From NCBI GenBank assembly GCA_025454255.1, contig JALOOU010000002.1, positions 62,001 to 126,000 of the forward strand: a stretch of 64,000 nt of DNA. The letters are read 5' to 3'. The position numbers and the translations under genes are program-made. The DNA comes from Desulfobacterales bacterium (GTDB lineage: Bacteria; Desulfobacterota; Desulfobacteria; Desulfobacterales; SpSt-501). Below, piece by piece: positions 1 to 64,000 of the stretch. Numbering within the stretch: position 1 is the first letter of the stretch; every line of letters starts with the position of its first letter. The notes beneath the pieces were generated by a model. The model was not told the DNA's origin and did not search any database. It was given only the letters and a program-made list of their open reading frames with translations.

Positions 1-20
1 TGACCGCCGAGGGGCCCGGC

Positions 21-704
21 ATGCAGGCGCGCGCGGGGGACACCGCCACCGATTTTTTTGCGGACGATGCGTTCGCCCGCCAGGATGAAGCCGATGATGG
101 CCGTTTCTACGAGCGGCCGCGGCTGGTTCAGCACCTCGACGCCGCGGCGCGGGGGGCCATCCGCCGGCTGTACGGGAAGCTCATCCGGCCGGGGGCCGAT
201 GTGCTGGATCTGATGGGAAGCTGGGTTTCGCACCTGCCCGAGGAGCTGCCCATCGGCTCGCTGACCGTGCTCGGCATGAACCGCGAGGAGCTGGCCGCCA
301 ACCCGCGCGCCACCGAACGGGTGGTCCACGACCTGAATCGCGAGCCGCGCCTGCCTCTGCCGCCCCATAGCTGCGATGCCGTCATCTGCACTGCCTCGGT
401 CGAGTACCTGGTGCACCCCTTCGCGGTGTTTGCCGAAGCCGCGCGGGTCCTGAAGCCGGGGGGGGTGCTGGCGGCGACATTTTCCAACCGCTGGTTCCCG
501 CCCAAAGCGATTCGGGTGTGGCCGCTGCTGCACGAGTTCGAACGCATGGGGATGGTGCTTGAATATTTCCTGAAAACGGGTCAATATTCCCAGCTTGAAA
601 CATTTTCGCTGCGGGGGCTGCCGCGGCCGGAAGACGACAAATACTTCGGACAGATCCCCTACGCGGACCCGGTCTACGCGGTGTGGGGGCATCGAGCCCG
701 TTGA
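21..704 (+). CDS. SAM-dependent class I methyltransferase
   Basis: This 227-residue protein is a probable cytoplasmic S-adenosylmethionine-dependent methyltransferase of the methyltransferase type 11 kind. The core fold is visible as ADVLDLMGSW (about 59-68, motif I), SCDAVICTASVEYL (about 117-130) and RVLKPGGVLAATFSN (about 142-156). Motif I lacks the usual G-x-G-x-G, so SAM binding is probable rather than certain. The ATG follows a GAGGGG ribosome binding site. The window opens with TGA, perhaps the end of an upstream gene. The substrate cannot be told from the sequence. Confidence 0.8.
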   Translation: MQARAGDTATDFFADDAFARQDEADDGRFYERPRLVQHLDAAARGAIRRLYGKLIRPGADVLDLMGSWVSHLPEELPIGSLTVLGMNREELAANPRATERVVHDLNREPRLPLPPHSCDAVICTASVEYLVHPFAVFAEAARVLKPGGVLAATFSNRWFPPKAIRVWPLLHEFERMGMVLEYFLKTGQYSQLETFSLRGLPRPEDDKYFGQIPYADPVYAVWGHRAR

Positions 705-773
705 GTCTGCAGGGTTGCATGAGCCGATCACGTCCGAAGAGCTCCAGCTCTTCCTGAACGTGACGGTTTTTGT

Positions 774-797
774 GGGAGCGGCTTCCAGCCGCGATTC
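774..797 (+). repeat. REP-like palindromic repeat, copy 1
   Basis: The motif GGGAGCGGCTTCCAGCCGC followed by GATTC forms a hairpin (GCGGCT-TCC-AGCCGC). Closely similar copies lie at 27846-27869 (opposite strand) and 51175-51198. All three are intergenic, as expected for a REP-type repeat. This copy lies just upstream of the HD-domain gene and argues against starting that gene upstream of it. Confidence 0.7.
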
Positions 798-829
798 CGC
801 CCAAGCGGGACGGAAAACGAGGGCATCGA

Positions 830-1483
830 ATGGGTAGTGGTAGCGGGCATTCGACGGCGCAAATTCAGATGGACGCCGGGTTGATCCCGGGCGGCAGCGA
901 TCGGCTCAAGCGCCAGGTCGAGTTTCTGCTGGAGATCGACCGGTTAAAAAAGATCCTGCGCCAGACCATCCTGACCGACCGTTCGCGGCAGGAGAACTCC
1001 GTCGAGCATTCGTGGCACATCGCCATGGCGGCGATGGTCTTGGCCGAGCATGCCGGTCAGGCGGACATCGACCTGTGCCGGGCCCTGCGGATGATGCTCA
1101 TCCACGACTTGGTCGAGATCGATGCCGGCGACACCTACTGCTACGACGAGCGGGGTCGCCTGAGCCAGGTGGAGCGCGAACGGATCGCCGCCGCGCGCAT
1201 CTTCGGGATGCTGCCCGACGCCCAGGCGCTCGAGCTGCGCGGCCTGTGGGAGGAGTTCGAGCGGCGGGACACTCCCGAGGCGCGCTTCGCCCACGCCATG
1301 GACCGGTTCCAGGCCTTCATGCACAACTACGTCACCGAAGGTGAAATGTGGCGGCGGCATGCCATCCGCCGGGAGCAGGTGCTGGCGCGCATGCAACCGG
1401 TTGCCGAGGGCGCCCCCGCGCTGTGGGACTATGTCAAAAACCTGATCAGGGATGCGGTCGCGAAGGGCTACCTGAAGGGGTGA
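830..1483 (+). CDS. HD-domain phosphohydrolase, YfbR-like
   Basis: The predicted 217-residue protein belongs to the HD_3/YfbR-like metal-dependent phosphohydrolases. It has the family pattern QENSVEHSWHIAMAA, then LIHDLVEIDAGD; the two motifs supply the histidines and the HD aspartate that bind the metal. E. coli YfbR removes phosphate from deoxynucleoside 5'-monophosphates; that activity is inferred here. The ATG at 830 is preceded by GAGGG. A start at 770 would translate an intergenic repeat and is rejected. The gene follows the methyltransferase by about 125 bp. Confidence 0.85.
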   Translation: MGSGSGHSTAQIQMDAGLIPGGSDRLKRQVEFLLEIDRLKKILRQTILTDRSRQENSVEHSWHIAMAAMVLAEHAGQADIDLCRALRMMLIHDLVEIDAGDTYCYDERGRLSQVERERIAAARIFGMLPDAQALELRGLWEEFERRDTPEARFAHAMDRFQAFMHNYVTEGEMWRRHAIRREQVLARMQPVAEGAPALWDYVKNLIRDAVAKGYLKG

Positions 1484-1512
1484 GCGGTTTTAAGAGAGCT
1501 AAAGATGCAAGC

Positions 1513-1666
1513 GACTAAAGTGACTAAAGTTAAAAAGAATGGTCTGTCGAATCCGTTTGGACCCAGGTCGAGTAGGATCCGTTTTTCGACGCATCCACCT
1601 AAAACATCGCATTGGGTCGCCGTGCCCAGTTTTTCAACTTTAGGCACGTTCGCTCACTTTAAGCAC
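1513..1666. repeat. Inverted-repeat element with ACTTTAG arms
   Basis: The left arm has two tandem GACTAAAGT units (1513-1530). The right part has AACTTTAGGCAC (1636-1647) and TCACTTTAAGCAC (1654-1666), which are imperfect inverted copies. About 105 bp without an ORF lie between. The element fills most of the 239-bp gap before the ABC genes. Similar TTTAGGCRCT words occur at 46528-46571. It could be a MITE-like element or a structured leader; I see no transposase. Confidence 0.4.
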
Positions 1667-1722
1667 TTATAACCTCTACCCATATCCGCCCGGCTCTCGA
1701 CTCAACGGACCCAACAGGCGCG

Positions 1723-2451
1723 ATGGACCCAACAGACTCGATCGACATGATGGACCCCACCCCGCAACCCCTTATCATCGCCCGCGGCCTGACCCGGAGC
1801 TACCCGCTCGGCGACGGCGCCGTGATCGGCATCAACGCAGTCAATTTAATGGTGGCGGCCGGGGAGATGGTGGTGCTCAAAGGCAACAGCGGATCGGGCA
1901 AGAGCACGCTGCTTTCCCTTTTGGCCGGCCTGGATCGCCCCACCGGGGGCGAACTCGTAGTGGCGGGGCACTCGCTTTCCGGTGCCGGCGGGGTGGACCT
2001 CACTCGCTACCGGCGTGAGGTCGTGGGAATGGTGTTCCAGTCCTTCAACCTGTTGCCGACCCTGGACGTGCTCGAAAATGTCTGTCTGCCGGCGCTGTTG
2101 GCGGAAAAGCCGGCTGAACCCGTCCGAAACAAGGCGCTCGAGCTGCTGGACTGGCTCGGGCTGAGAAACCGACTGCACCACACACCGGCGCAGCTCTCCG
2201 GCGGCGAGATGCAGCGCACCGCTATCGCCCGGGCGCTGATCAACGACCCGGCCCTCATCCTGGCCGATGAGCCCACAGGCAACCTCGACAGCCGCAACGG
2301 CCGCATCGTGATCGATCTGCTCAGCGAGCTGAACCGCCGATCCGGGCGGACGGTCGTGGTCGCGACCCACAGCGACCTGGCGGACGATCTGGCGACCGTT
2401 CGCATCCGCCTGCAGGATGGAGCCCTTGCGGACCCTCCATGCCACAGCTGA
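1723..2451 (+). CDS. ABC transporter ATPase, LolD/MacB/AttE type
   Basis: This is a 242-residue ATPase subunit of the MacB/LolD subfamily. It has Walker A GNSGSGKST (about 54-62), Q-loop FQSFNLLPT, signature LSGGEMQR, and Walker B LILADEP followed by TGNLDSRNG, which is typical of lipoprotein-release and MacB-type transporters. It overlaps the permease gene by 13 bp, and a CrtC/AttH-like secreted protein follows, so it is probably the AttE-like ATPase of an AttEFGH-type cassette. No clear ribosome binding site is seen; an alternative ATG lies at 1750. The cargo is unknown. Confidence 0.88.
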   Translation: MDPTDSIDMMDPTPQPLIIARGLTRSYPLGDGAVIGINAVNLMVAAGEMVVLKGNSGSGKSTLLSLLAGLDRPTGGELVVAGHSLSGAGGVDLTRYRREVVGMVFQSFNLLPTLDVLENVCLPALLAEKPAEPVRNKALELLDWLGLRNRLHHTPAQLSGGEMQRTAIARALINDPALILADEPTGNLDSRNGRIVIDLLSELNRRSGRTVVVATHSDLADDLATVRIRLQDGALADPPCHS

Positions 2452-5027
2452 ATTTCTTACTTAAGATCTTCCTGTGGTTCAGCGTGCGGCACCTGCGTCG
2501 TCATTTGGGACGCGCACTGGTCGTGCTCTTCGGCATCGCGTTGGGCGCAGCTGTTTTTACGAGCGTGCGCCTGTCGGTGCATGCCTCGCTGCAGTCGTTC
2601 ACCCGCAGCATGGATTTCTTCGCGGGAACGGCCGATAAAGTTCTGGTGCGCCCGGGCGGCCATGTGCCCGAAGGCGTACTGCCCGTTTTGCTCGCCCACC
2701 CCGCCGTGAAGGAGTTCTCGCCCCTGTTGACCACGTATGTCCGCGTCCACCCGGCCAAGGGAGGGGCCTTTCTGCTGGTCGGCATCGATCCGCTGTTGGA
2801 CCAGCCCTTTCGCAGCTGGCGGCTGCGCGGCGGCCGCACGGAAATAGCCGAGCGCTGGCTCGATTTGATTCGTGAGCCGAAAACCGTGATCCTGACCGAG
2901 CCGCTCTCCCGTGAGATCGACACCGTCGCCGGGGCGCGCATCACGCTCGATCACAGCCGCAACCGAGCGGAGTTCCGCGTCGCCGGGGTTCTGGTGCCCG
3001 AGGGGCTGGCGCTGGTCGAGGGCGGGCGGGTGGCCCTGACCGACATCGCCACTTTCCAGGAGTTCACCGGCCTGTTCGGGTTGGTGGACCGCATCGATCT
3101 GCGCCTCAGACCGAAGACTTCTCCGGCCCAGCTGGAGGACTTGGCGCGCAAGCTGCCCGAGGAGATCGAGATCCGTTCGCCCTCGGCCGCCAGGGACAGC
3201 GGCAGCGCCATGATCCGGGCCTACCAGCTGAATCTCTCCGTGCTGAGTTTCGCATCGCTTTTTGTGGGTATGTTCCTCGTCTACAGCCTGGTGGCCCTCA
3301 ATGCCGCCTCCCGGCGCCGGGAGCTTGCGATTCTGCGCGCGCTGGGGGCATCCCCGCGGCTGCTCTTCAACCTGTTTCTGGCCGAAGGGGCTCTTTTCGG
3401 CGTGTGCGGCTGGCTTCTGGCGATTCCCCTCGGCTCGGTGCTGGTCAAATACCTGCTGCACACCGTGAGCCAGACCATCTCCACCCTTTTCGTGCGCGTG
3501 CACGTGGAGGGGCTTTTGCTCAGCCCGGCGGAGGTGGCCGTCAGCTTCGGCGTGACGCTGTGCGTGGCGGTGGCCGCCGCGTTTCAGCCGGCGAGGGATG
3601 CCATGAGGGTGCCCCCCAAGGAGGCGATGGAGATCGCCCACACCGGCCGGCTGCGGCGGCGCATGGCGGGGCGGCTTGCGGCCTGGGCGGCCGGCTGCCT
3701 GCTCGCATGCGTGCCGCTGGCGCTGCTGCCGGGCGTTGCCGGGGTCCCGCTGCCCGGCTACCTGGCCATCCTGCTGCTGTTTGTGGGCTCGGCCCTGATG
3801 GCGCCCTGGCTGCTGGAGCATCTCGGGCGGGCGGTGTCCCCCGGGCTGCGGCGGCTGGCCGGGACGCCGGCCTATCTGGCCGGCCGCTACCTGCGCGACA
3901 GCGGCGCCCGCACCTCCATCTCGGTGGGGGCCCTGATCACGGCCGTGGCGCTCTTTACCGCCCTGGTCGTCATGATCCACAGCTTCCGTCAAACAGTGGA
4001 GCTCTGGGTGCGCCAGACCGTAAGCGGGGATTTGTTCGTCACCACCAAGATGGGGCAGGTGAACCGCTTCCAATTTCCCATCCCAGCGGAGATCGTGGAC
4101 AACCTGCGCGAGGCCGGCTCCTATGCGGATCTGGTGCCCAGCCGCCGCTACCCTCTCGCCTACGGCGATTTCCCATACGAGTTCGAGGCCATGGGGATGG
4201 AACCCTTCCTGAAACACGGCGGTTTCGTCTGGCTGCAGGGCGAGGCGGCCGAAGTCCAGCCGCGTCTCGTGGCCGGGGAGGGTCTGCTCATCTCAGAGGT
4301 GTTCGCCAACCGCACCGGCCTTGAGCCGGGGGACACGTTTCGCGCCTGGATCGAGGGATCGCGGGTCGAGCTGCCCGTGGCCGGCGTCATCCGCGACTAC
4401 CGCACGGACGGCGGGGTGGTGTTTTATTCCTGGGACCATTTCAAGGAGCGCTTCCACGACCCGCAGTGGAGCGGGGTGCGCTTTTACTTCCGCGACCGCA
4501 GCGGCGATATCGATGTGCAGACCGCAGCGCTGCGGGAGCTCCTCATCGGCCGGTGGGGGGACCGGCTGGACATGATCAGCGGCAAGGATCTGCGCGAAGC
4601 CGTGCTGCGGATCTTCGACGAGACTTTCGCCATCACCTCGGTGCTGCTGCTGATCGCGCTCTCCGTGGCCGCCCTGGGCATTACGACCACGATGACCGTG
4701 CTCGTGCTGGAGCGCACCCGGCAGCTCAACACGCTGCTGGCCGTCGGCGCAAGCAGCCGGCAGGTGCGCGCCATGATCTGCTGGGAGGCCGGCTTTCTGG
4801 TGACGGCAGGGGAGCTGGCGGGTCTGCTCTGCGGGTTCGTGCTCTCCTATCTCTTGGTCTATGTCATCAACCGGCAGTCCTTCGGCTGGACGTTTCTTTA
4901 CACCGTCGACTGGGGGGTGCTGGCGCTCTCGGCCCCTCTGATCGTTCTGACGGCCCTGGCCGCCGCACTGCCGGCGGTGCGCACGGCGCTGCGGGAGCCG
5001 CCGGCGATGCTGCTTCGGGAGCGGTGA
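2439..5027 (+). CDS. ABC transporter permease, FtsX/MacB (AttFG-like)
   Basis: This 862-residue inner-membrane permease has the FtsX/DUF214 architecture in duplicate. An N-terminal membrane segment (about 20-40) is followed by a long extracytoplasmic region. A first FtsX block lies near residues 265-400 (AASRRRELAILRALGAS), then more membrane segments, a second extracytoplasmic region, and a C-terminal FtsX block (LERTRQLNTLLAVGASSRQ). The double-length form fits a single-chain AttF+AttG. It overlaps its ATPase gene and precedes the AttH-like gene, so the three probably act together. Such permeases work on lipids, lipoproteins or envelope compounds; the substrate here is inferred only in that general sense. 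Confidence 0.85.
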   Translation: MPQLNFLLKIFLWFSVRHLRRHLGRALVVLFGIALGAAVFTSVRLSVHASLQSFTRSMDFFAGTADKVLVRPGGHVPEGVLPVLLAHPAVKEFSPLLTTYVRVHPAKGGAFLLVGIDPLLDQPFRSWRLRGGRTEIAERWLDLIREPKTVILTEPLSREIDTVAGARITLDHSRNRAEFRVAGVLVPEGLALVEGGRVALTDIATFQEFTGLFGLVDRIDLRLRPKTSPAQLEDLARKLPEEIEIRSPSAARDSGSAMIRAYQLNLSVLSFASLFVGMFLVYSLVALNAASRRRELAILRALGASPRLLFNLFLAEGALFGVCGWLLAIPLGSVLVKYLLHTVSQTISTLFVRVHVEGLLLSPAEVAVSFGVTLCVAVAAAFQPARDAMRVPPKEAMEIAHTGRLRRRMAGRLAAWAAGCLLACVPLALLPGVAGVPLPGYLAILLLFVGSALMAPWLLEHLGRAVSPGLRRLAGTPAYLAGRYLRDSGARTSISVGALITAVALFTALVVMIHSFRQTVELWVRQTVSGDLFVTTKMGQVNRFQFPIPAEIVDNLREAGSYADLVPSRRYPLAYGDFPYEFEAMGMEPFLKHGGFVWLQGEAAEVQPRLVAGEGLLISEVFANRTGLEPGDTFRAWIEGSRVELPVAGVIRDYRTDGGVVFYSWDHFKERFHDPQWSGVRFYFRDRSGDIDVQTAALRELLIGRWGDRLDMISGKDLREAVLRIFDETFAITSVLLLIALSVAALGITTTMTVLVLERTRQLNTLLAVGASSRQVRAMICWEAGFLVTAGELAGLLCGFVLSYLLVYVINRQSFGWTFLYTVDWGVLALSAPLIVLTALAAALPAVRTALREPPAMLLRER

Positions 5028-5039
5028 CGGCCAAACGGA

Positions 5040-5165
5040 GACGGCGCAGCCGAACGCCCGATCTCTGCGTTGCCCAGCGGCTCGCCCTCGCTGCGGCGTA
5101 CCTGAAGTACGCCTCGCTCGGCGAGCCTCGGGCGCCTTGATCTCGGGCGTTGGGCTGCGCCGTCG
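5040..5165. repeat. Palindromic intergenic repeat B, copy 1
   Basis: A nested palindrome begins 13 bp after the permease stop codon. The outer arms ACGGCGCAGCC and GGCTGCGCCGT pair. Next come CGCCCGAT/ATCTCGGGCG arms, and the centre is the perfect hairpin GGCGTAC-N5-GTACGCC at 5095-5113. The same centre and the surrounding words recur at 6355-6481 and 8416-8542. It could fold as RNA at the end of the permease transcript. Confidence 0.8.
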
Positions 5166-5225
5166 GCGAGGGGGGGCAGGCAGGGTGTTTTTCCAGGCGA
5201 CACTCGAGAGATGTAGGGATGTGAG

Positions 5226-6356
5226 ATGACCTTTAGTCCCTTAAGATACATGCTATTGCTGTTTTTTCTTGTCGCTTCCGGCGGCATTGCCGCGGCTGGG
5301 GACTCCGGCTTTCTTTCCGTTACCGGGCCCTGCCGGCTGGAGTTCCCGCGCGACCACGGACCGCACCCGGGCTTTCGCACCGAGTGGTGGTATTGGACCG
5401 GAAACCTCAAGTCCGAGACCGGGAGGCGCTTCGGTTTTCAACTCACCTTCTTTCGCTACCAACTGACCCCCTTCGGCGGTGCGTCCGCATGGCCGGACCC
5501 GCCCTCGGCCTGGCGCAGCCGGCAGATCTATCTGGGCCACGCCGCGCTTTCCGATTTGGCCGGCAAGCGCCACTTCCAGTCCGAGCGGGCCGCCCGCCAG
5601 GCCCTCGGCCTCGGAGGCTGGGTGCGGTGGGGGCCGGACATCACCCTTTTTCTGCGCAACTGGTATGCAGTAATCCTGCCGGACGCCCACCGCCTGCACG
5701 CGGAGGGTGAAGAGTTTAAATTCACCCTTGAAATGAAGCCCGCCAAGGCCCCGGTCCTGCATGGGATCGACGGCTACAGCCGCAAAGGCACGACGCCGGA
5801 GCGTGCGAGCTGCTATTATTCCTTCACCCGGCTGGAGACCACGGGCACCGTGACGGCCGGCGGCAAGACCTACGACATCGACGGGGAGAGCTGGATGGAC
5901 CACGAGTTCAGCACCGCCCCGCTCGAACCCGGAACCGTCGGCTGGGACTGGTTCAGCATCCAGCTTTCGGACAAGACCGAAATCATGATTTACCTTCTTC
6001 GCACGGAGGACGGGGGCGTGAACCCGGCTTCGAGCGGCACCTACATCGACGCCTCGGGCGCCCTGCGGCACCTGGAAAAAGGCTATTTCCAGATTCGCGT
6101 CAAGGACACCTGGAAGAGCGCCAAGTCCGGTGCTGTATACCCCCGGCGCTGGAACCTCGCCGTTCCGTTGCTTGGGATCGATCTCGATCTCTCCTCCAAC
6201 CTGGCCGACCAGGAGATGCGCACGGCCGGGACCACGGGCGTGACCTACTGGGAAGGCAGCGTCGCGGTCAAGGGCACCAAGGGCGGCAGCCCGATCGACG
6301 GGCACGGGTATGTGGAGATGACGGGGTATGCCGGCCCGGTTTCCGCCCTGCAGTGA
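5226..6356 (+). CDS. Secreted CrtC/AttH-like lipocalin-fold protein
   Basis: The 376-residue protein starts with a signal peptide (hydrophobic core LLLFFLVASGGIAAA, predicted cut near residue 25). The first domain carries the family motif EWWYWTGNL (about residue 51), seen in carotenoid 1,2-hydratase (CrtC) and in AttH 'predicted secreted hydrolases'. DGESWMDHEFS and VGWDWFSIQLS are further family-like stretches. Pairing with a MacB-type ATPase and a double FtsX permease matches the AttEFGH layout. Carotenoid hydration is unlikely to be its job because no carotenoid genes are nearby. A role in binding or processing a lipid-like substrate is inferred. Confidence 0.82.
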   Translation: MTFSPLRYMLLLFFLVASGGIAAAGDSGFLSVTGPCRLEFPRDHGPHPGFRTEWWYWTGNLKSETGRRFGFQLTFFRYQLTPFGGASAWPDPPSAWRSRQIYLGHAALSDLAGKRHFQSERAARQALGLGGWVRWGPDITLFLRNWYAVILPDAHRLHAEGEEFKFTLEMKPAKAPVLHGIDGYSRKGTTPERASCYYSFTRLETTGTVTAGGKTYDIDGESWMDHEFSTAPLEPGTVGWDWFSIQLSDKTEIMIYLLRTEDGGVNPASSGTYIDASGALRHLEKGYFQIRVKDTWKSAKSGAVYPRRWNLAVPLLGIDLDLSSNLADQEMRTAGTTGVTYWEGSVAVKGTKGGSPIDGHGYVEMTGYAGPVSALQ

Positions 6357-6481
6357 CGGCAGCGCTGAAAGCCCGACCTCGGCGTTGCGCGTCGGCTTGC
6401 CCTCGGCTGCGGCGTACCGGAAGTACGCCTCGCTCGGACAAGCCTCGCGCGCCTTGATGTCGGGCTTTGATCGCTGCCGTC
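6355..6481. repeat. Palindromic intergenic repeat B, copy 2
   Basis: The outer arms GACGGCAGCG and CGCTGCCGTC start within the TGA of the AttH-like gene. Inner arms GCCCGAC/GTCGGGC and the central GGCGTAC-N5-GTACGCC hairpin (6411-6429) match the other copies. The outer arms differ in sequence from copies 1 and 3 yet still pair, which points to selection on the fold. Confidence 0.8.
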
Positions 6482-6501
6482 GAGACGGGCTTGCAGGAGA
6501 G

Positions 6502-6553
6502 GCGCTGAAGGCCCGGGCTCGGCGCTGCGCGTCGGGCCGCCCTCGGCTGCGGC
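6502..6553. repeat. Partial copy of repeat B
   Basis: A left-half copy of repeat B (GCGCTGAAGGCCCGGGC, then a GGCGCTGCGC...CCCTCGGCTGCGGC stretch) lies in tandem just after copy 2 and stops before the central hairpin. Together they fill much of the 357-bp gap between the Att-like genes and the next ABC operon. A short CCGGG-TCTG-CCCGG hairpin lies just before the next ATG. Confidence 0.6.
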
Positions 6554-6713
6554 AGAAAAGATCGGGTTGATTTTTATCCCGGAACGTTGGAAGATTCCGG
6601 TGAACCAAGGGTAGCCGTGGCGCGAGCGGTGCTCATTTTTTCACTCGAACCCTCGACCCCTTTAATCTTTTGACCCTTAGGCCGCCGGGTCTGCCCGGTG
6701 GGCGCACTATCTC

Positions 6714-7625
<912 letters not shown>

Positions 7626-7627
7626 AC

Positions 7628-8416
7628 ATGATCATAGACCCACAGACCATCTCCTGGCGCTTCGTCAAGGTGTGGCAGCGCAACCTGGTCACCTTCCAGC
7701 GGATCTGGAAGGTGAATTTCATCACCCCGCTGCTCGAGCCCCTGCTCTTCATCGCCGCCTTCGGGCTGGGGTTTGCCGGCCTTTTGAGCACCATCCGTTA
7801 CGCCGGGGCGGAGATCTCCTACACGGCCTTCATCGCCCCGGCCCTGGTCGCCACGGCCGTGATGAACAACGCCTTCTTTGAAACCACCTACGCCTCCTTC
7901 GTGCGCATGTACTACCAGAAGACCTTCGACGGGATGCTGGCCACTCCGCTCTCCATCGAAGAGATCATCATCGCCGAGATCGTGTGGAGCGCCACCAAGG
8001 CCGCCGCCGCCGCCACCATCATGCTGGCCGTCCTGGGCGCTTTCGGCTACGTCAAGTGGCCGCTGGGGCTGCTCATGATCCCGCTCGCTTTTTTCGGGGG
8101 CATCGCCTTCGGGGCGGTCGGCCTTTTCTTTACCGGCATCATCCCGACGATCGAAATGTTCAACCTGCCGATCTTTCTCTTCGTGACGCCGATGTTTCTC
8201 TTCAGCGGCACCTTCTTCCCGGTCTCGAACCTCCCCCTCTGGGCCCAGCCCCTGGCATTGGCCTTCCCGCTCTACCACCTGGTGCAGCTCTCCCGGCTCA
8301 TTTGCCTGGGGCTGCACGAAACCGTGCCGGTGTTGAGCGTTCTCTACTTGGCCCTCTTCTCGGTGATCTTCATCCTGCTGGCGCTCGTGTTTATGAAAAA
8401 GCGCTTGGTCAAGTAG
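7628..8416 (+). CDS. ABC-2 transporter permease, NodJ-like
   Basis: The 262-residue membrane protein has about six hydrophobic segments and the ABC-2 membrane pattern, with a charged loop YYQKTFDGMLATPLS between the second and third segments. The chosen ATG at 7628 lies 2 bp after the ATPase stop with GAGAG upstream; an earlier start would overlap the ATPase gene by 70 bp. It forms the channel for the ATPase at 6714. Repeat B copy 3 starts at its stop codon and may end the transcript. Confidence 0.87.
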   Translation: MIIDPQTISWRFVKVWQRNLVTFQRIWKVNFITPLLEPLLFIAAFGLGFAGLLSTIRYAGAEISYTAFIAPALVATAVMNNAFFETTYASFVRMYYQKTFDGMLATPLSIEEIIIAEIVWSATKAAAAATIMLAVLGAFGYVKWPLGLLMIPLAFFGGIAFGAVGLFFTGIIPTIEMFNLPIFLFVTPMFLFSGTFFPVSNLPLWAQPLALAFPLYHLVQLSRLICLGLHETVPVLSVLYLALFSVIFILLALVFMKKRLVK

Positions 8417-8542
8417 GGCGGCTTCGTAAAAAGCCCAACCGCTGCGTCGCGCGTCATCCCGTTGCCGCTGCGGCGTACAGGAAGTACGCCTCGCGACACG
8501 GAATTCGCGCGCCTTGACCTTGGGCTTTTTGCAAAGTCGCCC
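8416..8542. repeat. Palindromic intergenic repeat B, copy 3
   Basis: Outer arms GGGCGGCTT and AAGTCGCCC, then AAAAAGCCCAA and TTGGGCTTTTT, enclose the shared centre GGCGTAC-N5-GTACGCC (8472-8490). The TTTTT after the GGGC arm could let this copy act as an intrinsic terminator for the NodIJ-like operon. The rest of the gap (8543-8703) shows no gene. Confidence 0.8.
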
Positions 8543-8703
8543 GGATCAAGGACTTTTTGCCAACCCATCACGCGAGACGGCTTCACCCCCATTATTTTGT
8601 GCCGCTGCCGGTTTAGCCATTATCGATCTCGGCGCTGCATCCTGATGGCGGAACTCTGGGAAGCGAGTGGATCGGAATTGGGGGGCTTCGGCCTCGGCTG
8701 TTG

Positions 8704-8733
8704 TTGACAATAGTGCCGGCTTGAAGGTAATTT
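8704..8733 (+). promoter_or_regulatory. Candidate sigma-70 promoter for the desaturase
   Basis: TTGACA at 8704-8709 is a perfect -35 element, followed after 18 bp by TAATTT as a weak -10. The desaturase ATG lies 18 bp further on, with GGAG as ribosome binding site. This would give a very short leader. Confidence 0.4.
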
Positions 8734-8751
8734 TCCATTCGGAGCCGCGAC

Positions 8752-9717
<966 letters not shown>

Positions 9718-9744
9718 CTTGTCTCAACCGATTTTCACGGCGCC

Positions 9745-10986
9745 ATGAAATTAGCGATTGTCGGCAGCGGGATCTCCGGGCTGGTGACGGCCTACCTCCT
9801 GAACAGCGATCACGACATAACGCTTTTCGAAGCCGAAGACCGCATCGGGGGCCACACCTGCACGCTGGACATCGAGGCGGGGGGGCGTTCCTTCCCGGTG
9901 GACACCGGCTTCATCGTCTTCAACGAGGCGACCTATCCGAACTTCATCCGGCTGATGCGGCGCCTCGGGGTGGACTGGCAGCCGTCGGCCATGAGCTTCA
10001 GCGTGAAGTGCCCGCAGACGGGCCTCGAATTCCGGCCCAGCAGCCTCAACACCCTTTTCATCCAGCGGCGCAATCTGCTCGCCCCGGCCTTCTATCGGAT
10101 GATTTGGGATATCGTGCGTTTTCGCCGGGACATGCGCCGGCTTCTGGAGAGCTCCGATTTCACCCTCACGCTGAACGAATTTCTCGAGCGGCGCGGGTAT
10201 TCGCAGTTCTTCAAGCGATACTTTCTCATCCCCATGGGGGCCGCGATCTGGTCCTCCGATCCTGCCGGCTTCCAGCGCTTCCCGGCCCGTTTCTTCGCCC
10301 AGTTCTTTCACAACCACGGGTTTCTCGACATCCGCCAGCCCCGGTGGCTGACCTTGAAAGGCGGCTCCCGGCAATACCTCGATCCGATCACCCGCGGCTT
10401 CCGGGAGCGGATCCGGACCCACTGCCCGGTAACCTCCATCCGGCGTTTGTCCGACCGCGTGGAGGTCTTGGCCGGCGGGGTGCGCGAGGGCTTCGACGCC
10501 GTTGTGGTCGCCGCCCACAGCGATCAGGCGCTGGCGCTCTTGGCCGACCCCTCGGGGGAGGAGCGGGAAATACTGGGCGCCATTGCCTACCAGGCGAACC
10601 GGACCGTCCTCCACACCGACAGCTCGATTTTGCCCCGCAGAAAGGCCGCCTGGGCTGCGTGGAACTACCTGGTCCCGGAGGGGGATGGCGGCGGCGGAGT
10701 GGCGCTGACCTACGACATGAACATCCTGCAGAGCATTCCGGCGCCGGTCGAGTTCTGCGTCTCGCTCAATCTCGAGGAGCGTTTGGACCCGGCCAAGGTG
10801 ATCCGGCGCATGCTCTACCACCACCCGGTCTACTCCGTGGAGAGCCTGGCCGCCCGCAGGCGGCTGAACCGCATCAACGGCGTCAACCGCACCTACTACG
10901 CCGGCGCCTACTGGGGCTACGGGTTCCACGAAGACGGTGTCAACAGCGCCCTCGAGGTGTGCCGGCATTTCGGGAAAAAATTGTAG
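9745..10986 (+). CDS. FAD-dependent oxidoreductase, amine-oxidase fold
   Basis: The 413-residue flavoprotein starts with a Rossmann FAD-binding motif, LAIVGSGISGLVTAYLL (residues 3-19), followed by FEAEDRIGGHTCTLD, as in the NAD/FAD-binding and amine-oxidase superfamily. A second nucleotide-contact region is FDAVVVAAHSDQALALL. In many bacteria this family sits directly before DUF1365 and a CFA-type methyltransferase, as here. It probably oxidises or reduces an acyl-chain intermediate; the exact reaction is not established from sequence. Confidence 0.88.
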   Translation: MKLAIVGSGISGLVTAYLLNSDHDITLFEAEDRIGGHTCTLDIEAGGRSFPVDTGFIVFNEATYPNFIRLMRRLGVDWQPSAMSFSVKCPQTGLEFRPSSLNTLFIQRRNLLAPAFYRMIWDIVRFRRDMRRLLESSDFTLTLNEFLERRGYSQFFKRYFLIPMGAAIWSSDPAGFQRFPARFFAQFFHNHGFLDIRQPRWLTLKGGSRQYLDPITRGFRERIRTHCPVTSIRRLSDRVEVLAGGVREGFDAVVVAAHSDQALALLADPSGEEREILGAIAYQANRTVLHTDSSILPRRKAAWAAWNYLVPEGDGGGGVALTYDMNILQSIPAPVEFCVSLNLEERLDPAKVIRRMLYHHPVYSVESLAARRRLNRINGVNRTYYAGAYWGYGFHEDGVNSALEVCRHFGKKL

Positions 10987-10990
10987 AGCG

Positions 10991-11126
10991 TCCAAACACT
11001 AAAACTGGTTTCAAAACCTCGGATCACGCTTGCGGGCAAGGCGGCAGACCGATTCGAAAGCGCAGCAACCTTTACAGGTTGTGAGCCCATTCGAGCGGCC
11101 GGGGTCATAAATCCAGTTCTAAACAC
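10991..11126. repeat. Small inverted-repeat element
   Basis: Words AACACTAAAACTGGTTT at the left and AAATCCAGTTCTAAACACC at the right are imperfect inverted copies around an ORF-free stretch of about 100 bp. The element fills the 153-bp gap between two co-directed lipid genes. It resembles a MITE-sized insertion, but no target duplication is obvious. Confidence 0.4.
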
Positions 11127-11139
11127 CTTTCTTCGCTTT

Positions 11140-11925
11140 ATGCTGCAGAGCTGCATCTACGAGGGCACCATCCGGCACCGGCGGTTTCTGCCGGTCGTGA
11201 ACGCCTTCCGCTACCGGTTGTTCATGGTCTACTTGGACCTGGCGGAGGTGGAGCAGGTCTTCGCCCTGCACCCGCTGTGGTCGTGCACGCGGCCCAACAT
11301 CGCCTGGTTCAGGCGGCGGGACCACTTCGGGGAGCCGCGCATCCCCCTGGACCAGGCGGTGCGCGATCTGGTGCAGACCCGCACGGGGCGGCGGCCTTCG
11401 GGCCCCGTCCGCCTGCTTTGCCACATGCGCTATTTCGGCCACTGCTTCAACCCGGCAAGCTTCTTCTACTGCTGGGACTCCTCCGACACCCGGGTGGAGA
11501 CGATCATCGTTGAGATCCACAACACCCCGTGGGGCGAGGTGCACACCTACGTGCTCGACCGGGCCGGCAACGAGCACCCCGTCGCCGCCTGGCACCGCCA
11601 CCGGATGGCCAAGGAGTTCCACGTTTCGCCCTTCATCGACATGGACATCCGCTACGACTGGCGTTTTCGCGAGCCCGGGGATGATCTGAGGGTCCACATG
11701 ATCGACACTCAAAAGGGCGTCCGGATCTTCGACGCCAGCCTGGCGCTGCGGCGCACGCCGATAACGCCGGCCAGCATGACGAGGGTGCTGATCCGGTACC
11801 CGTTCATGACGGTCAAGGTCGTGGCCATGATCTACTGGCAGGCCCTGCAGCTCACGCGCAAAGGCGCTCCGGTCTTCACCCACCCCAAGAAGCGCTCGAC
11901 CCCGGCGCCAAGGAGCCTGAAATGA
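11140..11925 (+). CDS. DUF1365 protein
   Basis: The 261-residue protein matches DUF1365: it begins with the typical YEGTIRHRRFLPVVNAFRYRLFMVYLDL stretch (about 5-32) and has CHMRYFGHCFNPASFFYCWD and KEFHVSPFIDMD, both strongly conserved in the family. Members are found almost always between an FAD oxidoreductase and a CFA-type methyltransferase, and the three are thought to act in one lipid pathway. Its stop overlaps the next start (ATGA), which supports translational coupling. The biochemical role is not known. Confidence 0.9.
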   Translation: MLQSCIYEGTIRHRRFLPVVNAFRYRLFMVYLDLAEVEQVFALHPLWSCTRPNIAWFRRRDHFGEPRIPLDQAVRDLVQTRTGRRPSGPVRLLCHMRYFGHCFNPASFFYCWDSSDTRVETIIVEIHNTPWGEVHTYVLDRAGNEHPVAAWHRHRMAKEFHVSPFIDMDIRYDWRFREPGDDLRVHMIDTQKGVRIFDASLALRRTPITPASMTRVLIRYPFMTVKVVAMIYWQALQLTRKGAPVFTHPKKRSTPAPRSLK

Positions 11926-13223
11926 CTGCGCACATCATCCCCGCCGAGGCCCCGGTCCTGGAGAACCTCAAGGTCCGCTCCCTGGACCGGTTTTCACGCC
12001 GGATCCTCATCAGACTGCTGGAGAAGATCGAACGCGGCCGGCTGGTCATCGTCGACGGCGCGGAGCGGATGGTCTTCGGCCGCTCGTCGGCCGAGTTCCC
12101 GCTGCAGGCCGTCATCACCGTCCACCACCAGCGTTTCTACGGCGACTGCCTCTTTCGGGGCACCATCGGGGCCGGCGAGGCCTACATGGCGCGCTTCTGG
12201 TCGGCCGACGACCTGACCGCCGTAGTGCGCCTCTTTGCGCTGCACCCGGAGGTCTTCAGCGGCATGGACACGGGCATGGCCCGCATCATGGCGCCGGTCG
12301 TCAAATATGTGCATGCGCTGAACAAGAACACCCGCGCGGGCAGCCGCCGCAACATCGTGGCCCACTACGATCTCGGCAACGACTTCTACCGGCTCTTTTT
12401 GGACGATACCCTGACCTACTCCTGCGGGATCTTCGAACAGCCGGAGAGCACGCTCGCCGAGGCGTCGGCGGCCAAATACGAGCGCATCTGCCGCAAGCTC
12501 GAGCTTACGGCCGCAGACCATGTGCTCGAGATCGGCACCGGCTGGGGCGGGTTCGCCCTGCACGCCGCCGCACGCTACGGCTGCCGGGTCACCACGACCA
12601 CCATTTCCGAACGGCAGCACGAGCTGGCCGGCCGGCGCATCGCCGCGGCCGGCCTTGCCGGCCGAATCACCCTGCTCAAGCAGGACTACCGCGATCTGAC
12701 CGGCAGCTTCGACAAGCTCGTCTCGATCGAGATGATCGAGGCCGTGGGCCACCAGTTCCTGGAGCAGTTTTTTCGGGTCTGCAGCCGGCGGCTGAAGCCC
12801 GACGGCGCGATGCTGCTCCAGGCCATCACGATCCGCGACCAGGTCTTCGACTGGCACAAGAAAAACGTGGATTTCATCAAGCGCTACATCTTCCCCGGAA
12901 GCTGCATCCCCTCGGTGGCCGCCATCTGCGGCGCCGTCGCCCGGGCCACCGACCTGCGCCTGTTCCACCTGGAGGACATCACCCCGCACTATGCGACCAC
13001 CCTCCGGCACTGGCGGCAGAATTTCTTCCGCAACATCGAGCAGGTCAAGGCCCTGGGCTTCCCGGACGCCTTCATTCGCATGTGGGAGTTCTATCTGTGC
13101 TACTGCGAAGGGGGCTTTGCCGAGCGCTACCTGGGGGACGTGCAGATGATCTTCACCCAGCCCATGTCCCGCAAGGAGCCGCTGCTGCCGCCGCTCGCTT
13201 CCGCGGCAGGGGCGGGGCGGTGA
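11922..13223 (+). CDS. Cyclopropane-fatty-acid synthase-family methyltransferase
   Basis: The 433-residue enzyme belongs to the CFA synthase/mycolic acid methyltransferase family. It has an N-terminal lipid-binding region, the family motif [18 protein letters not shown], the SAM site [16 protein letters not shown] (about 199-214), and downstream [10 protein letters not shown] and [12 protein letters not shown]. It transfers a methyl(ene) group from SAM to a double bond of a phospholipid acyl chain. In the DUF1365-linked subfamily the product may be a methylated rather than a cyclopropane chain; this is inference from context. It is coupled to the DUF1365 gene by a 4-bp overlap. Confidence 0.9.
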
Positions 13224-13266
13224 GCGCCGTTGCCTTCGGGCGCGCAGCCCGCCGCCGAGGGCCGCG

Positions 13267-13428
13267 ATGATCAAGAAGGTCGATTTGCCTTCCAAGGTCT
13301 GCCCCGTGTGCGGGCGGCCGTTTCGGATGCGCCGTCGCTGGCGCCGGGTTTGGGCCGAGGTGCGCTACTGCTCCGAGCGCTGCCGGCGCATGCGCCGCGC
13401 GCTCGACCCCGATCCGCGACGCGGCTGA
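13267..13428 (+). CDS. DUF2256 zinc-ribbon microprotein
   Basis: A 53-residue protein with the DUF2256 pattern: [16 protein letters not shown], then [16 protein letters not shown]. The four cysteines (CxxC and CxxxC) should bind one zinc. The family is widespread but uncharacterised and is often near photolyase or lipid-stress genes. Here it sits between two CFA-type genes that point toward each other. The start is the first ATG after the CFA stop. It is real by motif despite its length. Confidence 0.8.
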
Positions 13429-13448
13429 TCGCATTGCGGCCGGGCGCG

Positions 13449-14477
13449 CTAGCGCCTGAGCCGATAGTGGGACACCATCCATTCACAGCCGCGGCGAAAC
13501 CCCCACAGCTCCGCGCAGGCCATGAAGAAGATGCGCCAGCGCTGAAGCCAGCGCGCAGCCTGGGCCCTGCCGTAGACTCTGCCGAAAATCTCCAGCACCG
13601 CGTCGCGGCGGGAGTCGAGGTTGGCCAGCCAGGCCTCGGCCGTCTTTTGGTAGTGCCGGCCGTTCACGCGCCAGTGGGCCTCGACCGCGAGGCGCTCCTG
13701 GCAGTAGAGCATCAAATCGTCGGAGGGGATCATGCCGCCGGTGAAGAAGTGCCGGCCCATCCAGTTGTCGTCCCCCTCGGTTTCGAAGAGGTAGGCATAG
13801 CGGAGATGGGTGAAGATGTGGATGAAGAGCTTGCCCCCGGGCGCGAGCCAGCCGTGGATGTTTTCAAGCAGGCGCGGCCAGTTGCGCATGTGCTCGAACA
13901 TCTCGACCGACACCGCCCGGTCGAAGCGCCGCCCGGTGTCGAAGCGGTTCATGTCGGCGGTCTGCACCTCGATGTTGGCAAGCCCCCGCTCCGCGGCCGC
14001 CGCCATGATGAAACGCCGCTGGGGGGCGGAGTTCGAGACCGCGAGGATCCGGCTCTTGGGGAAGCGCTCGGCCATCCAGAGGGAGAGCGAGCCCCAGCCG
14101 CAGCCGAGCTCCAGAACCTCCATGCCGTCGGCGAGCTCCGCGCGCTCGCAGGTCAGCTCGAGCATGGCCGCCTCGGCCGCATCCAGGCGCGTGACCCCGG
14201 CCGGCCACAGGCAGCCGCTGTATTTCAAGTTGCGGCCGAGCACGAGCGTGAAGAACTCGGGCGGCACCTCGTAGTGCTGGAGGTTGGCCATCTCCGGCAC
14301 CACGGCGATGGGTGCGGCGCGCATGGCCGCAAGAAACGCGCGTTTGGCATCGAGCTCGGAGGCGGGCTCCGGGCGCCGCTGCGCGTGCAGGCGTCGGTAG
14401 TCCAGCAGCCGGATGCCGCAGCGGATCAACGCGTCCGGCAGGATACCGCGTTCGGCCAGCTCAAGCAGAAGGCTCAT
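13449..14477 (-). CDS. Second CFA-like SAM methyltransferase
   Basis: The 342-residue protein has a CFA-type SAM domain: motif [20 protein letters not shown], then [20 protein letters not shown] and [19 protein letters not shown]. It is shorter than classical CFA synthases and lacks most of their N-terminal domain; that shorter form is often found in plant-like or actinobacterial clusters with DUF1295 proteins. It is the third gene downstream of the MFS transporter gene on the minus strand and overlaps the DUF1295 gene by 17 bp. It likely methylates an unsaturated lipid, but could act on another substrate. Confidence 0.85.
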
Positions 14478-15267
14478 GGTCGGGCTCCTTGGGAAACCAG
14501 GGGATGAAGGCGCTGGTGCGGCGCTGGTAGTCGCGGTAGGCCGGCCGGGTTGCGACGATGGTGCGCTCGGTCAGGGCCACCCCGGTCATCTTCAAGAGCA
14601 CCAGGGTGACGATGGCCGGGCTGACGGCGGTCCAGACCCCGCCGGGCACGGGGAGGGCGATCAGAAACAGCCCCCACCAGATGAGGCTCTCCCCGAAATA
14701 GTTGGGATGGCGGGAATAGCGCCATAGCCCGCGCTCCATGACCCGGCCCTTGTTTCCCGGGTCGGCCTTGAAGGCTGCGAGCTGGGCATCGGCCACCGCT
14801 TCGAAGAGAAACCCTGCGGCCCAGAGCAGGGCTCCGGCCGCATCCCAGGCGGTGAGGTGCGCCGGCCGGTCCGACGCCTGGGGCACCTGCACGACCATGG
14901 AGATCACCCACAGAAAGAGGGCCTGAAGCCAGAACACTTTAAAGAGGCTGACGATCCAGAAGCGATCGCCGCTCGCCCGGCGCCAGGAGCCGTAACGGGG
15001 GTCCTCGCCCTTGCCCCAGTTGCGCCAGGTGAGGTAGGCGCAGAGCCTCAGCCCCCACAGCGTGGTCAAGACGGCCACCAGCCAACGCCGGCCGGGATAG
15101 CCTTCGGCCAGAGCGAAGCTGATCCAGGCGATCAGCACGAACCCCAGCCCCCAGAGGCTGTCGACCACGGTGACGTTGCGGATCGCAAGGCTCACCAGCC
15201 AGCCTGCCGTCATCAGGGCGGCCGCCGCAGCCAGGTTCCAGAGGGCCAACGTCCAGAACGCATCCAT
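14461..15267 (-). CDS. DUF1295 (steroid 5-alpha-reductase-like) membrane protein
   Basis: The 268-residue multi-spanning protein belongs to DUF1295. The hallmark C-terminal stretch [18 protein letters not shown] is shared with steroid 5-alpha-reductase and isoprenylcysteine methyltransferase-like enzymes, and DPRYG precedes it. Members are thought to be NAD(P)H-dependent reductases acting on lipid double bonds. The ATG at 15267 gives [12 protein letters not shown]; a longer frame reading upstream would enter the MFS gene. Its place between a CFA-like enzyme and a transporter supports a lipid role. Confidence 0.88.
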
Positions 15268-15271
15268 GTTT

Positions 15272-16657
15272 TCACCTCTGCAGAGGGTCGGTGAATTTTT
15301 CGCCGCGCTTGCGCCGGGCGACGGCCTCCAGGATCTGCGCATGCACCGGCGCGGTGATCGGGTAGAAGAGGGCGATCACCAGGGCGGCCAGGTTGCAGAC
15401 CGAGGGCGCCAGGGCATAGAGGATCCTGAGCGCCAGCAGAACCTCCTGCGGCTGGGCGGCGTTCGGGACGTAGCCGGCCAAACCGAGGGTCGACAGCCCC
15501 ACGCCCACGCCGACGGCGGCCGCCAGCTTCTTGGCGATGGACCACAGCCCGATGTAGCGGCCCTCGCGCCGTTCGCCGGTCAGGAGTTCATCGTAGTCGA
15601 TGACGTCGGCCTGGATCGAAGAGGGCAGGGCGAGGGTGGCGCCCAGGCCGATTCCGGAGAGGAAGACCAGCACCCCGTAGACGGCGGCGTCGCCGGGGCC
15701 CAAGAAAAAGACCCCGACGAAGGCCCCGGTGTTGATCGCAATCGAGAGCAGCCAGGCCGTTTTTTTGCCGATGCGGCGGGCCAGCACGACCCAGCCGGGC
15801 AGAAAAACGATCCCCGTGGCGAAGTAGAGCAGCAGGAAGGCATCCGCGTGGGGCGACTCGAGCACGTGCTCCACGTAGAAGAGGATCAACGTCGCCGGCA
15901 GGTTGCTGCCGATCGCGCTGATGGTGTAGGCGCTGAGCAGGATCATGAACGGCCGGTTGCGCAAGACCAGCCGCAGGCCGCGCCAGAGGCCAGCGCTGCG
16001 GACCTCGGCGGCGGGCCGCTCGCGGACGGCGGCGGTGCACCACCACGCCGTGCCGACCACCAGCGGGGCGTAGATGACCCCGATCCAGAAGAACTTGGCC
16101 CGTTCGCCGGCGGGGTCGGCGCTGAGCCCGAAGGCCGCCTGGACCGCGGCCGGGGATGCGGCGGCGGCCAGCGTGCCGGCGATGAGCAACCCGTCCCGCA
16201 GGCCGAAGAGGGCGTTTCGCTCGTTGTAGTCGAAGGTGATTTCGGGTCCCAGGGACTCGTAGGGCACGGTGACGACGGTCCAGAAAAGGAACAGGGCGTA
16301 GATGCAGACACCGAAATAGATGGTTTCGAACAGCGGCGAGGCCTGCGGCGGGGTGAAGAGCAGGTAGATGAAAAGCGCCACGAACAGCGCCCCCACGGCG
16401 ATGTAGGGCCGGCGGCGCCCGAAGCGCGAGGCGGTGCGGTCGGAGAGGTAGCCCATGGCCGGGTCGGTGAGGGCGTCGAAGATGCGCACGCTGGCCAGGA
16501 TGGCCCCCAGGGACGCTATCTCGACCCCCACGACGTCGGTGTAGAATTTGGGGAGATAGACGTAGATCGGAATGCCGACCACGGCCAGGGCGAAGGCCGG
16601 CGCCGCATAGGCCAGCTTTTTGAGGGCGGGTACCTTCGCGATCGGCGCTGCGCTCAT
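15272..16657 (-). CDS. GPH-family MFS transporter
   Basis: The 461-residue protein has about 12 membrane segments and the glycoside-pentoside-hexuronide:cation symporter pattern, including YLSDRTASRFGRRRPYIAVG (about residues 55-74) and TVPYESLGPEITFDYNERN. Relatives in DUF1365/CFA clusters are annotated as sugar/cation symporters although the context is lipid metabolism, so the true cargo may be a lipid precursor. Its start overlaps the end of the chalcone-isomerase-like gene by 4 bp, so both are on one transcript. Confidence 0.87.
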   Translation of the reverse strand: MSAAPIAKVPALKKLAYAAPAFALAVVGIPIYVYLPKFYTDVVGVEIASLGAILASVRIFDALTDPAMGYLSDRTASRFGRRRPYIAVGALFVALFIYLLFTPPQASPLFETIYFGVCIYALFLFWTVVTVPYESLGPEITFDYNERNALFGLRDGLLIAGTLAAAASPAAVQAAFGLSADPAGERAKFFWIGVIYAPLVVGTAWWCTAAVRERPAAEVRSAGLWRGLRLVLRNRPFMILLSAYTISAIGSNLPATLILFYVEHVLESPHADAFLLLYFATGIVFLPGWVVLARRIGKKTAWLLSIAINTGAFVGVFFLGPGDAAVYGVLVFLSGIGLGATLALPSSIQADVIDYDELLTGERREGRYIGLWSIAKKLAAAVGVGVGLSTLGLAGYVPNAAQPQEVLLALRILYALAPSVCNLAALVIALFYPITAPVHAQILEAVARRKRGEKFTDPLQR

Positions 16658-17232
16658 CCGTCCCCCAAGAGGATCGCCTTGAGCCTATCGTCGAGCGGGG
16701 CCGGTCCGATCCAGATCGCGAAGAGCCCGGCGGCGAAATCGGCCCCCGCCACCGTGCCGAGGGCGGTGCCGTTCAACGCCAGGGTGGTCCCCCGCCCGGG
16801 GCGATAGGTGAGGCTGTAGCGGTCGCCCGGCCTGACGTCGCGGTAGAGGCGGTTGAGCTCCTCGACCGCCGGCGTCAACCGCTCATAGGCCGTCAGGCTC
16901 ACGTTCCGGGCGATCCCGCTGCGGGTGGCCTTGGCAAAGTCCGCCGCGGCGATGGCGTGGAAATACTCGATCTCGAGGTGCTTGGGCACGTCGCTCAGCG
17001 CCTCCGCGGAGGGAACTCCCTCCGGCAGATAGAAGGCCGCGACATAGGCCTTGATGAACACCATGTAGCGCAGCAGTCCGGCCCCGCTCAACTTTAGGTC
17101 GGCATCGCCGGCCTGGATCCTCGCGGAGAATCGAACCCCTTCGACGACCGCCGCCTGCGCGTGCCAACCCCCGGCGGCCAAATGGAAAATCGCAAGAAAA
17201 AAAAGGATCGCAACGGCCTTTTTCGGTTTCAT
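16654..17232 (-). CDS. Chalcone-isomerase-like exported protein
   Basis: The 192-residue protein has a signal peptide (FFLAIFHLAAGGWHAQA, cut near residue 28) and the chalcone_isomerase-like pattern with LSGAGLLRYMVFIKAYVAAFYLPEG (about 49-73). Bacterial members are not flavonoid enzymes; the fold can bind fatty acids. It is the first gene of the minus-strand operon leading to the MFS, DUF1295 and CFA-like genes. AAGGAG precedes the ATG. A fatty-acid-binding role in the periplasm is an inference. Confidence 0.85.
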   Translation of the reverse strand: MKPKKAVAILFFLAIFHLAAGGWHAQAAVVEGVRFSARIQAGDADLKLSGAGLLRYMVFIKAYVAAFYLPEGVPSAEALSDVPKHLEIEYFHAIAAADFAKATRSGIARNVSLTAYERLTPAVEELNRLYRDVRPGDRYSLTYRPGRGTTLALNGTALGTVAGADFAAGLFAIWIGPAPLDDRLKAILLGDG

Positions 17233-17253
17233 CGCATGCTCCTTGGCTCGGCC

Positions 17254-17282
17254 ACTATAATCACCGATTCGCTTGACGCCAA
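17254..17282 (-). promoter_or_regulatory. Promoter candidate for the minus-strand lipid operon
   Basis: Read on the minus strand, TTGGCG (17282-17277), a 17-bp spacer and TATAGT (17259-17254) make a good sigma-70 promoter. The predicted start near 17247 lies about 15 bp before the chalcone-isomerase-like ATG. Confidence 0.5.
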
Positions 17283-17334
17283 TCCGATGCTCCCCGGGTG
17301 TAGCGGTCGGCTCCGGGGATCTCTGGCCGGGGAA

Positions 17335-17362
17335 TTGACTTTTTTCCGGTTCGGTCTATACT
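17335..17362 (+). promoter_or_regulatory. Sigma-70 promoter of the RND efflux operon
   Basis: TTGACT at 17335-17340 and TATACT at 17357-17362 are separated by 16 bp, close to consensus. The predicted start near 17369 lies just before the palindrome at 17375-17403. Confidence 0.6.
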
Positions 17363-17374
17363 TTCCCATCATCC

Positions 17375-17403
17375 GGACGGTTTCCAGAGACACGGAACCG
17401 TCC
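17375..17403. promoter_or_regulatory. Palindromic operator candidate
   Basis: GGACGGTTTCC (17375-17385) and GGAACCGTCC (17394-17403) form a 10-bp inverted repeat with one extra T. It begins a few bases after the predicted transcription start of the efflux operon, where a TetR- or MarR-type repressor would block transcription. No regulator gene is next door, so the binding protein would be encoded elsewhere. Confidence 0.4.
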
Positions 17404-17450
17404 ATTTCATTTGGAGGGGGCCGGGGAATCGTGTGCCCGGAGCGGCTGCA

Positions 17451-18581
17451 ATGAAAAGACCCATTCTTCTGGCCTTGGGCCTGGTGCTCCTGCTGGCGGC
17501 GCTCCTGGGCGGCATCAAGGGGCTGCAGATCGAGCGGATGATCGCCCACGGCAAGCAGTTCGCACCGCCGCCCGAGGCGGTGACGACCGCCGTGGCGACG
17601 ATTCAGTCCTGGGAGTCGGTGTTGACCGCCGTCGGCACGCTCGAGGCGGTTCAGGGGGTAACGGTCACGGCCGAGCTGAGCGGCAAGGTGGTGCAGATCG
17701 ACCTCACGCCCGGCTCAAAAGTCAAGGCCGGCGATCTGCTCGTCAAACAAGACACCTCCAGCGAGGAGGCCCAGCTGCGGTCGGCCGAGGCGGCGGCCAC
17801 CCTGGCCCGGCTCAACATGGAACGCTTCGGCAAGCTGCTGGCCGAGCGGACCATCGCCCAGTCGCAGTTCGACAACGCCGAGGCCGCCTTCAAACAGGCC
17901 GTCGCCCAGGCGGACACCATCCGTGCGGCCATCGCCAAGAAAACCATCCGGGCGCCCTTTGCCGGACGCATCGGGCTGCGCCTGGTGAACCTGGGCCAGG
18001 TGGTCAACGCCGGGGATCCCATCGTGTCGCTGCAGTCGCTCGACCCGATCTACGTCAATTTCTCCCTGCCCCAGCAGCAGCTGCCGCAGATCCGCGCCGG
18101 CTTGGGCGTGCGCGTCAGCGGCGATGCGCTGCCCGGCGGCCTCGTGGAGGGACGGGTCACGGCGATCAACCCCCAGGTGGACGCCGCCACCCGCAACATC
18201 CGCATCCAGGCGACGGTGGCCAACCCCGAGGAGCGGCTGCGGCCCGGCATGTTCGTGAACGTCGCCCTCGTGCAGCCGGCCAAGGAGCGCGTGCTCGCCA
18301 TCCCGGCCACGGCCGTGCTGCATGCGCCCTACGGCGACTCTATTTTCGTGGTGGAGACCGCCGTGAGCGAGGCGGGGGGGGCGCCGACGGCGGTGGTGCG
18401 CCAGCGGTTCGCGCAGGTGGGGCCGAAGCGCGGCGACTTTGTTGCGGTCCTCTCCGGCGTTTCGGAGGGCGAAACCGTGGTGAGCACGGGCGTCTTCAAA
18501 CTTCGCAACGGGCAGGCCGTCGCCGTCGACAACCGCCTCGCGCCGGAGTTCAAGCTCAACCCCGCACCCGAGGAAAACTGA
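17451..18581 (+). CDS. RND efflux periplasmic adaptor (MFP)
   Basis: The 376-residue membrane-fusion protein has an N-terminal anchor or signal segment (ILLALGLVLLLAALLGG). A biotinyl-lipoyl-like half-motif VTVTAELSGKVVQIDLTPGS is followed by an alpha-hairpin (residues about 100-150) and then the matching TIRAPFAGRIGLRLVNLGQ. A beta-barrel with PGMFVNVALV follows. It bridges the pump at 18652 to an outer-membrane channel. No TolC/OprM-type gene follows, so the channel must come from elsewhere. ATG at 17451 places the anchor at the very N-terminus; a GTG at 17433 is less likely. Confidence 0.92.
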   Translation: MKRPILLALGLVLLLAALLGGIKGLQIERMIAHGKQFAPPPEAVTTAVATIQSWESVLTAVGTLEAVQGVTVTAELSGKVVQIDLTPGSKVKAGDLLVKQDTSSEEAQLRSAEAAATLARLNMERFGKLLAERTIAQSQFDNAEAAFKQAVAQADTIRAAIAKKTIRAPFAGRIGLRLVNLGQVVNAGDPIVSLQSLDPIYVNFSLPQQQLPQIRAGLGVRVSGDALPGGLVEGRVTAINPQVDAATRNIRIQATVANPEERLRPGMFVNVALVQPAKERVLAIPATAVLHAPYGDSIFVVETAVSEAGGAPTAVVRQRFAQVGPKRGDFVAVLSGVSEGETVVSTGVFKLRNGQAVAVDNRLAPEFKLNPAPEEN

Positions 18582-18651
18582 GCCGCCGCAAGGCCGGCCT
18601 GCGCCTCTTCAAGGCGGCCGGGCCGGCCTTGCAGCCGAAAAACGCAACCCC

Positions 18652-21600
18652 ATGGCCTTTACCGACCTTTTCATCCGCCGCCCCGTGCTGGCGGTCGTGA
18701 TCAACCTGGTGATCATCATTGCCGGCCTGCAGGCCATCCGCGGGCTGAACGTGCGCCAGTACCCGCGCAGCGAAAACGCGACGGTCACGGTGGCAACGGT
18801 CTACGTGGGGGCGAGCGCCGAGCTCGTGCGCGGCTTCATCACCACCCCGCTCGAACGGGCGATCGCGGCCGCGGACGGAATCGATTACATCCAGTCCAAG
18901 AGCTCCCAGGGGCTGTCGGTCATCAGCGTCCGGCTCAAGCTCAACTACGACCCGATCAAGGCCCTCGCGGAGATCGGCGCCAAGGTCGATCAGATTCGCG
19001 GCGATCTGCCGCCCGAGGCCGAGATCCCGACGCTCAACGTCGAGTCGGCCGACAGCCAGTTCGCCTCCGCCTATCTGAGCTTCACCTCCGAGGCGCTCAA
19101 ACAGAACCAGATCACCGACTACCTCATCCGCGCGGTGCAGCCGAGGCTCTCGGCCCTGCCGGGGGTTCAGCGCGCCGATATCCTAGGCGCCCGGACCTTT
19201 GCGATGCGGATCTGGCTCAAACCCGAACGAATGGCCGCCTTCAACATCAGCCCGGTGCAGGTGCGCCAGGCGCTGACGGCGAACAACTTTCTCACCGCGG
19301 TCGGCCAGACCAAGGGCTCGCTCGTCCAGGTCAACCTGACGGCCAACACCGACCTGCGCTCGGTCGAGGAGTTCAAGCGGCTGGTGATCCGCCAGCAGGA
19401 GGGCGCCCTGGTGCGCCTGGAGGACATCGCCACCGTCGTCCTCGGGGCGGAGGACTACGACACGGAGGTGCGCTTCACCGGGCAGACCGCGGTGTTCATG
19501 GGGATCTGGCCGCTGCCCAACGCCAACTCGATCGACGTCATCAAGCGCGTGAGCGCCGAAATGGAGGCCGTCCAGCGGCAGCTGCCGGAGGGGTTGCAGG
19601 CCCGGGTCGCATACGATGCAACCGACTATATCAACACCGCGATCCGCGAGGTGCTGCGCACGCTGACCGAAACCCTCCTCATCGTGATGGTCATCATTTT
19701 CCTGTTTTTGGGATCGGTCCGGTCGGTCGTGGTGCCTGTGGTGGCCATCCCGCTCTCGCTCGTCGGCGCGGTTTTCCTGATGCAGCTCTTCGGCTTCACC
19801 ATCAACCTGCTGACGCTCCTGGCGGTCGTGCTCTCCGTCGGCCTGGTGGTGGACGACGCCATCGTGGTGGTGGAAAACGTCGAGCGCCACCTGCGCGAGG
19901 GGCGCACGCCCGTCGATGCGGCCCTGATCGGCGCCCGGGAACTGGTGGGGCCGATCATCGCCATGACGGTCACCCTGGCCGCGGTCTATGCGCCGATCGG
20001 CCTGCAGGGCGGTCTGACCGGCTCCCTGTTCCGGGAGTTCGCCTTCACCCTGGCCGGCGCGGTCACGATCTCCGGGGTGGTGGCCCTGACGCTCTCTCCG
20101 GTCATGTGCGCGCGGCTGCTCGCGCCGGGGCTCGCGGAGCGCGGCCTGGCCGGACGGATCACGCGGGACTTCAAGCGCTTCACGGCCTTCTACGGCCGCT
20201 GGCTCGACCGCACCCTCGCTGCACGGCCGGCGGTCTATCTGGTATGGATTGCGGTGAGCCTGCTCGCGCTGCCGATGTTCAGCATGTCGCCGCGCGAGCT
20301 CGCCCCCACCGAAGACCAGGGGGTGGTCTTCGGCATCCTGGACGCCTCGGCCAACTCGACCCTCGACCAGACCCGCATCTACGCCGCGGAAGTCGACCGC
20401 ATCTACCGCAGCCTCCCTGAGACCGACTTCACCTTTCAGGTGACCCAGCCCAGCAGCGGTTTTGCCGGCATGGTGGTCAAGCCATGGGACCAGCGCGAGC
20501 GCAGCGTTTTCCGCATCCTGCCCGAGCTCCAGGAAAAGCTGCACTCCATCCCGGGCGTCCGGATCTTTCCCGTGCTGCCGCCGGCCCTGCCGGGCGGCGG
20601 GCAGTTCCCGGTGGAGTTCGTGCTGGCATCGACGGCCGAAACCGACCGGATCCTCGAGTTTGCGCAGCAGATCCAGACCAAGGCGCAGCAGAGCGGGCTG
20701 TTTGCCTTCCCGCCGCTCATCGACGTCAAGATCGACCAGCCGCAGTCCGAGATCCTGATCGACCGCGACAAAGTGGCGGAGCTGGGCCTGGATCTGCAGC
20801 GGGTCGGATCGGACATGGCCGCCATGGTGGGGGGCAATTTCGTGAACCGCTTCGACATCGGCGGCCGCAGCTACAAGGTCATCCCGCAGATCCAGCGCGT
20901 TGACCGGCTGACGCCGGAGCAGCTCAAAAACATCCACGTCACCGGCCCGGCCGGGCAGCTGGTGCCGCTCAGCACGATCGCCACTATCCGGAGTTCGACC
21001 GTGCCGCGCTCGCTGAATCGCTTCCAGCAGCTGAACGCCGTTACGATCAGCGGGGTTGCCGTGCGGCCGCTGGACGAGGCCCTGCGTTTTCTGGAGGACG
21101 AGGCTGCGAAAATCCTGCCGCAGGGCTATGTGCTCGACTACACCGGCGAGTCCCGCCAGCTGCGCGCGGAGGGCAACCAGTTCCTGCCGACCTTCGGGTT
21201 GGCGATCATCCTGATCTTCCTGGTGCTGGCGGCCCAGTTCAACAGCTTCCGCGACCCGTTCGTCATCCTGGCCGGCTCGGTGCCGCTCGCGGTCTTCGGG
21301 GCGCTGATCTTCACCTTTCTCAAAATGCCGGACCCGAACGTCGTCTTCTGGACCAGCGGCTGGACGACGACGCTCAACATCTACTCCCAGGTCGGTTTGG
21401 TCACCCTGGTGGGGCTGGTGTCGAAAAACGGGATCCTGATCGTCGAGTTCGCGAACCAGCTCCAGAAGGAGGGCCGCTCCAAGCGCGACGCCGTGCGCGC
21501 GGCCGCCATGACCCGGCTGCGGCCGATCCTGATGACCACGGCGGCCACGATCGCCGGCCACTTCCCGCTGGTCCTGGTGACGGGCGCAGGCGCCGCCGCG

Positions 21601-21777
21601 CGCAACTCCATCGGGTTGGTGCTCGTCGGCGGCATGGCCGTGGGCACATTCTTCACCCTGTTCGTCGTGCCCTCCATCTACATGCTGATCGCCCGGGAGA
21701 AAAATGAAGTTTCCAGCGAGACGGCTGCGCCCTTGCCCGCAAACCTCCCGGCGCAGCCGCAGGCTGTCGAGCGTTAA
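18652..21777 (+). CDS. RND multidrug efflux pump, HAE-1 family (MexF/AcrB-like)
   Basis: The 1041-residue length and layout match HAE-1 pumps. There are twelve membrane segments and two large periplasmic loops. The N-terminus reads FTDLFIRRPVLAVVINLVII. Segment 4 contains VGLVVDDAIVVVENVERHL, whose paired Asp residues relay protons, and a second half contains LVSKNGILIVEFANQLQ. It exports amphipathic compounds or lipids by proton antiport together with the adaptor gene 70 bp upstream. The flanking lipid genes make an envelope-lipid or detoxification role possible, but the substrate is unknown. Confidence 0.94.
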   Translation: MAFTDLFIRRPVLAVVINLVIIIAGLQAIRGLNVRQYPRSENATVTVATVYVGASAELVRGFITTPLERAIAAADGIDYIQSKSSQGLSVISVRLKLNYDPIKALAEIGAKVDQIRGDLPPEAEIPTLNVESADSQFASAYLSFTSEALKQNQITDYLIRAVQPRLSALPGVQRADILGARTFAMRIWLKPERMAAFNISPVQVRQALTANNFLTAVGQTKGSLVQVNLTANTDLRSVEEFKRLVIRQQEGALVRLEDIATVVLGAEDYDTEVRFTGQTAVFMGIWPLPNANSIDVIKRVSAEMEAVQRQLPEGLQARVAYDATDYINTAIREVLRTLTETLLIVMVIIFLFLGSVRSVVVPVVAIPLSLVGAVFLMQLFGFTINLLTLLAVVLSVGLVVDDAIVVVENVERHLREGRTPVDAALIGARELVGPIIAMTVTLAAVYAPIGLQGGLTGSLFREFAFTLAGAVTISGVVALTLSPVMCARLLAPGLAERGLAGRITRDFKRFTAFYGRWLDRTLAARPAVYLVWIAVSLLALPMFSMSPRELAPTEDQGVVFGILDASANSTLDQTRIYAAEVDRIYRSLPETDFTFQVTQPSSGFAGMVVKPWDQRERSVFRILPELQEKLHSIPGVRIFPVLPPALPGGGQFPVEFVLASTAETDRILEFAQQIQTKAQQSGLFAFPPLIDVKIDQPQSEILIDRDKVAELGLDLQRVGSDMAAMVGGNFVNRFDIGGRSYKVIPQIQRVDRLTPEQLKNIHVTGPAGQLVPLSTIATIRSSTVPRSLNRFQQLNAVTISGVAVRPLDEALRFLEDEAAKILPQGYVLDYTGESRQLRAEGNQFLPTFGLAIILIFLVLAAQFNSFRDPFVILAGSVPLAVFGALIFTFLKMPDPNVVFWTSGWTTTLNIYSQVGLVTLVGLVSKNGILIVEFANQLQKEGRSKRDAVRAAAMTRLRPILMTTAATIAGHFPLVLVTGAGAAARNSIGLVLVGGMAVGTFFTLFVVPSIYMLIAREKNEVSSETAAPLPANLPAQPQAVER

Positions 21778-21909
21778 AACGGCCTTGCGGTAAAGGCGCA
21801 CCGCGCGTCCCCCGCATAGCGGCCGGTGCGTATGGGCGGGGAGCACCCGAGCGATCAGATTGGGCCGGGAAGCGCAAGAGGCGTTCGTCGGCGGGCAGGG
21901 CCGGCCCGC

Positions 21910-23127
21910 TCAGGCCTGTCTGATCTCGCGCTCGCTGATCCCCATGAGGTAGAGCAGGCCGTCGAGGCCCACGCTCGATATCGAGCGGTCCGCGTTGGCG
22001 CGGACGATGGGCTTGGCGTGGAAGGCCACCCCCAGGCCGGCCGTGTGCAGCATGGGCAGGTCGTTGGCGCCGTCGCCGACGGCGATGGTCTGCTCGAGGC
22101 TGATGTTCTCGACCATGGCGATGGTCTTGAGGATTTCGGCCTTCTTGGGCCCGTCGATGATGTCGCCCTTCAGCCGGCCGGACAGGCTGCCGTCCGCGAC
22201 CTCCAGCTGGTTGGCGAAGACGTAGTCCAGCCCGAGCTTCTGCTGGAAGTACCTGCCGAAATAGTCGAACCCGCCGGATATGATCCCCAGCTTGTAGCCG
22301 AGGCCCTTGAGGGTGGCGACCACGCGTTCGGCGCCGTCGGTCAACCGTAGGCCTTCCGCCACTTCGGCCAGCACCGTCTCCGGCAGCCCTTTCAGGTGCG
22401 CCACCCGTCGGGTCAGGCTCTCCTTGAAGTCGAGCTTGCCGTTCATGGCCTCCTCGGTGATCCGGGCCACCTCGGCGCCGGCGCCGGCGCGCTCGGCCAG
22501 GAGGTTAATCACCTCCGCCTGCACCAGGGTCGAGTCCATGTCGAAGACCACCAGCCGCCGGTTCTGGCTGTAGAGGTTGTCGACGTGGAAGGAGATGTCG
22601 ACGCCGGTCTGCTCGGAGATCGACAGCAGCCGGGCGCGGAAGCCGTCGGGGTCGGCGAGCCGCCCCGAAACGCTCATCTGGATGCAGGCCTTGGGGCTCG
22701 TCTCCGGGTTGAGGAGCGAGACGCGGCCGGAGAGGCGTGTGATCACCTCGATGTTCAGGCCGTTATCGGCGATGCTTTGCGCCAGCCGGCAGATTTGGGC
22801 GGCATTGATCTTGCGGCCCAGCATGGTGATGATCCGCCGCTCCTTGCCCTGCTGGGCGACCCACTCCTCGTAGCGATTCTCTTCGATCGGGGTGAACTGG
22901 GCGGTGATGCCCAGCTTGTGGGCCGCAAAGAGGAGGTCTTTCAAAATCGAGGCGGACCGGTGCTCGTCGGGGATCTCGATCAGGATCCCCAGGGAGAGAA
23001 ACTCGTGGATGACGGCCTGCCCGATGTCCAGGATGGTGACGTTGTACCCGGCCAGGGTCTCGGTCAACTGGGCGGTGAGCCCCGACTTGTCCTTGCCGGT
23101 GATGTTGATCAGTACGATTTCGCGCAT
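21910..23127 (-). CDS. serB: Phosphoserine phosphatase SerB with two ACT domains
   Basis: This 405-residue enzyme makes serine from phosphoserine. Two N-terminal ACT domains (starting MREIVLINITGKDKSGLTAQL and, near residue 87, RIITMLGRKINAAQ) precede a HAD phosphatase domain. That domain has the catalytic VVFDMDSTLVQAE (DxDxT), GIISGGFDYF and GDGANDLPML. The ACT pair is typical of long SerB forms and may bind serine. The ATG at 23127 starts at the ACT fold; a longer start at 23151 adds eight residues. Gene convergent with the RND pump. Confidence 0.95.
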   Translation of the reverse strand: MREIVLINITGKDKSGLTAQLTETLAGYNVTILDIGQAVIHEFLSLGILIEIPDEHRSASILKDLLFAAHKLGITAQFTPIEENRYEEWVAQQGKERRIITMLGRKINAAQICRLAQSIADNGLNIEVITRLSGRVSLLNPETSPKACIQMSVSGRLADPDGFRARLLSISEQTGVDISFHVDNLYSQNRRLVVFDMDSTLVQAEVINLLAERAGAGAEVARITEEAMNGKLDFKESLTRRVAHLKGLPETVLAEVAEGLRLTDGAERVVATLKGLGYKLGIISGGFDYFGRYFQQKLGLDYVFANQLEVADGSLSGRLKGDIIDGPKKAEILKTIAMVENISLEQTIAVGDGANDLPMLHTAGLGVAFHAKPIVRANADRSISSVGLDGLLYLMGISEREIRQA

Positions 23128-23291
23128 GGCAAAAATGGTCCAAGGGTGCAAGGGGTCTATGGTTCAGTTAAAAGCAACTCGATCGCTTGCGGGGGCGGCC
23201 ACCAGAAAGAGCGGCCTTTGTTTCGCCATGGGCCGGCCAAGGCTGTTGCCTCGGACTTTCTATAGGGACTTGGCCACGAGGTCAAACGAAA

Positions 23292-23462
23292 TCAACTGAA
23301 CATTCTGAAAGGCGCAGAATTGCGGATTAGCTGACCAACAACATCAACTTCTTGCATTTCCCCAATTCGGTTCGTCCCTCCGATATACGTATCGTGAACC
23401 GGGTTGTCTTTCAAATTGACACCCCTTGCCTTAGACAGGAAAAACTGCCAGGAAGTAGGCTG
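23292..23462 (-). pseudogene. C-terminal gene fragment without start codon
   Basis: An open frame of 56 codons runs from an in-frame stop to TGA and has no ATG. Its translation looks protein-like (for example VHDTYIGGTNRIGEMQEVDV and ending APFRMFS). The only plausible internal start is TTG at 23414. I do not recognise the family. It is most simply the tail of a gene cut off by rearrangement at the edge of the AT-rich island. Confidence 0.3.
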
Positions 23463-23513
23463 TCAGTATCAACGGTTCTTAGATGATTTGTTTCATGTGA
23501 AATCGACAGAAAG

Positions 23514-23548
23514 AAAAAGGCAAAGCTAAAACTAAGCTCTGCCTTTTT
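23514..23548 (-). terminator. Intrinsic terminator of the PEP-CTERM gene
   Basis: Arms AAAAAGGCAAAGCT and AGCTCTGCCTTTTT pair over 14 bp with one mismatch around a 7-base loop. On the minus strand it begins about 20 bp after the PEP-CTERM stop and ends in a T-run. It is nearly symmetrical and could stop transcription from both sides. Confidence 0.8.
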
Positions 23549-23567
23549 ATTCAGCAACACAGATTAT

Positions 23568-24212
23568 TTAGTTGTTTTTAAACTTCTTTCTGCTGCAACC
23601 AACTATCCCGAGTAAACCAGCTCCAAGAAGAACCATGGTTGCTGGTTCGGGGACTGGGCTTACACGAACATTATCAATGCAAGTTGTTTCTAATGAACTA
23701 TTTCTGAGCAAATCTGCTCTAATAAGTATTCCCTCTATATCAGATAGCCTTTCCTGCAGTGTGCCGCCACCTGCTTGATCAGTGACATAAAAGTTGCTAT
23801 TTAATATGTCAATTTTATAATGAACCCATTCGCCTTTTTGGCTCACTGTGAAATCGGTTCCTTCAGCAAAGGAATTTGATTCGCCAGGCAAATTAAGAAG
23901 TACAAGGGGAAAAGATTCAATCTTCGGGTCTGATTCGCCTGTCACTTTTATGTCAAATTCTATTGCCCCCCCGTAATAACCACTCCAGTTTTTCCAATTT
24001 TCATTGATAAAAAAGGCGGTTGAAGTGTTTGATGTGATGCAAATAGAACCTGAACATAAATCTGGTTCCTCAGTTGGTTTGTTTATTCCAAAAAAGGCTT
24101 CCCAACCTTCGGCATTAGTATCAAACGTGCTGTACCAGGTAGCAAAAGCTGTTGAAGTGGATAACAATAAAAAGGACAAAATTACTACAGCAACAACTCT
24201 AATACGATTCAT
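23568..24212 (-). CDS. PEP-CTERM sorting-domain protein
   Basis: The 214-residue exported protein has a signal peptide (VVAVVILSFLLLSTSTAFA, cut near residue 24). A beta-rich carbohydrate-binding-like middle follows. At residues about 190-214 lies a complete PEP-CTERM tail: VPEPATMVLLGAGLLG, then a hydrophobic stretch and the basic end SRKKFKNN. Exosortase (EpsH/XrtA) would recognise and cut at this tail; no exosortase is in the window. The gene is far more AT-rich than its neighbours, which suggests transfer. AGGAGG precedes the ATG, and a sigma-54-like element lies upstream. Confidence 0.9.
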   Translation of the reverse strand: MNRIRVVAVVILSFLLLSTSTAFATWYSTFDTNAEGWEAFFGINKPTEEPDLCSGSICITSNTSTAFFINENWKNWSGYYGGAIEFDIKVTGESDPKIESFPLVLLNLPGESNSFAEGTDFTVSQKGEWVHYKIDILNSNFYVTDQAGGGTLQERLSDIEGILIRADLLRNSSLETTCIDNVRVSPVPEPATMVLLGAGLLGIVGCSRKKFKNN

Positions 24213-24260
24213 AAGCCCTCCTTTTTTTTGTTGTGAAAAATTTTTTGTTTACGGCTACAT

Positions 24261-24276
24261 TGCAAAAAATATGCCC
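24261..24276 (-). promoter_or_regulatory. Sigma-54 (-24/-12) promoter candidate
   Basis: On the minus strand GGGCATATTTTTTGCA matches the sigma-54 consensus TGGCAC-N5-TTGCW: GG and GC dinucleotides are separated by exactly 10 bases, with GGCA and TTGCA kept. The predicted start near 24250 gives a leader of about 38 bases with AGGAGG before the PEP-CTERM ATG. PEP-CTERM genes in other bacteria are known to be controlled by RpoN with the PrsK/PrsR system. I judge this by eye only. Confidence 0.5.
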
Positions 24277-24452
24277 GATTAATATTGTAAATAGTCATAA
24301 AAAAACAGCACCATAGGCTCTAATATGAAATAATTTTCTTAAATGTGTGTGCAAATATAGTCTCATTTTTATAAAAATAATTTCTCAGTAATTTCCGTAA
24401 CTGAAGGCAAGGGCAAGAACCCTCCGAGGCAAAAGGTTTCTGCAAATTCAGG

Positions 24453-24658
24453 ATGAGAGGGGTACCCGTAAAAGGAAGCGTTGCTGGAAAGGAGGGGATG
24501 GAGCATAACTACGCAGACAAACCAGCTCCCCCTTCAAGTCAGGTGCAATGGAAAAGTTGATAGAACTGATTGGAAATATACCCCGGTCAGGGTCAGGGAA
24601 TCAAACTAAAAGAAATCAGCTCGCGGAGTCTATATCACAAGGAACCACTACGTTGTGA
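24453..24658 (+). pseudogene. Two overlapping short ORFs, possible frameshifted remnant
   Basis: ORF 1 (24453-24560, 35 codons; contains KGSVAGKEGMEHNYADKPAP) and ORF 2 (24548-24658, 36 codons; MEKLIELIGNIPRSGSG) lie in different frames and overlap by 13 bp. Each looks coding-like, and a single frameshift would join them. They could be the start of a lost mobile-element protein, for example a group II intron ORF, but I cannot confirm a family. Confidence 0.25.
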
Positions 24659-24756
24659 TTTGTCGATGGTATCATAACAAGCAGGCAATCTGTAAATAAC
24701 TCTTTCTGCCAGGCGGCATCTGCAGCTAATTGGAGACTTTCTTCGATTTTAAACAT
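24616..24756 (-). CDS. Small hypothetical ORF overlapping the alr stop
   Basis: A 46-residue ORF starts inside the alr stop region (ATG overlapping TTTAA by 8 bp) and begins [20 protein letters not shown]. It has no recognised domain. Translational coupling to alr would be possible, but the base composition is that of the AT-rich island, so it may be a chance frame. Confidence 0.25.
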
Positions 24757-25918
24757 AAACCCTCGGAACGCGGGCGGTGAGGTCGCAGGTGATTTCGTAG
24801 TTGATGGTCCCGAGCGCCCGGGCGAGGTCGTCTGCCGAAATAAACTCATTCCCCTGTTTTCCGAAAATGACGACTTCGTCTTCGAGCTGGACGTTGGGGA
24901 GCGCGCCCACATCGAGCATCGTCAGGTCCATGCAGACCCGGCCGACGACCGGCGTGCGCCGGCCGCCCACCAGCATCTCGCCTTTCGATGAGAACAGGCG
25001 GCGGTAGCCGTCGGCGTAGCCGGCGGGGATGGTGGCGATGAGGGTGGGGGAAGGGGTGCGATAGGTCATGCCGTAGCTGATGCAGGTTCCGGCCGGGACC
25101 GACTTCAGGTGGATGATGCGGGTTTTTAGCGCCATGGCCGGCTGCAGGGAAATTCCCGTAAGATCGACCTCGTCGGAGGGCGCGAGCCCGTAGAGCGCAA
25201 TCCCGGGGCGCACCAGGTCTAGGTGGGAGTCGGGCAGCGCGATGAGGGCGGCGCTGTTGGCGGCATGCCGGAGCGCGAACTCCAGGCCGGCCGCCCGCAG
25301 TGCGGAGAGCACCTCGCCGAAGAGGGCCAGCTGGCGCTCGGCGTAGCTTATGTCGGCGCTGTCGGCGGCGGCGAAGTGGGTGAAGATGCCTTCGGCCTCG
25401 AGCCCCGGCAGGCGGGCGATGGCGGCCGCCTCGCGGATGAACTCCTGCCCCACGCCGTTACCGGACGCTTTGCCGGAGAGCGCCGCGGGCACCATTCCCA
25501 GCCGGCCCATGCCCGTGTCCACCTTCAGGTGCACGCGGATGCGCTTGCCCTGCGCGGCCGCCGCGGCGGAGTAGGCTTCAGCCGCTGCCAGAGAATAGAC
25601 GGACTGCCGCAGGTCGAACTCGGCCAGGCGGCCGGCCGCCTGCGGCGGGGTGTAGCCGAATACCAGGATCGGCGCCCCGAGCCCCGCCTCGCGCAGGAGG
25701 ACCGCCTCCGGCAGCCGGGCGACCCCCAGCCACGCGGCGCCGCTGGCGAGCGCCGTGCGGGCGACTTCGACGGCGCCGTGCCCGTAGCCGTTGGCTTTGA
25801 CCACGGCCATGAGCCGCGCATTCGGGTGGGTGATGCGCCGCAGCTCCGAGACATTGTGGGCGATCGCGTCGATGTCGATTTCGGCCCAGATCAAGGGGGG
25901 GGCGTTGCTTGCGTTCAT
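24749..25918 (-). CDS. alr: Alanine racemase
   Basis: The 389-residue PLP enzyme interconverts L- and D-alanine for peptidoglycan. The PLP lysine is in [11 protein letters not shown] (K41). The second-base tyrosine lies in [10 protein letters not shown], with [12 protein letters not shown] downstream in the C-terminal barrel domain. The length is normal. The ATG lies inside an 18-bp tandem repeat, and no clear Shine-Dalgarno sequence precedes it, so the exact start is less sure. Confidence 0.95.
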
Positions 25919-25937
25919 CGCGTTGCTTGCGTTGGTC
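25902..25937. repeat. 18-bp tandem repeat across the alr start
   Basis: GCGTTGCTTGCGTT occurs at 25902-25915 and again at 25920-25933 (period 18), and GCGTT follows once more. The alr start codon (25918-25916) lies between the copies. More CGCGTT/AACGCG words lie at 26105-26135 near the end of lipA. The rest of the 216-bp gap to lipA shows no gene. Confidence 0.6.
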
Positions 25938-26134
25938 GCGTTTTATCGTTGGCCGCCTTGAAAGTCGGCCTGAAAACAGGCTCGGGAAGGTCAGGATGAT
26001 AGACATTATTCGAAGCGGAACGGAAACGCAATATTCCAATGGCGGTATCTGACTGCAAGGCGTGACGCCTGCTGCCCTGCCATAAGCGAGCACGCATCCA
26101 TCCCGCGAGCAACGCGGATAACGCGCCCAACGCG

Positions 26135-27019
26135 CTAACGCTTCAGCGCCTCGAAGCTCTCCTTGGCATGGTAGGAGCTGCGCACGAAGGGGGCGCTCGC
26201 GACCTCGGAGAACCCCATGTCGAGCGCGGCCTGGCGCCAGCGCTCGAACTCCTCCGGGGGGACGAAGTCCTCCACCGGCAGGTGCTCCGCCGAGGGCTGA
26301 AGGTACTGGCCCAGGGTGAGGATCCGGCAGCCGGCGGCGCGCAGTCCCGCGAGCGTCTGCCGGATCTCCTCCGGCCGCTCGCCCAGGCCGAGCATCAGGC
26401 CCGATTTGGTCGGGATCCCGGGGGCGATCTCTCCGGCGCGGCGCAGCAGCTCGAGCGAGCGGCGGTAGTCGGCCTGCGGCCGAACCTGCGGGTAGAGGCG
26501 CGGAACGGTTTCGATGTTGTGGTTGAGGACGTCGGGCCGGGCGCCGAGCACGGTGTTAAGCGCAGCAAGATCCCCCTGGAAGTCGGGGATCAGCACCTCG
26601 ATCTCAGCCCCCGGCACCTGCTGGCGGATCGCCTGGATGGTCGCAGCGAAATGCGCGGCCCCGCCGTCGGCCAGGTCGTCCCGGGTGACGGAAGTGACTA
26701 CGACGTATTTGAGCCCCATGGCCGCGACTGCCGCGGCCACTCGGGTCGGCTCCCGGGGGTCGAGCGGTTCGGGGACGCCGGCGGCCACCGAGCAGAAGCG
26801 GCAGTTGCGGGTGCATCTCCCGCCCATGATGAGGAAGGTTGCCGTGCCGTGGGAGTAGCACTCCCAGATGTTCGGGCACTTGGCCTCCTGGCAGACGGTG
26901 TGGAGCCTGCCCGCTTCGATGAGCGCGCGCACCTGGTTGAACGCCTCGCCGGCCGGCAGCCGGCGCTTGAGCCAGTCCGGCTTGCGGGCGGCCGGGCGTT
27001 TTGGTGCGGCATCCGCCAT
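26135..27019 (-). CDS. lipA: Lipoyl synthase
   Basis: This 294-residue radical-SAM enzyme inserts two sulfur atoms into octanoyl groups bound to carrier proteins. It has both clusters: the auxiliary one in CQEAKCPNIWEC and the radical-SAM one in CTRNCRFCSV. The usual RSSYHAKES tail is present. The ATG at 27019 has GAGGG upstream, while a start at 27049 has none and would overlap lipB. It lies 5 bp after lipB. GcvH, encoded 4 kb away, is an expected target. Confidence 0.96.
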   Translation of the reverse strand: MADAAPKRPAARKPDWLKRRLPAGEAFNQVRALIEAGRLHTVCQEAKCPNIWECYSHGTATFLIMGGRCTRNCRFCSVAAGVPEPLDPREPTRVAAAVAAMGLKYVVVTSVTRDDLADGGAAHFAATIQAIRQQVPGAEIEVLIPDFQGDLAALNTVLGARPDVLNHNIETVPRLYPQVRPQADYRRSLELLRRAGEIAPGIPTKSGLMLGLGERPEEIRQTLAGLRAAGCRILTLGQYLQPSAEHLPVEDFVPPEEFERWRQAALDMGFSEVASAPFVRSSYHAKESFEALKR

Positions 27020-27024
27020 GTCGT

Positions 27025-27822
27025 CTACCCTCGAACCCTTTCGCGGCATTCGGCGGGGGCGGGAACGTCGTTTCCGCAGGGAGTTTCTGCGCTGGGGGAC
27101 CGCAAGCGCAGCAGCTCCCGCCGCTCGAGCGCCTCTAAACCGATCTGGAAAACGGCCTCGATGTGCGCCCGGACCTCGCCTTTGACCTCGGCCATGCCGG
27201 CGGGCGCCGCGGCTTCCGCAGCGATCGAGGTGACGCCCACGCCCTGCAGGCCGCAGGGCTGGATCCAGGAAAACGGGGCCAGGTCCGGGTCCACGTTGAG
27301 CGCCATGCCGTGGAAGCTCACCCCGCGGCGCACGGCGATCCCGATGGCGCCGATTTTTTTAGGGCCCACCCAGACCCCGCGGTTGATGGGGTTGCGCTGC
27401 GCCCGTACGCCCCAGCCGGCGCAGGTGCGGATCATCACCTCTTCGAGCCGGTCGACCAGGTCCACGACCCCGATGCCCAACTGCAGCAGGTGCAGGATCG
27501 GGTAGATCACGAGCTGGCCCGGGCCGTGGTAGGTGATGTTGCCGCCGCGCTCGACCTGGACGAGGCCGATGCCGGAGCGGCGCAGCCGCTCCTCGGGCAC
27601 GAGCAGGCACTCGCGCCCGCCGCGCTTGCCGAGCGTGAAGACCGGCGGGTGCTCGAGCGCGAGGATCACATCGTGCGGCAGGCGTCCATCCGCGCGCGCT
27701 TCGACCAGGCGGGTCTGCAGCGCCCAAGCCTCCTCGTAGGGGACCCGCCCGAGGTCGACGATCCCCCAGCTCTGCCGCTTTGCGGTCAAGACACTATCAC
27801 CCTGTGCCTCATTGCTCGGCAC
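27025..27822 (-). CDS. lipB: Octanoyltransferase LipB
   Basis: This 265-residue enzyme moves octanoate from acyl carrier protein to the lipoyl domains of GcvH and 2-oxoacid dehydrogenases. The motif RGGNITYHGPGQLVIYPILHL matches the family active-site region, and VGPKKIGAIGIAVRRGVSFHGMALN carries the catalytic lysine; the Cys loop is seen as IQPCGLQGVGVTS. The start is uncertain: GTG at 27822 or TTG at 27789, neither with a strong ribosome site. It is probably co-transcribed with lipA. Confidence 0.95.
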   Translation of the reverse strand: MPSNEAQGDSVLTAKRQSWGIVDLGRVPYEEAWALQTRLVEARADGRLPHDVILALEHPPVFTLGKRGGRECLLVPEERLRRSGIGLVQVERGGNITYHGPGQLVIYPILHLLQLGIGVVDLVDRLEEVMIRTCAGWGVRAQRNPINRGVWVGPKKIGAIGIAVRRGVSFHGMALNVDPDLAPFSWIQPCGLQGVGVTSIAAEAAAPAGMAEVKGEVRAHIEAVFQIGLEALERRELLRLRSPSAETPCGNDVPAPAECRERVRG

Positions 27823-27845
27823 CTCTCAGCAGGTCGGGCGCGATC

Positions 27846-27869
27846 GAATCGCGGCTGGGAGCCGCTCCC
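27846..27869 (-). repeat. REP-like palindromic repeat, copy 2
   Basis: Read on the minus strand it is GGGAGCGGCTCCCAGCCGC followed by GATTC, and it extends with GATCGCGCC. It differs from copy 1 by one base in the loop and lies between lipB and gcvPB. Confidence 0.7.
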
Positions 27870-27950
27870 ACTCTGTCTGGATGATAAGCGCCACCGCAGG
27901 CGGTGCTCAAGGCTAACCGCTCGCTGCTCTGATCGCCCATCTTTCGTTTC

Positions 27951-29408
27951 CTACCCCGTCAGACGCGGCTTGCGCGCGGCGGCGGTCTCATCGAGCCGTC
28001 TCCGCCGGCAGCGGGTGGGGGCCTGGTGCAGGGTGTCGGGCGACTGCTCGGCCTCGGCGGCGATGGCCTGCATGGCCTCGATGAACCGGTCGATCGTCTC
28101 CTTGGATTCGGTCTCGGTGGGCTCGATCATGATGGCCCCGGGCACCACCAGCGGGAAATAGATCGTGGGCGGGTGGTAGCCGTAGTCCATCAGACGCTTG
28201 GCGATGTCGAGCGTGCTCACCCGGTGGGCCTGCTGGAGCTTGTCGGAGAAGACGCACTCGTGCATGCAGGGCCGGTCGTAGGGCAGGTGATAGACCCCCT
28301 TCAGCCGCTCCTTGATGTAGTTGGCCGCCAGCACGGCCAGCTGGCTCGCCCGTTTCAGGTTCGCTGCGCCCAGGCTCAGGATGTAGCTGTAGGCGCGGAC
28401 CAGGTTGCCCATGTTGCCCCAGAACGCCTGCAGCTTGCCGATGGAGAGCGGGTAGTCATCGGAAAAGGTGTAGACGCCGTCCGCGTAGCGCACCCGCGGC
28501 ACGGGCAGAAACGGCTCGAGGCGGCGGCGCACGCACACCGGGCCGGCGCCCGGCCCGCCCCCGCCGTGCGGGGTCGAGAAGGTCTTGTGCAGGTTGAGGT
28601 GGAGCACGTCCACGCCGATCTCCCCCATGTGCACCTGGCCGAGCACGGCGTTCATGTTGGCGCCGTCGCCGTAGACCAGCCCGCCCCGGCCGTGGACGAT
28701 CTCGGCGACCGCGCGGATGTTCTCCTCGAACAAACCGAGCGTGTTGGGGTTGGTGACCATGATGCCGGCGGTCTCTGCGTCCATGACGGACGCGACCGCC
28801 TCGGGGGAGATCACCCCGCGCTCGTTGGAGGCGACCGGGACCGCCGTGTAGCCGCAGAGCGCGGCGCTCGCCGGGTTGGTGCCGTGGGCCGTGTCGGGCA
28901 CGATGATCTTGGAGCGCGGCCGGCCCTGCTGGCGGTGGTAGGCGTGGAAGATCAGCATGCCCGCGAGCTCGCCCTGGGCGCCGGCCGCGGGCTGGAGTGT
29001 CACCGCGTCCATCCCGGTGATCTCGGCCAGCAGGCACTCGAGGGCCGCCATCAGCTCGAGCGCCCCCTGGCAGAGGGCGGCCGGCAGCAGCGGGTGGGCG
29101 CCGGCGAATCCCGGCCGGGAGGCCTGGCGCTCGTTGGTCTTGGGGTTGTATTTCATGGTGCAGGAGCCCAACGGGTAGAACCCGGCGTCGACCGAGAAAT
29201 TCCACTGCGAGAGGCGGATGTAGTGGCGCACGACCTCCGCCTCGCTGAGGTCCGGAAAGTCGGGCCCCTCGCCGGCCAGCTCGGCCGGCGGCTCGGCGCG
29301 CGCGACGTCGGGGCGCGGCAGGGAGTAGCCTGAGCGGCCCCTGCGGCCCTGCTCCCACAAAAGGGGTTCGTTCAATATCAGGCCGCCGGCACCTGGAAAC
29401 TCCTTCAT
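27951..29408 (-). CDS. gcvPB: Glycine dehydrogenase (decarboxylating) subunit 2
   Basis: This 485-residue subunit carries the PLP-lysine of the glycine cleavage P-protein, in HLNLHKTFSTPHGGGGPG. The two-subunit form (gcvPA+gcvPB) is normal outside the enterics. The enzyme decarboxylates glycine and loads the aminomethyl group on lipoyl-GcvH. The ATG at 29408 overlaps the gcvPA stop by 4 bp (ATGA); the open frame continues upstream but only as a shadow of gcvPA. Confidence 0.96.
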   Translation of the reverse strand: MKEFPGAGGLILNEPLLWEQGRRGRSGYSLPRPDVARAEPPAELAGEGPDFPDLSEAEVVRHYIRLSQWNFSVDAGFYPLGSCTMKYNPKTNERQASRPGFAGAHPLLPAALCQGALELMAALECLLAEITGMDAVTLQPAAGAQGELAGMLIFHAYHRQQGRPRSKIIVPDTAHGTNPASAALCGYTAVPVASNERGVISPEAVASVMDAETAGIMVTNPNTLGLFEENIRAVAEIVHGRGGLVYGDGANMNAVLGQVHMGEIGVDVLHLNLHKTFSTPHGGGGPGAGPVCVRRRLEPFLPVPRVRYADGVYTFSDDYPLSIGKLQAFWGNMGNLVRAYSYILSLGAANLKRASQLAVLAANYIKERLKGVYHLPYDRPCMHECVFSDKLQQAHRVSTLDIAKRLMDYGYHPPTIYFPLVVPGAIMIEPTETESKETIDRFIEAMQAIAAEAEQSPDTLHQAPTRCRRRRLDETAAARKPRLTG

Positions 29409-30736
29409 GACTGCACCTCCCGGACCAGGGCGTCCATATCTTCCCGAGGCATGGTTTCGGTGACGCCGAACAGGTAGTGGTCGGCCAGTTCGGGGTAGTA
29501 GGGCTCGAGCGGCAGGCCGGCCATGATGTTGCGGTCGAGCAGGCGGCGGTAAGTGTCCCGGAAACGGGGCGGGAACACGGCCGTGAACTCGTTGAAGGTC
29601 GGGGCGTCGAAGGCGAGGCCGACGCCCGCCTGCCGCAGCCGGGCCTTCAGGTATTCGCTGCGGTCGTAGTTCAGGCGGGCGAGCTCGCGCAGCCCGCTGC
29701 CGCCCAGGCAGGCCATGAAGGCGGCCGCCGTCAGGGCGCAGAGGCTGTTGTTGGTGCAGATGTTGGAGGTGGCCTTTTCGCGGCGGATGTGCTGCTCGCG
29801 GGTGGCGAGCGTCAGCACGAAGCCGCGCCGGCCCTCGACGTCGGTGGTTTCGCCCACCAGCCGGCCGGGCATGTGGCGCACGTGCTGCATCCGGGTGGCG
29901 AACATCCCCAAGCCCGGGCCGCCGAAGGAGCGCGGGATCCCCATGCTTTGGCCCTCGCCGCAGGCGATGTCCGCACCCAGCCGCCCGGGGCTCTTGAACA
30001 GTCCGAAGGCCAGGGGCTCGCTGAAGGCCGCCACGCACAGGGCGCCGGCGGCGTGGGCGGTTTGGGCGATGGCCGGCAGGTCCTCGATGCAGCCGAAGAA
30101 ATTGGGCGACTGCACGGCTACCGCGGCCAGCTCGGCGGCGTCTCCGATGGCGGCGGCGCCGGTGGCTCCGGTCGGGCCGAAGGCCAGCTCGCGCACCTCG
30201 ACCCCCGCCGGTGCGAGATAGGTCTCAACCACGCGCCGGTAGAGCGGGTGCACGGCGCGCGCCAGGGCGACCCGGGGCCGCCGCGTGACCCGCACGGCCA
30301 TGAGCAGGGCTTCGGCCAGGGCCGAGGCGCCGTCGTACATGGAGGCGTTGGCCACCTCAAGCCCGAGCAGCCGCGCGGTCAGGGTCTGGTACTCGAAGAC
30401 GGCCTGGAGCGTGCCCTGGCTCACCTCGGGCTGATAGGGGGTGTAGGAGGTCACGAACTCCGAGCGGGAGGCGAGGAAACCCACCGCGGCCGGGATGTGG
30501 TGGTCGTAGCTGCCGGCGCCGACAAACACCTTGGCTTCGGGCGCGGTCGCCATGCGGCCCGCCAGCCGGTCGATGTGCGCATCCAGCTCCCACTCGGTCA
30601 GGGGCTCGGGCAGCCTCATCTCCGCGCGGCGGCGGCACTCCGGCGGAATGGCGGCAAACAGCTCCTCCAGGGAGCCCGCCCCCACGGCCGCGAGCATTTC
30701 GGCCACGTCCTCAGTCGTGTGCGGAAGGTAGCGCAT
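29405..30736 (-). CDS. gcvPA: Glycine dehydrogenase (decarboxylating) subunit 1
   Basis: This 443-residue subunit pairs with GcvPB. It opens with MRYLPHTTEDVAEMLAAVG and contains TPYQPEVSQGTLQAVFEYQ and ICTNNSLCAL, all typical of subunit 1, which lacks the PLP lysine. It follows gcvH by 6 bp, so gcvH, gcvPA and gcvPB form one operon. Confidence 0.96.
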   Translation of the reverse strand: MRYLPHTTEDVAEMLAAVGAGSLEELFAAIPPECRRRAEMRLPEPLTEWELDAHIDRLAGRMATAPEAKVFVGAGSYDHHIPAAVGFLASRSEFVTSYTPYQPEVSQGTLQAVFEYQTLTARLLGLEVANASMYDGASALAEALLMAVRVTRRPRVALARAVHPLYRRVVETYLAPAGVEVRELAFGPTGATGAAAIGDAAELAAVAVQSPNFFGCIEDLPAIAQTAHAAGALCVAAFSEPLAFGLFKSPGRLGADIACGEGQSMGIPRSFGGPGLGMFATRMQHVRHMPGRLVGETTDVEGRRGFVLTLATREQHIRREKATSNICTNNSLCALTAAAFMACLGGSGLRELARLNYDRSEYLKARLRQAGVGLAFDAPTFNEFTAVFPPRFRDTYRRLLDRNIMAGLPLEPYYPELADHYLFGVTETMPREDMDALVREVQS

Positions 30737-30742
30737 GGGGCC

Positions 30743-31141
30743 TCATCCTTTCAGCTTTTCGCGGTAGGCCTGGCTGGTGAGCAGCGCGTCGACCTCCTCC
30801 GGGTTCGCCGGTTCGATGGCGATCATCCACCCTTCGCCGTAGGGCGCCTTGTTGACCAGCTCCGGGGAGTCGGCGAGCGCGGCGTTGGTCTCCACCACCT
30901 TGCCCGCCACCGGCAGGTAGAGCTCGGAGACCGCTTTGACCGATTCCACGCTCCCGAACGGGGCCCCCTTGGCCAGGGTCTTGCCCGCCTCCGGCAGCTC
31001 CACGTAGACCACATCGCCCAGCTGGTCCTGGGCATAGTCCGATATGCCGATTCTCACGGGGCTGCCGCCGGGGCTGATCCACTCGTGGCTTTCCGCGTAG
31101 CGCAGGTTCTCCGGGAACGTGAGTTCTGAAAGCTCTTTCAT
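30743..31141 (-). CDS. gcvH: Glycine cleavage H protein
   Basis: This 132-residue carrier has the lipoylation site in GSVESVKAVSELYLPVAG (lysine of ESVKA). It shuttles the aminomethyl group between P-, T- and L-proteins. The ATG at 31141 has a strong GGAGGAG. A longer frame starting at 31405 is not supported. The gcvT aminomethyltransferase and the dihydrolipoyl dehydrogenase gene are not in this window. Confidence 0.96.
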   Translation of the reverse strand: MKELSELTFPENLRYAESHEWISPGGSPVRIGISDYAQDQLGDVVYVELPEAGKTLAKGAPFGSVESVKAVSELYLPVAGKVVETNAALADSPELVNKAPYGEGWMIAIEPANPEEVDALLTSQAYREKLKG

Positions 31142-31452
31142 GCCTCTCCTCCTCCAGATGGGTTGTGACGATCGGGGTGCGCATGCTCCGCGCCGCCGCG
31201 CCGGCCGCGCAGACGGCGTCCGCGGGGGCTGCGACCGCCGCGCCGCCTGGCGAGGGATCATAACACATCCGCCGAGCCAGTTTAAGAACTTTTCTGCCGG
31301 GCGAAAAAGCGGCCTCATCTCCCGGAACCTTTTTGAATTTTGTGGATGCCGGCACCGAAATAGTTGCATTGCCGATATCTCTGTGCTAACCAGCGACACG
31401 TTCAATCACGCTTTTCCGCAACACCAACCGGGGTCACCCAAAGGAGGAAGGC
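31142..31452. other. Divergent intergenic region gcvH / livK
   Basis: The 311-bp gap separates divergent operons. It holds the gcv promoter candidate at 31257-31285. I see no glycine-riboswitch core and no ORF that looks real. GGAGG before the livK ATG serves as its ribosome site. Confidence 0.5.
31257..31285 (-). promoter_or_regulatory. Candidate promoter of the gcvH-gcvPA-gcvPB operon
   Basis: On the minus strand TTAAAC (31285-31280), a 17-bp spacer and TATGAT (31262-31257) make a moderate sigma-70 promoter. It would give a GC-rich leader of about 110 bases. Confidence 0.4.
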
Positions 31453-32628
31453 ATGAAGAAGATCACCGTCTTTGCCGTGCTGTTGCTGGCCGGGGTTCTC
31501 ATGGTATCGGGGGCCGTCGCCCAGAAAGCACCCGTGCTCAAAATCGGCATCAACGCCGAGATCACGGGCGACATCCCCAAGGTCGGCGAAGCCACCAAGA
31601 ACGCCGCCCAGATGTATGTGGAGGACGTCAACAAGGCCGGCGGGATCGAGGTCGGCGGCAAGAAGTACCGGCTCGAGCTCGCCGTCGAGGACAACGAGGC
31701 CAAGGCCGAGTCCGCAGCCAAGGCTGCCACCAAGCTGATCACCGTCGATGAGGTCATCGCCATCGTCGGGCCCCAGGCCTCCAAGCAAGCCGTCCCGGCG
31801 GGCGAGATCGCCAACAACTACAAGACCCCGATGATCAGCGGCTGGTCGACCAACCCCAACACCACCAAGGGGCGGCCCTTCGTGTTCCGCGCCTGCTTCC
31901 TCGACGACTTCCAGGGGCCGGCGCTGGCGATCTTCGCCACCGACGAGTACAAGTATAAAAAGGCCGCCGTGCTCTACGATGTGGCCAGCGACTACCCCAA
32001 GGGGCTGGCCGAGTTCTTCAAGAAGGACTGGGAAGCCAAGCATGGGGCGGGATCGGTCGTGGCCTACGAGAGCTTCACCACCAAGGACACCGACTTCAGC
32101 TCCCAGCTGACCAAAATCATCAACTCCGGCGCGGAGTTTCTCTTTACCCCGCAGTACTATAACGAGGTGCCCCTGATCGTGCAGCAGGCCAAGCAGCTCG
32201 GCTGGAAGAAGCCGATCCTCGGCAGCGACAGCTGGGCCTCCGACGAGCTGGTCAAGCTTTGCGGCAAGGACTGCCTGGGCTCCTTCTTCGTCTCCCACTA
32301 CGCCTCGGCCGGCGCCAAGGGCGCCACCAAAGAGTTCATCGACCGCTACAAGGCCAAGTACGGCGCGATCCCCGACGACGTGGCCGCCCTCACCTGGGAT
32401 GCGATCGGGCTGATCGGCAACGGCATCAAGAACGCCGGCAAGATCACCGGCGACATCAAGAAGGACCGTGAGGCCGTGCGCAACGCCATCGCCGCCACCA
32501 AGGACTTCCCGGGCATCACGGGCACCATCAGCTTTCCGCCCGGCAGCGGCGACCCCATCAAGTGCGCCAACATCGTCAAGATCAACGACAAGGGTGAATT
32601 CGAGTTCTACAAGCTCGCTTGCCCGTGA
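31453..32628 (+). CDS. Branched-chain amino acid ABC transporter substrate-binding protein
   Basis: The 391-residue periplasmic protein has a signal peptide (FAVLLLAGVLMVSGAVAQ, cut near residue 24) and the LivJ/LivK type I binding fold: VLKIGINAEITGDIPKVGEATKNAA, PQASKQAVPAGEIAN and DVAALTWDAIGLI. It delivers leucine, isoleucine, valine or related ligands to the LivHM channel. It is split from livH by 333 bp with hairpins, which often allows more binding protein to be made than channel. Confidence 0.93.
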   Translation: MKKITVFAVLLLAGVLMVSGAVAQKAPVLKIGINAEITGDIPKVGEATKNAAQMYVEDVNKAGGIEVGGKKYRLELAVEDNEAKAESAAKAATKLITVDEVIAIVGPQASKQAVPAGEIANNYKTPMISGWSTNPNTTKGRPFVFRACFLDDFQGPALAIFATDEYKYKKAAVLYDVASDYPKGLAEFFKKDWEAKHGAGSVVAYESFTTKDTDFSSQLTKIINSGAEFLFTPQYYNEVPLIVQQAKQLGWKKPILGSDSWASDELVKLCGKDCLGSFFVSHYASAGAKGATKEFIDRYKAKYGAIPDDVAALTWDAIGLIGNGIKNAGKITGDIKKDREAVRNAIAATKDFPGITGTISFPPGSGDPIKCANIVKINDKGEFEFYKLACP

Positions 32629-32759
32629 CACCGGCACCCTCTTTCACGGCGGTGGCCATCGGCAGGGCCGGTGGCCACTTCATAAGGAAGAGGGGCTTTT
32701 TGCCGTGCTTCCAATCGAAATTCGCCGCAGCGGCGTCGAGAACTAAGAGAGAGAGGGCG

Positions 32760-32795
32760 CTGCCCGTTGCCGGTCAAGAGGCCGGCAACGGGCAG
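32760..32795 (+). promoter_or_regulatory. Stem-loop between livK-type gene and livH
   Basis: CTGCCCGTTGCCGG and CCGGCAACGGGCAG form a perfect 14-bp stem around 8 bases, with no T-run behind it. It could protect the 3' end of the binding-protein mRNA. Confidence 0.5.
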
Positions 32796-32831
32796 TTGCC
32801 TCACCGGGCCACCGGTCTCCCGCCCTCGGCA

Positions 32832-32877
32832 GGAGGTGGCCTCCAAACAGCGCTCCGGCCTCCCCCGCCTTTTTTTT
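32832..32877 (+). terminator. Leaky intrinsic terminator candidate
   Basis: GGAGGTGGCC and GGCCTCC pair (one bulged T), followed by CCCCGCC and eight T. It would end most transcripts of the binding-protein gene while letting some continue into livHMGF. The gap 32629-32961 contains no ORF that I can support. Confidence 0.45.
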
Positions 32878-32961
32878 AAAAAAAGGGAGAAGAGGGGATT
32901 TCATTGCGCAGCATAGATCACCCGGCACCCTAACCCGCATTCTTCTGAGCAGGAACCCGGC

Positions 32962-33885
32962 ATGAGCGTCTTTCTTCAGAACCTGATCAACGCCTTGCAG
33001 TGGGGCAGCTTCTACGCCCTCATCGCGATCGGCTACTCCATGGTTTACAGCATCCTCATGTTGTTCAACTTCGCCCATGGGGACGTCTTCATGACCGGGG
33101 CCTACATCGGCTTCGGCGTGGCCACGGCCCTGATCGCCCTGAGCGCCGCCGGCATCATCGCGCTGCCCAGCTGGCTGATCCTGGTGCTCACGATCCTGTT
33201 TTCCATGGTGCTCACCGCCTGTCTCGGCATGTTCATCGAGCGCGTCGGCTACCGCCCCCTGCGGGACGCGCCGCGAGCCTCGGCCGCCATCACCGGGCTG
33301 ATGATCGGAATCATCCTGGAGACCGGCAACCTGATTCTGCTGGGGGCGCAGCGCGTCAAGTTCCCGGCCTTGATCCAGCCGGTGACCTACGATCTCGGCG
33401 GGGTGTTCGTCACCAACCAGAAGATCATGATCGTGGTGGTCTCCCTCTCCCTGGCGCTCGGGCTGCACCAGTTCATCCGCCACACCAAGTGGGGTATGGC
33501 CATGCGCGCCATGGCCTTCGACTACGTCGTGGTGCCGCTGATGGGGGTCCCCATCAACAAGATCGCCGCGATGACCTTCGCCCTGGGCTCGGGCCTCGCC
33601 GCGGCCGCCGGCATCCTCTTCGGCATGGCCTATCCGGTGCTGGATCCCTACATGGGGATCATGTTCGGCTGGAAGGCGTTTGTCGCGGCTATCCTGGGCG
33701 GACGCGGCTCCATCCTGGGCGCCACCCTGGCCGGTTTCATCCTCGGGTTCATCGAGATTTTCGTGGCCATGGTGTTTCCCTCGACGCTGCGGGACTTCAT
33801 CGCCTACTCGATCATTCTGCTGATACTGGTTTTCCGGCCCTACGGTCTTTTCGGGGAACCTTACTCCGTTCGCTTGAGACTCTAA
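32962..33885 (+). CDS. livH: Branched-chain amino acid ABC permease LivH
   Basis: This 307-residue inner-membrane protein has about eight hydrophobic segments and LivH marks: YSMVYSILMLFNFAHGDVFM near residue 32 and AAILGGRGSILGATLAGFILG near 238. It forms half of the channel with LivM. It is followed by livM, livG and livF in order. Confidence 0.94.
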   Translation: MSVFLQNLINALQWGSFYALIAIGYSMVYSILMLFNFAHGDVFMTGAYIGFGVATALIALSAAGIIALPSWLILVLTILFSMVLTACLGMFIERVGYRPLRDAPRASAAITGLMIGIILETGNLILLGAQRVKFPALIQPVTYDLGGVFVTNQKIMIVVVSLSLALGLHQFIRHTKWGMAMRAMAFDYVVVPLMGVPINKIAAMTFALGSGLAAAAGILFGMAYPVLDPYMGIMFGWKAFVAAILGGRGSILGATLAGFILGFIEIFVAMVFPSTLRDFIAYSIILLILVFRPYGLFGEPYSVRLRL

Positions 33886-33933
33886 CTCCCGTGCGCTCCG
33901 GCCGCCGGTAGAACATCGGAAACGAGCTTCCAT

Positions 33934-35241
33934 ATGAGCACACCCAACGACATTCCGAACCGTCCGGGCCGCCGGCTGCGGCTGTGGCGCCATTTCCAGC
34001 TGGTTCCCCTGCTGGGCTGGTTGGCGGGGCTGCTGGCGGCGGTTTCGGCCGAACAGTTCGTGGGCCTGGAGTTGGCCCACCTGGTGGAGCTTCCCCGGAT
34101 CCCGGTGCTCTTCGGGTTTGAGAATGCGCTGAAGCGGCCCGAGATGATCCCCGGAACCGTTCTCTACATCCTGGCGATCTACCTGGCCCCCACGTTGCTG
34201 GTGGGGCGGGTGCTCCAAACCCCCGCCAACCGGCTGGCGGGGGTCCTGGCCCGCAACTGGCCCGCTGTCTCCATCGGGCTCCATCTGGCGCTGCTCTATG
34301 CGGTGCTGCACCTGTGGTCCGACGTGAACGACTACCGGCTGATCGTCGTCAAGATCACCCTGATCGCGGTGATGGTGACCCTGAGCCTGAATGTCATCAA
34401 CGGCTACATGGGCGAGTTCTCCTGCTCCCATCCCGGGTTCATGGCGCTGGGGGCCTATGCGGGCTCGGTCGTCACGATCGCCCTGTTCACCAACAGCAGC
34501 CTGTTCGGCAAGGCGCTGTTGCCGGCGGCGATCGGCCCCTACCTCTTCCCACTGGCGCTATTGGCCGGCGGGTGCGTGGCCGCGGTGGGGGCGCTGGTGG
34601 TGGCGATTCCCTCCTTTCGCACCCGGGGCGACTACCTCGCGATCATCTCGCTGGCCTTCACCTTCATCGTCAAGAGCCTGATCGAAAATGTGGAAGTCGT
34701 GGGCGGCCCGCGCGGGATGAGCGGGCAGCCGGACTGGTCCACGCTGCCGGTCGTCTTCGCCTGCGCGGTGATCTGCGTCGGGGTCATCAACAACTTCGTG
34801 CGCTCCATTTACGGCAAGGCGCTCAATGCCGTGCGCGACAACGAAATGGCGGCCGAGGCCATGACCGTGAACACCCAGCACACCAAAATGGTCGCTTTTC
34901 TGTTCTCGGCCTTCTGGGCCGGGGTGGCCGGGGTGCTTTTCGCGCACGTGCTGCGCTACGTCAACCCGGGCACCTTCGGTCTGCAGCAGCTGGCCGAGGT
35001 GCTGGCCATGGTCTATTTCGGCGGGTTGAACTCGGTCTACGGGTCCATCGTGGGGGCGGTGAGCATCAACATGCTGAGCGAAATGCTGCGGCCGCTCGAA
35101 ATCTGGAAATGGATTTTCATCCCGTTGCTGCTCATCCTGGTGATGATCTTCCGGCCCACCGGGCTGATATCGTTCAAGGAGTTCGACCCCTTTCGGCTGA
35201 TTCAACCGAAAGACGCCTCGAACGCCAAACGCCGGAGTTGA
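33934..35241 (+). CDS. livM: Branched-chain amino acid ABC permease LivM
   Basis: This 435-residue permease is longer than many LivM proteins because of an extra N-terminal part (about 110 residues) with additional hydrophobic stretches, as in E. coli LivM. The core is seen in NVINGYMGEFSCSHPGFMAL and GAYAGS, then GDYLAIISLAFTFIVKSL and AVRDNEMAAEAM. It pairs with LivH. Confidence 0.93.
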   Translation: MSTPNDIPNRPGRRLRLWRHFQLVPLLGWLAGLLAAVSAEQFVGLELAHLVELPRIPVLFGFENALKRPEMIPGTVLYILAIYLAPTLLVGRVLQTPANRLAGVLARNWPAVSIGLHLALLYAVLHLWSDVNDYRLIVVKITLIAVMVTLSLNVINGYMGEFSCSHPGFMALGAYAGSVVTIALFTNSSLFGKALLPAAIGPYLFPLALLAGGCVAAVGALVVAIPSFRTRGDYLAIISLAFTFIVKSLIENVEVVGGPRGMSGQPDWSTLPVVFACAVICVGVINNFVRSIYGKALNAVRDNEMAAEAMTVNTQHTKMVAFLFSAFWAGVAGVLFAHVLRYVNPGTFGLQQLAEVLAMVYFGGLNSVYGSIVGAVSINMLSEMLRPLEIWKWIFIPLLLILVMIFRPTGLISFKEFDPFRLIQPKDASNAKRRS

Positions 35242-35356
35242 AAGCGGAGAGGCGGGTTGCCGCTACTTCCGGGGCGGGGCTTTTGCGGGAAGGGCTTGCC
35301 GCTGCGGCCCGACCCCGACGCCATAACCACAACCAACTCGTAAGCGGGCTTGGGGT

Positions 35357-36130
35357 ATGACTGCGTTGCTGAACGTCGAGCACATGACCCACTTCTTCGG
35401 CGGGCTGCGGGCTGTTTACGACTACAACCTGCAGATTTCGGCCGGAAAGGTGTGCGGCCTGATCGGCCCCAACGGGGCCGGCAAGACCACGGTTTTCAAT
35501 TTGATCACCGGCATCTATCGGCCCACCGAAGGCCGCGTTACGCTGGAAGGCGCGGACCTGGTCGGTCTGGCGCCCTACGAGATCGCCGCGCGCGGGCTGG
35601 GGCGCACCTTTCAGAACATGCTGCTCTGGCGGCACATGACGGTCATCGACCACGTGCGGCTCGCGCGCTATTCGAAGCTCGGCTACGGCCTTGCCGGCGC
35701 GTTTCTGGGGACCCGGCGGCGGCACCGCAAAGAGGCCGAGCACGAGGCGGCCGCGCGGCGCTTTTTGGCGATGATGGGCATCGATCATCTGGCGGACCAG
35801 GTCGTGGTCAACCTGCCCTACGGCGCCCAGCGCCGGGTGGAGATGGCCCGCGCGCTGGCCACCGAGCCCAAGATCCTCTTCCTGGACGAGCCCACCGCCG
35901 GCATGAACCCCGAGGAGCTCTCCCAGATGATGGATATCATCCGGCGCATGCGCGATGAGATCGGCGTCGGCATTTTTCTGATCGAGCACCGGCTGCGGGT
36001 CGTGATGGAGCTCTGCGAGCAGATCCAGGCCCTGGTCTTCGGCGAGGTGATCGCCGAGGGCACGCCGCACGAGATCCAGAACAACCCGGCCGTGATCGAG
36101 GCCTATCTGGGCAAGGAGGCGGTGGCGTGA
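35357..36130 (+). CDS. livG: Branched-chain amino acid ABC ATPase LivG
   Basis: This 257-residue ATPase has Walker A GPNGAGKTTVFN, LGRTFQNMLLWRHMTV, Walker B ILFLDEPTAGMNPEE, and VFGEVIAEGTPHEIQNNP, all typical of LivG. The signature region (LPYGAQRRVEMARAL) is the usual LivG variant. It overlaps livF by 4 bp. It follows livM after a 115-bp gap with no obvious structure. Confidence 0.95.
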   Translation: MTALLNVEHMTHFFGGLRAVYDYNLQISAGKVCGLIGPNGAGKTTVFNLITGIYRPTEGRVTLEGADLVGLAPYEIAARGLGRTFQNMLLWRHMTVIDHVRLARYSKLGYGLAGAFLGTRRRHRKEAEHEAAARRFLAMMGIDHLADQVVVNLPYGAQRRVEMARALATEPKILFLDEPTAGMNPEELSQMMDIIRRMRDEIGVGIFLIEHRLRVVMELCEQIQALVFGEVIAEGTPHEIQNNPAVIEAYLGKEAVA

Positions 36131-36843
36131 CGCTGCTATCGGTGGAGAACCTGAAGGTGTCCTACGGCAACATCAAGGCCCTGCACGGCCTGACGTTCGA
36201 TATCGCCGAGGGGGAGATCGTCTGCATCATCGGGGCCAACGGCGCCGGCAAGAGCACCACCCTGAAGGCCGTTTCACGCATGGTGCCGGTGGAGGCCGGC
36301 TCCCGCATGACGCTCGACGGCAAGGACCTGCTGCGCTACCCCGCGGACCGGGTGGTCAGCGAACTGGGCGTCTCCCACGTGCCGGAGGGGCGGCGGCTGT
36401 TTGAAAACCTGACGGTGATGGAGAACCTGAAGCTGGCCACCTTCGCCCGCCGGGATGCGGAGCGCATCCGGCCGGATCTCCAGCGGGTGTTTGCCATCTT
36501 TCCGCGCCTGGAGGAGCGCCAGAACCAGAAGGCGGGCACGATGAGCGGCGGAGAGCAGCAGATGCTCGCCGTGGGCCGCGCCTACATGAGCGGCCGCCGG
36601 GTGATGCTCCTCGACGAGCCCTCCATGGGGTTGGCCCCGCTGCTGATGCTGAGCATGTTCGAGGCGCTGCGGGAGATCAACGCCGAGGGGACCACGATCC
36701 TGCTGGTGGAGCAAAACGCGCGCCTGGCGCTGAAATTCTCTCAGCGCGGCTATGTGCTCGAAAACGGCCGGCTGGTCATGGCCGGCCCCTCTCAGGATCT
36801 GCTCAAGGACCCGGAGGTCAAGAAAGCCTACCTGGGCGGCTGA
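36127..36843 (+). CDS. livF: Branched-chain amino acid ABC ATPase LivF
   Basis: This 238-residue ATPase has Walker A GANGAGKSTTLK, VPEGRRLFENLTVMENL, signature MSGGEQQMLAVGRAYM and Walker B VMLLDEPSMGLAPLL, the standard LivF pattern. It ends the liv operon and lies tail to tail with the DUF4340 gene after a 27-bp gap with no clear terminator. Confidence 0.95.
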   Translation: MTLLSVENLKVSYGNIKALHGLTFDIAEGEIVCIIGANGAGKSTTLKAVSRMVPVEAGSRMTLDGKDLLRYPADRVVSELGVSHVPEGRRLFENLTVMENLKLATFARRDAERIRPDLQRVFAIFPRLEERQNQKAGTMSGGEQQMLAVGRAYMSGRRVMLLDEPSMGLAPLLMLSMFEALREINAEGTTILLVEQNARLALKFSQRGYVLENGRLVMAGPSQDLLKDPEVKKAYLGG

Positions 36844-36870
36844 CGCCGGCGGGCCGCAGCCGCGCCTGGG

Positions 36871-37833
36871 TCACGGCGCTTTGCTCTCTGCGCGCAGCAG
36901 CGTCTGCGGGTCGACCATGAGCCGCTGCGCCTGGTCCCCCGCCAGCAGGAATGCCTGGTCGCTTTGCGAAGAGACGGCCGGGTGGGTCTTGTCGTCCCCG
37001 GACGGGGGGAAGACGGCGAGCGTGTGCTCGGCCGAGCCCCTGAGCGTGAGGGTATAGACGGGCTGTCCCAACCCGGATCGCTCCGCCTCGGGCAGGAACC
37101 GCTCGCACTGCAGCTCGGAGAGCTCGCCGACCAGCTGCCGCAGGCGCGCGCCGTCCGCCGGCTTTCCATCGGACCGCACCCAGGTCTCCGGGACCTCTGC
37201 GGCGCCGGCCGCAGTTCCCCCGGCGGCCTCCCCGCCTGAGCCCGGCTGGCGGCGGAAGACCGCCGTCGCCTGTTTCGCGGCGACCGCGACCTCCGTTATA
37301 TCCGCGCGCTGGAAGGCCAACACGGTCTTGTTGCGCAACTCTTCGGCCCCCCCCGTGAAGTAGAACCTGAAGTTGTCCTGGGCGTGGAAAACGCGTTCAT
37401 CCCCGGCCAACCGCACGAAGGTGTGGCGAAAAGAGGGGGCGACCTTGCCGATGTAGAGCTCGCGCCCCAGCCGGTCGCCCTGCCAGGCCTTGACGTGGAT
37501 GCGGTTGTCGTCGTCGAGCTCGTAGAGGGCGTAGTTCTTGGACTCCGCCACCAGCGCGGTCAGGCGGAGTCCGCTCAGCGCGGCGAGCATGTCCTGGATG
37601 CTTTTCGGGGCGGCCGCAAACCCCTGCGGCTCTATGATCCAGCGGCCGTCGCGCCGGGTCAACGTCACCACCTGGTTCTGCCGCGAAATCTCGATTTGGG
37701 TGATGTCGGCCGCCGCCAGGGAGGCTATTTCAGGCAGGCTGTAGCGCGTCCGGTCCTGCCCGCGCTGGAGCAGGTAGACCGACAGGGCCGCGATGACGAC
37801 CCCTAGTACGATGACCTCTTTCTTGATCTTCAT
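36871..37833 (-). CDS. DUF4340 membrane-anchored protein
   Basis: The 320-residue protein has one N-terminal membrane anchor (VIVLGVVIAALSVYLL). A repeated beta-rich extracytoplasmic region follows, with VVTLTRRDGRWIIEPQGFAA typical of DUF4340. The family usually follows a GldG-like gene in an ABC-2 operon, as here. ATG at 37833 has AAGGAT upstream. The function is unknown; a partner of the GldG-like protein is likely. Confidence 0.87.
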   Translation of the reverse strand: MKIKKEVIVLGVVIAALSVYLLQRGQDRTRYSLPEIASLAAADITQIEISRQNQVVTLTRRDGRWIIEPQGFAAAPKSIQDMLAALSGLRLTALVAESKNYALYELDDDNRIHVKAWQGDRLGRELYIGKVAPSFRHTFVRLAGDERVFHAQDNFRFYFTGGAEELRNKTVLAFQRADITEVAVAAKQATAVFRRQPGSGGEAAGGTAAGAAEVPETWVRSDGKPADGARLRQLVGELSELQCERFLPEAERSGLGQPVYTLTLRGSAEHTLAVFPPSGDDKTHPAVSSQSDQAFLLAGDQAQRLMVDPQTLLRAESKAP

Positions 37834-37859
37834 GCCGGTAATCCTTTTGGCCGCCGAGC

Positions 37860-40055
37860 TCATTCGCCTGCGGCGGCGAACATCGCCTGGATCCTGCGTT
37901 TGCGGGCGGAACGCCGCACCCACACCCCTATTCCGAAAATGGCCACCAAAAACGGCAGCCCGGCGATGTTGAAAAACTTGATGAAGGTCCGCTCCCCGGG
38001 GCTGGTGTCGGCGAGCGGGTTGAAGGTCTGCTCCTTGGCCCGCAGGACGGCGATGTCCTCGCGGCCGTTTAGGGCGTCGACCGTGTTGAGCACAAACACC
38101 GTGTTGGCGCCCCGGCCGGTCTCGTCGATGACGATGTTCTTGAGCATGTCCGCAGAGCCCAGCACGAAAAGCTTCCCGGGTTTGCCCTTGGCGATGAACT
38201 GCCCCCGGTGCTCGACCTGCGCGAGGTCGATCGCGGCCGGGGAGGCGGCGGCCGGGTCCGCGGGTTTTTCCCCGGACGGCTCTGCGAGCTCTCTCACCGG
38301 CAGGGGCTTGCCGGCGAAGTAGCTCGGGAACTCGCCCTCCAGCAGATAGGCCAGCGGGCGGCTGCGCAGCTCCTCCTTGTCGGAGGGCGGCCGGAGGAAC
38401 ATGGGGTCGAGCGTGATGCGCTCCTTCATCTCCCAGGATTTTTCGGAGGAGGAGAAGAGCCGGTGGGCCCTGACCGACGAGTGGCGGGCCGCCTCCGGGG
38501 CGAGCTCCACCGGCGAGACCTTCACGGCCACCAGCCCCTTGATGTTGCGCATGAAGGCCAGCTCCTGGTTCATGAACTGGCGCTTGATGATCGGGGCGTA
38601 ATAGAGCGGGCGTTCGCCTCCGCCCATCTGCGGCGGCATCTGCTGGCGGTAGGCGTTCTCGTCCAGCACGATGGAGCGGCGGATCTCAACCCCGTAATGC
38701 GCAAGCAGCCGCTCTAAGCCGGTCTCAACGGGCACAAACACCGACGACTGGCCGGGCATCCCCGGGGCCCCCGTCGGCCGTTCATCGAAGGCGTCCAGGA
38801 CCAGGGCGAGGCTTTTGCCCTGCATCAGAAACTGGTCGATGCGGTAGAGCTCGTGCTCGCTGAACGGCTCCCGCGGGCTGACGACCAGCAGGCAGCCGAT
38901 GCCCTCCGGGATGGGGCCCTCGGTGATGTTCACGGGTTTGAGTGAGTAGCCGGAGGCCAGTTGCTCCCTCAGATTGCTGAACGCCTGGGGGTCGTCCTGG
39001 GGGCTGCCGGGGGCCGCGCCGCCCAGAATCGGCGCGGCGCGTCGGCCGGTCAAAATGCCCAGCCCGTCGTGGATTTCGATGAGGGTCTCGACGCTGTCGT
39101 TGATCATACGGGCCAAGGCCTCGCCCTCGATCAGCTTGTACTGCGTGCCGAGGATGGGCAGGCGCACGATGTCGATCAGGGGCAGGGCGATCTTGCGACC
39201 GCGGTGTTCGACCACCAGGCCGATCAGCCCCCGCCCGGCCTGGATTCGGCCGTCGTTGGAGGCCGGCCAGGAGAGCAGCAGGAGGTTGTCGGCCTGGGAG
39301 AGCTCCTCCAGGTTGGCGTCGGCCGGGGGATCGAGGAAGCTGAAGGCCAGCTTGCCGTAGGTGCGGGCATTGAGCGTCCTCACGGCGCGTTCGACCTCGC
39401 CGGGCAAATCCGGAAGACCCTTCAACCCCATCAGGGGGGCCACCGTCTTGAGCGCCGCAGACATGACCAGTTTGACCTGGATGTGGCCTTGCACCTGCAG
39501 CAGGGCGCTGATTTTGTTGTTCATTTTGCGCATGGCGGTGGTGAGGCGGTACTCGAGCCCATCGGTCGTGGTGATGTTGGCGACCTGCTCGATCAGGTCC
39601 CCGTGGATGATGACCAGGCTCATGTAGGCCCGCTGGAACTTGACCTCGTCCTTCTCGATGGCCTGGATCTGCACCGGGTGAATCCCGTAGGAGCCGGCCA
39701 GCTTCTGGTTGTCGCGCGCCTCCGCGGTCATGTCCCCGTCTTCGGCGCTGACGTCGCGGAAGCGGTAGTTGAAAAGCCGGGGGTTGTGGTTGGCGTACTC
39801 CTCCAGCAGATCGCGCAGGGCCTGCTCGACGGCATTGTAGGGCGGGGGCAGGTTGCGGCTGAAGAAAACGTCGATGGTCAGGGGCTCGGAGAGGGTCGCC
39901 ACGACCGTGCGGCTGGCCTCGGAAAGAGACAACACATTGCCCCGGGTCAGGTCGAAGCGGGCGAAAATCGTCGACGCGGCCATGTTGATCAGCACGACGG
40001 CGATCACATAGAGGCCGAACGTGACGAGGCCGGTGGAGCGTTTGGGTCGAGGCAT
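37860..40055 (-). CDS. GldG-like ABC accessory protein
   Basis: The 731-residue protein has an N-terminal membrane segment (LVTFGLYVIAVVLINMAAS), a long extracytoplasmic region of the GldG/ABC_transp_aux type (LSEPLTIDVFFSRNLPPPYN), and a C-terminal membrane segment before a basic tail (VRRSARKRRIQAMF). In Bacteroidetes GldA, GldF and GldG form a transporter needed for gliding; in other phyla the same set occurs without gliding. The role here is unknown. Confidence 0.87.
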   Translation of the reverse strand: MPRPKRSTGLVTFGLYVIAVVLINMAASTIFARFDLTRGNVLSLSEASRTVVATLSEPLTIDVFFSRNLPPPYNAVEQALRDLLEEYANHNPRLFNYRFRDVSAEDGDMTAEARDNQKLAGSYGIHPVQIQAIEKDEVKFQRAYMSLVIIHGDLIEQVANITTTDGLEYRLTTAMRKMNNKISALLQVQGHIQVKLVMSAALKTVAPLMGLKGLPDLPGEVERAVRTLNARTYGKLAFSFLDPPADANLEELSQADNLLLLSWPASNDGRIQAGRGLIGLVVEHRGRKIALPLIDIVRLPILGTQYKLIEGEALARMINDSVETLIEIHDGLGILTGRRAAPILGGAAPGSPQDDPQAFSNLREQLASGYSLKPVNITEGPIPEGIGCLLVVSPREPFSEHELYRIDQFLMQGKSLALVLDAFDERPTGAPGMPGQSSVFVPVETGLERLLAHYGVEIRRSIVLDENAYRQQMPPQMGGGERPLYYAPIIKRQFMNQELAFMRNIKGLVAVKVSPVELAPEAARHSSVRAHRLFSSSEKSWEMKERITLDPMFLRPPSDKEELRSRPLAYLLEGEFPSYFAGKPLPVRELAEPSGEKPADPAAASPAAIDLAQVEHRGQFIAKGKPGKLFVLGSADMLKNIVIDETGRGANTVFVLNTVDALNGREDIAVLRAKEQTFNPLADTSPGERTFIKFFNIAGLPFLVAIFGIGVWVRRSARKRRIQAMFAAAGE

Positions 40056-40072
40056 ATCGGCGGCTCCTTATA

Positions 40073-40777
40073 TCAATGCCGGGCTTTGAGCACCAGGTTC
40101 GTGGCGTAAAGGCCGATGAATATCACGCTCGCAAAATAGACCAGGTTGCGGGTGTCGATGATCCCCCTGGCGATGGTGCGGAAGTGGACGTCGGCGGCCA
40201 GAGCGCTGAAGACCTGCAGCAGGTTGCGCGGCAGGAAAAAAAGCATCTGGCTGATGAGCGTCAGGGTAAAGCAGATCGCCGCCCCGACGATGAAGGCGAC
40301 GATCTGGTTGCGCGTCAAGCTGGAGGCGAAGAGGCCCACCGCGGAAAACGCCGCTCCCAGCAGCAGGGCGCCTAAGTAGCCGCCGGCCACGGGGCCCCAG
40401 TCCAGCGAGCCCAGCATCGCGACGGTGATGGGGTAGGCCAGGGTCGGCACCAGCATGGCCGCGATGAATGCCACGCAGGCCAGGAACTTGCCCAGGATGA
40501 CGTCGGCAAAGCCCACCGGCAGCGTCAGCAGGGTTTCGTAGGAGCCGATGTTGAACTCCTCGGCCAGCAGGCGCATGGTGAGCGCCGGCACGACGAAGGC
40601 GAAAACCGTCGGCAGCATCGCGAAGAAAGCGCGCAGACTGGCCTGGTTGAACAGGAAGAAGGTGGAGAAGAAAAACCAGCCCGTCACCAGAAGGAACATC
40701 GCGATCACGATGTAGGCGATGGGCGAGAGAAAATAGGCGTTAAACTCCTTGCGGCAGATGCGAAGGGCCTGGCGCAT
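40073..40777 (-). CDS. ABC-2 permease, GldF-like
   Basis: The 234-residue protein has about six membrane segments and starts MRQALRICRKEFNAYFLSPIAYIV, which is typical of GldF/NosY-type permeases. TMRLLAEEFNIGSYETLLTLPV is the cytoplasmic coupling region. It lies 1 bp after the ATPase gene and 17 bp before the GldG-like gene. Confidence 0.9.
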   Translation of the reverse strand: MRQALRICRKEFNAYFLSPIAYIVIAMFLLVTGWFFFSTFFLFNQASLRAFFAMLPTVFAFVVPALTMRLLAEEFNIGSYETLLTLPVGFADVILGKFLACVAFIAAMLVPTLAYPITVAMLGSLDWGPVAGGYLGALLLGAAFSAVGLFASSLTRNQIVAFIVGAAICFTLTLISQMLFFLPRNLLQVFSALAADVHFRTIARGIIDTRNLVYFASVIFIGLYATNLVLKARH

Positions 40778-40778
40778 G

Positions 40779-41714
40779 TCAGCTCTCCTTGGTCAGTTCC
40801 CGGAAAACGGCTTCGAGGCTCTGGGTATCCTGGTGGAAGTCCAGCAGGACCCAGTCCGTCTGCTTGATGCGGCGGTAGAGCTCCGGGCGCGGGTCGGGCG
40901 CCGGAGTGCAGATGATGGCGATCCGCACGAGGGGGCCTTCCTGCTCGAGCACCTCCAGGCGGGCGACCCCCGCCAGCACGCCGAGCTCCCGCGAGACCTG
41001 CGCGGCGTCCGCCTGGTCCAGTGTGATCAGGATGCGGCTGCCTCCGCCCAGGCGCTCCTTGAGCTCCGCTGTCTTGCTGTCGGCCACTATTTTGCCGCGG
41101 TGGATGATGGCCACCCGGTCGCAGGTGGCCTCGGCTTCGCTCAGGATGTGGGTGGAGAAGATGACCGTCTTCTCGCGGCCGATGCGCTTGATGATCTCGC
41201 GGATTTCGACGATCTGGTTGGGGTCGAGCCCCGAGGTGGGCTCGTCCAGCACCAGGACATCGGGGTCGGCCATCATGGCGTGGGCCAGCCCCACGCGCTG
41301 CTTGTAGCCCTTGGAGAGCGCGCTGATGGTCTGGTGCATGACCTCGTTGATGCCGCATAGGTCACCCAGCCCGCGGATCCGCTCGCTGCGGCGGTCGGGC
41401 GCCACCCCCCGGATCGCGGCCACGTACCGCAGATAGTCGTAGACCAGCATGTCGTGGTAGAGGGGCGCGGACTCCGGCAGGTACCCCAGCATGGCCTTGA
41501 TCGCGAGCGGCTGCTCCTCGATGCGGTGCTCTTTGACGCGGATGCTCCCGGCGGTGGGCCTCAGAAACCCCGTGAGCATGCGCAAGGTGGTGGTTTTCCC
41601 GGCCCCGTTGGGGCCCAGCAGCCCCAGAATTTCACCCTGCCGGGCGATCAGACTGATGCCGTCCACCGCGCAGACGTCGCCGAAATACTTGGTCAAACCC
41701 TCGATGTGGATCAT
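40779..41714 (-). CDS. ABC transporter ATPase, GldA-like
   Basis: The 311-residue ATPase has Walker A GPNGAGKTTTLRML, YLPESAPLYHDMLVYDYL, signature LSKGYKQRVGLAHAM and Walker B VLVLDEPTSGLDPNQ. The signature LSKGYKQR, in place of LSGG, is typical of GldA/ABC-2 ATPases. ATG at 41714 has AGGAG upstream, and a near-consensus promoter starts the operon. Confidence 0.92.
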   Translation of the reverse strand: MIHIEGLTKYFGDVCAVDGISLIARQGEILGLLGPNGAGKTTTLRMLTGFLRPTAGSIRVKEHRIEEQPLAIKAMLGYLPESAPLYHDMLVYDYLRYVAAIRGVAPDRRSERIRGLGDLCGINEVMHQTISALSKGYKQRVGLAHAMMADPDVLVLDEPTSGLDPNQIVEIREIIKRIGREKTVIFSTHILSEAEATCDRVAIIHRGKIVADSKTAELKERLGGGSRILITLDQADAAQVSRELGVLAGVARLEVLEQEGPLVRIAIICTPAPDPRPELYRRIKQTDWVLLDFHQDTQSLEAVFRELTKES

Positions 41715-41752
41715 GCGGATGCTCCTGAGTTTATATCGCAGGTGAACCAAAC

Positions 41753-41781
41753 TCTATAAAAAATCCTTGCAAACTTGTCAA
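41753..41781 (-). promoter_or_regulatory. Consensus sigma-70 promoter of the Gld-like operon
   Basis: On the minus strand TTGACA (41781-41776), a 17-bp spacer and TATAGA (41758-41753) are nearly ideal. The predicted start near 41746 gives a 32-base leader with AGGAG. Confidence 0.7.
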
Positions 41782-41978
41782 TAATAGATGCCGTTGCCCG
41801 CCGCAGCGGGCGCGGCGCCTGCCTGCCGGCGGTGTTGACTTTGCAGGGGAACCGCGCGAAAAGCATCTTCACATCTTGCCAGCGCGGCGCGCTGCCGACC
41901 GCCCCGGGATTCCGGTCTGCGGGATCTTGGGGGGTGTGAGCGCGGCGCGCAGCGTTCTACCGAGGAGGGGTTTTGCAG

Positions 41979-43442
41979 ATGGGAGGTTTCGGTCGTCTTG
42001 GGGTCTCTTGGGTTTGCCGAAGCGCTTTCGGGCTGTCCCTGGCCGCACTGGTGGCTTTCGGGCCGGTGGCAGATGCATCATCGGTGTCGGCGCAGGCCGC
42101 CGAGCCGCTTATGATCCCGGCCAGCTTCAGCCAGTTGGCGGAGATGGTCAGCCCGGCCGTGGTCAACATCCGCACCGTCAAGACCCTGAAAGGGGGCGGA
42201 CCGGTCTTTCGCAACTTCCAAAGAGGGCCCTTCGGCCGCGAGCAGCCGTTCAACGACTTCTTCGAGCGCTTCTTCGGCGAGGAGATGCAGCGCGAGTTCA
42301 AGCAACCGAGCCTGGGCTCCGGCTTCATCATCGACAAGGAGGGGTACGTGGTCACCAACAACCACGTCATCGAAGATGCCGACCAGATCAAGGTCAAACT
42401 GGGCGACGAGAAGGAGTTCGACGCGCAGGTCATCGGCCGCGATGCCAGCACGGATTTGGCTCTGCTCAAAATCAAATCGGTGCAGGACCTGCCGGTGGTC
42501 AAATTGGGGGACTCCGCGCAGCTTAAAATCGGCCAATGGGTGGTGGCCATCGGCAGCCCCTTCGGACTGGAGCGCACCGTGACCGCCGGCATCGTCAGCG
42601 CCAAGGGCCGTGTGATCGGCTCCGGCCCCTACGACGACTTCATCCAGACCGACGCCTCCATCAACCCCGGCAACAGCGGCGGACCGCTGATCAACATGAA
42701 AGGCGAGGTGGTCGGCATCAACACCGCCATTGTCGCCAGCGGCCAGGGCATCGGCTTCGCCATCCCCATCAACCTCGCCAAGGGCATCATCGCCCAGCTC
42801 AAGACCGGCGGCGAAGTCACGCGCGGCTGGCTGGGAGTGGCCATTCAGGACGTGAGTCCGGAGATGGCCGATTATTACGGGGTTGAAGCCAAAAAGGGCG
42901 TCTTCGTGGCCGACGTGTTCAGAGGCGATCCGGCCGATGCGGCCGGGATCAAACCCAAGGACATCATCGTCGAGGTCAACGGTCAGAAGGTTGAGACCAC
43001 CCGTCAGCTCACCAGCCTGGTGGCCGACATTCCCGTGGGGCAGACGGCGAAAGTCAAGGTGCTGCGCGACGGCCAGCCCCGGACGCTCAACGTCAAGATC
43101 GGCAAACGCGATGACACCCGCACAGCTGCCCGAGGCGAGGCGCCTGAAAAGCGCAGCGAGGACCCGCTGGGCCTGAGGGTGTCGGCCTTGACGCCTGAGA
43201 TCGCCCAGCGCTTCACCATCGGCGAAACCGCCGGCGTGATCGTCACCGAAGTCCAGACGGGGAGCTCCGCCGAGGAGGCCGGGGTGCGCGTCGGGGACGT
43301 CATCAAGGAGGTCAACCGGATCGCCATCGAGTCGGTCGGCGACTACACCGCGGCGCTGAAGAAATTCGAGAAGGAGAAGACCCTGCAGCTCTTCATCTGG
43401 CGCAAAAACGCCGGGTTTCTGGTCCTCAAGCTGAAAAAGTGA
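41979..43442 (+). CDS. degP: Periplasmic serine protease, HtrA/DegP family (Do)
   Basis: This 487-residue protease/chaperone has a long N-terminal signal region (SAFGLSLAALVAFGPVADA), a trypsin-like domain with the triad at about H129 (TNNHV), D159 (STDLALLKI) and S233 (NPGNSGGPLI), and two PDZ domains (from about 280 and 400; TRGWLGVAIQDVSPEMADYY and VIVTEVQTGSSAEEAGVRVG). It degrades or refolds misfolded envelope proteins. ATG at 41979 follows GAGGAGGGG; a TTG two codons earlier is less likely. Confidence 0.95.
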   Translation: MGGFGRLGVSWVCRSAFGLSLAALVAFGPVADASSVSAQAAEPLMIPASFSQLAEMVSPAVVNIRTVKTLKGGGPVFRNFQRGPFGREQPFNDFFERFFGEEMQREFKQPSLGSGFIIDKEGYVVTNNHVIEDADQIKVKLGDEKEFDAQVIGRDASTDLALLKIKSVQDLPVVKLGDSAQLKIGQWVVAIGSPFGLERTVTAGIVSAKGRVIGSGPYDDFIQTDASINPGNSGGPLINMKGEVVGINTAIVASGQGIGFAIPINLAKGIIAQLKTGGEVTRGWLGVAIQDVSPEMADYYGVEAKKGVFVADVFRGDPADAAGIKPKDIIVEVNGQKVETTRQLTSLVADIPVGQTAKVKVLRDGQPRTLNVKIGKRDDTRTAARGEAPEKRSEDPLGLRVSALTPEIAQRFTIGETAGVIVTEVQTGSSAEEAGVRVGDVIKEVNRIAIESVGDYTAALKKFEKEKTLQLFIWRKNAGFLVLKLKK

Positions 43443-43507
43443 CCCCCGCACGCTCGGCCTTAGAGGAGCGCGGCACGCGAGCGCACCGCTTGAAAATCCG
43501 TTCGAAT

Positions 43508-43554
43508 TAAAACTGCGCAAGCCCCCGGCAGTGACGGGGGCTTGCGCAGTTTTA
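43508..43554. terminator. Bidirectional intrinsic terminator
   Basis: AACTGCGCAAGCCCCCG and its perfect complement flank a 7-base loop; with the A and T ends the stem reaches about 20 bp. It serves the protease gene on plus and the FmdB-like gene on minus. The FmdB-like stop codon (43554-43552) lies inside one arm. Confidence 0.9.
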
Positions 43555-43866
43555 GTCGGAGATGGTCTTCTTGATGTCGGGGATGGTTTCGGGCTTGCCC
43601 CGAATCATGTAGCGGCTGTCCCGGCTGCGGGCGGTGACGTTCTCATAGACGCCCTCGTCCCGGCGGACGAGCTTGGTGAAGCCGAGATCGCGCAGCTCGC
43701 TGTCGGTCTTGGGCGTGTTGACATGGGTGCGGGAGATGACCTTCCGGACGACGCCCCTGCAGTGGGGGCAGCGGCTCAAGGCCTTTTCCGCCAGCGATTG
43801 GCGCTGCTCGAAGATTCTGCCTGACCGGCAGGGTTCGCCCAGGTGTTCATACTCGTAGACGGGCAC
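43552..43866 (-). CDS. FmdB-type zinc-ribbon regulatory protein
   Basis: The 104-residue protein starts VPVYEYEHLGEPC, matching the N-terminus of the FmdB/CxxC_CXXC_SSSS family (MPxYEY). It has the second cysteine pair (RCPHCRG), but the first pair is degenerate (one Cys, with a His before). FmdB was linked to formamidase/amide gene control, but most members are uncharacterised. The GTG start at 43866 has a very strong AGGAGGA site, and the frame upstream is not needed. It overlaps the terminator at its end. Confidence 0.75.
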   Translation of the reverse strand: MPVYEYEHLGEPCRSGRIFEQRQSLAEKALSRCPHCRGVVRKVISRTHVNTPKTDSELRDLGFTKLVRRDEGVYENVTARSRDSRYMIRGKPETIPDIKKTISD

Positions 43867-44102
43867 GGCGCTTCCTCCTGCTGTCTTGCCGCTCACACGG
43901 ACGTAACGCCCCCATTTTATCATGCTCGCCCCCTTTTCCCAAGCCGTCCAAGTTCAGGCTAAAGTTTTATGCCAAACAGCCGATCGGATTCATAAATCAC
44001 ACCCGCGGGGGGGGGCGCATCGGCGGTCTCGGTCGCACCCGGGCGGCCGCGGCCGCTGCGCATTTCAGGAATTTATTCTCAGCGAAGACGAAACGGCGTT
44101 CA

Positions 44103-46508
44103 ATGAACGGAACTGCGGCTTGCGGCCCAAATGACGTGGGCATGAAGATGAAAGAGGCGGAGACCTGCCAAGCCATGGGCATGGCCGAGGAGGCCCTCAA
44201 ACTCTACGAGCAGGTCATCGCCGCAGGCCAAGGCCTCACCGCACCGGCTAAGCAGGCGCTCGCGGAGAAAGTCGATCGTCTCAGAAAGGAGATTTCGGAT
44301 CAGCAGGCCTCCGAAGGCCCGGGGCTCTCCCCCGAGGATATCTCCCTCTTCCGCAAGACCCTCGCCGCCCACCAGGATCTGCCCGCCCTCATCGACGGGG
44401 CCGCCGCCCTCAAAGAACTCGGGTTGATGGACGAGGCGGTCGCCGAATATGAAAAACTGCTGGCGCAGGACAACCTGGCCGGCGGCGACTCCCGCTCGGA
44501 CTATTCGGCGGCCAGGATCATCATCGATTACCTCACCTGCCTGCTGGAGGTCGCACCGCCGGCCGACGTCGCGCAGAAGGCCGGCCGTTTGATTCTCACG
44601 CACCATTTGCAGGAAAAAGAGATCGCCGGGATGAAGGCGTGGCTCGGCCGGCAGATGGAAACCCGCGACCAGGGCGACCTTGCCTTCGAGCTCTACAAGG
44701 CGGCCGTCGAGTTGGACCCCGCCGATGCGCAGACCGCCGAGCGCTTGAACGCCCTCCAGGGCAAGCTCGGCAGCAATTCGCGGTACGACTACCTGCTGCG
44801 CAACAAAATCGTGAGCACCCAGCAGCTGCAGGAGGCGCTCACGATTGCCAAGAAAATCAACCGCAGCGTCGAGTACGTTCTGGTGGACCGGTTCAAGGTC
44901 GATCTCAAGGAGGTCGGCCGGTCGCTGACGGTGTTCTTCGGCTGCAGCTTTCGCCAATTCGACCCGGACTGGCCCATCCCCTTCGAGTTGATCCGCAATC
45001 TCAAGAAGTCCTTCCTGCTCTACTACGTCTGGGTGCCCTTGAAATGGGACAAATCGGGGATCGAAATCCTGGTGGACGACCCCAAGGACCTGCGCAAGAC
45101 CGACCACATCCGCGCCCTCATGGGCAACCAGAAGGTCGTTTTTTCCGTTGCCTTGAAAGAGGATGTCGAAAAGTACATCCAGCACTTTTTCGACCCCCGC
45201 TCGGAGCGGAGCTCCGAAAGCGCCGTCGAAAGCATCGACGAGATCCTCCCGGATGTCAGCTTCGAGGAGGAAGTCGACATCCACGAGGATGTCTCGCTGG
45301 ACGAGTCCTCCAGCCAAGTGGTCAAATTCGTCGACCAGATCCTGGTGACGGCGTTTCGCAACGGCGCCTCCGACATCCACATCGAGCCCTCCGCGCTGAC
45401 GCGCAAGACCACCATCCGCTTCCGCAACGACGGGGTGTGCTACGAGTACATCCAGGTCCCCAACGCCATGGCGCCGGCCATCATCTCCCGGCTGAAGATC
45501 ATGGCGGAGCTGGACATCGCCGAGAAGCGCCTGCCCCAGGACGGTAAGATCAAGGTGCGGCGCAAGGGGATCCAGGAGTTCGAACTGCGCATGTCCACCA
45601 TGCCCACGGCGGGCAAATACGAGGACGCCGTGCTGCGCGTGCTGACCCGCACCGGCTCCATCCGGCTCGACGACATCGGGCTGAGCGAACGCAACCTGAA
45701 CCTGCTCAAGAAACTCATCGCCCGGCCCTACGGCATGCTGCTCTGCGTGGGGCCGACCGGCTCGGGCAAGACCACGACCCTGCACGCGGCGCTCGCCCAC
45801 ATCAACCAGCCCGGGGTGAAGATCTGGACGGCCGAGGACCCGGTCGAGATCACCCAGCCCGGACTGCGCCAGGTGCAGGTGCGGCCCAAAATCGGCCTGG
45901 ATTTCGCGCGCGTGATGCGCGGCTTTTTGCGGCTCGACCCGGACATCATCATGATCGGCGAGATGCGCGACAAGGAGACGGCGACGATCGGCCTGGAGGC
46001 GGCACTGACGGGCCATCTGGTGCTTTCCACGATGCACACCAACAACGCCCCCGAGACGCTGACGCGCATGATCGAGATGGGCATGAACCCATTGAACATC
46101 TCCGACGCGTTTCTGGGCGTGCTCGGCCAGCGGCTGGTGCGCCGGTTGTGCCAGGGATGCCTCGAAGGCTACCACCCCGGCGAAGAGGAGTTCGAGGACC
46201 TGCGCATGGACTATGGCCGCGAGGCGTTCGACGCGGCCGGTTTGGTTTACGGGCCCGGTTTCGGTCTCAAGCGCGCGACCGGGTGCGAAAAATGCAGCGG
46301 GTCGGGTTTCAAGGGCCGCATCGGCATTCATGAGCTGATGGAGGCCACCTACGCGATCAAGCTGCTGATCAAGAAAAACGCCACCTCTTTCGATTTGGCG
46401 CGGCAGGCGACCGCCGAGGGCATGACGACGCTCAAGCAGGACGGCATTCGCAAAATCATCGACGGCATCACCACCATCCGGGAAGTCCGGCGGGTGTGCG
46501 TCGATTAA
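44103..46508 (+). CDS. GspE/PilB-family ATPase with helical N-terminal extension
   Basis: The 801-residue ATPase belongs to the type II secretion/type IV pilus (GspE/PilB/MshE) family. Residues about 1-220 are helical with TPR-like repeats (GMAEEALKLYEQVI, GLMDEAVAEYEKLL, LAFELYKAAVELDP). About 225-370 resemble the MshEN/GspE N-domain, and the ATPase core has ASDIHIEP, Walker A GPTGSGKTTT (about 550-559), GEMRDKETA and a zinc knot CQGC...CEKC. It powers assembly or extrusion of a pilus or secretion pseudopilus. No other pil or gsp genes are nearby. An alternative start is ATG 44142. Confidence 0.88.
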   Translation: MNGTAACGPNDVGMKMKEAETCQAMGMAEEALKLYEQVIAAGQGLTAPAKQALAEKVDRLRKEISDQQASEGPGLSPEDISLFRKTLAAHQDLPALIDGAAALKELGLMDEAVAEYEKLLAQDNLAGGDSRSDYSAARIIIDYLTCLLEVAPPADVAQKAGRLILTHHLQEKEIAGMKAWLGRQMETRDQGDLAFELYKAAVELDPADAQTAERLNALQGKLGSNSRYDYLLRNKIVSTQQLQEALTIAKKINRSVEYVLVDRFKVDLKEVGRSLTVFFGCSFRQFDPDWPIPFELIRNLKKSFLLYYVWVPLKWDKSGIEILVDDPKDLRKTDHIRALMGNQKVVFSVALKEDVEKYIQHFFDPRSERSSESAVESIDEILPDVSFEEEVDIHEDVSLDESSSQVVKFVDQILVTAFRNGASDIHIEPSALTRKTTIRFRNDGVCYEYIQVPNAMAPAIISRLKIMAELDIAEKRLPQDGKIKVRRKGIQEFELRMSTMPTAGKYEDAVLRVLTRTGSIRLDDIGLSERNLNLLKKLIARPYGMLLCVGPTGSGKTTTLHAALAHINQPGVKIWTAEDPVEITQPGLRQVQVRPKIGLDFARVMRGFLRLDPDIIMIGEMRDKETATIGLEAALTGHLVLSTMHTNNAPETLTRMIEMGMNPLNISDAFLGVLGQRLVRRLCQGCLEGYHPGEEEFEDLRMDYGREAFDAAGLVYGPGFGLKRATGCEKCSGSGFKGRIGIHELMEATYAIKLLIKKNATSFDLARQATAEGMTTLKQDGIRKIIDGITTIREVRRVCVD

Positions 46509-46527
46509 ATCGCCGCTGGCGATTTCA

Positions 46528-46571
46528 TTTTAGGCACTTTAGAGTACGTCATGCAATTTAGGCGCTAAAGG
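46528..46571. repeat. TTTAGGC(A/G)CT short repeats
   Basis: TTTTAGGCACTTTAG (46528-46542) and ATTTAGGCGCTAAAG (46556-46570) are related direct words, and TTTAG-GCG-CTAAA is itself palindromic. They resemble the arms of the element at 1513-1666. They lie 10-50 bp before the response regulator gene. Confidence 0.4.
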
Positions 46572-46580
46572 AAGGCCAGC

Positions 46581-47372
46581 ATGTATAGGAAGGCCCTGGT
46601 GGTGGACAGCGATTTTTTCTTCGTCGAATTCTTGAGCCGGCTGCTGGAAGAACGCGGCTACCTCGTTCACAAAGCCTACGACGGCAAGCAGGGGATCGCG
46701 GGGCTCGACGCCGGGCCCTTCGATATCATGTTCGCCGACCTGGTGATGCCCAAGGTGAACGGCCGGCAGTTTTTCCACGCCGCCCGGCGCCGGTTCAACG
46801 GCCGTTGCTGCCCCCTCGTGGCGCTCTCCGGCACGATGATCGAACATATGGACGCGCTGGATGAGATCGGAGCGGACTACTTTATCGCCAAAGGCCCGAT
46901 CCAGAAACTCTCCGGGCAGCTGAACGATTTCATCGCCGGCATCGAAGAGCGGCCGGGTCTGCCGCCCGCCGAAAAGAAAATCCTCCAGCCCGGCGGGGTC
47001 TTCCCGCGTCGCGATGCCATGGAGCTGCTGGTCTCGTTGGGGTTCCAGCAGGCCGTGGTCGAGCGGCTCGGGGTCGGGGTCGTGATCGTGGACCAGGACA
47101 CCCGCATCATCCACGCCAACTGCGCGGCGCTGGGCGCGCTCGGAAAAACCCTGCTCGAAGTGCTCAACATCCCCATCCTGACCCTCTTTCCGCCGGGCCG
47201 CTCCTCGCAGCTGATCGATGCGCTCAAGGAAACCGGGCGCGAGGCGGGCGTCCCCCACCGGGCCTTCATGGCCAGCCTCAACGGGCGCATGCTGAGAGTG
47301 GTGGTTTCCGCGCTGAAGACCGCGACCACGGGGCGCGTGTGGCTGGTGGCCCTGGAGGGCGCCCTGGGGTGA
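46581..47372 (+). CDS. Response regulator receiver-PAS protein
   Basis: The 263-residue protein has an N-terminal receiver domain (KALVVDSDFFFVEFLSRLL; phosphoacceptor in MFADLVMPKVNG, about D52; switch lysine in DYFIAKG, about 105) and a C-terminal PAS domain (VGVVIVDQDTRIIHANCAAL). No HTH, GGDEF or kinase domain is present, so it probably signals by protein contact. It follows the GspE-type gene by 72 bp and could be in the same pathway. AAGGAAGG is its ribosome site. Confidence 0.83.
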   Translation: MYRKALVVDSDFFFVEFLSRLLEERGYLVHKAYDGKQGIAGLDAGPFDIMFADLVMPKVNGRQFFHAARRRFNGRCCPLVALSGTMIEHMDALDEIGADYFIAKGPIQKLSGQLNDFIAGIEERPGLPPAEKKILQPGGVFPRRDAMELLVSLGFQQAVVERLGVGVVIVDQDTRIIHANCAALGALGKTLLEVLNIPILTLFPPGRSSQLIDALKETGREAGVPHRAFMASLNGRMLRVVVSALKTATTGRVWLVALEGALG

Positions 47373-47479
47373 TACCGAACCCCCCGGTTCGATCCGAATC
47401 CAGTTGAACTTCGCCCACGCCTCTGCTAACTAGTTCTTCCGCAGCACACACCTTCCGTATCATCTCAGGAGGCCCTGCC

Positions 47480-48517
<1,038 letters not shown>

Positions 48518-48600
48518 CGGCAGATACGAGGGACCCGGGTCGTTCAGGGTCGCTGAACCATCGGGCACCTAATACCCACCACTACGAGAGGAGGAGAAGG

Positions 48601-49509
48601 ATGACAGCAAAACTCATCATGGGGACCGAGATCCGCGAGGCGATTCTGGAGGAGCTTGCCGCCGATGTGAAGGCCATTCAGGCCAAGCACGGGGTCGTCC
48701 CCGGCTTGGTGACCATACTGGTCGGAGAGAACCCGGCCTCGGTGTCCTATGTCACCCTCAAGATCAAGACCGCACACCGGCTCGGGTTCAAGGAGGTCCA
48801 GGACAACCAGCCTGCCACCATCAGCGAGCAGGAGCTGCTGTCCCTGATCGACAAGTACAACCGGGACGAATCGATCCATGGCATCCTGGTGCAGCTGCCC
48901 CTGCCCAAGCATGTGAACGAGAAGAAGGTGCTGAACGCCATCGACCCGGACAAGGACGTCGACGGGTTTCACCCGGTCAATGTCGGCCGGCTGATGATCG
49001 GCGGCTCCGAGGTCAGATTCCCGCCCTGCACACCGGCCGGCATCCAGGAGCTGATCGTGCGCTCGGGGGTCAAGACCGACGGGGCCGAAGTCGTGGTGGT
49101 GGGCCGCTCGAACATCGTCGGCAAGCCGATCGCCAACATGATGCTGCAGAAGGCCAAGGGGGCCAACGCGACGGTGACCGTCATCCACACCGCCACCCGG
49201 GACATGGCCTCCCACTGCAAGCGGGCCGATATCCTCATCGTGGCCGCCGGCGTGCCCGGCCTGGTCAAGCCCGAGTGGATCAAGCCGGGGGCCTGCGTGA
49301 TCGACGTGGGGGTCAACCGCGTCGGGGAAAAAGTCAGTGAAAAGACCGGCCAGAAGGTGGCGATCCTGCGCGGGGACGTCGACTTCGATGCCGCCAAGGA
49401 GATCGCCGGTTGGATCACTCCGGTGCCGGGCGGCGTAGGGCCCATGACCATCACCATGCTGATGTACAACACATTAAAATCGCTCAAGTTCAAACTGGGG
49501 ATCGCCTGA
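48601..49509 (+). CDS. folD: Bifunctional methylene-THF dehydrogenase/cyclohydrolase
   Basis: This 302-residue enzyme links 5,10-methylene-THF to 10-formyl-THF. It has VGENPASVSYVTLKIKTAHRLG (with the catalytic lysine), GILVQLPLPKHV, VVVVGRSNIVGKPIANMML and ITPVPGGVGPMTITMLMYNT. The start at 48601 follows GAGGAGGAG, an excellent site; the longer open frame to the left is a shadow of argC. It fits the one-carbon theme set by the glycine cleavage genes. Confidence 0.96.
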   Translation: MTAKLIMGTEIREAILEELAADVKAIQAKHGVVPGLVTILVGENPASVSYVTLKIKTAHRLGFKEVQDNQPATISEQELLSLIDKYNRDESIHGILVQLPLPKHVNEKKVLNAIDPDKDVDGFHPVNVGRLMIGGSEVRFPPCTPAGIQELIVRSGVKTDGAEVVVVGRSNIVGKPIANMMLQKAKGANATVTVIHTATRDMASHCKRADILIVAAGVPGLVKPEWIKPGACVIDVGVNRVGEKVSEKTGQKVAILRGDVDFDAAKEIAGWITPVPGGVGPMTITMLMYNTLKSLKFKLGIA

Positions 49510-49718
49510 GCCGGCCGGCGCGCGCCTGCCCGCGGGATCGCCGTTCGGCCTTGCGCAAGCGGTGCCGGTTTTTGCCGACGGCGATGCGGCATCAACGGCT
49601 CGCGGGGCCCGGAAAGCTCCGTATGCGAGGCGTCTTTCGATCAGGTTGAAATCATTAAATAAAATGTAAATATTCCAGATTTGTGAAAGCTGAAGAGGAG
49701 CGGCTCTCCATTAAGTCC
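49510..49718. other. Gap folD to riboswitch promoter
   Basis: No gene is seen in this stretch. The first 140 bp are GC-rich; an AT-rich run (49653-49690) then lies just upstream of the promoter at 49719 and could act as an UP element. Confidence 0.4.
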
Positions 49719-49748
49719 TTGACAATGTCGGCGCTCGCCCAATATGAT
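49719..49748 (+). promoter_or_regulatory. Consensus sigma-70 promoter of the riboswitch transcript
   Basis: TTGACA (49719-49724), 18-bp spacer and TATGAT (49743-49748). The predicted start near 49755 lies about 15 bases before the aptamer. Confidence 0.7.
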
Positions 49749-49770
49749 CGGCGCCACTCTTGCGTCGAAA

Positions 49771-49846
49771 AGGCAACGTCACCGAAAGATGGCGGCGCAA
49801 AACCGTGGGTCTAAAGCCTGTTGGGCCATGACTGTCTGGTTGCCGA
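49771..49846 (+). ncRNA. c-di-GMP-I (GEMM-I) riboswitch aptamer
   Basis: The segment matches the GEMM-I pattern. An outer P1 pairs GGCAA (49772-49776) with TTGCC (49840-49844). A hairpin CGTCACC-GAAA-GATGGCG is capped by a GNRA loop and is followed by the conserved GCGCAAAACC and GTGGGTCTAAAG. In the Vc2 c-di-GMP riboswitch these parts are the tetraloop hairpin, the ligand-flanking ACGCAAAGCC and the tetraloop receptor GGCCTAA. Aligned by eye, the base at Vc2 position 20 is G, which favours c-di-GMP over cGAMP. A promoter is upstream and a terminator downstream. Confidence 0.85.
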
Positions 49847-49858
49847 CTGCAGCAGCAT

Positions 49859-49897
49859 GAAAAGCCCCTGGGGTAGCGGTCCCGAGGGGCTTTTGTT
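49859..49897 (+). terminator. Riboswitch expression-platform terminator
   Basis: AAAAGCCCCTGGG and CCCGAGGGGCTTTT pair around TAGCGGT and are followed by GTTTT. It lies 12 bases after the aptamer and 29 bases before the M23 peptidase ATG, where ligand binding would decide whether transcription reads through. Confidence 0.88.
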
Positions 49898-49925
49898 TTG
49901 GCGTATTCGCGCGGGGTCAACCTCC

Positions 49926-50876
49926 ATGAAAAAGAAAATATCCTTTGTCATCCTGGCCACCACCGGTTCCGCGGCGAAGCAGTTCTGCCTGTCGCGGGCG
50001 GCGCTGCGCTGGTGGGTGGTCGTTGCGGTCGGACTGATCGGCTCGAGCGCCTTCGTGGGGGCCGACTATGTGCGCCTCAAGCGCGATGCCCTGCAGCTCG
50101 CGCAGCGCGAGGCGGAGCTCTCCGGCCTGCTGGCGAGCCAGGGGGGTGAGGTCGACCTGCAGCGGCGGCAGATCAGCGAGTTCGCCGAGCAAATCAATCT
50201 GCTGAAAGATAAGCTCCAGGCGCTCAATCAGTTCGAAAAAAAGATCCGCATCATGGCGGACATCGAAAAACGGCCGGAGGCGGGCGCCCTTTTCGGCGTC
50301 GGCGGCTCTATCCCCACAACCATGGACCCCAAGGCGGTATTCACGGAGCAGCGCAACAGCCTGATGCGCGAGATGCACGCGCAGACCGCGCAGCTCGACC
50401 TGGCCATGGTCCACCAGGAGGACAGCTTCAACGCGCTGGTCACCCACCTCGAGCGGCAGCAGCGGCTGCTCGCCTCCACGCCGACCATCCGGCCGATCGA
50501 CCCGGCCGCGGAGTTCTGGGTCTCTTCCAAATTCGAGTGGCGGATCTCCCCCTTCACCAACCAGCGCGAGTTCCACAAAGGCTACGACATCGCCGCGCGC
50601 GAGGGCACGCCGATCTTTGCCACCGCCGGGGGCGTGGTCACTTTCGCCGGCAACAGGGGGCTGCTCGGCAAGACCCTCATCATCGACCACGGCCATGGCC
50701 TGACGACGGTCTATGGCCATTGCAGCCGGCTGCTCAAGTCTCAGGGGGAGAAGGTACGCCGCTGGGACCCGGTCGGTTTGGTCGGAAACACCGGCAACAG
50801 CACCGGCCCTCACCTCCACTACGAGGTCTGGGTCCACGGGGTGCCGGTGAACCCGGAAAAATACTTTCTCAATTGA
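49926..50876 (+). CDS. Membrane-anchored M23 (LytM) peptidase
   Basis: The 316-residue protein has one N-terminal membrane segment (WWVVVAVGLIGSSAFVGA, about 28-45), a coiled coil (about 55-105; LAQREAELSGLLASQGGEVD), and a C-terminal LytM domain. The zinc ligands are seen as FHKGYDIAA (HxxxD, about 217-221), HGHGLTTVYGHC and GPHLHYEVWV, so it should be an active peptidoglycan endopeptidase in the periplasm. ATG at 49926 is required by the upstream terminator. Expression appears controlled by the riboswitch. Confidence 0.92.
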   Translation: MKKKISFVILATTGSAAKQFCLSRAALRWWVVVAVGLIGSSAFVGADYVRLKRDALQLAQREAELSGLLASQGGEVDLQRRQISEFAEQINLLKDKLQALNQFEKKIRIMADIEKRPEAGALFGVGGSIPTTMDPKAVFTEQRNSLMREMHAQTAQLDLAMVHQEDSFNALVTHLERQQRLLASTPTIRPIDPAAEFWVSSKFEWRISPFTNQREFHKGYDIAAREGTPIFATAGGVVTFAGNRGLLGKTLIIDHGHGLTTVYGHCSRLLKSQGEKVRRWDPVGLVGNTGNSTGPHLHYEVWVHGVPVNPEKYFLN

Positions 50877-51055
50877 CGCCGGCGCTTTAATCGCCCGAGC
50901 CCCTGCGCAGCGGCTGCGCCGGCAACGTCGGGCCGTCAAAAAAACCTCCCTTGCCGTGTGCGTCCGGACCAGGCACTCCCGGACAGCGTCCGCGCTCTGC
51001 CAGGCACCCCCCCATGTGGTTTCCGAATTGAATGGCCGAAATCCCCCGTCACCTG

Positions 51056-51083
51056 TTGTGCCGGGCCCCAAAACTGTTATAAT
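51056..51083 (+). promoter_or_regulatory. Candidate secA promoter
   Basis: TATAAT (51078-51083) is a perfect -10; TTGTGC (51056-51061) is a partial -35 at 16 bp. A transcript from here would have a leader of about 210 bases. Confidence 0.5.
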
Positions 51084-51145
51084 TGACCCTATCAACGGTC
51101 TCGCAACTGAACCGAAACCCCGGTCAGGTGTTTCTCCGGCGACCG

Positions 51146-51219
51146 TCCCGCAGGAGAGGTCGGTCTTTTCCTGCGGGAGCGGCTTCCAGCAGCGATTCGA
51201 TCGCGGCAAGATGCCGCGC
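51146..51219 (+). repeat. secA leader hairpins with REP-like repeat copy 3
   Basis: TCCCGCAGGA and TCCTGCGGGA (51146-51155 and 51169-51178) form a perfect 10-bp stem. The REP-like word GGGAGCGGCTTCCAGCAGC with GATTC (51175-51198) follows, then GCGGC-AAGAT-GCCGC (51205-51219). Compared with copies 1 and 2, one base change breaks part of the REP hairpin. Confidence 0.6.
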
Positions 51220-51298
51220 CCTTAACATCCTGAACTTTCTTACTGACGACGCGCTGCCGCAGGTGGCCTGCAGCGCACAACCGAGGAATGACCCGCCC

Positions 51299-53824
<2,526 letters not shown>

Positions 53825-53934
53825 AGCGCTCGCAGGCCCCGCAGGGGTCACTTTACAACCGCGCGCTGGGATGATTATCATGGTCATAACCCAAAAACGG
53901 ACCCCAGGGGCGCGGTCCGCGGCGTGAGGCGCAG

Positions 53935-54249
53935 ATGGAAGAACACCTCTCTCCCCCGGTGGAGCGGGTCAGCAGCGAGGACGAGGTCCGGCTGGCAGAG
54001 CCCCCGCTTTTCCGGGTGCTGCTCATCAACGACGACTACACCACGATGGAGTTTGTGGTCGCCGTGCTCAAGAACGTCTTCCACAAGTCGGAGGCGGAGG
54101 CCACCCGCATCATGTTGAACGTCCACCAGCAGGGCGCCGGCGTCTGCGGTCTCTACCCCTACGAAATCGCTGAAACCAAGGTGGATGCGGTCGAGGCCCT
54201 CGCACGCGAAAACGGCTTCCCGCTCAAGTGCACCATGGAGAAAGAGTAA
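53935..54249 (+). CDS. clpS: ClpS adaptor
   Basis: This 104-residue adaptor delivers N-degron proteins to ClpAP. It keeps the family core FRVLLINDDYTTMEFVVAVL, with the substrate-pocket NDD-T motif, and VCGLYPYEIAETKVD. The gene lies 3 bp before clpA, with which it is surely co-transcribed. Confidence 0.96.
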   Translation: MEEHLSPPVERVSSEDEVRLAEPPLFRVLLINDDYTTMEFVVAVLKNVFHKSEAEATRIMLNVHQQGAGVCGLYPYEIAETKVDAVEALARENGFPLKCTMEKE

Positions 54250-54252
54250 GCC

Positions 54253-56493
<2,241 letters not shown>

Positions 56494-56499
56494 CACCGC

Positions 56500-57258
56500 A
56501 TGCCTGTCTTCGTGCTCTCGGAGCATCTGGGTTTTCCGCCGCCGCGGCTGGCCACCCCCGAGGGGCTGCTTGCGGTCGGGGGCGACCTGAACCCGGAGCG
56601 CCTGGTTCTGGCCTACCGCATGGGCATCTTTCCCTGGTACTCCGAGGGGGAGCCCATCCTGTGGTGGTCGCCGGACCCCCGCCTCGTGCTCTATCCCAGC
56701 GAGTTCCACATCCCCCGCTCCCTTTCACGCACCATCCGCCGCGAGGGGTTTGACATCAGCATGGACCAGGCGTTCGCGGAGGTGATCACCGAGTGCGGAC
56801 GGCTGCGCCTCGATCGCGGGGAGGGCACCTGGATCGTGCCCGAGATGATCGAGGCCTACTGCGGGCTGCACCGATCGGGCCTGGCCCACTCGGTGGAGGT
56901 GTGGGCCGGGGGAGAGCTCGCCGGCGGGCTATACGGCGTGTCGCTGGGGGCCGGCTTCTTCGGCGAGTCGATGTTTTCCCGCCGCCCCGATGCATCCAAG
57001 GCGGCCCTGGCGGCGTTGGTGGGTCACATCCGGGGCCTTGGGCTCCACTGGATCGACTGCCAGGTCAGCACCGGGCACCTCCAGCGCATGGGCGCCCGCG
57101 AAATCCCGCGCGCGCGATATCTCGACGAATTGCATCGGGCCATGCAGGCGCCCACGCACACGGGCAGGTGGAGCTGGGCCCCCCCGCCCGGTTTTCCGGC
57201 CCTCTGCAACGGGAGCAGGCCCACGCCGCCGGCGCACCGCGCGGGAAAGAAAAGATGA
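56500..57258 (+). CDS. aat: Leucyl/phenylalanyl-tRNA-protein transferase
   Basis: This 252-residue enzyme adds Leu or Phe to N-terminal Lys or Arg, creating N-degrons read by ClpS. It begins with FPPPRLATPEGLLAVGGDL and contains YRMGIFPWYSEGEPILWWSP and AGGLYGVSLGAGFFGESMFS, all diagnostic. It is 6 bp after clpA and overlaps the HIT gene by 4 bp. Confidence 0.97.
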   Translation: MPVFVLSEHLGFPPPRLATPEGLLAVGGDLNPERLVLAYRMGIFPWYSEGEPILWWSPDPRLVLYPSEFHIPRSLSRTIRREGFDISMDQAFAEVITECGRLRLDRGEGTWIVPEMIEAYCGLHRSGLAHSVEVWAGGELAGGLYGVSLGAGFFGESMFSRRPDASKAALAALVGHIRGLGLHWIDCQVSTGHLQRMGAREIPRARYLDELHRAMQAPTHTGRWSWAPPPGFPALCNGSRPTPPAHRAGKKR

Positions 57259-57587
57259 ACCGACCCTGTATCTTTTGCGACATAGTTGACGGCAGAGCGC
57301 CGGCGGAGATCGTGCATCGCACGGAGCATCTGGTGGTGTTCCCGGACATCCGCCCCCAGGCGCCGGTCCATCTTTTGATCGTGCCCGCCAAACACATCCG
57401 CAGCGTCAACGATCTCGCGCCGGAGGACCGCCCCATCCTGGCGGACATGCTCCTGGCGGGCAAGCAGATGGCGCAGCGTTTCGGCATTTCCGCTTCCGGC
57501 TATAAACTCGTGGTCAATGTCGAGCGCGGGGGCGGGCAGGTGATCTTCCATCTGCACCTGCACCTGATCGGCGGGTGGCAGCGGTGA
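57255..57587 (+). CDS. HIT-family hydrolase (HinT-like)
   Basis: This 110-residue protein begins CIFCDIVDGRAPAEIVH and ends with the histidine triad HLHLHLIGG. HinT-type members cleave adenosine 5'-phosphoramidates and related nucleotides. Its ATG overlaps the aat stop (ATGA), and its TGA overlaps the hemW GTG, so it is translationally coupled on both sides. Confidence 0.93.
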   Translation: MNRPCIFCDIVDGRAPAEIVHRTEHLVVFPDIRPQAPVHLLIVPAKHIRSVNDLAPEDRPILADMLLAGKQMAQRFGISASGYKLVVNVERGGGQVIFHLHLHLIGGWQR

Positions 57588-58711
57588 ATCGCGGCGGCAT
57601 TTACGTGCACGTGCCGTTTTGCCGGCGCAAGTGCCCCTACTGTGATTTTTACTCGGTGACCGACCTCGGCCGCACACCGGCCTTTCTGGACGGCCTGGAG
57701 CGCGAAGTGCGGCTGACCCGGGCGGGCCGCCGGGTGTTCGACAGCATCTACCTCGGCGGCGGGACCCCCTCGCTGCTCGCCCCGGCCGAGGTCGCGCGCA
57801 TTCTTGCAGCCCTCTTTGCGCACCTGCGATTCGAAGCGCCGGTTGAAATCACGCTGGAGGCGAACCCCGGCACCCTGGGGCCGCAGGCGCTGGCCGGTTT
57901 CCGTGCGGCCGGCGTCAACCGCCTCAACATCGGCGTGCAGTCGTTTCGGGATGAAACCCTTGCCCGGCTCGGGAGGATCCACTCGGCCGCGGAGGCGCGC
58001 CGGGCGCTTGCGCAGGCGCGCTCGGCCGGCTTCGGCAACCTGGGGATCGATCTGATGTACGGGCTCCCCGGCCAGGGGCTCGCGGAGTGGCGTCGGGAGC
58101 TCGCCGCGGCGGTCCGCTTCGGGCCGGAGCACATCGCCTGCTACATGTTGACCCTCGAGCCGGGGACCCCTCTTTCCGACGCGCACCGGGACGGCCGGTT
58201 TCACCCGGCGGCGGAGGGGCGTGTGGCGCAGCTGTTCCTTGCGACCGTTGAGTTCCTGACGGGGCACGGCTACCGGCACTACGAGGTTTCCAATTTCGCC
58301 CGGGCCGAGGCCTACCTCTCGCGGCACAACGGCACGTACTGGTCCTATCGCCCCTATGTGGGGTTCGGCCCTGCGGCGCACTCGTTTTTGCCCCCGCGGC
58401 GCTTCTGGAACCACCGCAGCCTGGAGCGCTATCTCGCCGACCTCGCTGCGGACAAACTGCCGCGGGCCGGGCAGGAAAAGCTGACGCCGGCCCAGCAGAT
58501 GACCGAGTTCATCATGCTCGGCCTGCGTACAACCGAAGGGGTGGGCCTGGCGGAATTCCAGCGGCGGTTCGGGGTGGATTTCAACGAGCGCTTCGGCGCG
58601 GCCGCCGCCGAGCTCGAGAGCCGGCGCCTTCTGACCCTGCGCAACGGCCGCTGTGCGGCGACACCGCGCGGCATGCTCTGCCTCAACAGCGTCACCGCCG
58701 CACTCACCTGA
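57584..58711 (+). CDS. hemW: HemW-like radical SAM heme chaperone
   Basis: This 375-residue protein is a member of the coproporphyrinogen III oxidase-like family. It has the radical SAM cluster CRRKCPYCDFYS, IYLGGGTPSLL, GVQSFRDETLARLGR and YEVSNFARAEAY. HemW binds heme and is no longer thought to be an oxidase; the extra HemN cysteine is missing here. GTG at 57584 overlaps the HIT stop; a GTG at 57575 is the alternative. Confidence 0.92.
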   Translation: MNRGGIYVHVPFCRRKCPYCDFYSVTDLGRTPAFLDGLEREVRLTRAGRRVFDSIYLGGGTPSLLAPAEVARILAALFAHLRFEAPVEITLEANPGTLGPQALAGFRAAGVNRLNIGVQSFRDETLARLGRIHSAAEARRALAQARSAGFGNLGIDLMYGLPGQGLAEWRRELAAAVRFGPEHIACYMLTLEPGTPLSDAHRDGRFHPAAEGRVAQLFLATVEFLTGHGYRHYEVSNFARAEAYLSRHNGTYWSYRPYVGFGPAAHSFLPPRRFWNHRSLERYLADLAADKLPRAGQEKLTPAQQMTEFIMLGLRTTEGVGLAEFQRRFGVDFNERFGAAAAELESRRLLTLRNGRCAATPRGMLCLNSVTAALT

Positions 58712-58771
58712 GGGTTGACGCTGCGGCGATGTTTTTTCAACATTGAACTTTAAACTTTCAACTCTCTTTTC

Positions 58772-60685
58772 CTACCCCCTGCGCAGCTTGCGCACATCGC
58801 CCACCCGCAGCGTCACGTTCTTCGCGTCGAAGTACTCGAACAGCGGGATCAGAAACTTGCGCGAGGCCCCCCCGGTCATCTCTTTGAATTGGGCGGGGGT
58901 GATTTCGCCGTTGCGCTCGAGAAATTTGACCAGGCGGGCCCTGAGGTCCTGGATGGCCTCGGCGTCGAAGTAGAGATCGTCTTTGGTGCGGACGATGCGG
59001 CCCTCCTCGATCAGCAGCAGCAGCACGTCCTTGGCCTGGCCCGGGTCGGCCTTGAGGGTTTCGACCACTTCCCGGAAAAAGGGGGGCTGCAGGCCGCTTG
59101 TTCTGTAGATCTCCAGTATCTTCCGGCGCACGCCGGCCTCGTCGCCGGCGAGGGACACCTTGTGGCTCTTGAGCCGGACCAGTTTGTCCTCCGCGACGAT
59201 GGCGCTGTCCTTGATCATCTGGTTCAGGACGAGGTTGAAGATCTTGATGTCTGCCTCGGGCGGGAACTTGCTCTTGAGCTCCTCTTTGAGCATGCCGGTT
59301 TTGAGCGGGAAGGCCTTGTGATAGCCCCGCAGGTGTTCGGCCGACTTCGCGATCAACTCCTCGAGGCTCTTGCGGTGGATGAAGCTCCGGGCCTCCTTGT
59401 CCACCTGGATGACGGTGCGGCTGGACATCATGGCCTGGAGCGCCGAGTCGAGCTGCTTGTCCGTCAGGCTGGTCATGAGGCGCAGGTCCGCAAAGGCCAC
59501 TCCCGCCGGGCCGGCGGCCTCGACGTGGAAGCCGATGAGCTGCTCCGGGCCGCGGTCGAGGATCGATTTGAGGCCTGCGACGATCTCGGGCTTCAGGCGT
59601 TTGTGTTTGGGCGGGATGGGGTTGAGGATCTGGCCGCCGCCGGTGGTGCGCACCGGGGAGTAGCTGCGCACGACGAAGTGGTCGCCTTTGACGATGGCCA
59701 CCGGTGCATCCAGCCTGAGCTGGGCCACCGTTTCCGCGCCGGGGGCGAGCTCGTCCTGCTCGAGCAGGATCAGGTTGCCTAGAATTTCGGAGGTGCCGGT
59801 GTGAAACCGCACGCGGGTGCGGTTTTTCATGGGTTTGGCGTTGCTCGCGAGGTAGCGGAAGTGCACATCCACCATGTAGCTGGGCTTGAGCGCCTGGGGG
59901 CTCGCGAGCACATCCCCGCGGCTGATGGCCTCCTTGTCCAGCCCCTGGAAGTTGACGGCCGTGCGCTGCCCGGCCTCCGCGGCTTGCACGCCGAGGTTGT
60001 GGACCTGTATGCCGCGCACCTTCGAGGTGATGCCCGTGGGGTAGATCATGATCGGGTCGCCCACCTGCACCCGGCCGGAGACGAGCGTCCCGGTGATGAC
60101 CGTGCCGAAGCCTTTCATGGTGAAGACGCGGTCGACCGGCAGTCGGAACAGGCTCGAGGCCGGCCGGTCCGGCACCTGGCGGCTCAACTGGTCGAGGGCG
60201 GCGATGAATTCGGGCAGCCCCTGGCCGCTCACCGCCGAGACCGGCAGGATGGGCGCATCTTCCAAAAAGCTGCCGCGCGCGAACTCCCGGATGTCCTCCT
60301 GCGCCAGCTCCAGCATCTCCTCGTCCACCATGTCGACCTTGGTGAGTGCGACGAGGCCGTGGCGCACCCCCAAAAGCGTGCAGATTTCCATGTGCTCGCG
60401 GGTCTGGGGCATGACCCCTTCGTCGGCCGCGATCACCATCGCCACGATGTCGATCCCGGTGGCGCCCGCCACCATGTTCTTCACGAACTTCTCGTGGCCG
60501 GGAACGTCCACCACCCCCAGGTGCTGTCCGCCGGGAAGATCCAGGTGTGCGAAGCCCAGCTCGATGGTGATCCCGCGCTCCTTCTCCTCCTTGAGCCGGT
60601 CCGTGTCGATGCCGGTGAGGGCGCGCACCAGCGAGGTCTTGCCGTGGTCGATGTGGCCGGCCGTGCCTAATATGATCTGCTTCAT
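58772..60685 (-). CDS. selB: Selenocysteine-specific elongation factor SelB
   Basis: The 637-residue GTPase delivers Sec-tRNA to UGA codons at SECIS elements. It has G1 [10 protein letters not shown] (about 8-17), effector [12 protein letters not shown]3 [12 protein letters not shown] and G4 TKVDM. EF-Tu-like domains 2-3 and four C-terminal winged-helix domains (about 380-637, for mRNA binding) follow. Length is typical. ATG at 60685 follows GGAG. selA and selC are not in the window. Confidence 0.96.
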
Positions 60686-60781
60686 ACACTCAGGCTCCAG
60701 GAGCAACGCAGGCGCAAGGCGGACAGGCCGTCCGCTGCCGCGTCCAGGGAAGTTACCTCGGCGTGCATGGCGGCAATGGGC

Positions 60782-60955
60782 TCATGGCTTCCGGCGGTTG
60801 CGCAGGTACTGTGCGAAATAGGCCAGCCCCACGAGAATGATCGCCAGGCCGGCCACATAGTGGATGCCGGCGTCGCCCCGAAACATGCGCGTGATGATGA
60901 CGGCGAAGGCCACACCGAGCACGGCGCGAATGAGGAAGACATAAAACTGATTCAT
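60782..60955 (-). CDS. 57-residue two-helix membrane protein
   Basis: The small ORF starts [20 protein letters not shown] and has two hydrophobic stretches (about 5-22 and 34-50), separated by a short basic/acidic loop (TRMFRGDAG), with a basic tail (RNRRKP). AAAGGAT lies 9 bp upstream. No family is recognised. It lies about 100 bp upstream of selB on the same strand. Confidence 0.6.
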
Positions 60956-61147
60956 GTGGTCGATCCTTTGGCGGGTTTGCGGTCGACTCCCTATTTATGC
61001 AAAATTCGGCCTTCTTTCAACCTTCTTTCAACCCGTGATTTTGCCCCCGTGAACCGCCGCGCAATCGTTGGCGACGGTCTCAGCCAGCCAGAGGGTCCCC
61101 CCGCCGGGGGGGAGCGGGGCCGGGGCGCCTTTGATTGTGGTTTCCCC

Positions 61148-61176
61148 TTGATTTCGTGGCCCTGGTTTGGTAAACA
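61148..61176 (+). promoter_or_regulatory. Candidate tRNA promoter
   Basis: TTGATT (61148-61153), 17 bp, then TAAACA (61171-61176). The predicted start near 61183 lies about 24 bp before tRNA-His. Confidence 0.35.
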
Positions 61177-61206
61177 GCAAGATTGTCGACAGTTCGGATT
61201 GATTGC

Positions 61207-61283
61207 GGTGGGTGTAGCTCAGTTGGCAGAGCACCGGGTTGTGGCCCCGGTTGTCGTGGGTTCAATTCCCATCACTCACCCCA
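61207..61283 (+). tRNA. tRNA-His (GTG)
   Basis: A full cloverleaf is visible: the extra G(-1) at 61207, acceptor GTGGGTG/CACTCAC, D arm GCTCAGTTGGCAGAGC, anticodon loop TTGTGGC with anticodon GTG, T arm GTGGG-TTCAATT-CCCAT and encoded CCA. The G(-1) and C73 pair is diagnostic of tRNA-His. Confidence 0.97.
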
Positions 61284-61293
61284 TTTTTTTTCA

Positions 61294-61370
<77 letters not shown>

Positions 61371-61377
61371 GAAAAAT

Positions 61378-61416
61378 CAAGGGGTTGCAGACTCAGGGCT
61401 GCAGCCCCTTGTCGTT
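61378..61416 (+). terminator. Terminator of the tRNA operon
   Basis: CAAGGGGTTGCAG and CTGCAGCCCCTTG pair (one G-T) around a 8-base loop, followed by TCGTTT. It starts 7 bp after tRNA-Arg. Confidence 0.7.
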
Positions 61417-61514
61417 TGCAGGCGCAGGTCGCCGGCCTTGAAGCCGTCCGTGAAGCCAGATCCGGGCGAGCGATTGTCTATTTTCAGCCGTCCAGGGGAG
61501 CTTCGCGGCGAGCC

Positions 61515-62366
61515 TTAGTCGAAGAGCTCCGTGTCGACAAACTCCGATTGAATCAGGGTCCAGAGGTCGACCGCCAGCCCTGATGTCAGGTAGGCGTACG
61601 GGAGCCACCCGTAGCCGTTGTCGCCCCATTCGGGCCCCCACGAATTGCGGATCAGCACGGCGCCGGTCTCATTGCCGATCTTCTTGCCGTCCGCGTAGCC
61701 GACGGCAACCACGGCGTGGCCGCCTTCGACCCGATCCCCCCGTTTCGGGAAGGGGATCTCCCCCTTTTTGTCGCCTATGCCCGGGATGGAGCTGTAGACG
61801 GTGAAGCCGAACATCGCGGGAAGGCCGGCGGCAAGGTTTTGCTTCAGCAAGTCTAGCGTTTTCTGGGTACCCTGGCCGGATGGGTCCAGTCGGTAGTATT
61901 GGATCGCTTTGTAGCTCAATGCGAACGCATAACAGAAGGCGGGCGGCTCGTTGTCGAACTCGCTGATCTGATATGGGTAATAATCCTCCGGCGGGACCCC
62001 GAACAAGGCCATGGCTTTCATGGTCGAGCGCAGATAGGCCCCCTGGTCGCCGGTCCACCCCAGAAGGTTTCGCGACGCCTTGTAAAGGAAGAGCCTCGAT
62101 CCGTCGAGGTGCTTTCCGAAGGCGCGGCGCTGATAATACTCCAGAAGTCCGACGCCCGCGTTTGCCGTGCAGGAGCCCAACGTCCCTTGATCCTCGACCG
62201 GCGAGCACCATTCTCTCAGATCAACCGCCGACGGCAGCGTTTTCTTCGAAGTGCGCTTGAGCTTTTTCGATTGATCGCGGATGGACTGTATTTGAGGAGA
62301 GTTGGACGTCAAGTCTCTGAAATCGGGCAGATCCCTTTCCCAGCCCATGCCTTTGATGTTTTTCAT
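61515..62366 (-). CDS. Papain-like (C1A) cysteine protease
   Basis: The 283-residue protein has a complete papain catalytic set: Q60 and C66 in EDQGTLGSCTANAG, H217 in EGGHAVVAVGY, and N241 in LIRNSWGPEWGDNGYGWLP. Only about 45 residues precede the mature-like LPSAVDLREW, so there is little room for an inhibitory propeptide. No signal peptide or cell-wall motif is seen, so it is predicted cytoplasmic unless exported by an unusual route. GGGAGGG precedes the ATG at 62366. Substrates are unknown. Confidence 0.9.
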   Translation of the reverse strand: MKNIKGMGWERDLPDFRDLTSNSPQIQSIRDQSKKLKRTSKKTLPSAVDLREWCSPVEDQGTLGSCTANAGVGLLEYYQRRAFGKHLDGSRLFLYKASRNLLGWTGDQGAYLRSTMKAMALFGVPPEDYYPYQISEFDNEPPAFCYAFALSYKAIQYYRLDPSGQGTQKTLDLLKQNLAAGLPAMFGFTVYSSIPGIGDKKGEIPFPKRGDRVEGGHAVVAVGYADGKKIGNETGAVLIRNSWGPEWGDNGYGWLPYAYLTSGLAVDLWTLIQSEFVDTELFD

Positions 62367-62637
62367 ATGCCCTCCCGAGGTTGGCGTAGCGGTTATGGCG
62401 CATCGAGCCGCGAGCTTCGCGGAAGCTTTGGCCCGATGCGGCGGGTGGAGGCGCAACGATGCGCGGCCGTGCAGCCGTTGATGCGTGCGCTCGCGATCCT
62501 GCTCCTCCGAAGAACCCGAGAAGCAGACGGCGTGCAATGCGGAGCCCCGGCGTCGGAGAACGAGAAACTGCCGGCGGCAGTCAGCCTCGATGGGCTCCGC
62601 ACCGCAGGCCCCGGCGTGCAGCAAGGGCCGGAGAGGC

Positions 62638-63477
62638 TCACATCAGGCGCACCCCGATGCCGAAGCGGATGTGCCTCCTGGCCTCATCTTCAAATTTTTG
62701 ACACCAGGCCACGCGGCTCTCCAGCACGGTCGAGGTCGAGGCAAAAAGGGGCTTCTCGAGCCTGATCTTGACGATGTCCCCCGGGGTGAGCTGAAAATCA
62801 GCGCGGATCAGCATGCCTCCCGCGCTGTAGTTGTGCATCTGGGCATACCCGAAGATGCCCGACTGGAACGATTCGATCATCACCGTCGCCGCCTGATCGT
62901 ATCGTTTGCTTTTGCGCTGCTCCTGGCCGTGGTGAAGCTCGGACTGCTGCTCGCTCAAGTGCCTCAGCGACAGGCCTCCGGGCGACCTTCCGCCGCGGGA
63001 TGCCTGCTGGGAGGCCGCGCCGCCCTGCGGGCGCGCGCCTGAGAAATCCTCCGGTATGAGGCTGGAGCAATAGGGGCATAATTTGCCCGCCAGCCGGGTT
63101 CGAACCGTTGCCTGCCATTCATGCCCCTTTTCGCAGAGCCACCAGAGTTTGTCTTTGTGGGTGCACAGCACCTGCCTGGCCTTGATGCCGTCGTTTTTCG
63201 AGGGGTGCCACTCCCTCAGAAGTTCAGGTCTGACATCGGCCATGCCCTGTTCGCCCTGCTGCTGCAGCCCCCGGCAATAGGTGCACCGCCGGCCCCTGAC
63301 CCTGTCGGCAACGGAGGCCAGCCACCAGTGGCCCTGTTCGCAGAGCCACCAGACCTTCTTTTTCGAACCGGGCGTAACGTTCTTGGGCCCGAGCGCGCCA
63401 TTTTTGGTCGGGTGCCACTCTTTGGCCAGATCCGGTCTCAGCACATACAAATTATATGAATCCGACGCGTCGGGCAT
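62638..63477 (-). CDS. Double DUF4379-type zinc ribbon fused to PilZ domain
   Basis: The 279-residue protein has two tandem DUF4379-like ribbons. Each reads RPxLxxEWHPxKN, then LWWLCExGHxW, then CxYC (about 14-70 and 83-137). A low-complexity linker (about 140-185) leads to a PilZ domain with both c-di-GMP-binding motifs intact: RKSKR (188-192, RxxxR) and NYSAGG (216-221, D/NxSxxG). DUF4379 ribbons occur in phage and nuclease-linked proteins, so the fusion suggests c-di-GMP control of a nucleic-acid- or protein-binding ribbon. ATG 63477 follows AGGGAT. An upstream TTG adds nine residues. Confidence 0.85.
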   Translation of the reverse strand: MPDASDSYNLYVLRPDLAKEWHPTKNGALGPKNVTPGSKKKVWWLCEQGHWWLASVADRVRGRRCTYCRGLQQQGEQGMADVRPELLREWHPSKNDGIKARQVLCTHKDKLWWLCEKGHEWQATVRTRLAGKLCPYCSSLIPEDFSGARPQGGAASQQASRGGRSPGGLSLRHLSEQQSELHHGQEQRKSKRYDQAATVMIESFQSGIFGYAQMHNYSAGGMLIRADFQLTPGDIVKIRLEKPLFASTSTVLESRVAWCQKFEDEARRHIRFGIGVRLM

Positions 63478-63756
63478 GCGGTTAGATCCCTGCTGAAGAC
63501 CCAAGAGATAATTTGGCTGGTGATGATCCCGCTATCGTCAGGAAGAACAGGCTGCAGCCTTGAATCCTACATTTCTATAGACCAAGGTCAATGTGCGGAT
63601 CAAGCGAAATTTGGGTGCGGCCGGCTGCCATGGCGGTCGGGATCGTGAATTTGACGATTGCCGGTCGAGCCGGTGCGCGGCTAGGCCGAGGGTGTTTGGG
63701 GCAGTGCGGTGACGATGGGGTCTGCCGGCAGTGGATAATGGCTGTGAACAGGCGTG

Positions 63757-64000
63757 TCAGCGATTGTCGCCGGAGGCGGCGGGGCCGAGGCGCCTGCTTT
63801 TTGGGGTGAGCGGAGAGCGCAGTTTGTCGGCAAGCCGGCGGGCGAGCTCATCTTTGAACCCGAAGGGCATGATCTTCAGAACGTCGTCCAGCCGCTCTTC
63901 CCAGCGGCTCATGACCGCGGAGGGTGTGGCCAGTTCCCAGCCCATCAGGAAAAAGAGCTCGTTGCGGATTTTTTTCCGGAACTGGATCTTCTGCTGTTTT
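63757..64000 (-). CDS. Hypothetical protein, 3' part, cut by the window edge
   Basis: The minus-strand frame is open from the right edge to a stop at 63757, giving at least 81 codons. The visible C-terminal part is basic and amphipathic (KIQFRKKIRNELFFLMGWEL; FKDELARRLADKLRSPL) with no recognised domain. ATG 63945 would be an internal start; the open frame beyond it suggests the true start is outside. The sequence between it and the PilZ gene (63478-63756) shows no gene. Confidence 0.55.
   Translation of the reverse strand, partial: KQQKIQFRKKIRNELFFLMGWELATPSAVMSRWEERLDDVLKIMPFGFKDELARRLADKLRSPLTPKSRRLGPAASGDNR

What the first reader, a model, noticed from the sequence alone, without database searches (positions are those of the whole stretch)
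49719..50876. c-di-GMP-I riboswitch controlling an M23 cell-wall peptidase
A consensus promoter, a GEMM-I aptamer with its GNRA-capped hairpin and receptor, an intrinsic terminator and a LytM endopeptidase lie in line. This suggests that c-di-GMP directly tunes peptidoglycan cleavage by transcription attenuation. Known GEMM-I targets are mostly motility, pilus, cytochrome or secretion genes; a cell-wall hydrolase would be a less usual direct target.
Basis: partly seen in the sequence, partly recalled or inferred. Interest (0 to 1): 0.75.

Follow-up and report, generated by a model that had tools for sequence, protein, structure and literature searches.

The report
c-di-GMP riboswitch before M23 endopeptidase
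A standard c-di-GMP-sensing RNA switch with its own promoter and terminator sits directly before a gene for a cell-wall-cutting enzyme, and the same pairing recurs in about 25 related genomes of sulfate-reducer-type bacteria, so cell-wall cleavage is probably switched (most likely off) by this signal there.

Summary
Window 49762-49847 (+) is a strong c-di-GMP-I (GEMM-I) aptamer (62.1 bits, gathering score 35). An 11/12 sigma-70-type promoter lies upstream and an intrinsic terminator downstream, about 26 nt before the start codon of a 316-aa M23/LytM-type endopeptidase with an intact active-site motif. The ligand-contact bases include G at Vc2 position 20, which predicts c-di-GMP rather than cGAMP. 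The linkage is not chance: a GEMM-I element precedes the orthologous gene (order folD - switch - M23 - secA) in 25 genomes of at least eight GTDB families of the order, although it is missing from four of seven genomes of the window's own genus. The terminator lies downstream of a complete aptamer, the layout of the C. difficile Cd1 OFF-switch and not of the Geobacter pilM ON-switch. In many relatives the terminator's 5' arm is complementary to the aptamer's GNRA hairpin, a candidate antiterminator; in the window's own copy this pairing is weak and not significant. Best reading: c-di-GMP represses an envelope endopeptidase by transcription attenuation. Ligand binding, switching direction and enzyme activity are untested. 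It is a new, conserved target of a known riboswitch class, of moderate interest.

The parts
49719..49748 (+). sigma-70-type promoter TTGACA-18-TATGAT
   Evidence: 11/12; TTGACA upstream of most orthologous aptamers
49762..49847 (+). c-di-GMP-I (GEMM-I) riboswitch aptamer, G at Vc2 position 20
   Evidence: RF01051, 62.1 bits, full length
49778..49793 (+). P2 hairpin with GAAA (GNRA) loop, GUCACC-GAAA-GAUGGC, one C.A non-pair
49860..49899 (+). intrinsic terminator (5' arm 49860-49873, loop 49874-49880, 3' arm 49881-49894, U-tract)
49926..50876 (+). M23/LytM-type metallo-endopeptidase gene, 316 aa, N-terminal hydrophobic (anchor-like) segment, M23 domain 216-310
   Evidence: the anchor is read from the sequence by eye

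Best explanation
A class-I c-di-GMP riboswitch that attenuates transcription of a membrane-anchored M23 (LytM-type) peptidoglycan endopeptidase. RNA polymerase starts at the promoter at 49719-49748 and transcribes the aptamer. With c-di-GMP bound, the aptamer stays folded and the downstream terminator hairpin forms, so the gene is OFF. Without ligand, the 5' arm and loop of the terminator pair back onto the aptamer (in many relatives onto its GNRA hairpin) as an antiterminator and transcription reads through, so the gene is ON. Shown here: aptamer identity, promoter, terminator, intact catalytic motif, conservation of the unit. Inferred: the ligand (from the conserved binding residues), transcription attenuation, OFF polarity, and enzymatic activity on peptidoglycan.
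For: The aptamer is full length at 62.1 bits. A GEMM-I element precedes the orthologous gene in 25 genomes from at least 8 GTDB families (searches compared by eye; confirmed by cmscan for fetched loci). The label clusters on the M23 tree: 8 changes against 16.3 for shuffled labels, 0 of 500 as low. A terminator hairpin follows the aptamer in all of the first 12 copies and in 8 of 9 fetched later. In Cd1, an OFF-switch, aptamer and terminator coexist and compete with an antiterminator, whereas in the ON-switch pilM they are mutually exclusive (PMC9262584); here they do not overlap. The terminator 5' strand complements the GNRA hairpin beyond shuffled strands (Fisher 2.5e-9; other aptamer regions 0.37, 0.93, 0.82), in loci fetched later (1.4e-4), and against 110 natural hairpins (2.3e-4). 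The motif CCUU[UC]GGG is in 15 of 36 terminator-like hairpins after GEMM aptamers and in 0 of 108 others. The genome encodes 11 GGDEF domains.
Against: In the window's own copy the antiterminator pairing is weak (p 0.18 and 0.38); it is also not significant in its sister species L037/L038 or in family f69. The sequences are related, so the combined p-values are too small. A non-pair in P2, seen in 20 of 20 M23-linked copies, failed to generalise: 5 of 9 copies fetched later have a fully paired P2. The riboswitch is absent from the same gene in four of seven genomes of the genus, so the control is dispensable. No ligand or expression data exist.
Confidence: 0.68

Rival explanations
1. The same riboswitch works as an ON-switch: ligand binding prevents the terminator, as in Geobacter pilM.
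For: A GEMM-I ON-switch is known in Geobacter (PMC9262584); no antiterminator was clear in the window's own copy.
Against: The terminator begins 12 nt after the aptamer and shares no base with it, so aptamer and terminator can coexist, the Cd1 OFF layout.
Confidence: 0.17
2. The aptamer senses cGAMP (GEMM-Ib) rather than c-di-GMP.
For: Most GEMM-I riboswitches of Geobacter sulfurreducens sense cGAMP (12 of 17, PMC8835794).
Against: The position equivalent to Vc2 20 (A14 of the cGAMP riboswitch) is G here and in all 12 aligned orthologues; the cGAMP riboswitch has A there and the G20A change gives cGAMP binding (PMC6274999).
Confidence: 0.07
3. A decayed, non-functional relic whose gene is expressed constitutively through leaky termination.
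For: It is the lowest-scoring of the well-preserved copies (62 bits against 72-81 in relatives), the element is missing in sister species (L035, L036), and two relatives show decaying copies (35-36 bits, L090, L098).
Against: All core binding residues, the GNRA loop, a near-consensus promoter and a strong terminator remain.
Confidence: 0.08

Closest known systems
c-di-GMP-I (GEMM-I) riboswitch, RF01051; Cd1 of C. difficile (flgB)
   Same: Aptamer fold, ligand residues, terminator downstream of a complete aptamer (OFF layout).
   Different: Target is an M23 endopeptidase; the candidate antiterminator seen in relatives uses the GNRA hairpin (P2), while in Cd1 it uses the 3' strand of the aptamer (PMC9262584).
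c-di-GMP-I switch of the C. difficile endopeptidase PPEP-1
   Same: OFF-type class-I switch controlling a secreted metallo-endopeptidase (PMC11477304).
   Different: PPEP-1 cuts surface proteins, not peptidoglycan.
EagA of Erwinia amylovora
   Same: Metallopeptidase-class peptidoglycan endopeptidase that acts in a c-di-GMP-dependent way and whose cluster responds to c-di-GMP (PMC7705223).
   Different: No riboswitch is described in the abstract; znu cluster, Zur control.
c-di-AMP riboswitch control of a cell-wall peptidase in Corynebacterium glutamicum
   Same: A cyclic-dinucleotide riboswitch governs a cell-wall-related peptidase (PMC9960051, title and abstract).
   Different: Different ligand and riboswitch class.
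MepM / ShyA-type DD-endopeptidases
   Same: M23 domain and catalytic motif.
   Different: Scores far below the curated cut-offs of the MepM, ShyA, NlpD, EnvC and DipM models.

Membership tests
c-di-GMP-I riboswitch (RF01051) | Covariance-model score over gathering threshold, full length | tested here: met
   62.1 vs 35 bits, positions 1-87
c-di-GMP-I riboswitch (RF01051) | GNRA tetraloop and ligand residues G20, A47, C92 (Vc2 numbering) | tested here: met
   Alignments; the Vc2 numbering is from my own knowledge
c-di-GMP-I riboswitch (RF01051) | Binds c-di-GMP | not testable with these tools
   Needs in-line probing or ITC
cGAMP-sensing GEMM-Ib | A at the position equivalent to Vc2 20 | tested here: not met
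   G in all aligned copies
Transcriptional OFF-switch of Cd1 type | Terminator that does not overlap the aptamer | tested here: met
   12-nt gap
Transcriptional OFF-switch of Cd1 type | Antiterminator pairing between aptamer and terminator 5' strand | tested here: inconclusive
   Supported in many relatives, not significant in the window's copy
Transcriptional OFF-switch of Cd1 type | More termination with ligand | not testable with these tools
   Needs in vitro transcription
Peptidase family M23 (PF01551) | Domain match and intact HxxxD / HxH motif | tested here: met
   H217, D221, H265, H296, H298 counted from the alignment
MepM, ShyA, NlpD, EnvC, DipM equivalogs | Score above curated cut-off | tested here: not met
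   103 vs 341 bits for MepM and lower for the rest

The most novel reading that the evidence does not exclude
In a large part of Desulfobacterales, c-di-GMP directly silences a conserved LytM-type endopeptidase through a GEMM-I variant whose terminator 5' strand invades the GNRA (P2) hairpin of the aptamer, an expression platform different from the described Cd1 and pilM ones, tying peptidoglycan remodelling to the sessile/motile decision.
Probability: 0.35. Interest if true: 0.6.

Novelty: new member of a known kind. Interest (0 to 1): 0.42.

Why it matters
It adds a conserved peptidoglycan endopeptidase to the likely direct c-di-GMP regulon of a major group of sulfate-reducer-type bacteria. 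The class-I targets named in the papers read here are mainly motility genes, pili, adhesins and surface proteins. If confirmed, it gives a direct and testable route from c-di-GMP to cell-wall remodelling, and a natural comparative set (including lineages that lost the element) in which to study how GEMM-I expression platforms evolve.

Tried and rejected
The P2 non-pair as a general signature of M23-linked switches: 20 of 20 in the first set, but 5 of 9 copies fetched later have a perfect stem, so I treat it as clade-specific. A shuffle-only test of the antiterminator may be too lenient, because GEMM-linked terminators share a motif, so I repeated it against natural hairpins and compared motif frequencies. 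Folding energy against shuffles gave nothing (z -0.9). Prefix folding gave no consensus antiterminator for the window's own copy. Two surveys of GEMM-I targets (PMC4418906, PMC1950547) are not held. Whether GEMM-I precedes M23 genes outside Desulfobacterales was not tested. The SecA query was in the wrong frame and was redone.

Full report
What is there. Rfam's c-di-GMP-I model (RF01051) matches window 49762-49847 on the + strand over its full length with 62.1 bits against a gathering score of 35. It is the only riboswitch found in the 64-kb window. A near-consensus sigma-70-type promoter (TTGACA-18-TATGAT, 49719-49748) lies 13 nt upstream. Twelve bases after the aptamer, a hairpin with 14-nt arms followed by a U-tract occupies 49860-49899. 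The start codon of the next gene is at 49926. The gene encodes 316 aa with an M23 domain at 216-310; the metal and catalytic residues expected of LytM-type enzymes are present (H217, D221, H265, H296, H298, counted from the alignment). The closest solved relatives are M23 peptidases of the ShyA/MepM sort, but the protein falls far below the cut-off of every named equivalog.

Is it more than chance. The window lies in a metagenome-assembled genome (87% complete) whose nearest named kin are Desulfobacterales MAGs. It has four GEMM-I elements; the other three precede what I read as a fibronectin/PKD-like surface protein, a polysaccharide chain-length (Wzz-like) protein and a PEP-CTERM protein (names read by eye from the translations, not searched). 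I searched 194 genomes of the order for the M23 protein (120 with a match at E<=1e-75) and for RF01051. Comparing the two lists by eye gives 25 genomes in which a GEMM-I element lies within 500 nt upstream of the orthologue, in at least eight GTDB families (f1, f8, f17, f29, f56, f66, f69, f71). The count is a lower bound, because only the best matches are listed. cmscan confirmed the pairs in the loci fetched. The neighbourhood folD - switch - M23 - secA is conserved. On the M23 tree the riboswitch label needs 8 changes against 16.3 for shuffled labels (0 of 500 as low), and within the window's own genus it is absent from L035, L036, L039 and L040. Repeated loss from an old association is the simplest reading; the tree has open forks, did not include families f69 and f71, and counted L092, whose contig ends 6 nt upstream of the gene, as lacking the element.

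Ligand. The base equivalent to Vc2 G20 (A14 in the cGAMP riboswitch, PMC6274999) is G in the window and in all 12 aligned orthologues. This predicts c-di-GMP. The genome encodes 11 GGDEF domains. Binding is not shown.

Mechanism. In the OFF-switch Cd1 the aptamer and terminator can coexist and compete with an antiterminator; in the ON-switch pilM they exclude each other (PMC9262584). Here aptamer and terminator share no base, the Cd1 layout. An OFF-switch then needs an antiterminator. In many relatives the terminator 5' arm and loop (ACGCCUUUGGGUGA) are complementary to the GNRA hairpin of the aptamer (GUCACCGAAAGAUGGCGAC). Against shuffled strands the combined p is 2.5e-9 over 14 cluster representatives, while three other aptamer regions give 0.37, 0.93 and 0.82. 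In nine loci fetched later (eight testable) the combined p is 1.4e-4, carried by L102, L103 and L105; one of them (L104) repeats a locus already used, and family f69 shows nothing. Against 110 natural hairpins the combined p is 2.3e-4. CCUU[UC]GGG occurs in 15 of 36 terminator-like hairpins after GEMM aptamers and in 0 of 108 others. Shared ancestry makes all of these p-values too small. The window's own copy does not show the pairing convincingly (p 0.18 and 0.38). I therefore rate OFF-type attenuation as most likely (0.68) and P2 invasion as the platform in a subset only.

Scope of control in the window. Only 26 nt separate the U-tract from the start codon, so there is no room for a second promoter downstream of the terminator, and any transcript running on from folD must also pass it. 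In several relatives with longer leaders (L041, L069, L070, L071, L076, L085, L087, L089, L100, L101) a second TTGACA...GATA element lies between terminator and gene, so control may be partial there. secA follows 426 nt downstream, with its own TATAAT box at 51078-51083 by eye and no + strand terminator reported between, so read-through into secA is possible but not shown.

What is known. I found no held paper on GEMM-I control of an M23 enzyme, but two main surveys of GEMM-I targets could not be read. Related precedents are the class-I OFF-switch of the endopeptidase PPEP-1 (PMC11477304), the c-di-GMP-dependent peptidoglycan hydrolase EagA (PMC7705223), class-I switches in prophage lysis modules of C. 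difficile (PMC3649979) and c-di-AMP riboswitch control of a cell-wall-related peptidase (PMC9960051). The finding is a new, conserved member of a known regulatory kind.

Noticed in passing
L041, L069, L070, L071, L076, L085, L087, L089, L100, L101 between terminator and ATG: A second promoter-like element (cTTGACA, then TATGATA or GTGATA about 13 nt later) lies downstream of the riboswitch terminator in relatives with long leaders.
   Followed up: partly
L090 (1274-1359), L098 (1108-1192), L093: Apparently decaying copies of the riboswitch before M23 (35-36 bits, altered GNRA flank); L093 keeps a similar terminator but has no aptamer over threshold.
   Followed up: partly
G015:C109, G023:C75 and C79, G044:C102, G026:C1: Tandem arrays of four to six GEMM-I aptamers within less than 1 kb in other genomes of the order.
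   Followed up: no
window 51078-51083: TATAAT box upstream of secA followed by a long secA leader of about 210 nt.
   Followed up: no
L006, L016, L023, L026, L032: Terminators after GEMM-I elements that do not belong to the M23 set also carry GCCUUUGGG, suggesting the motif is general to GEMM-I terminators in this order.
   Followed up: partly
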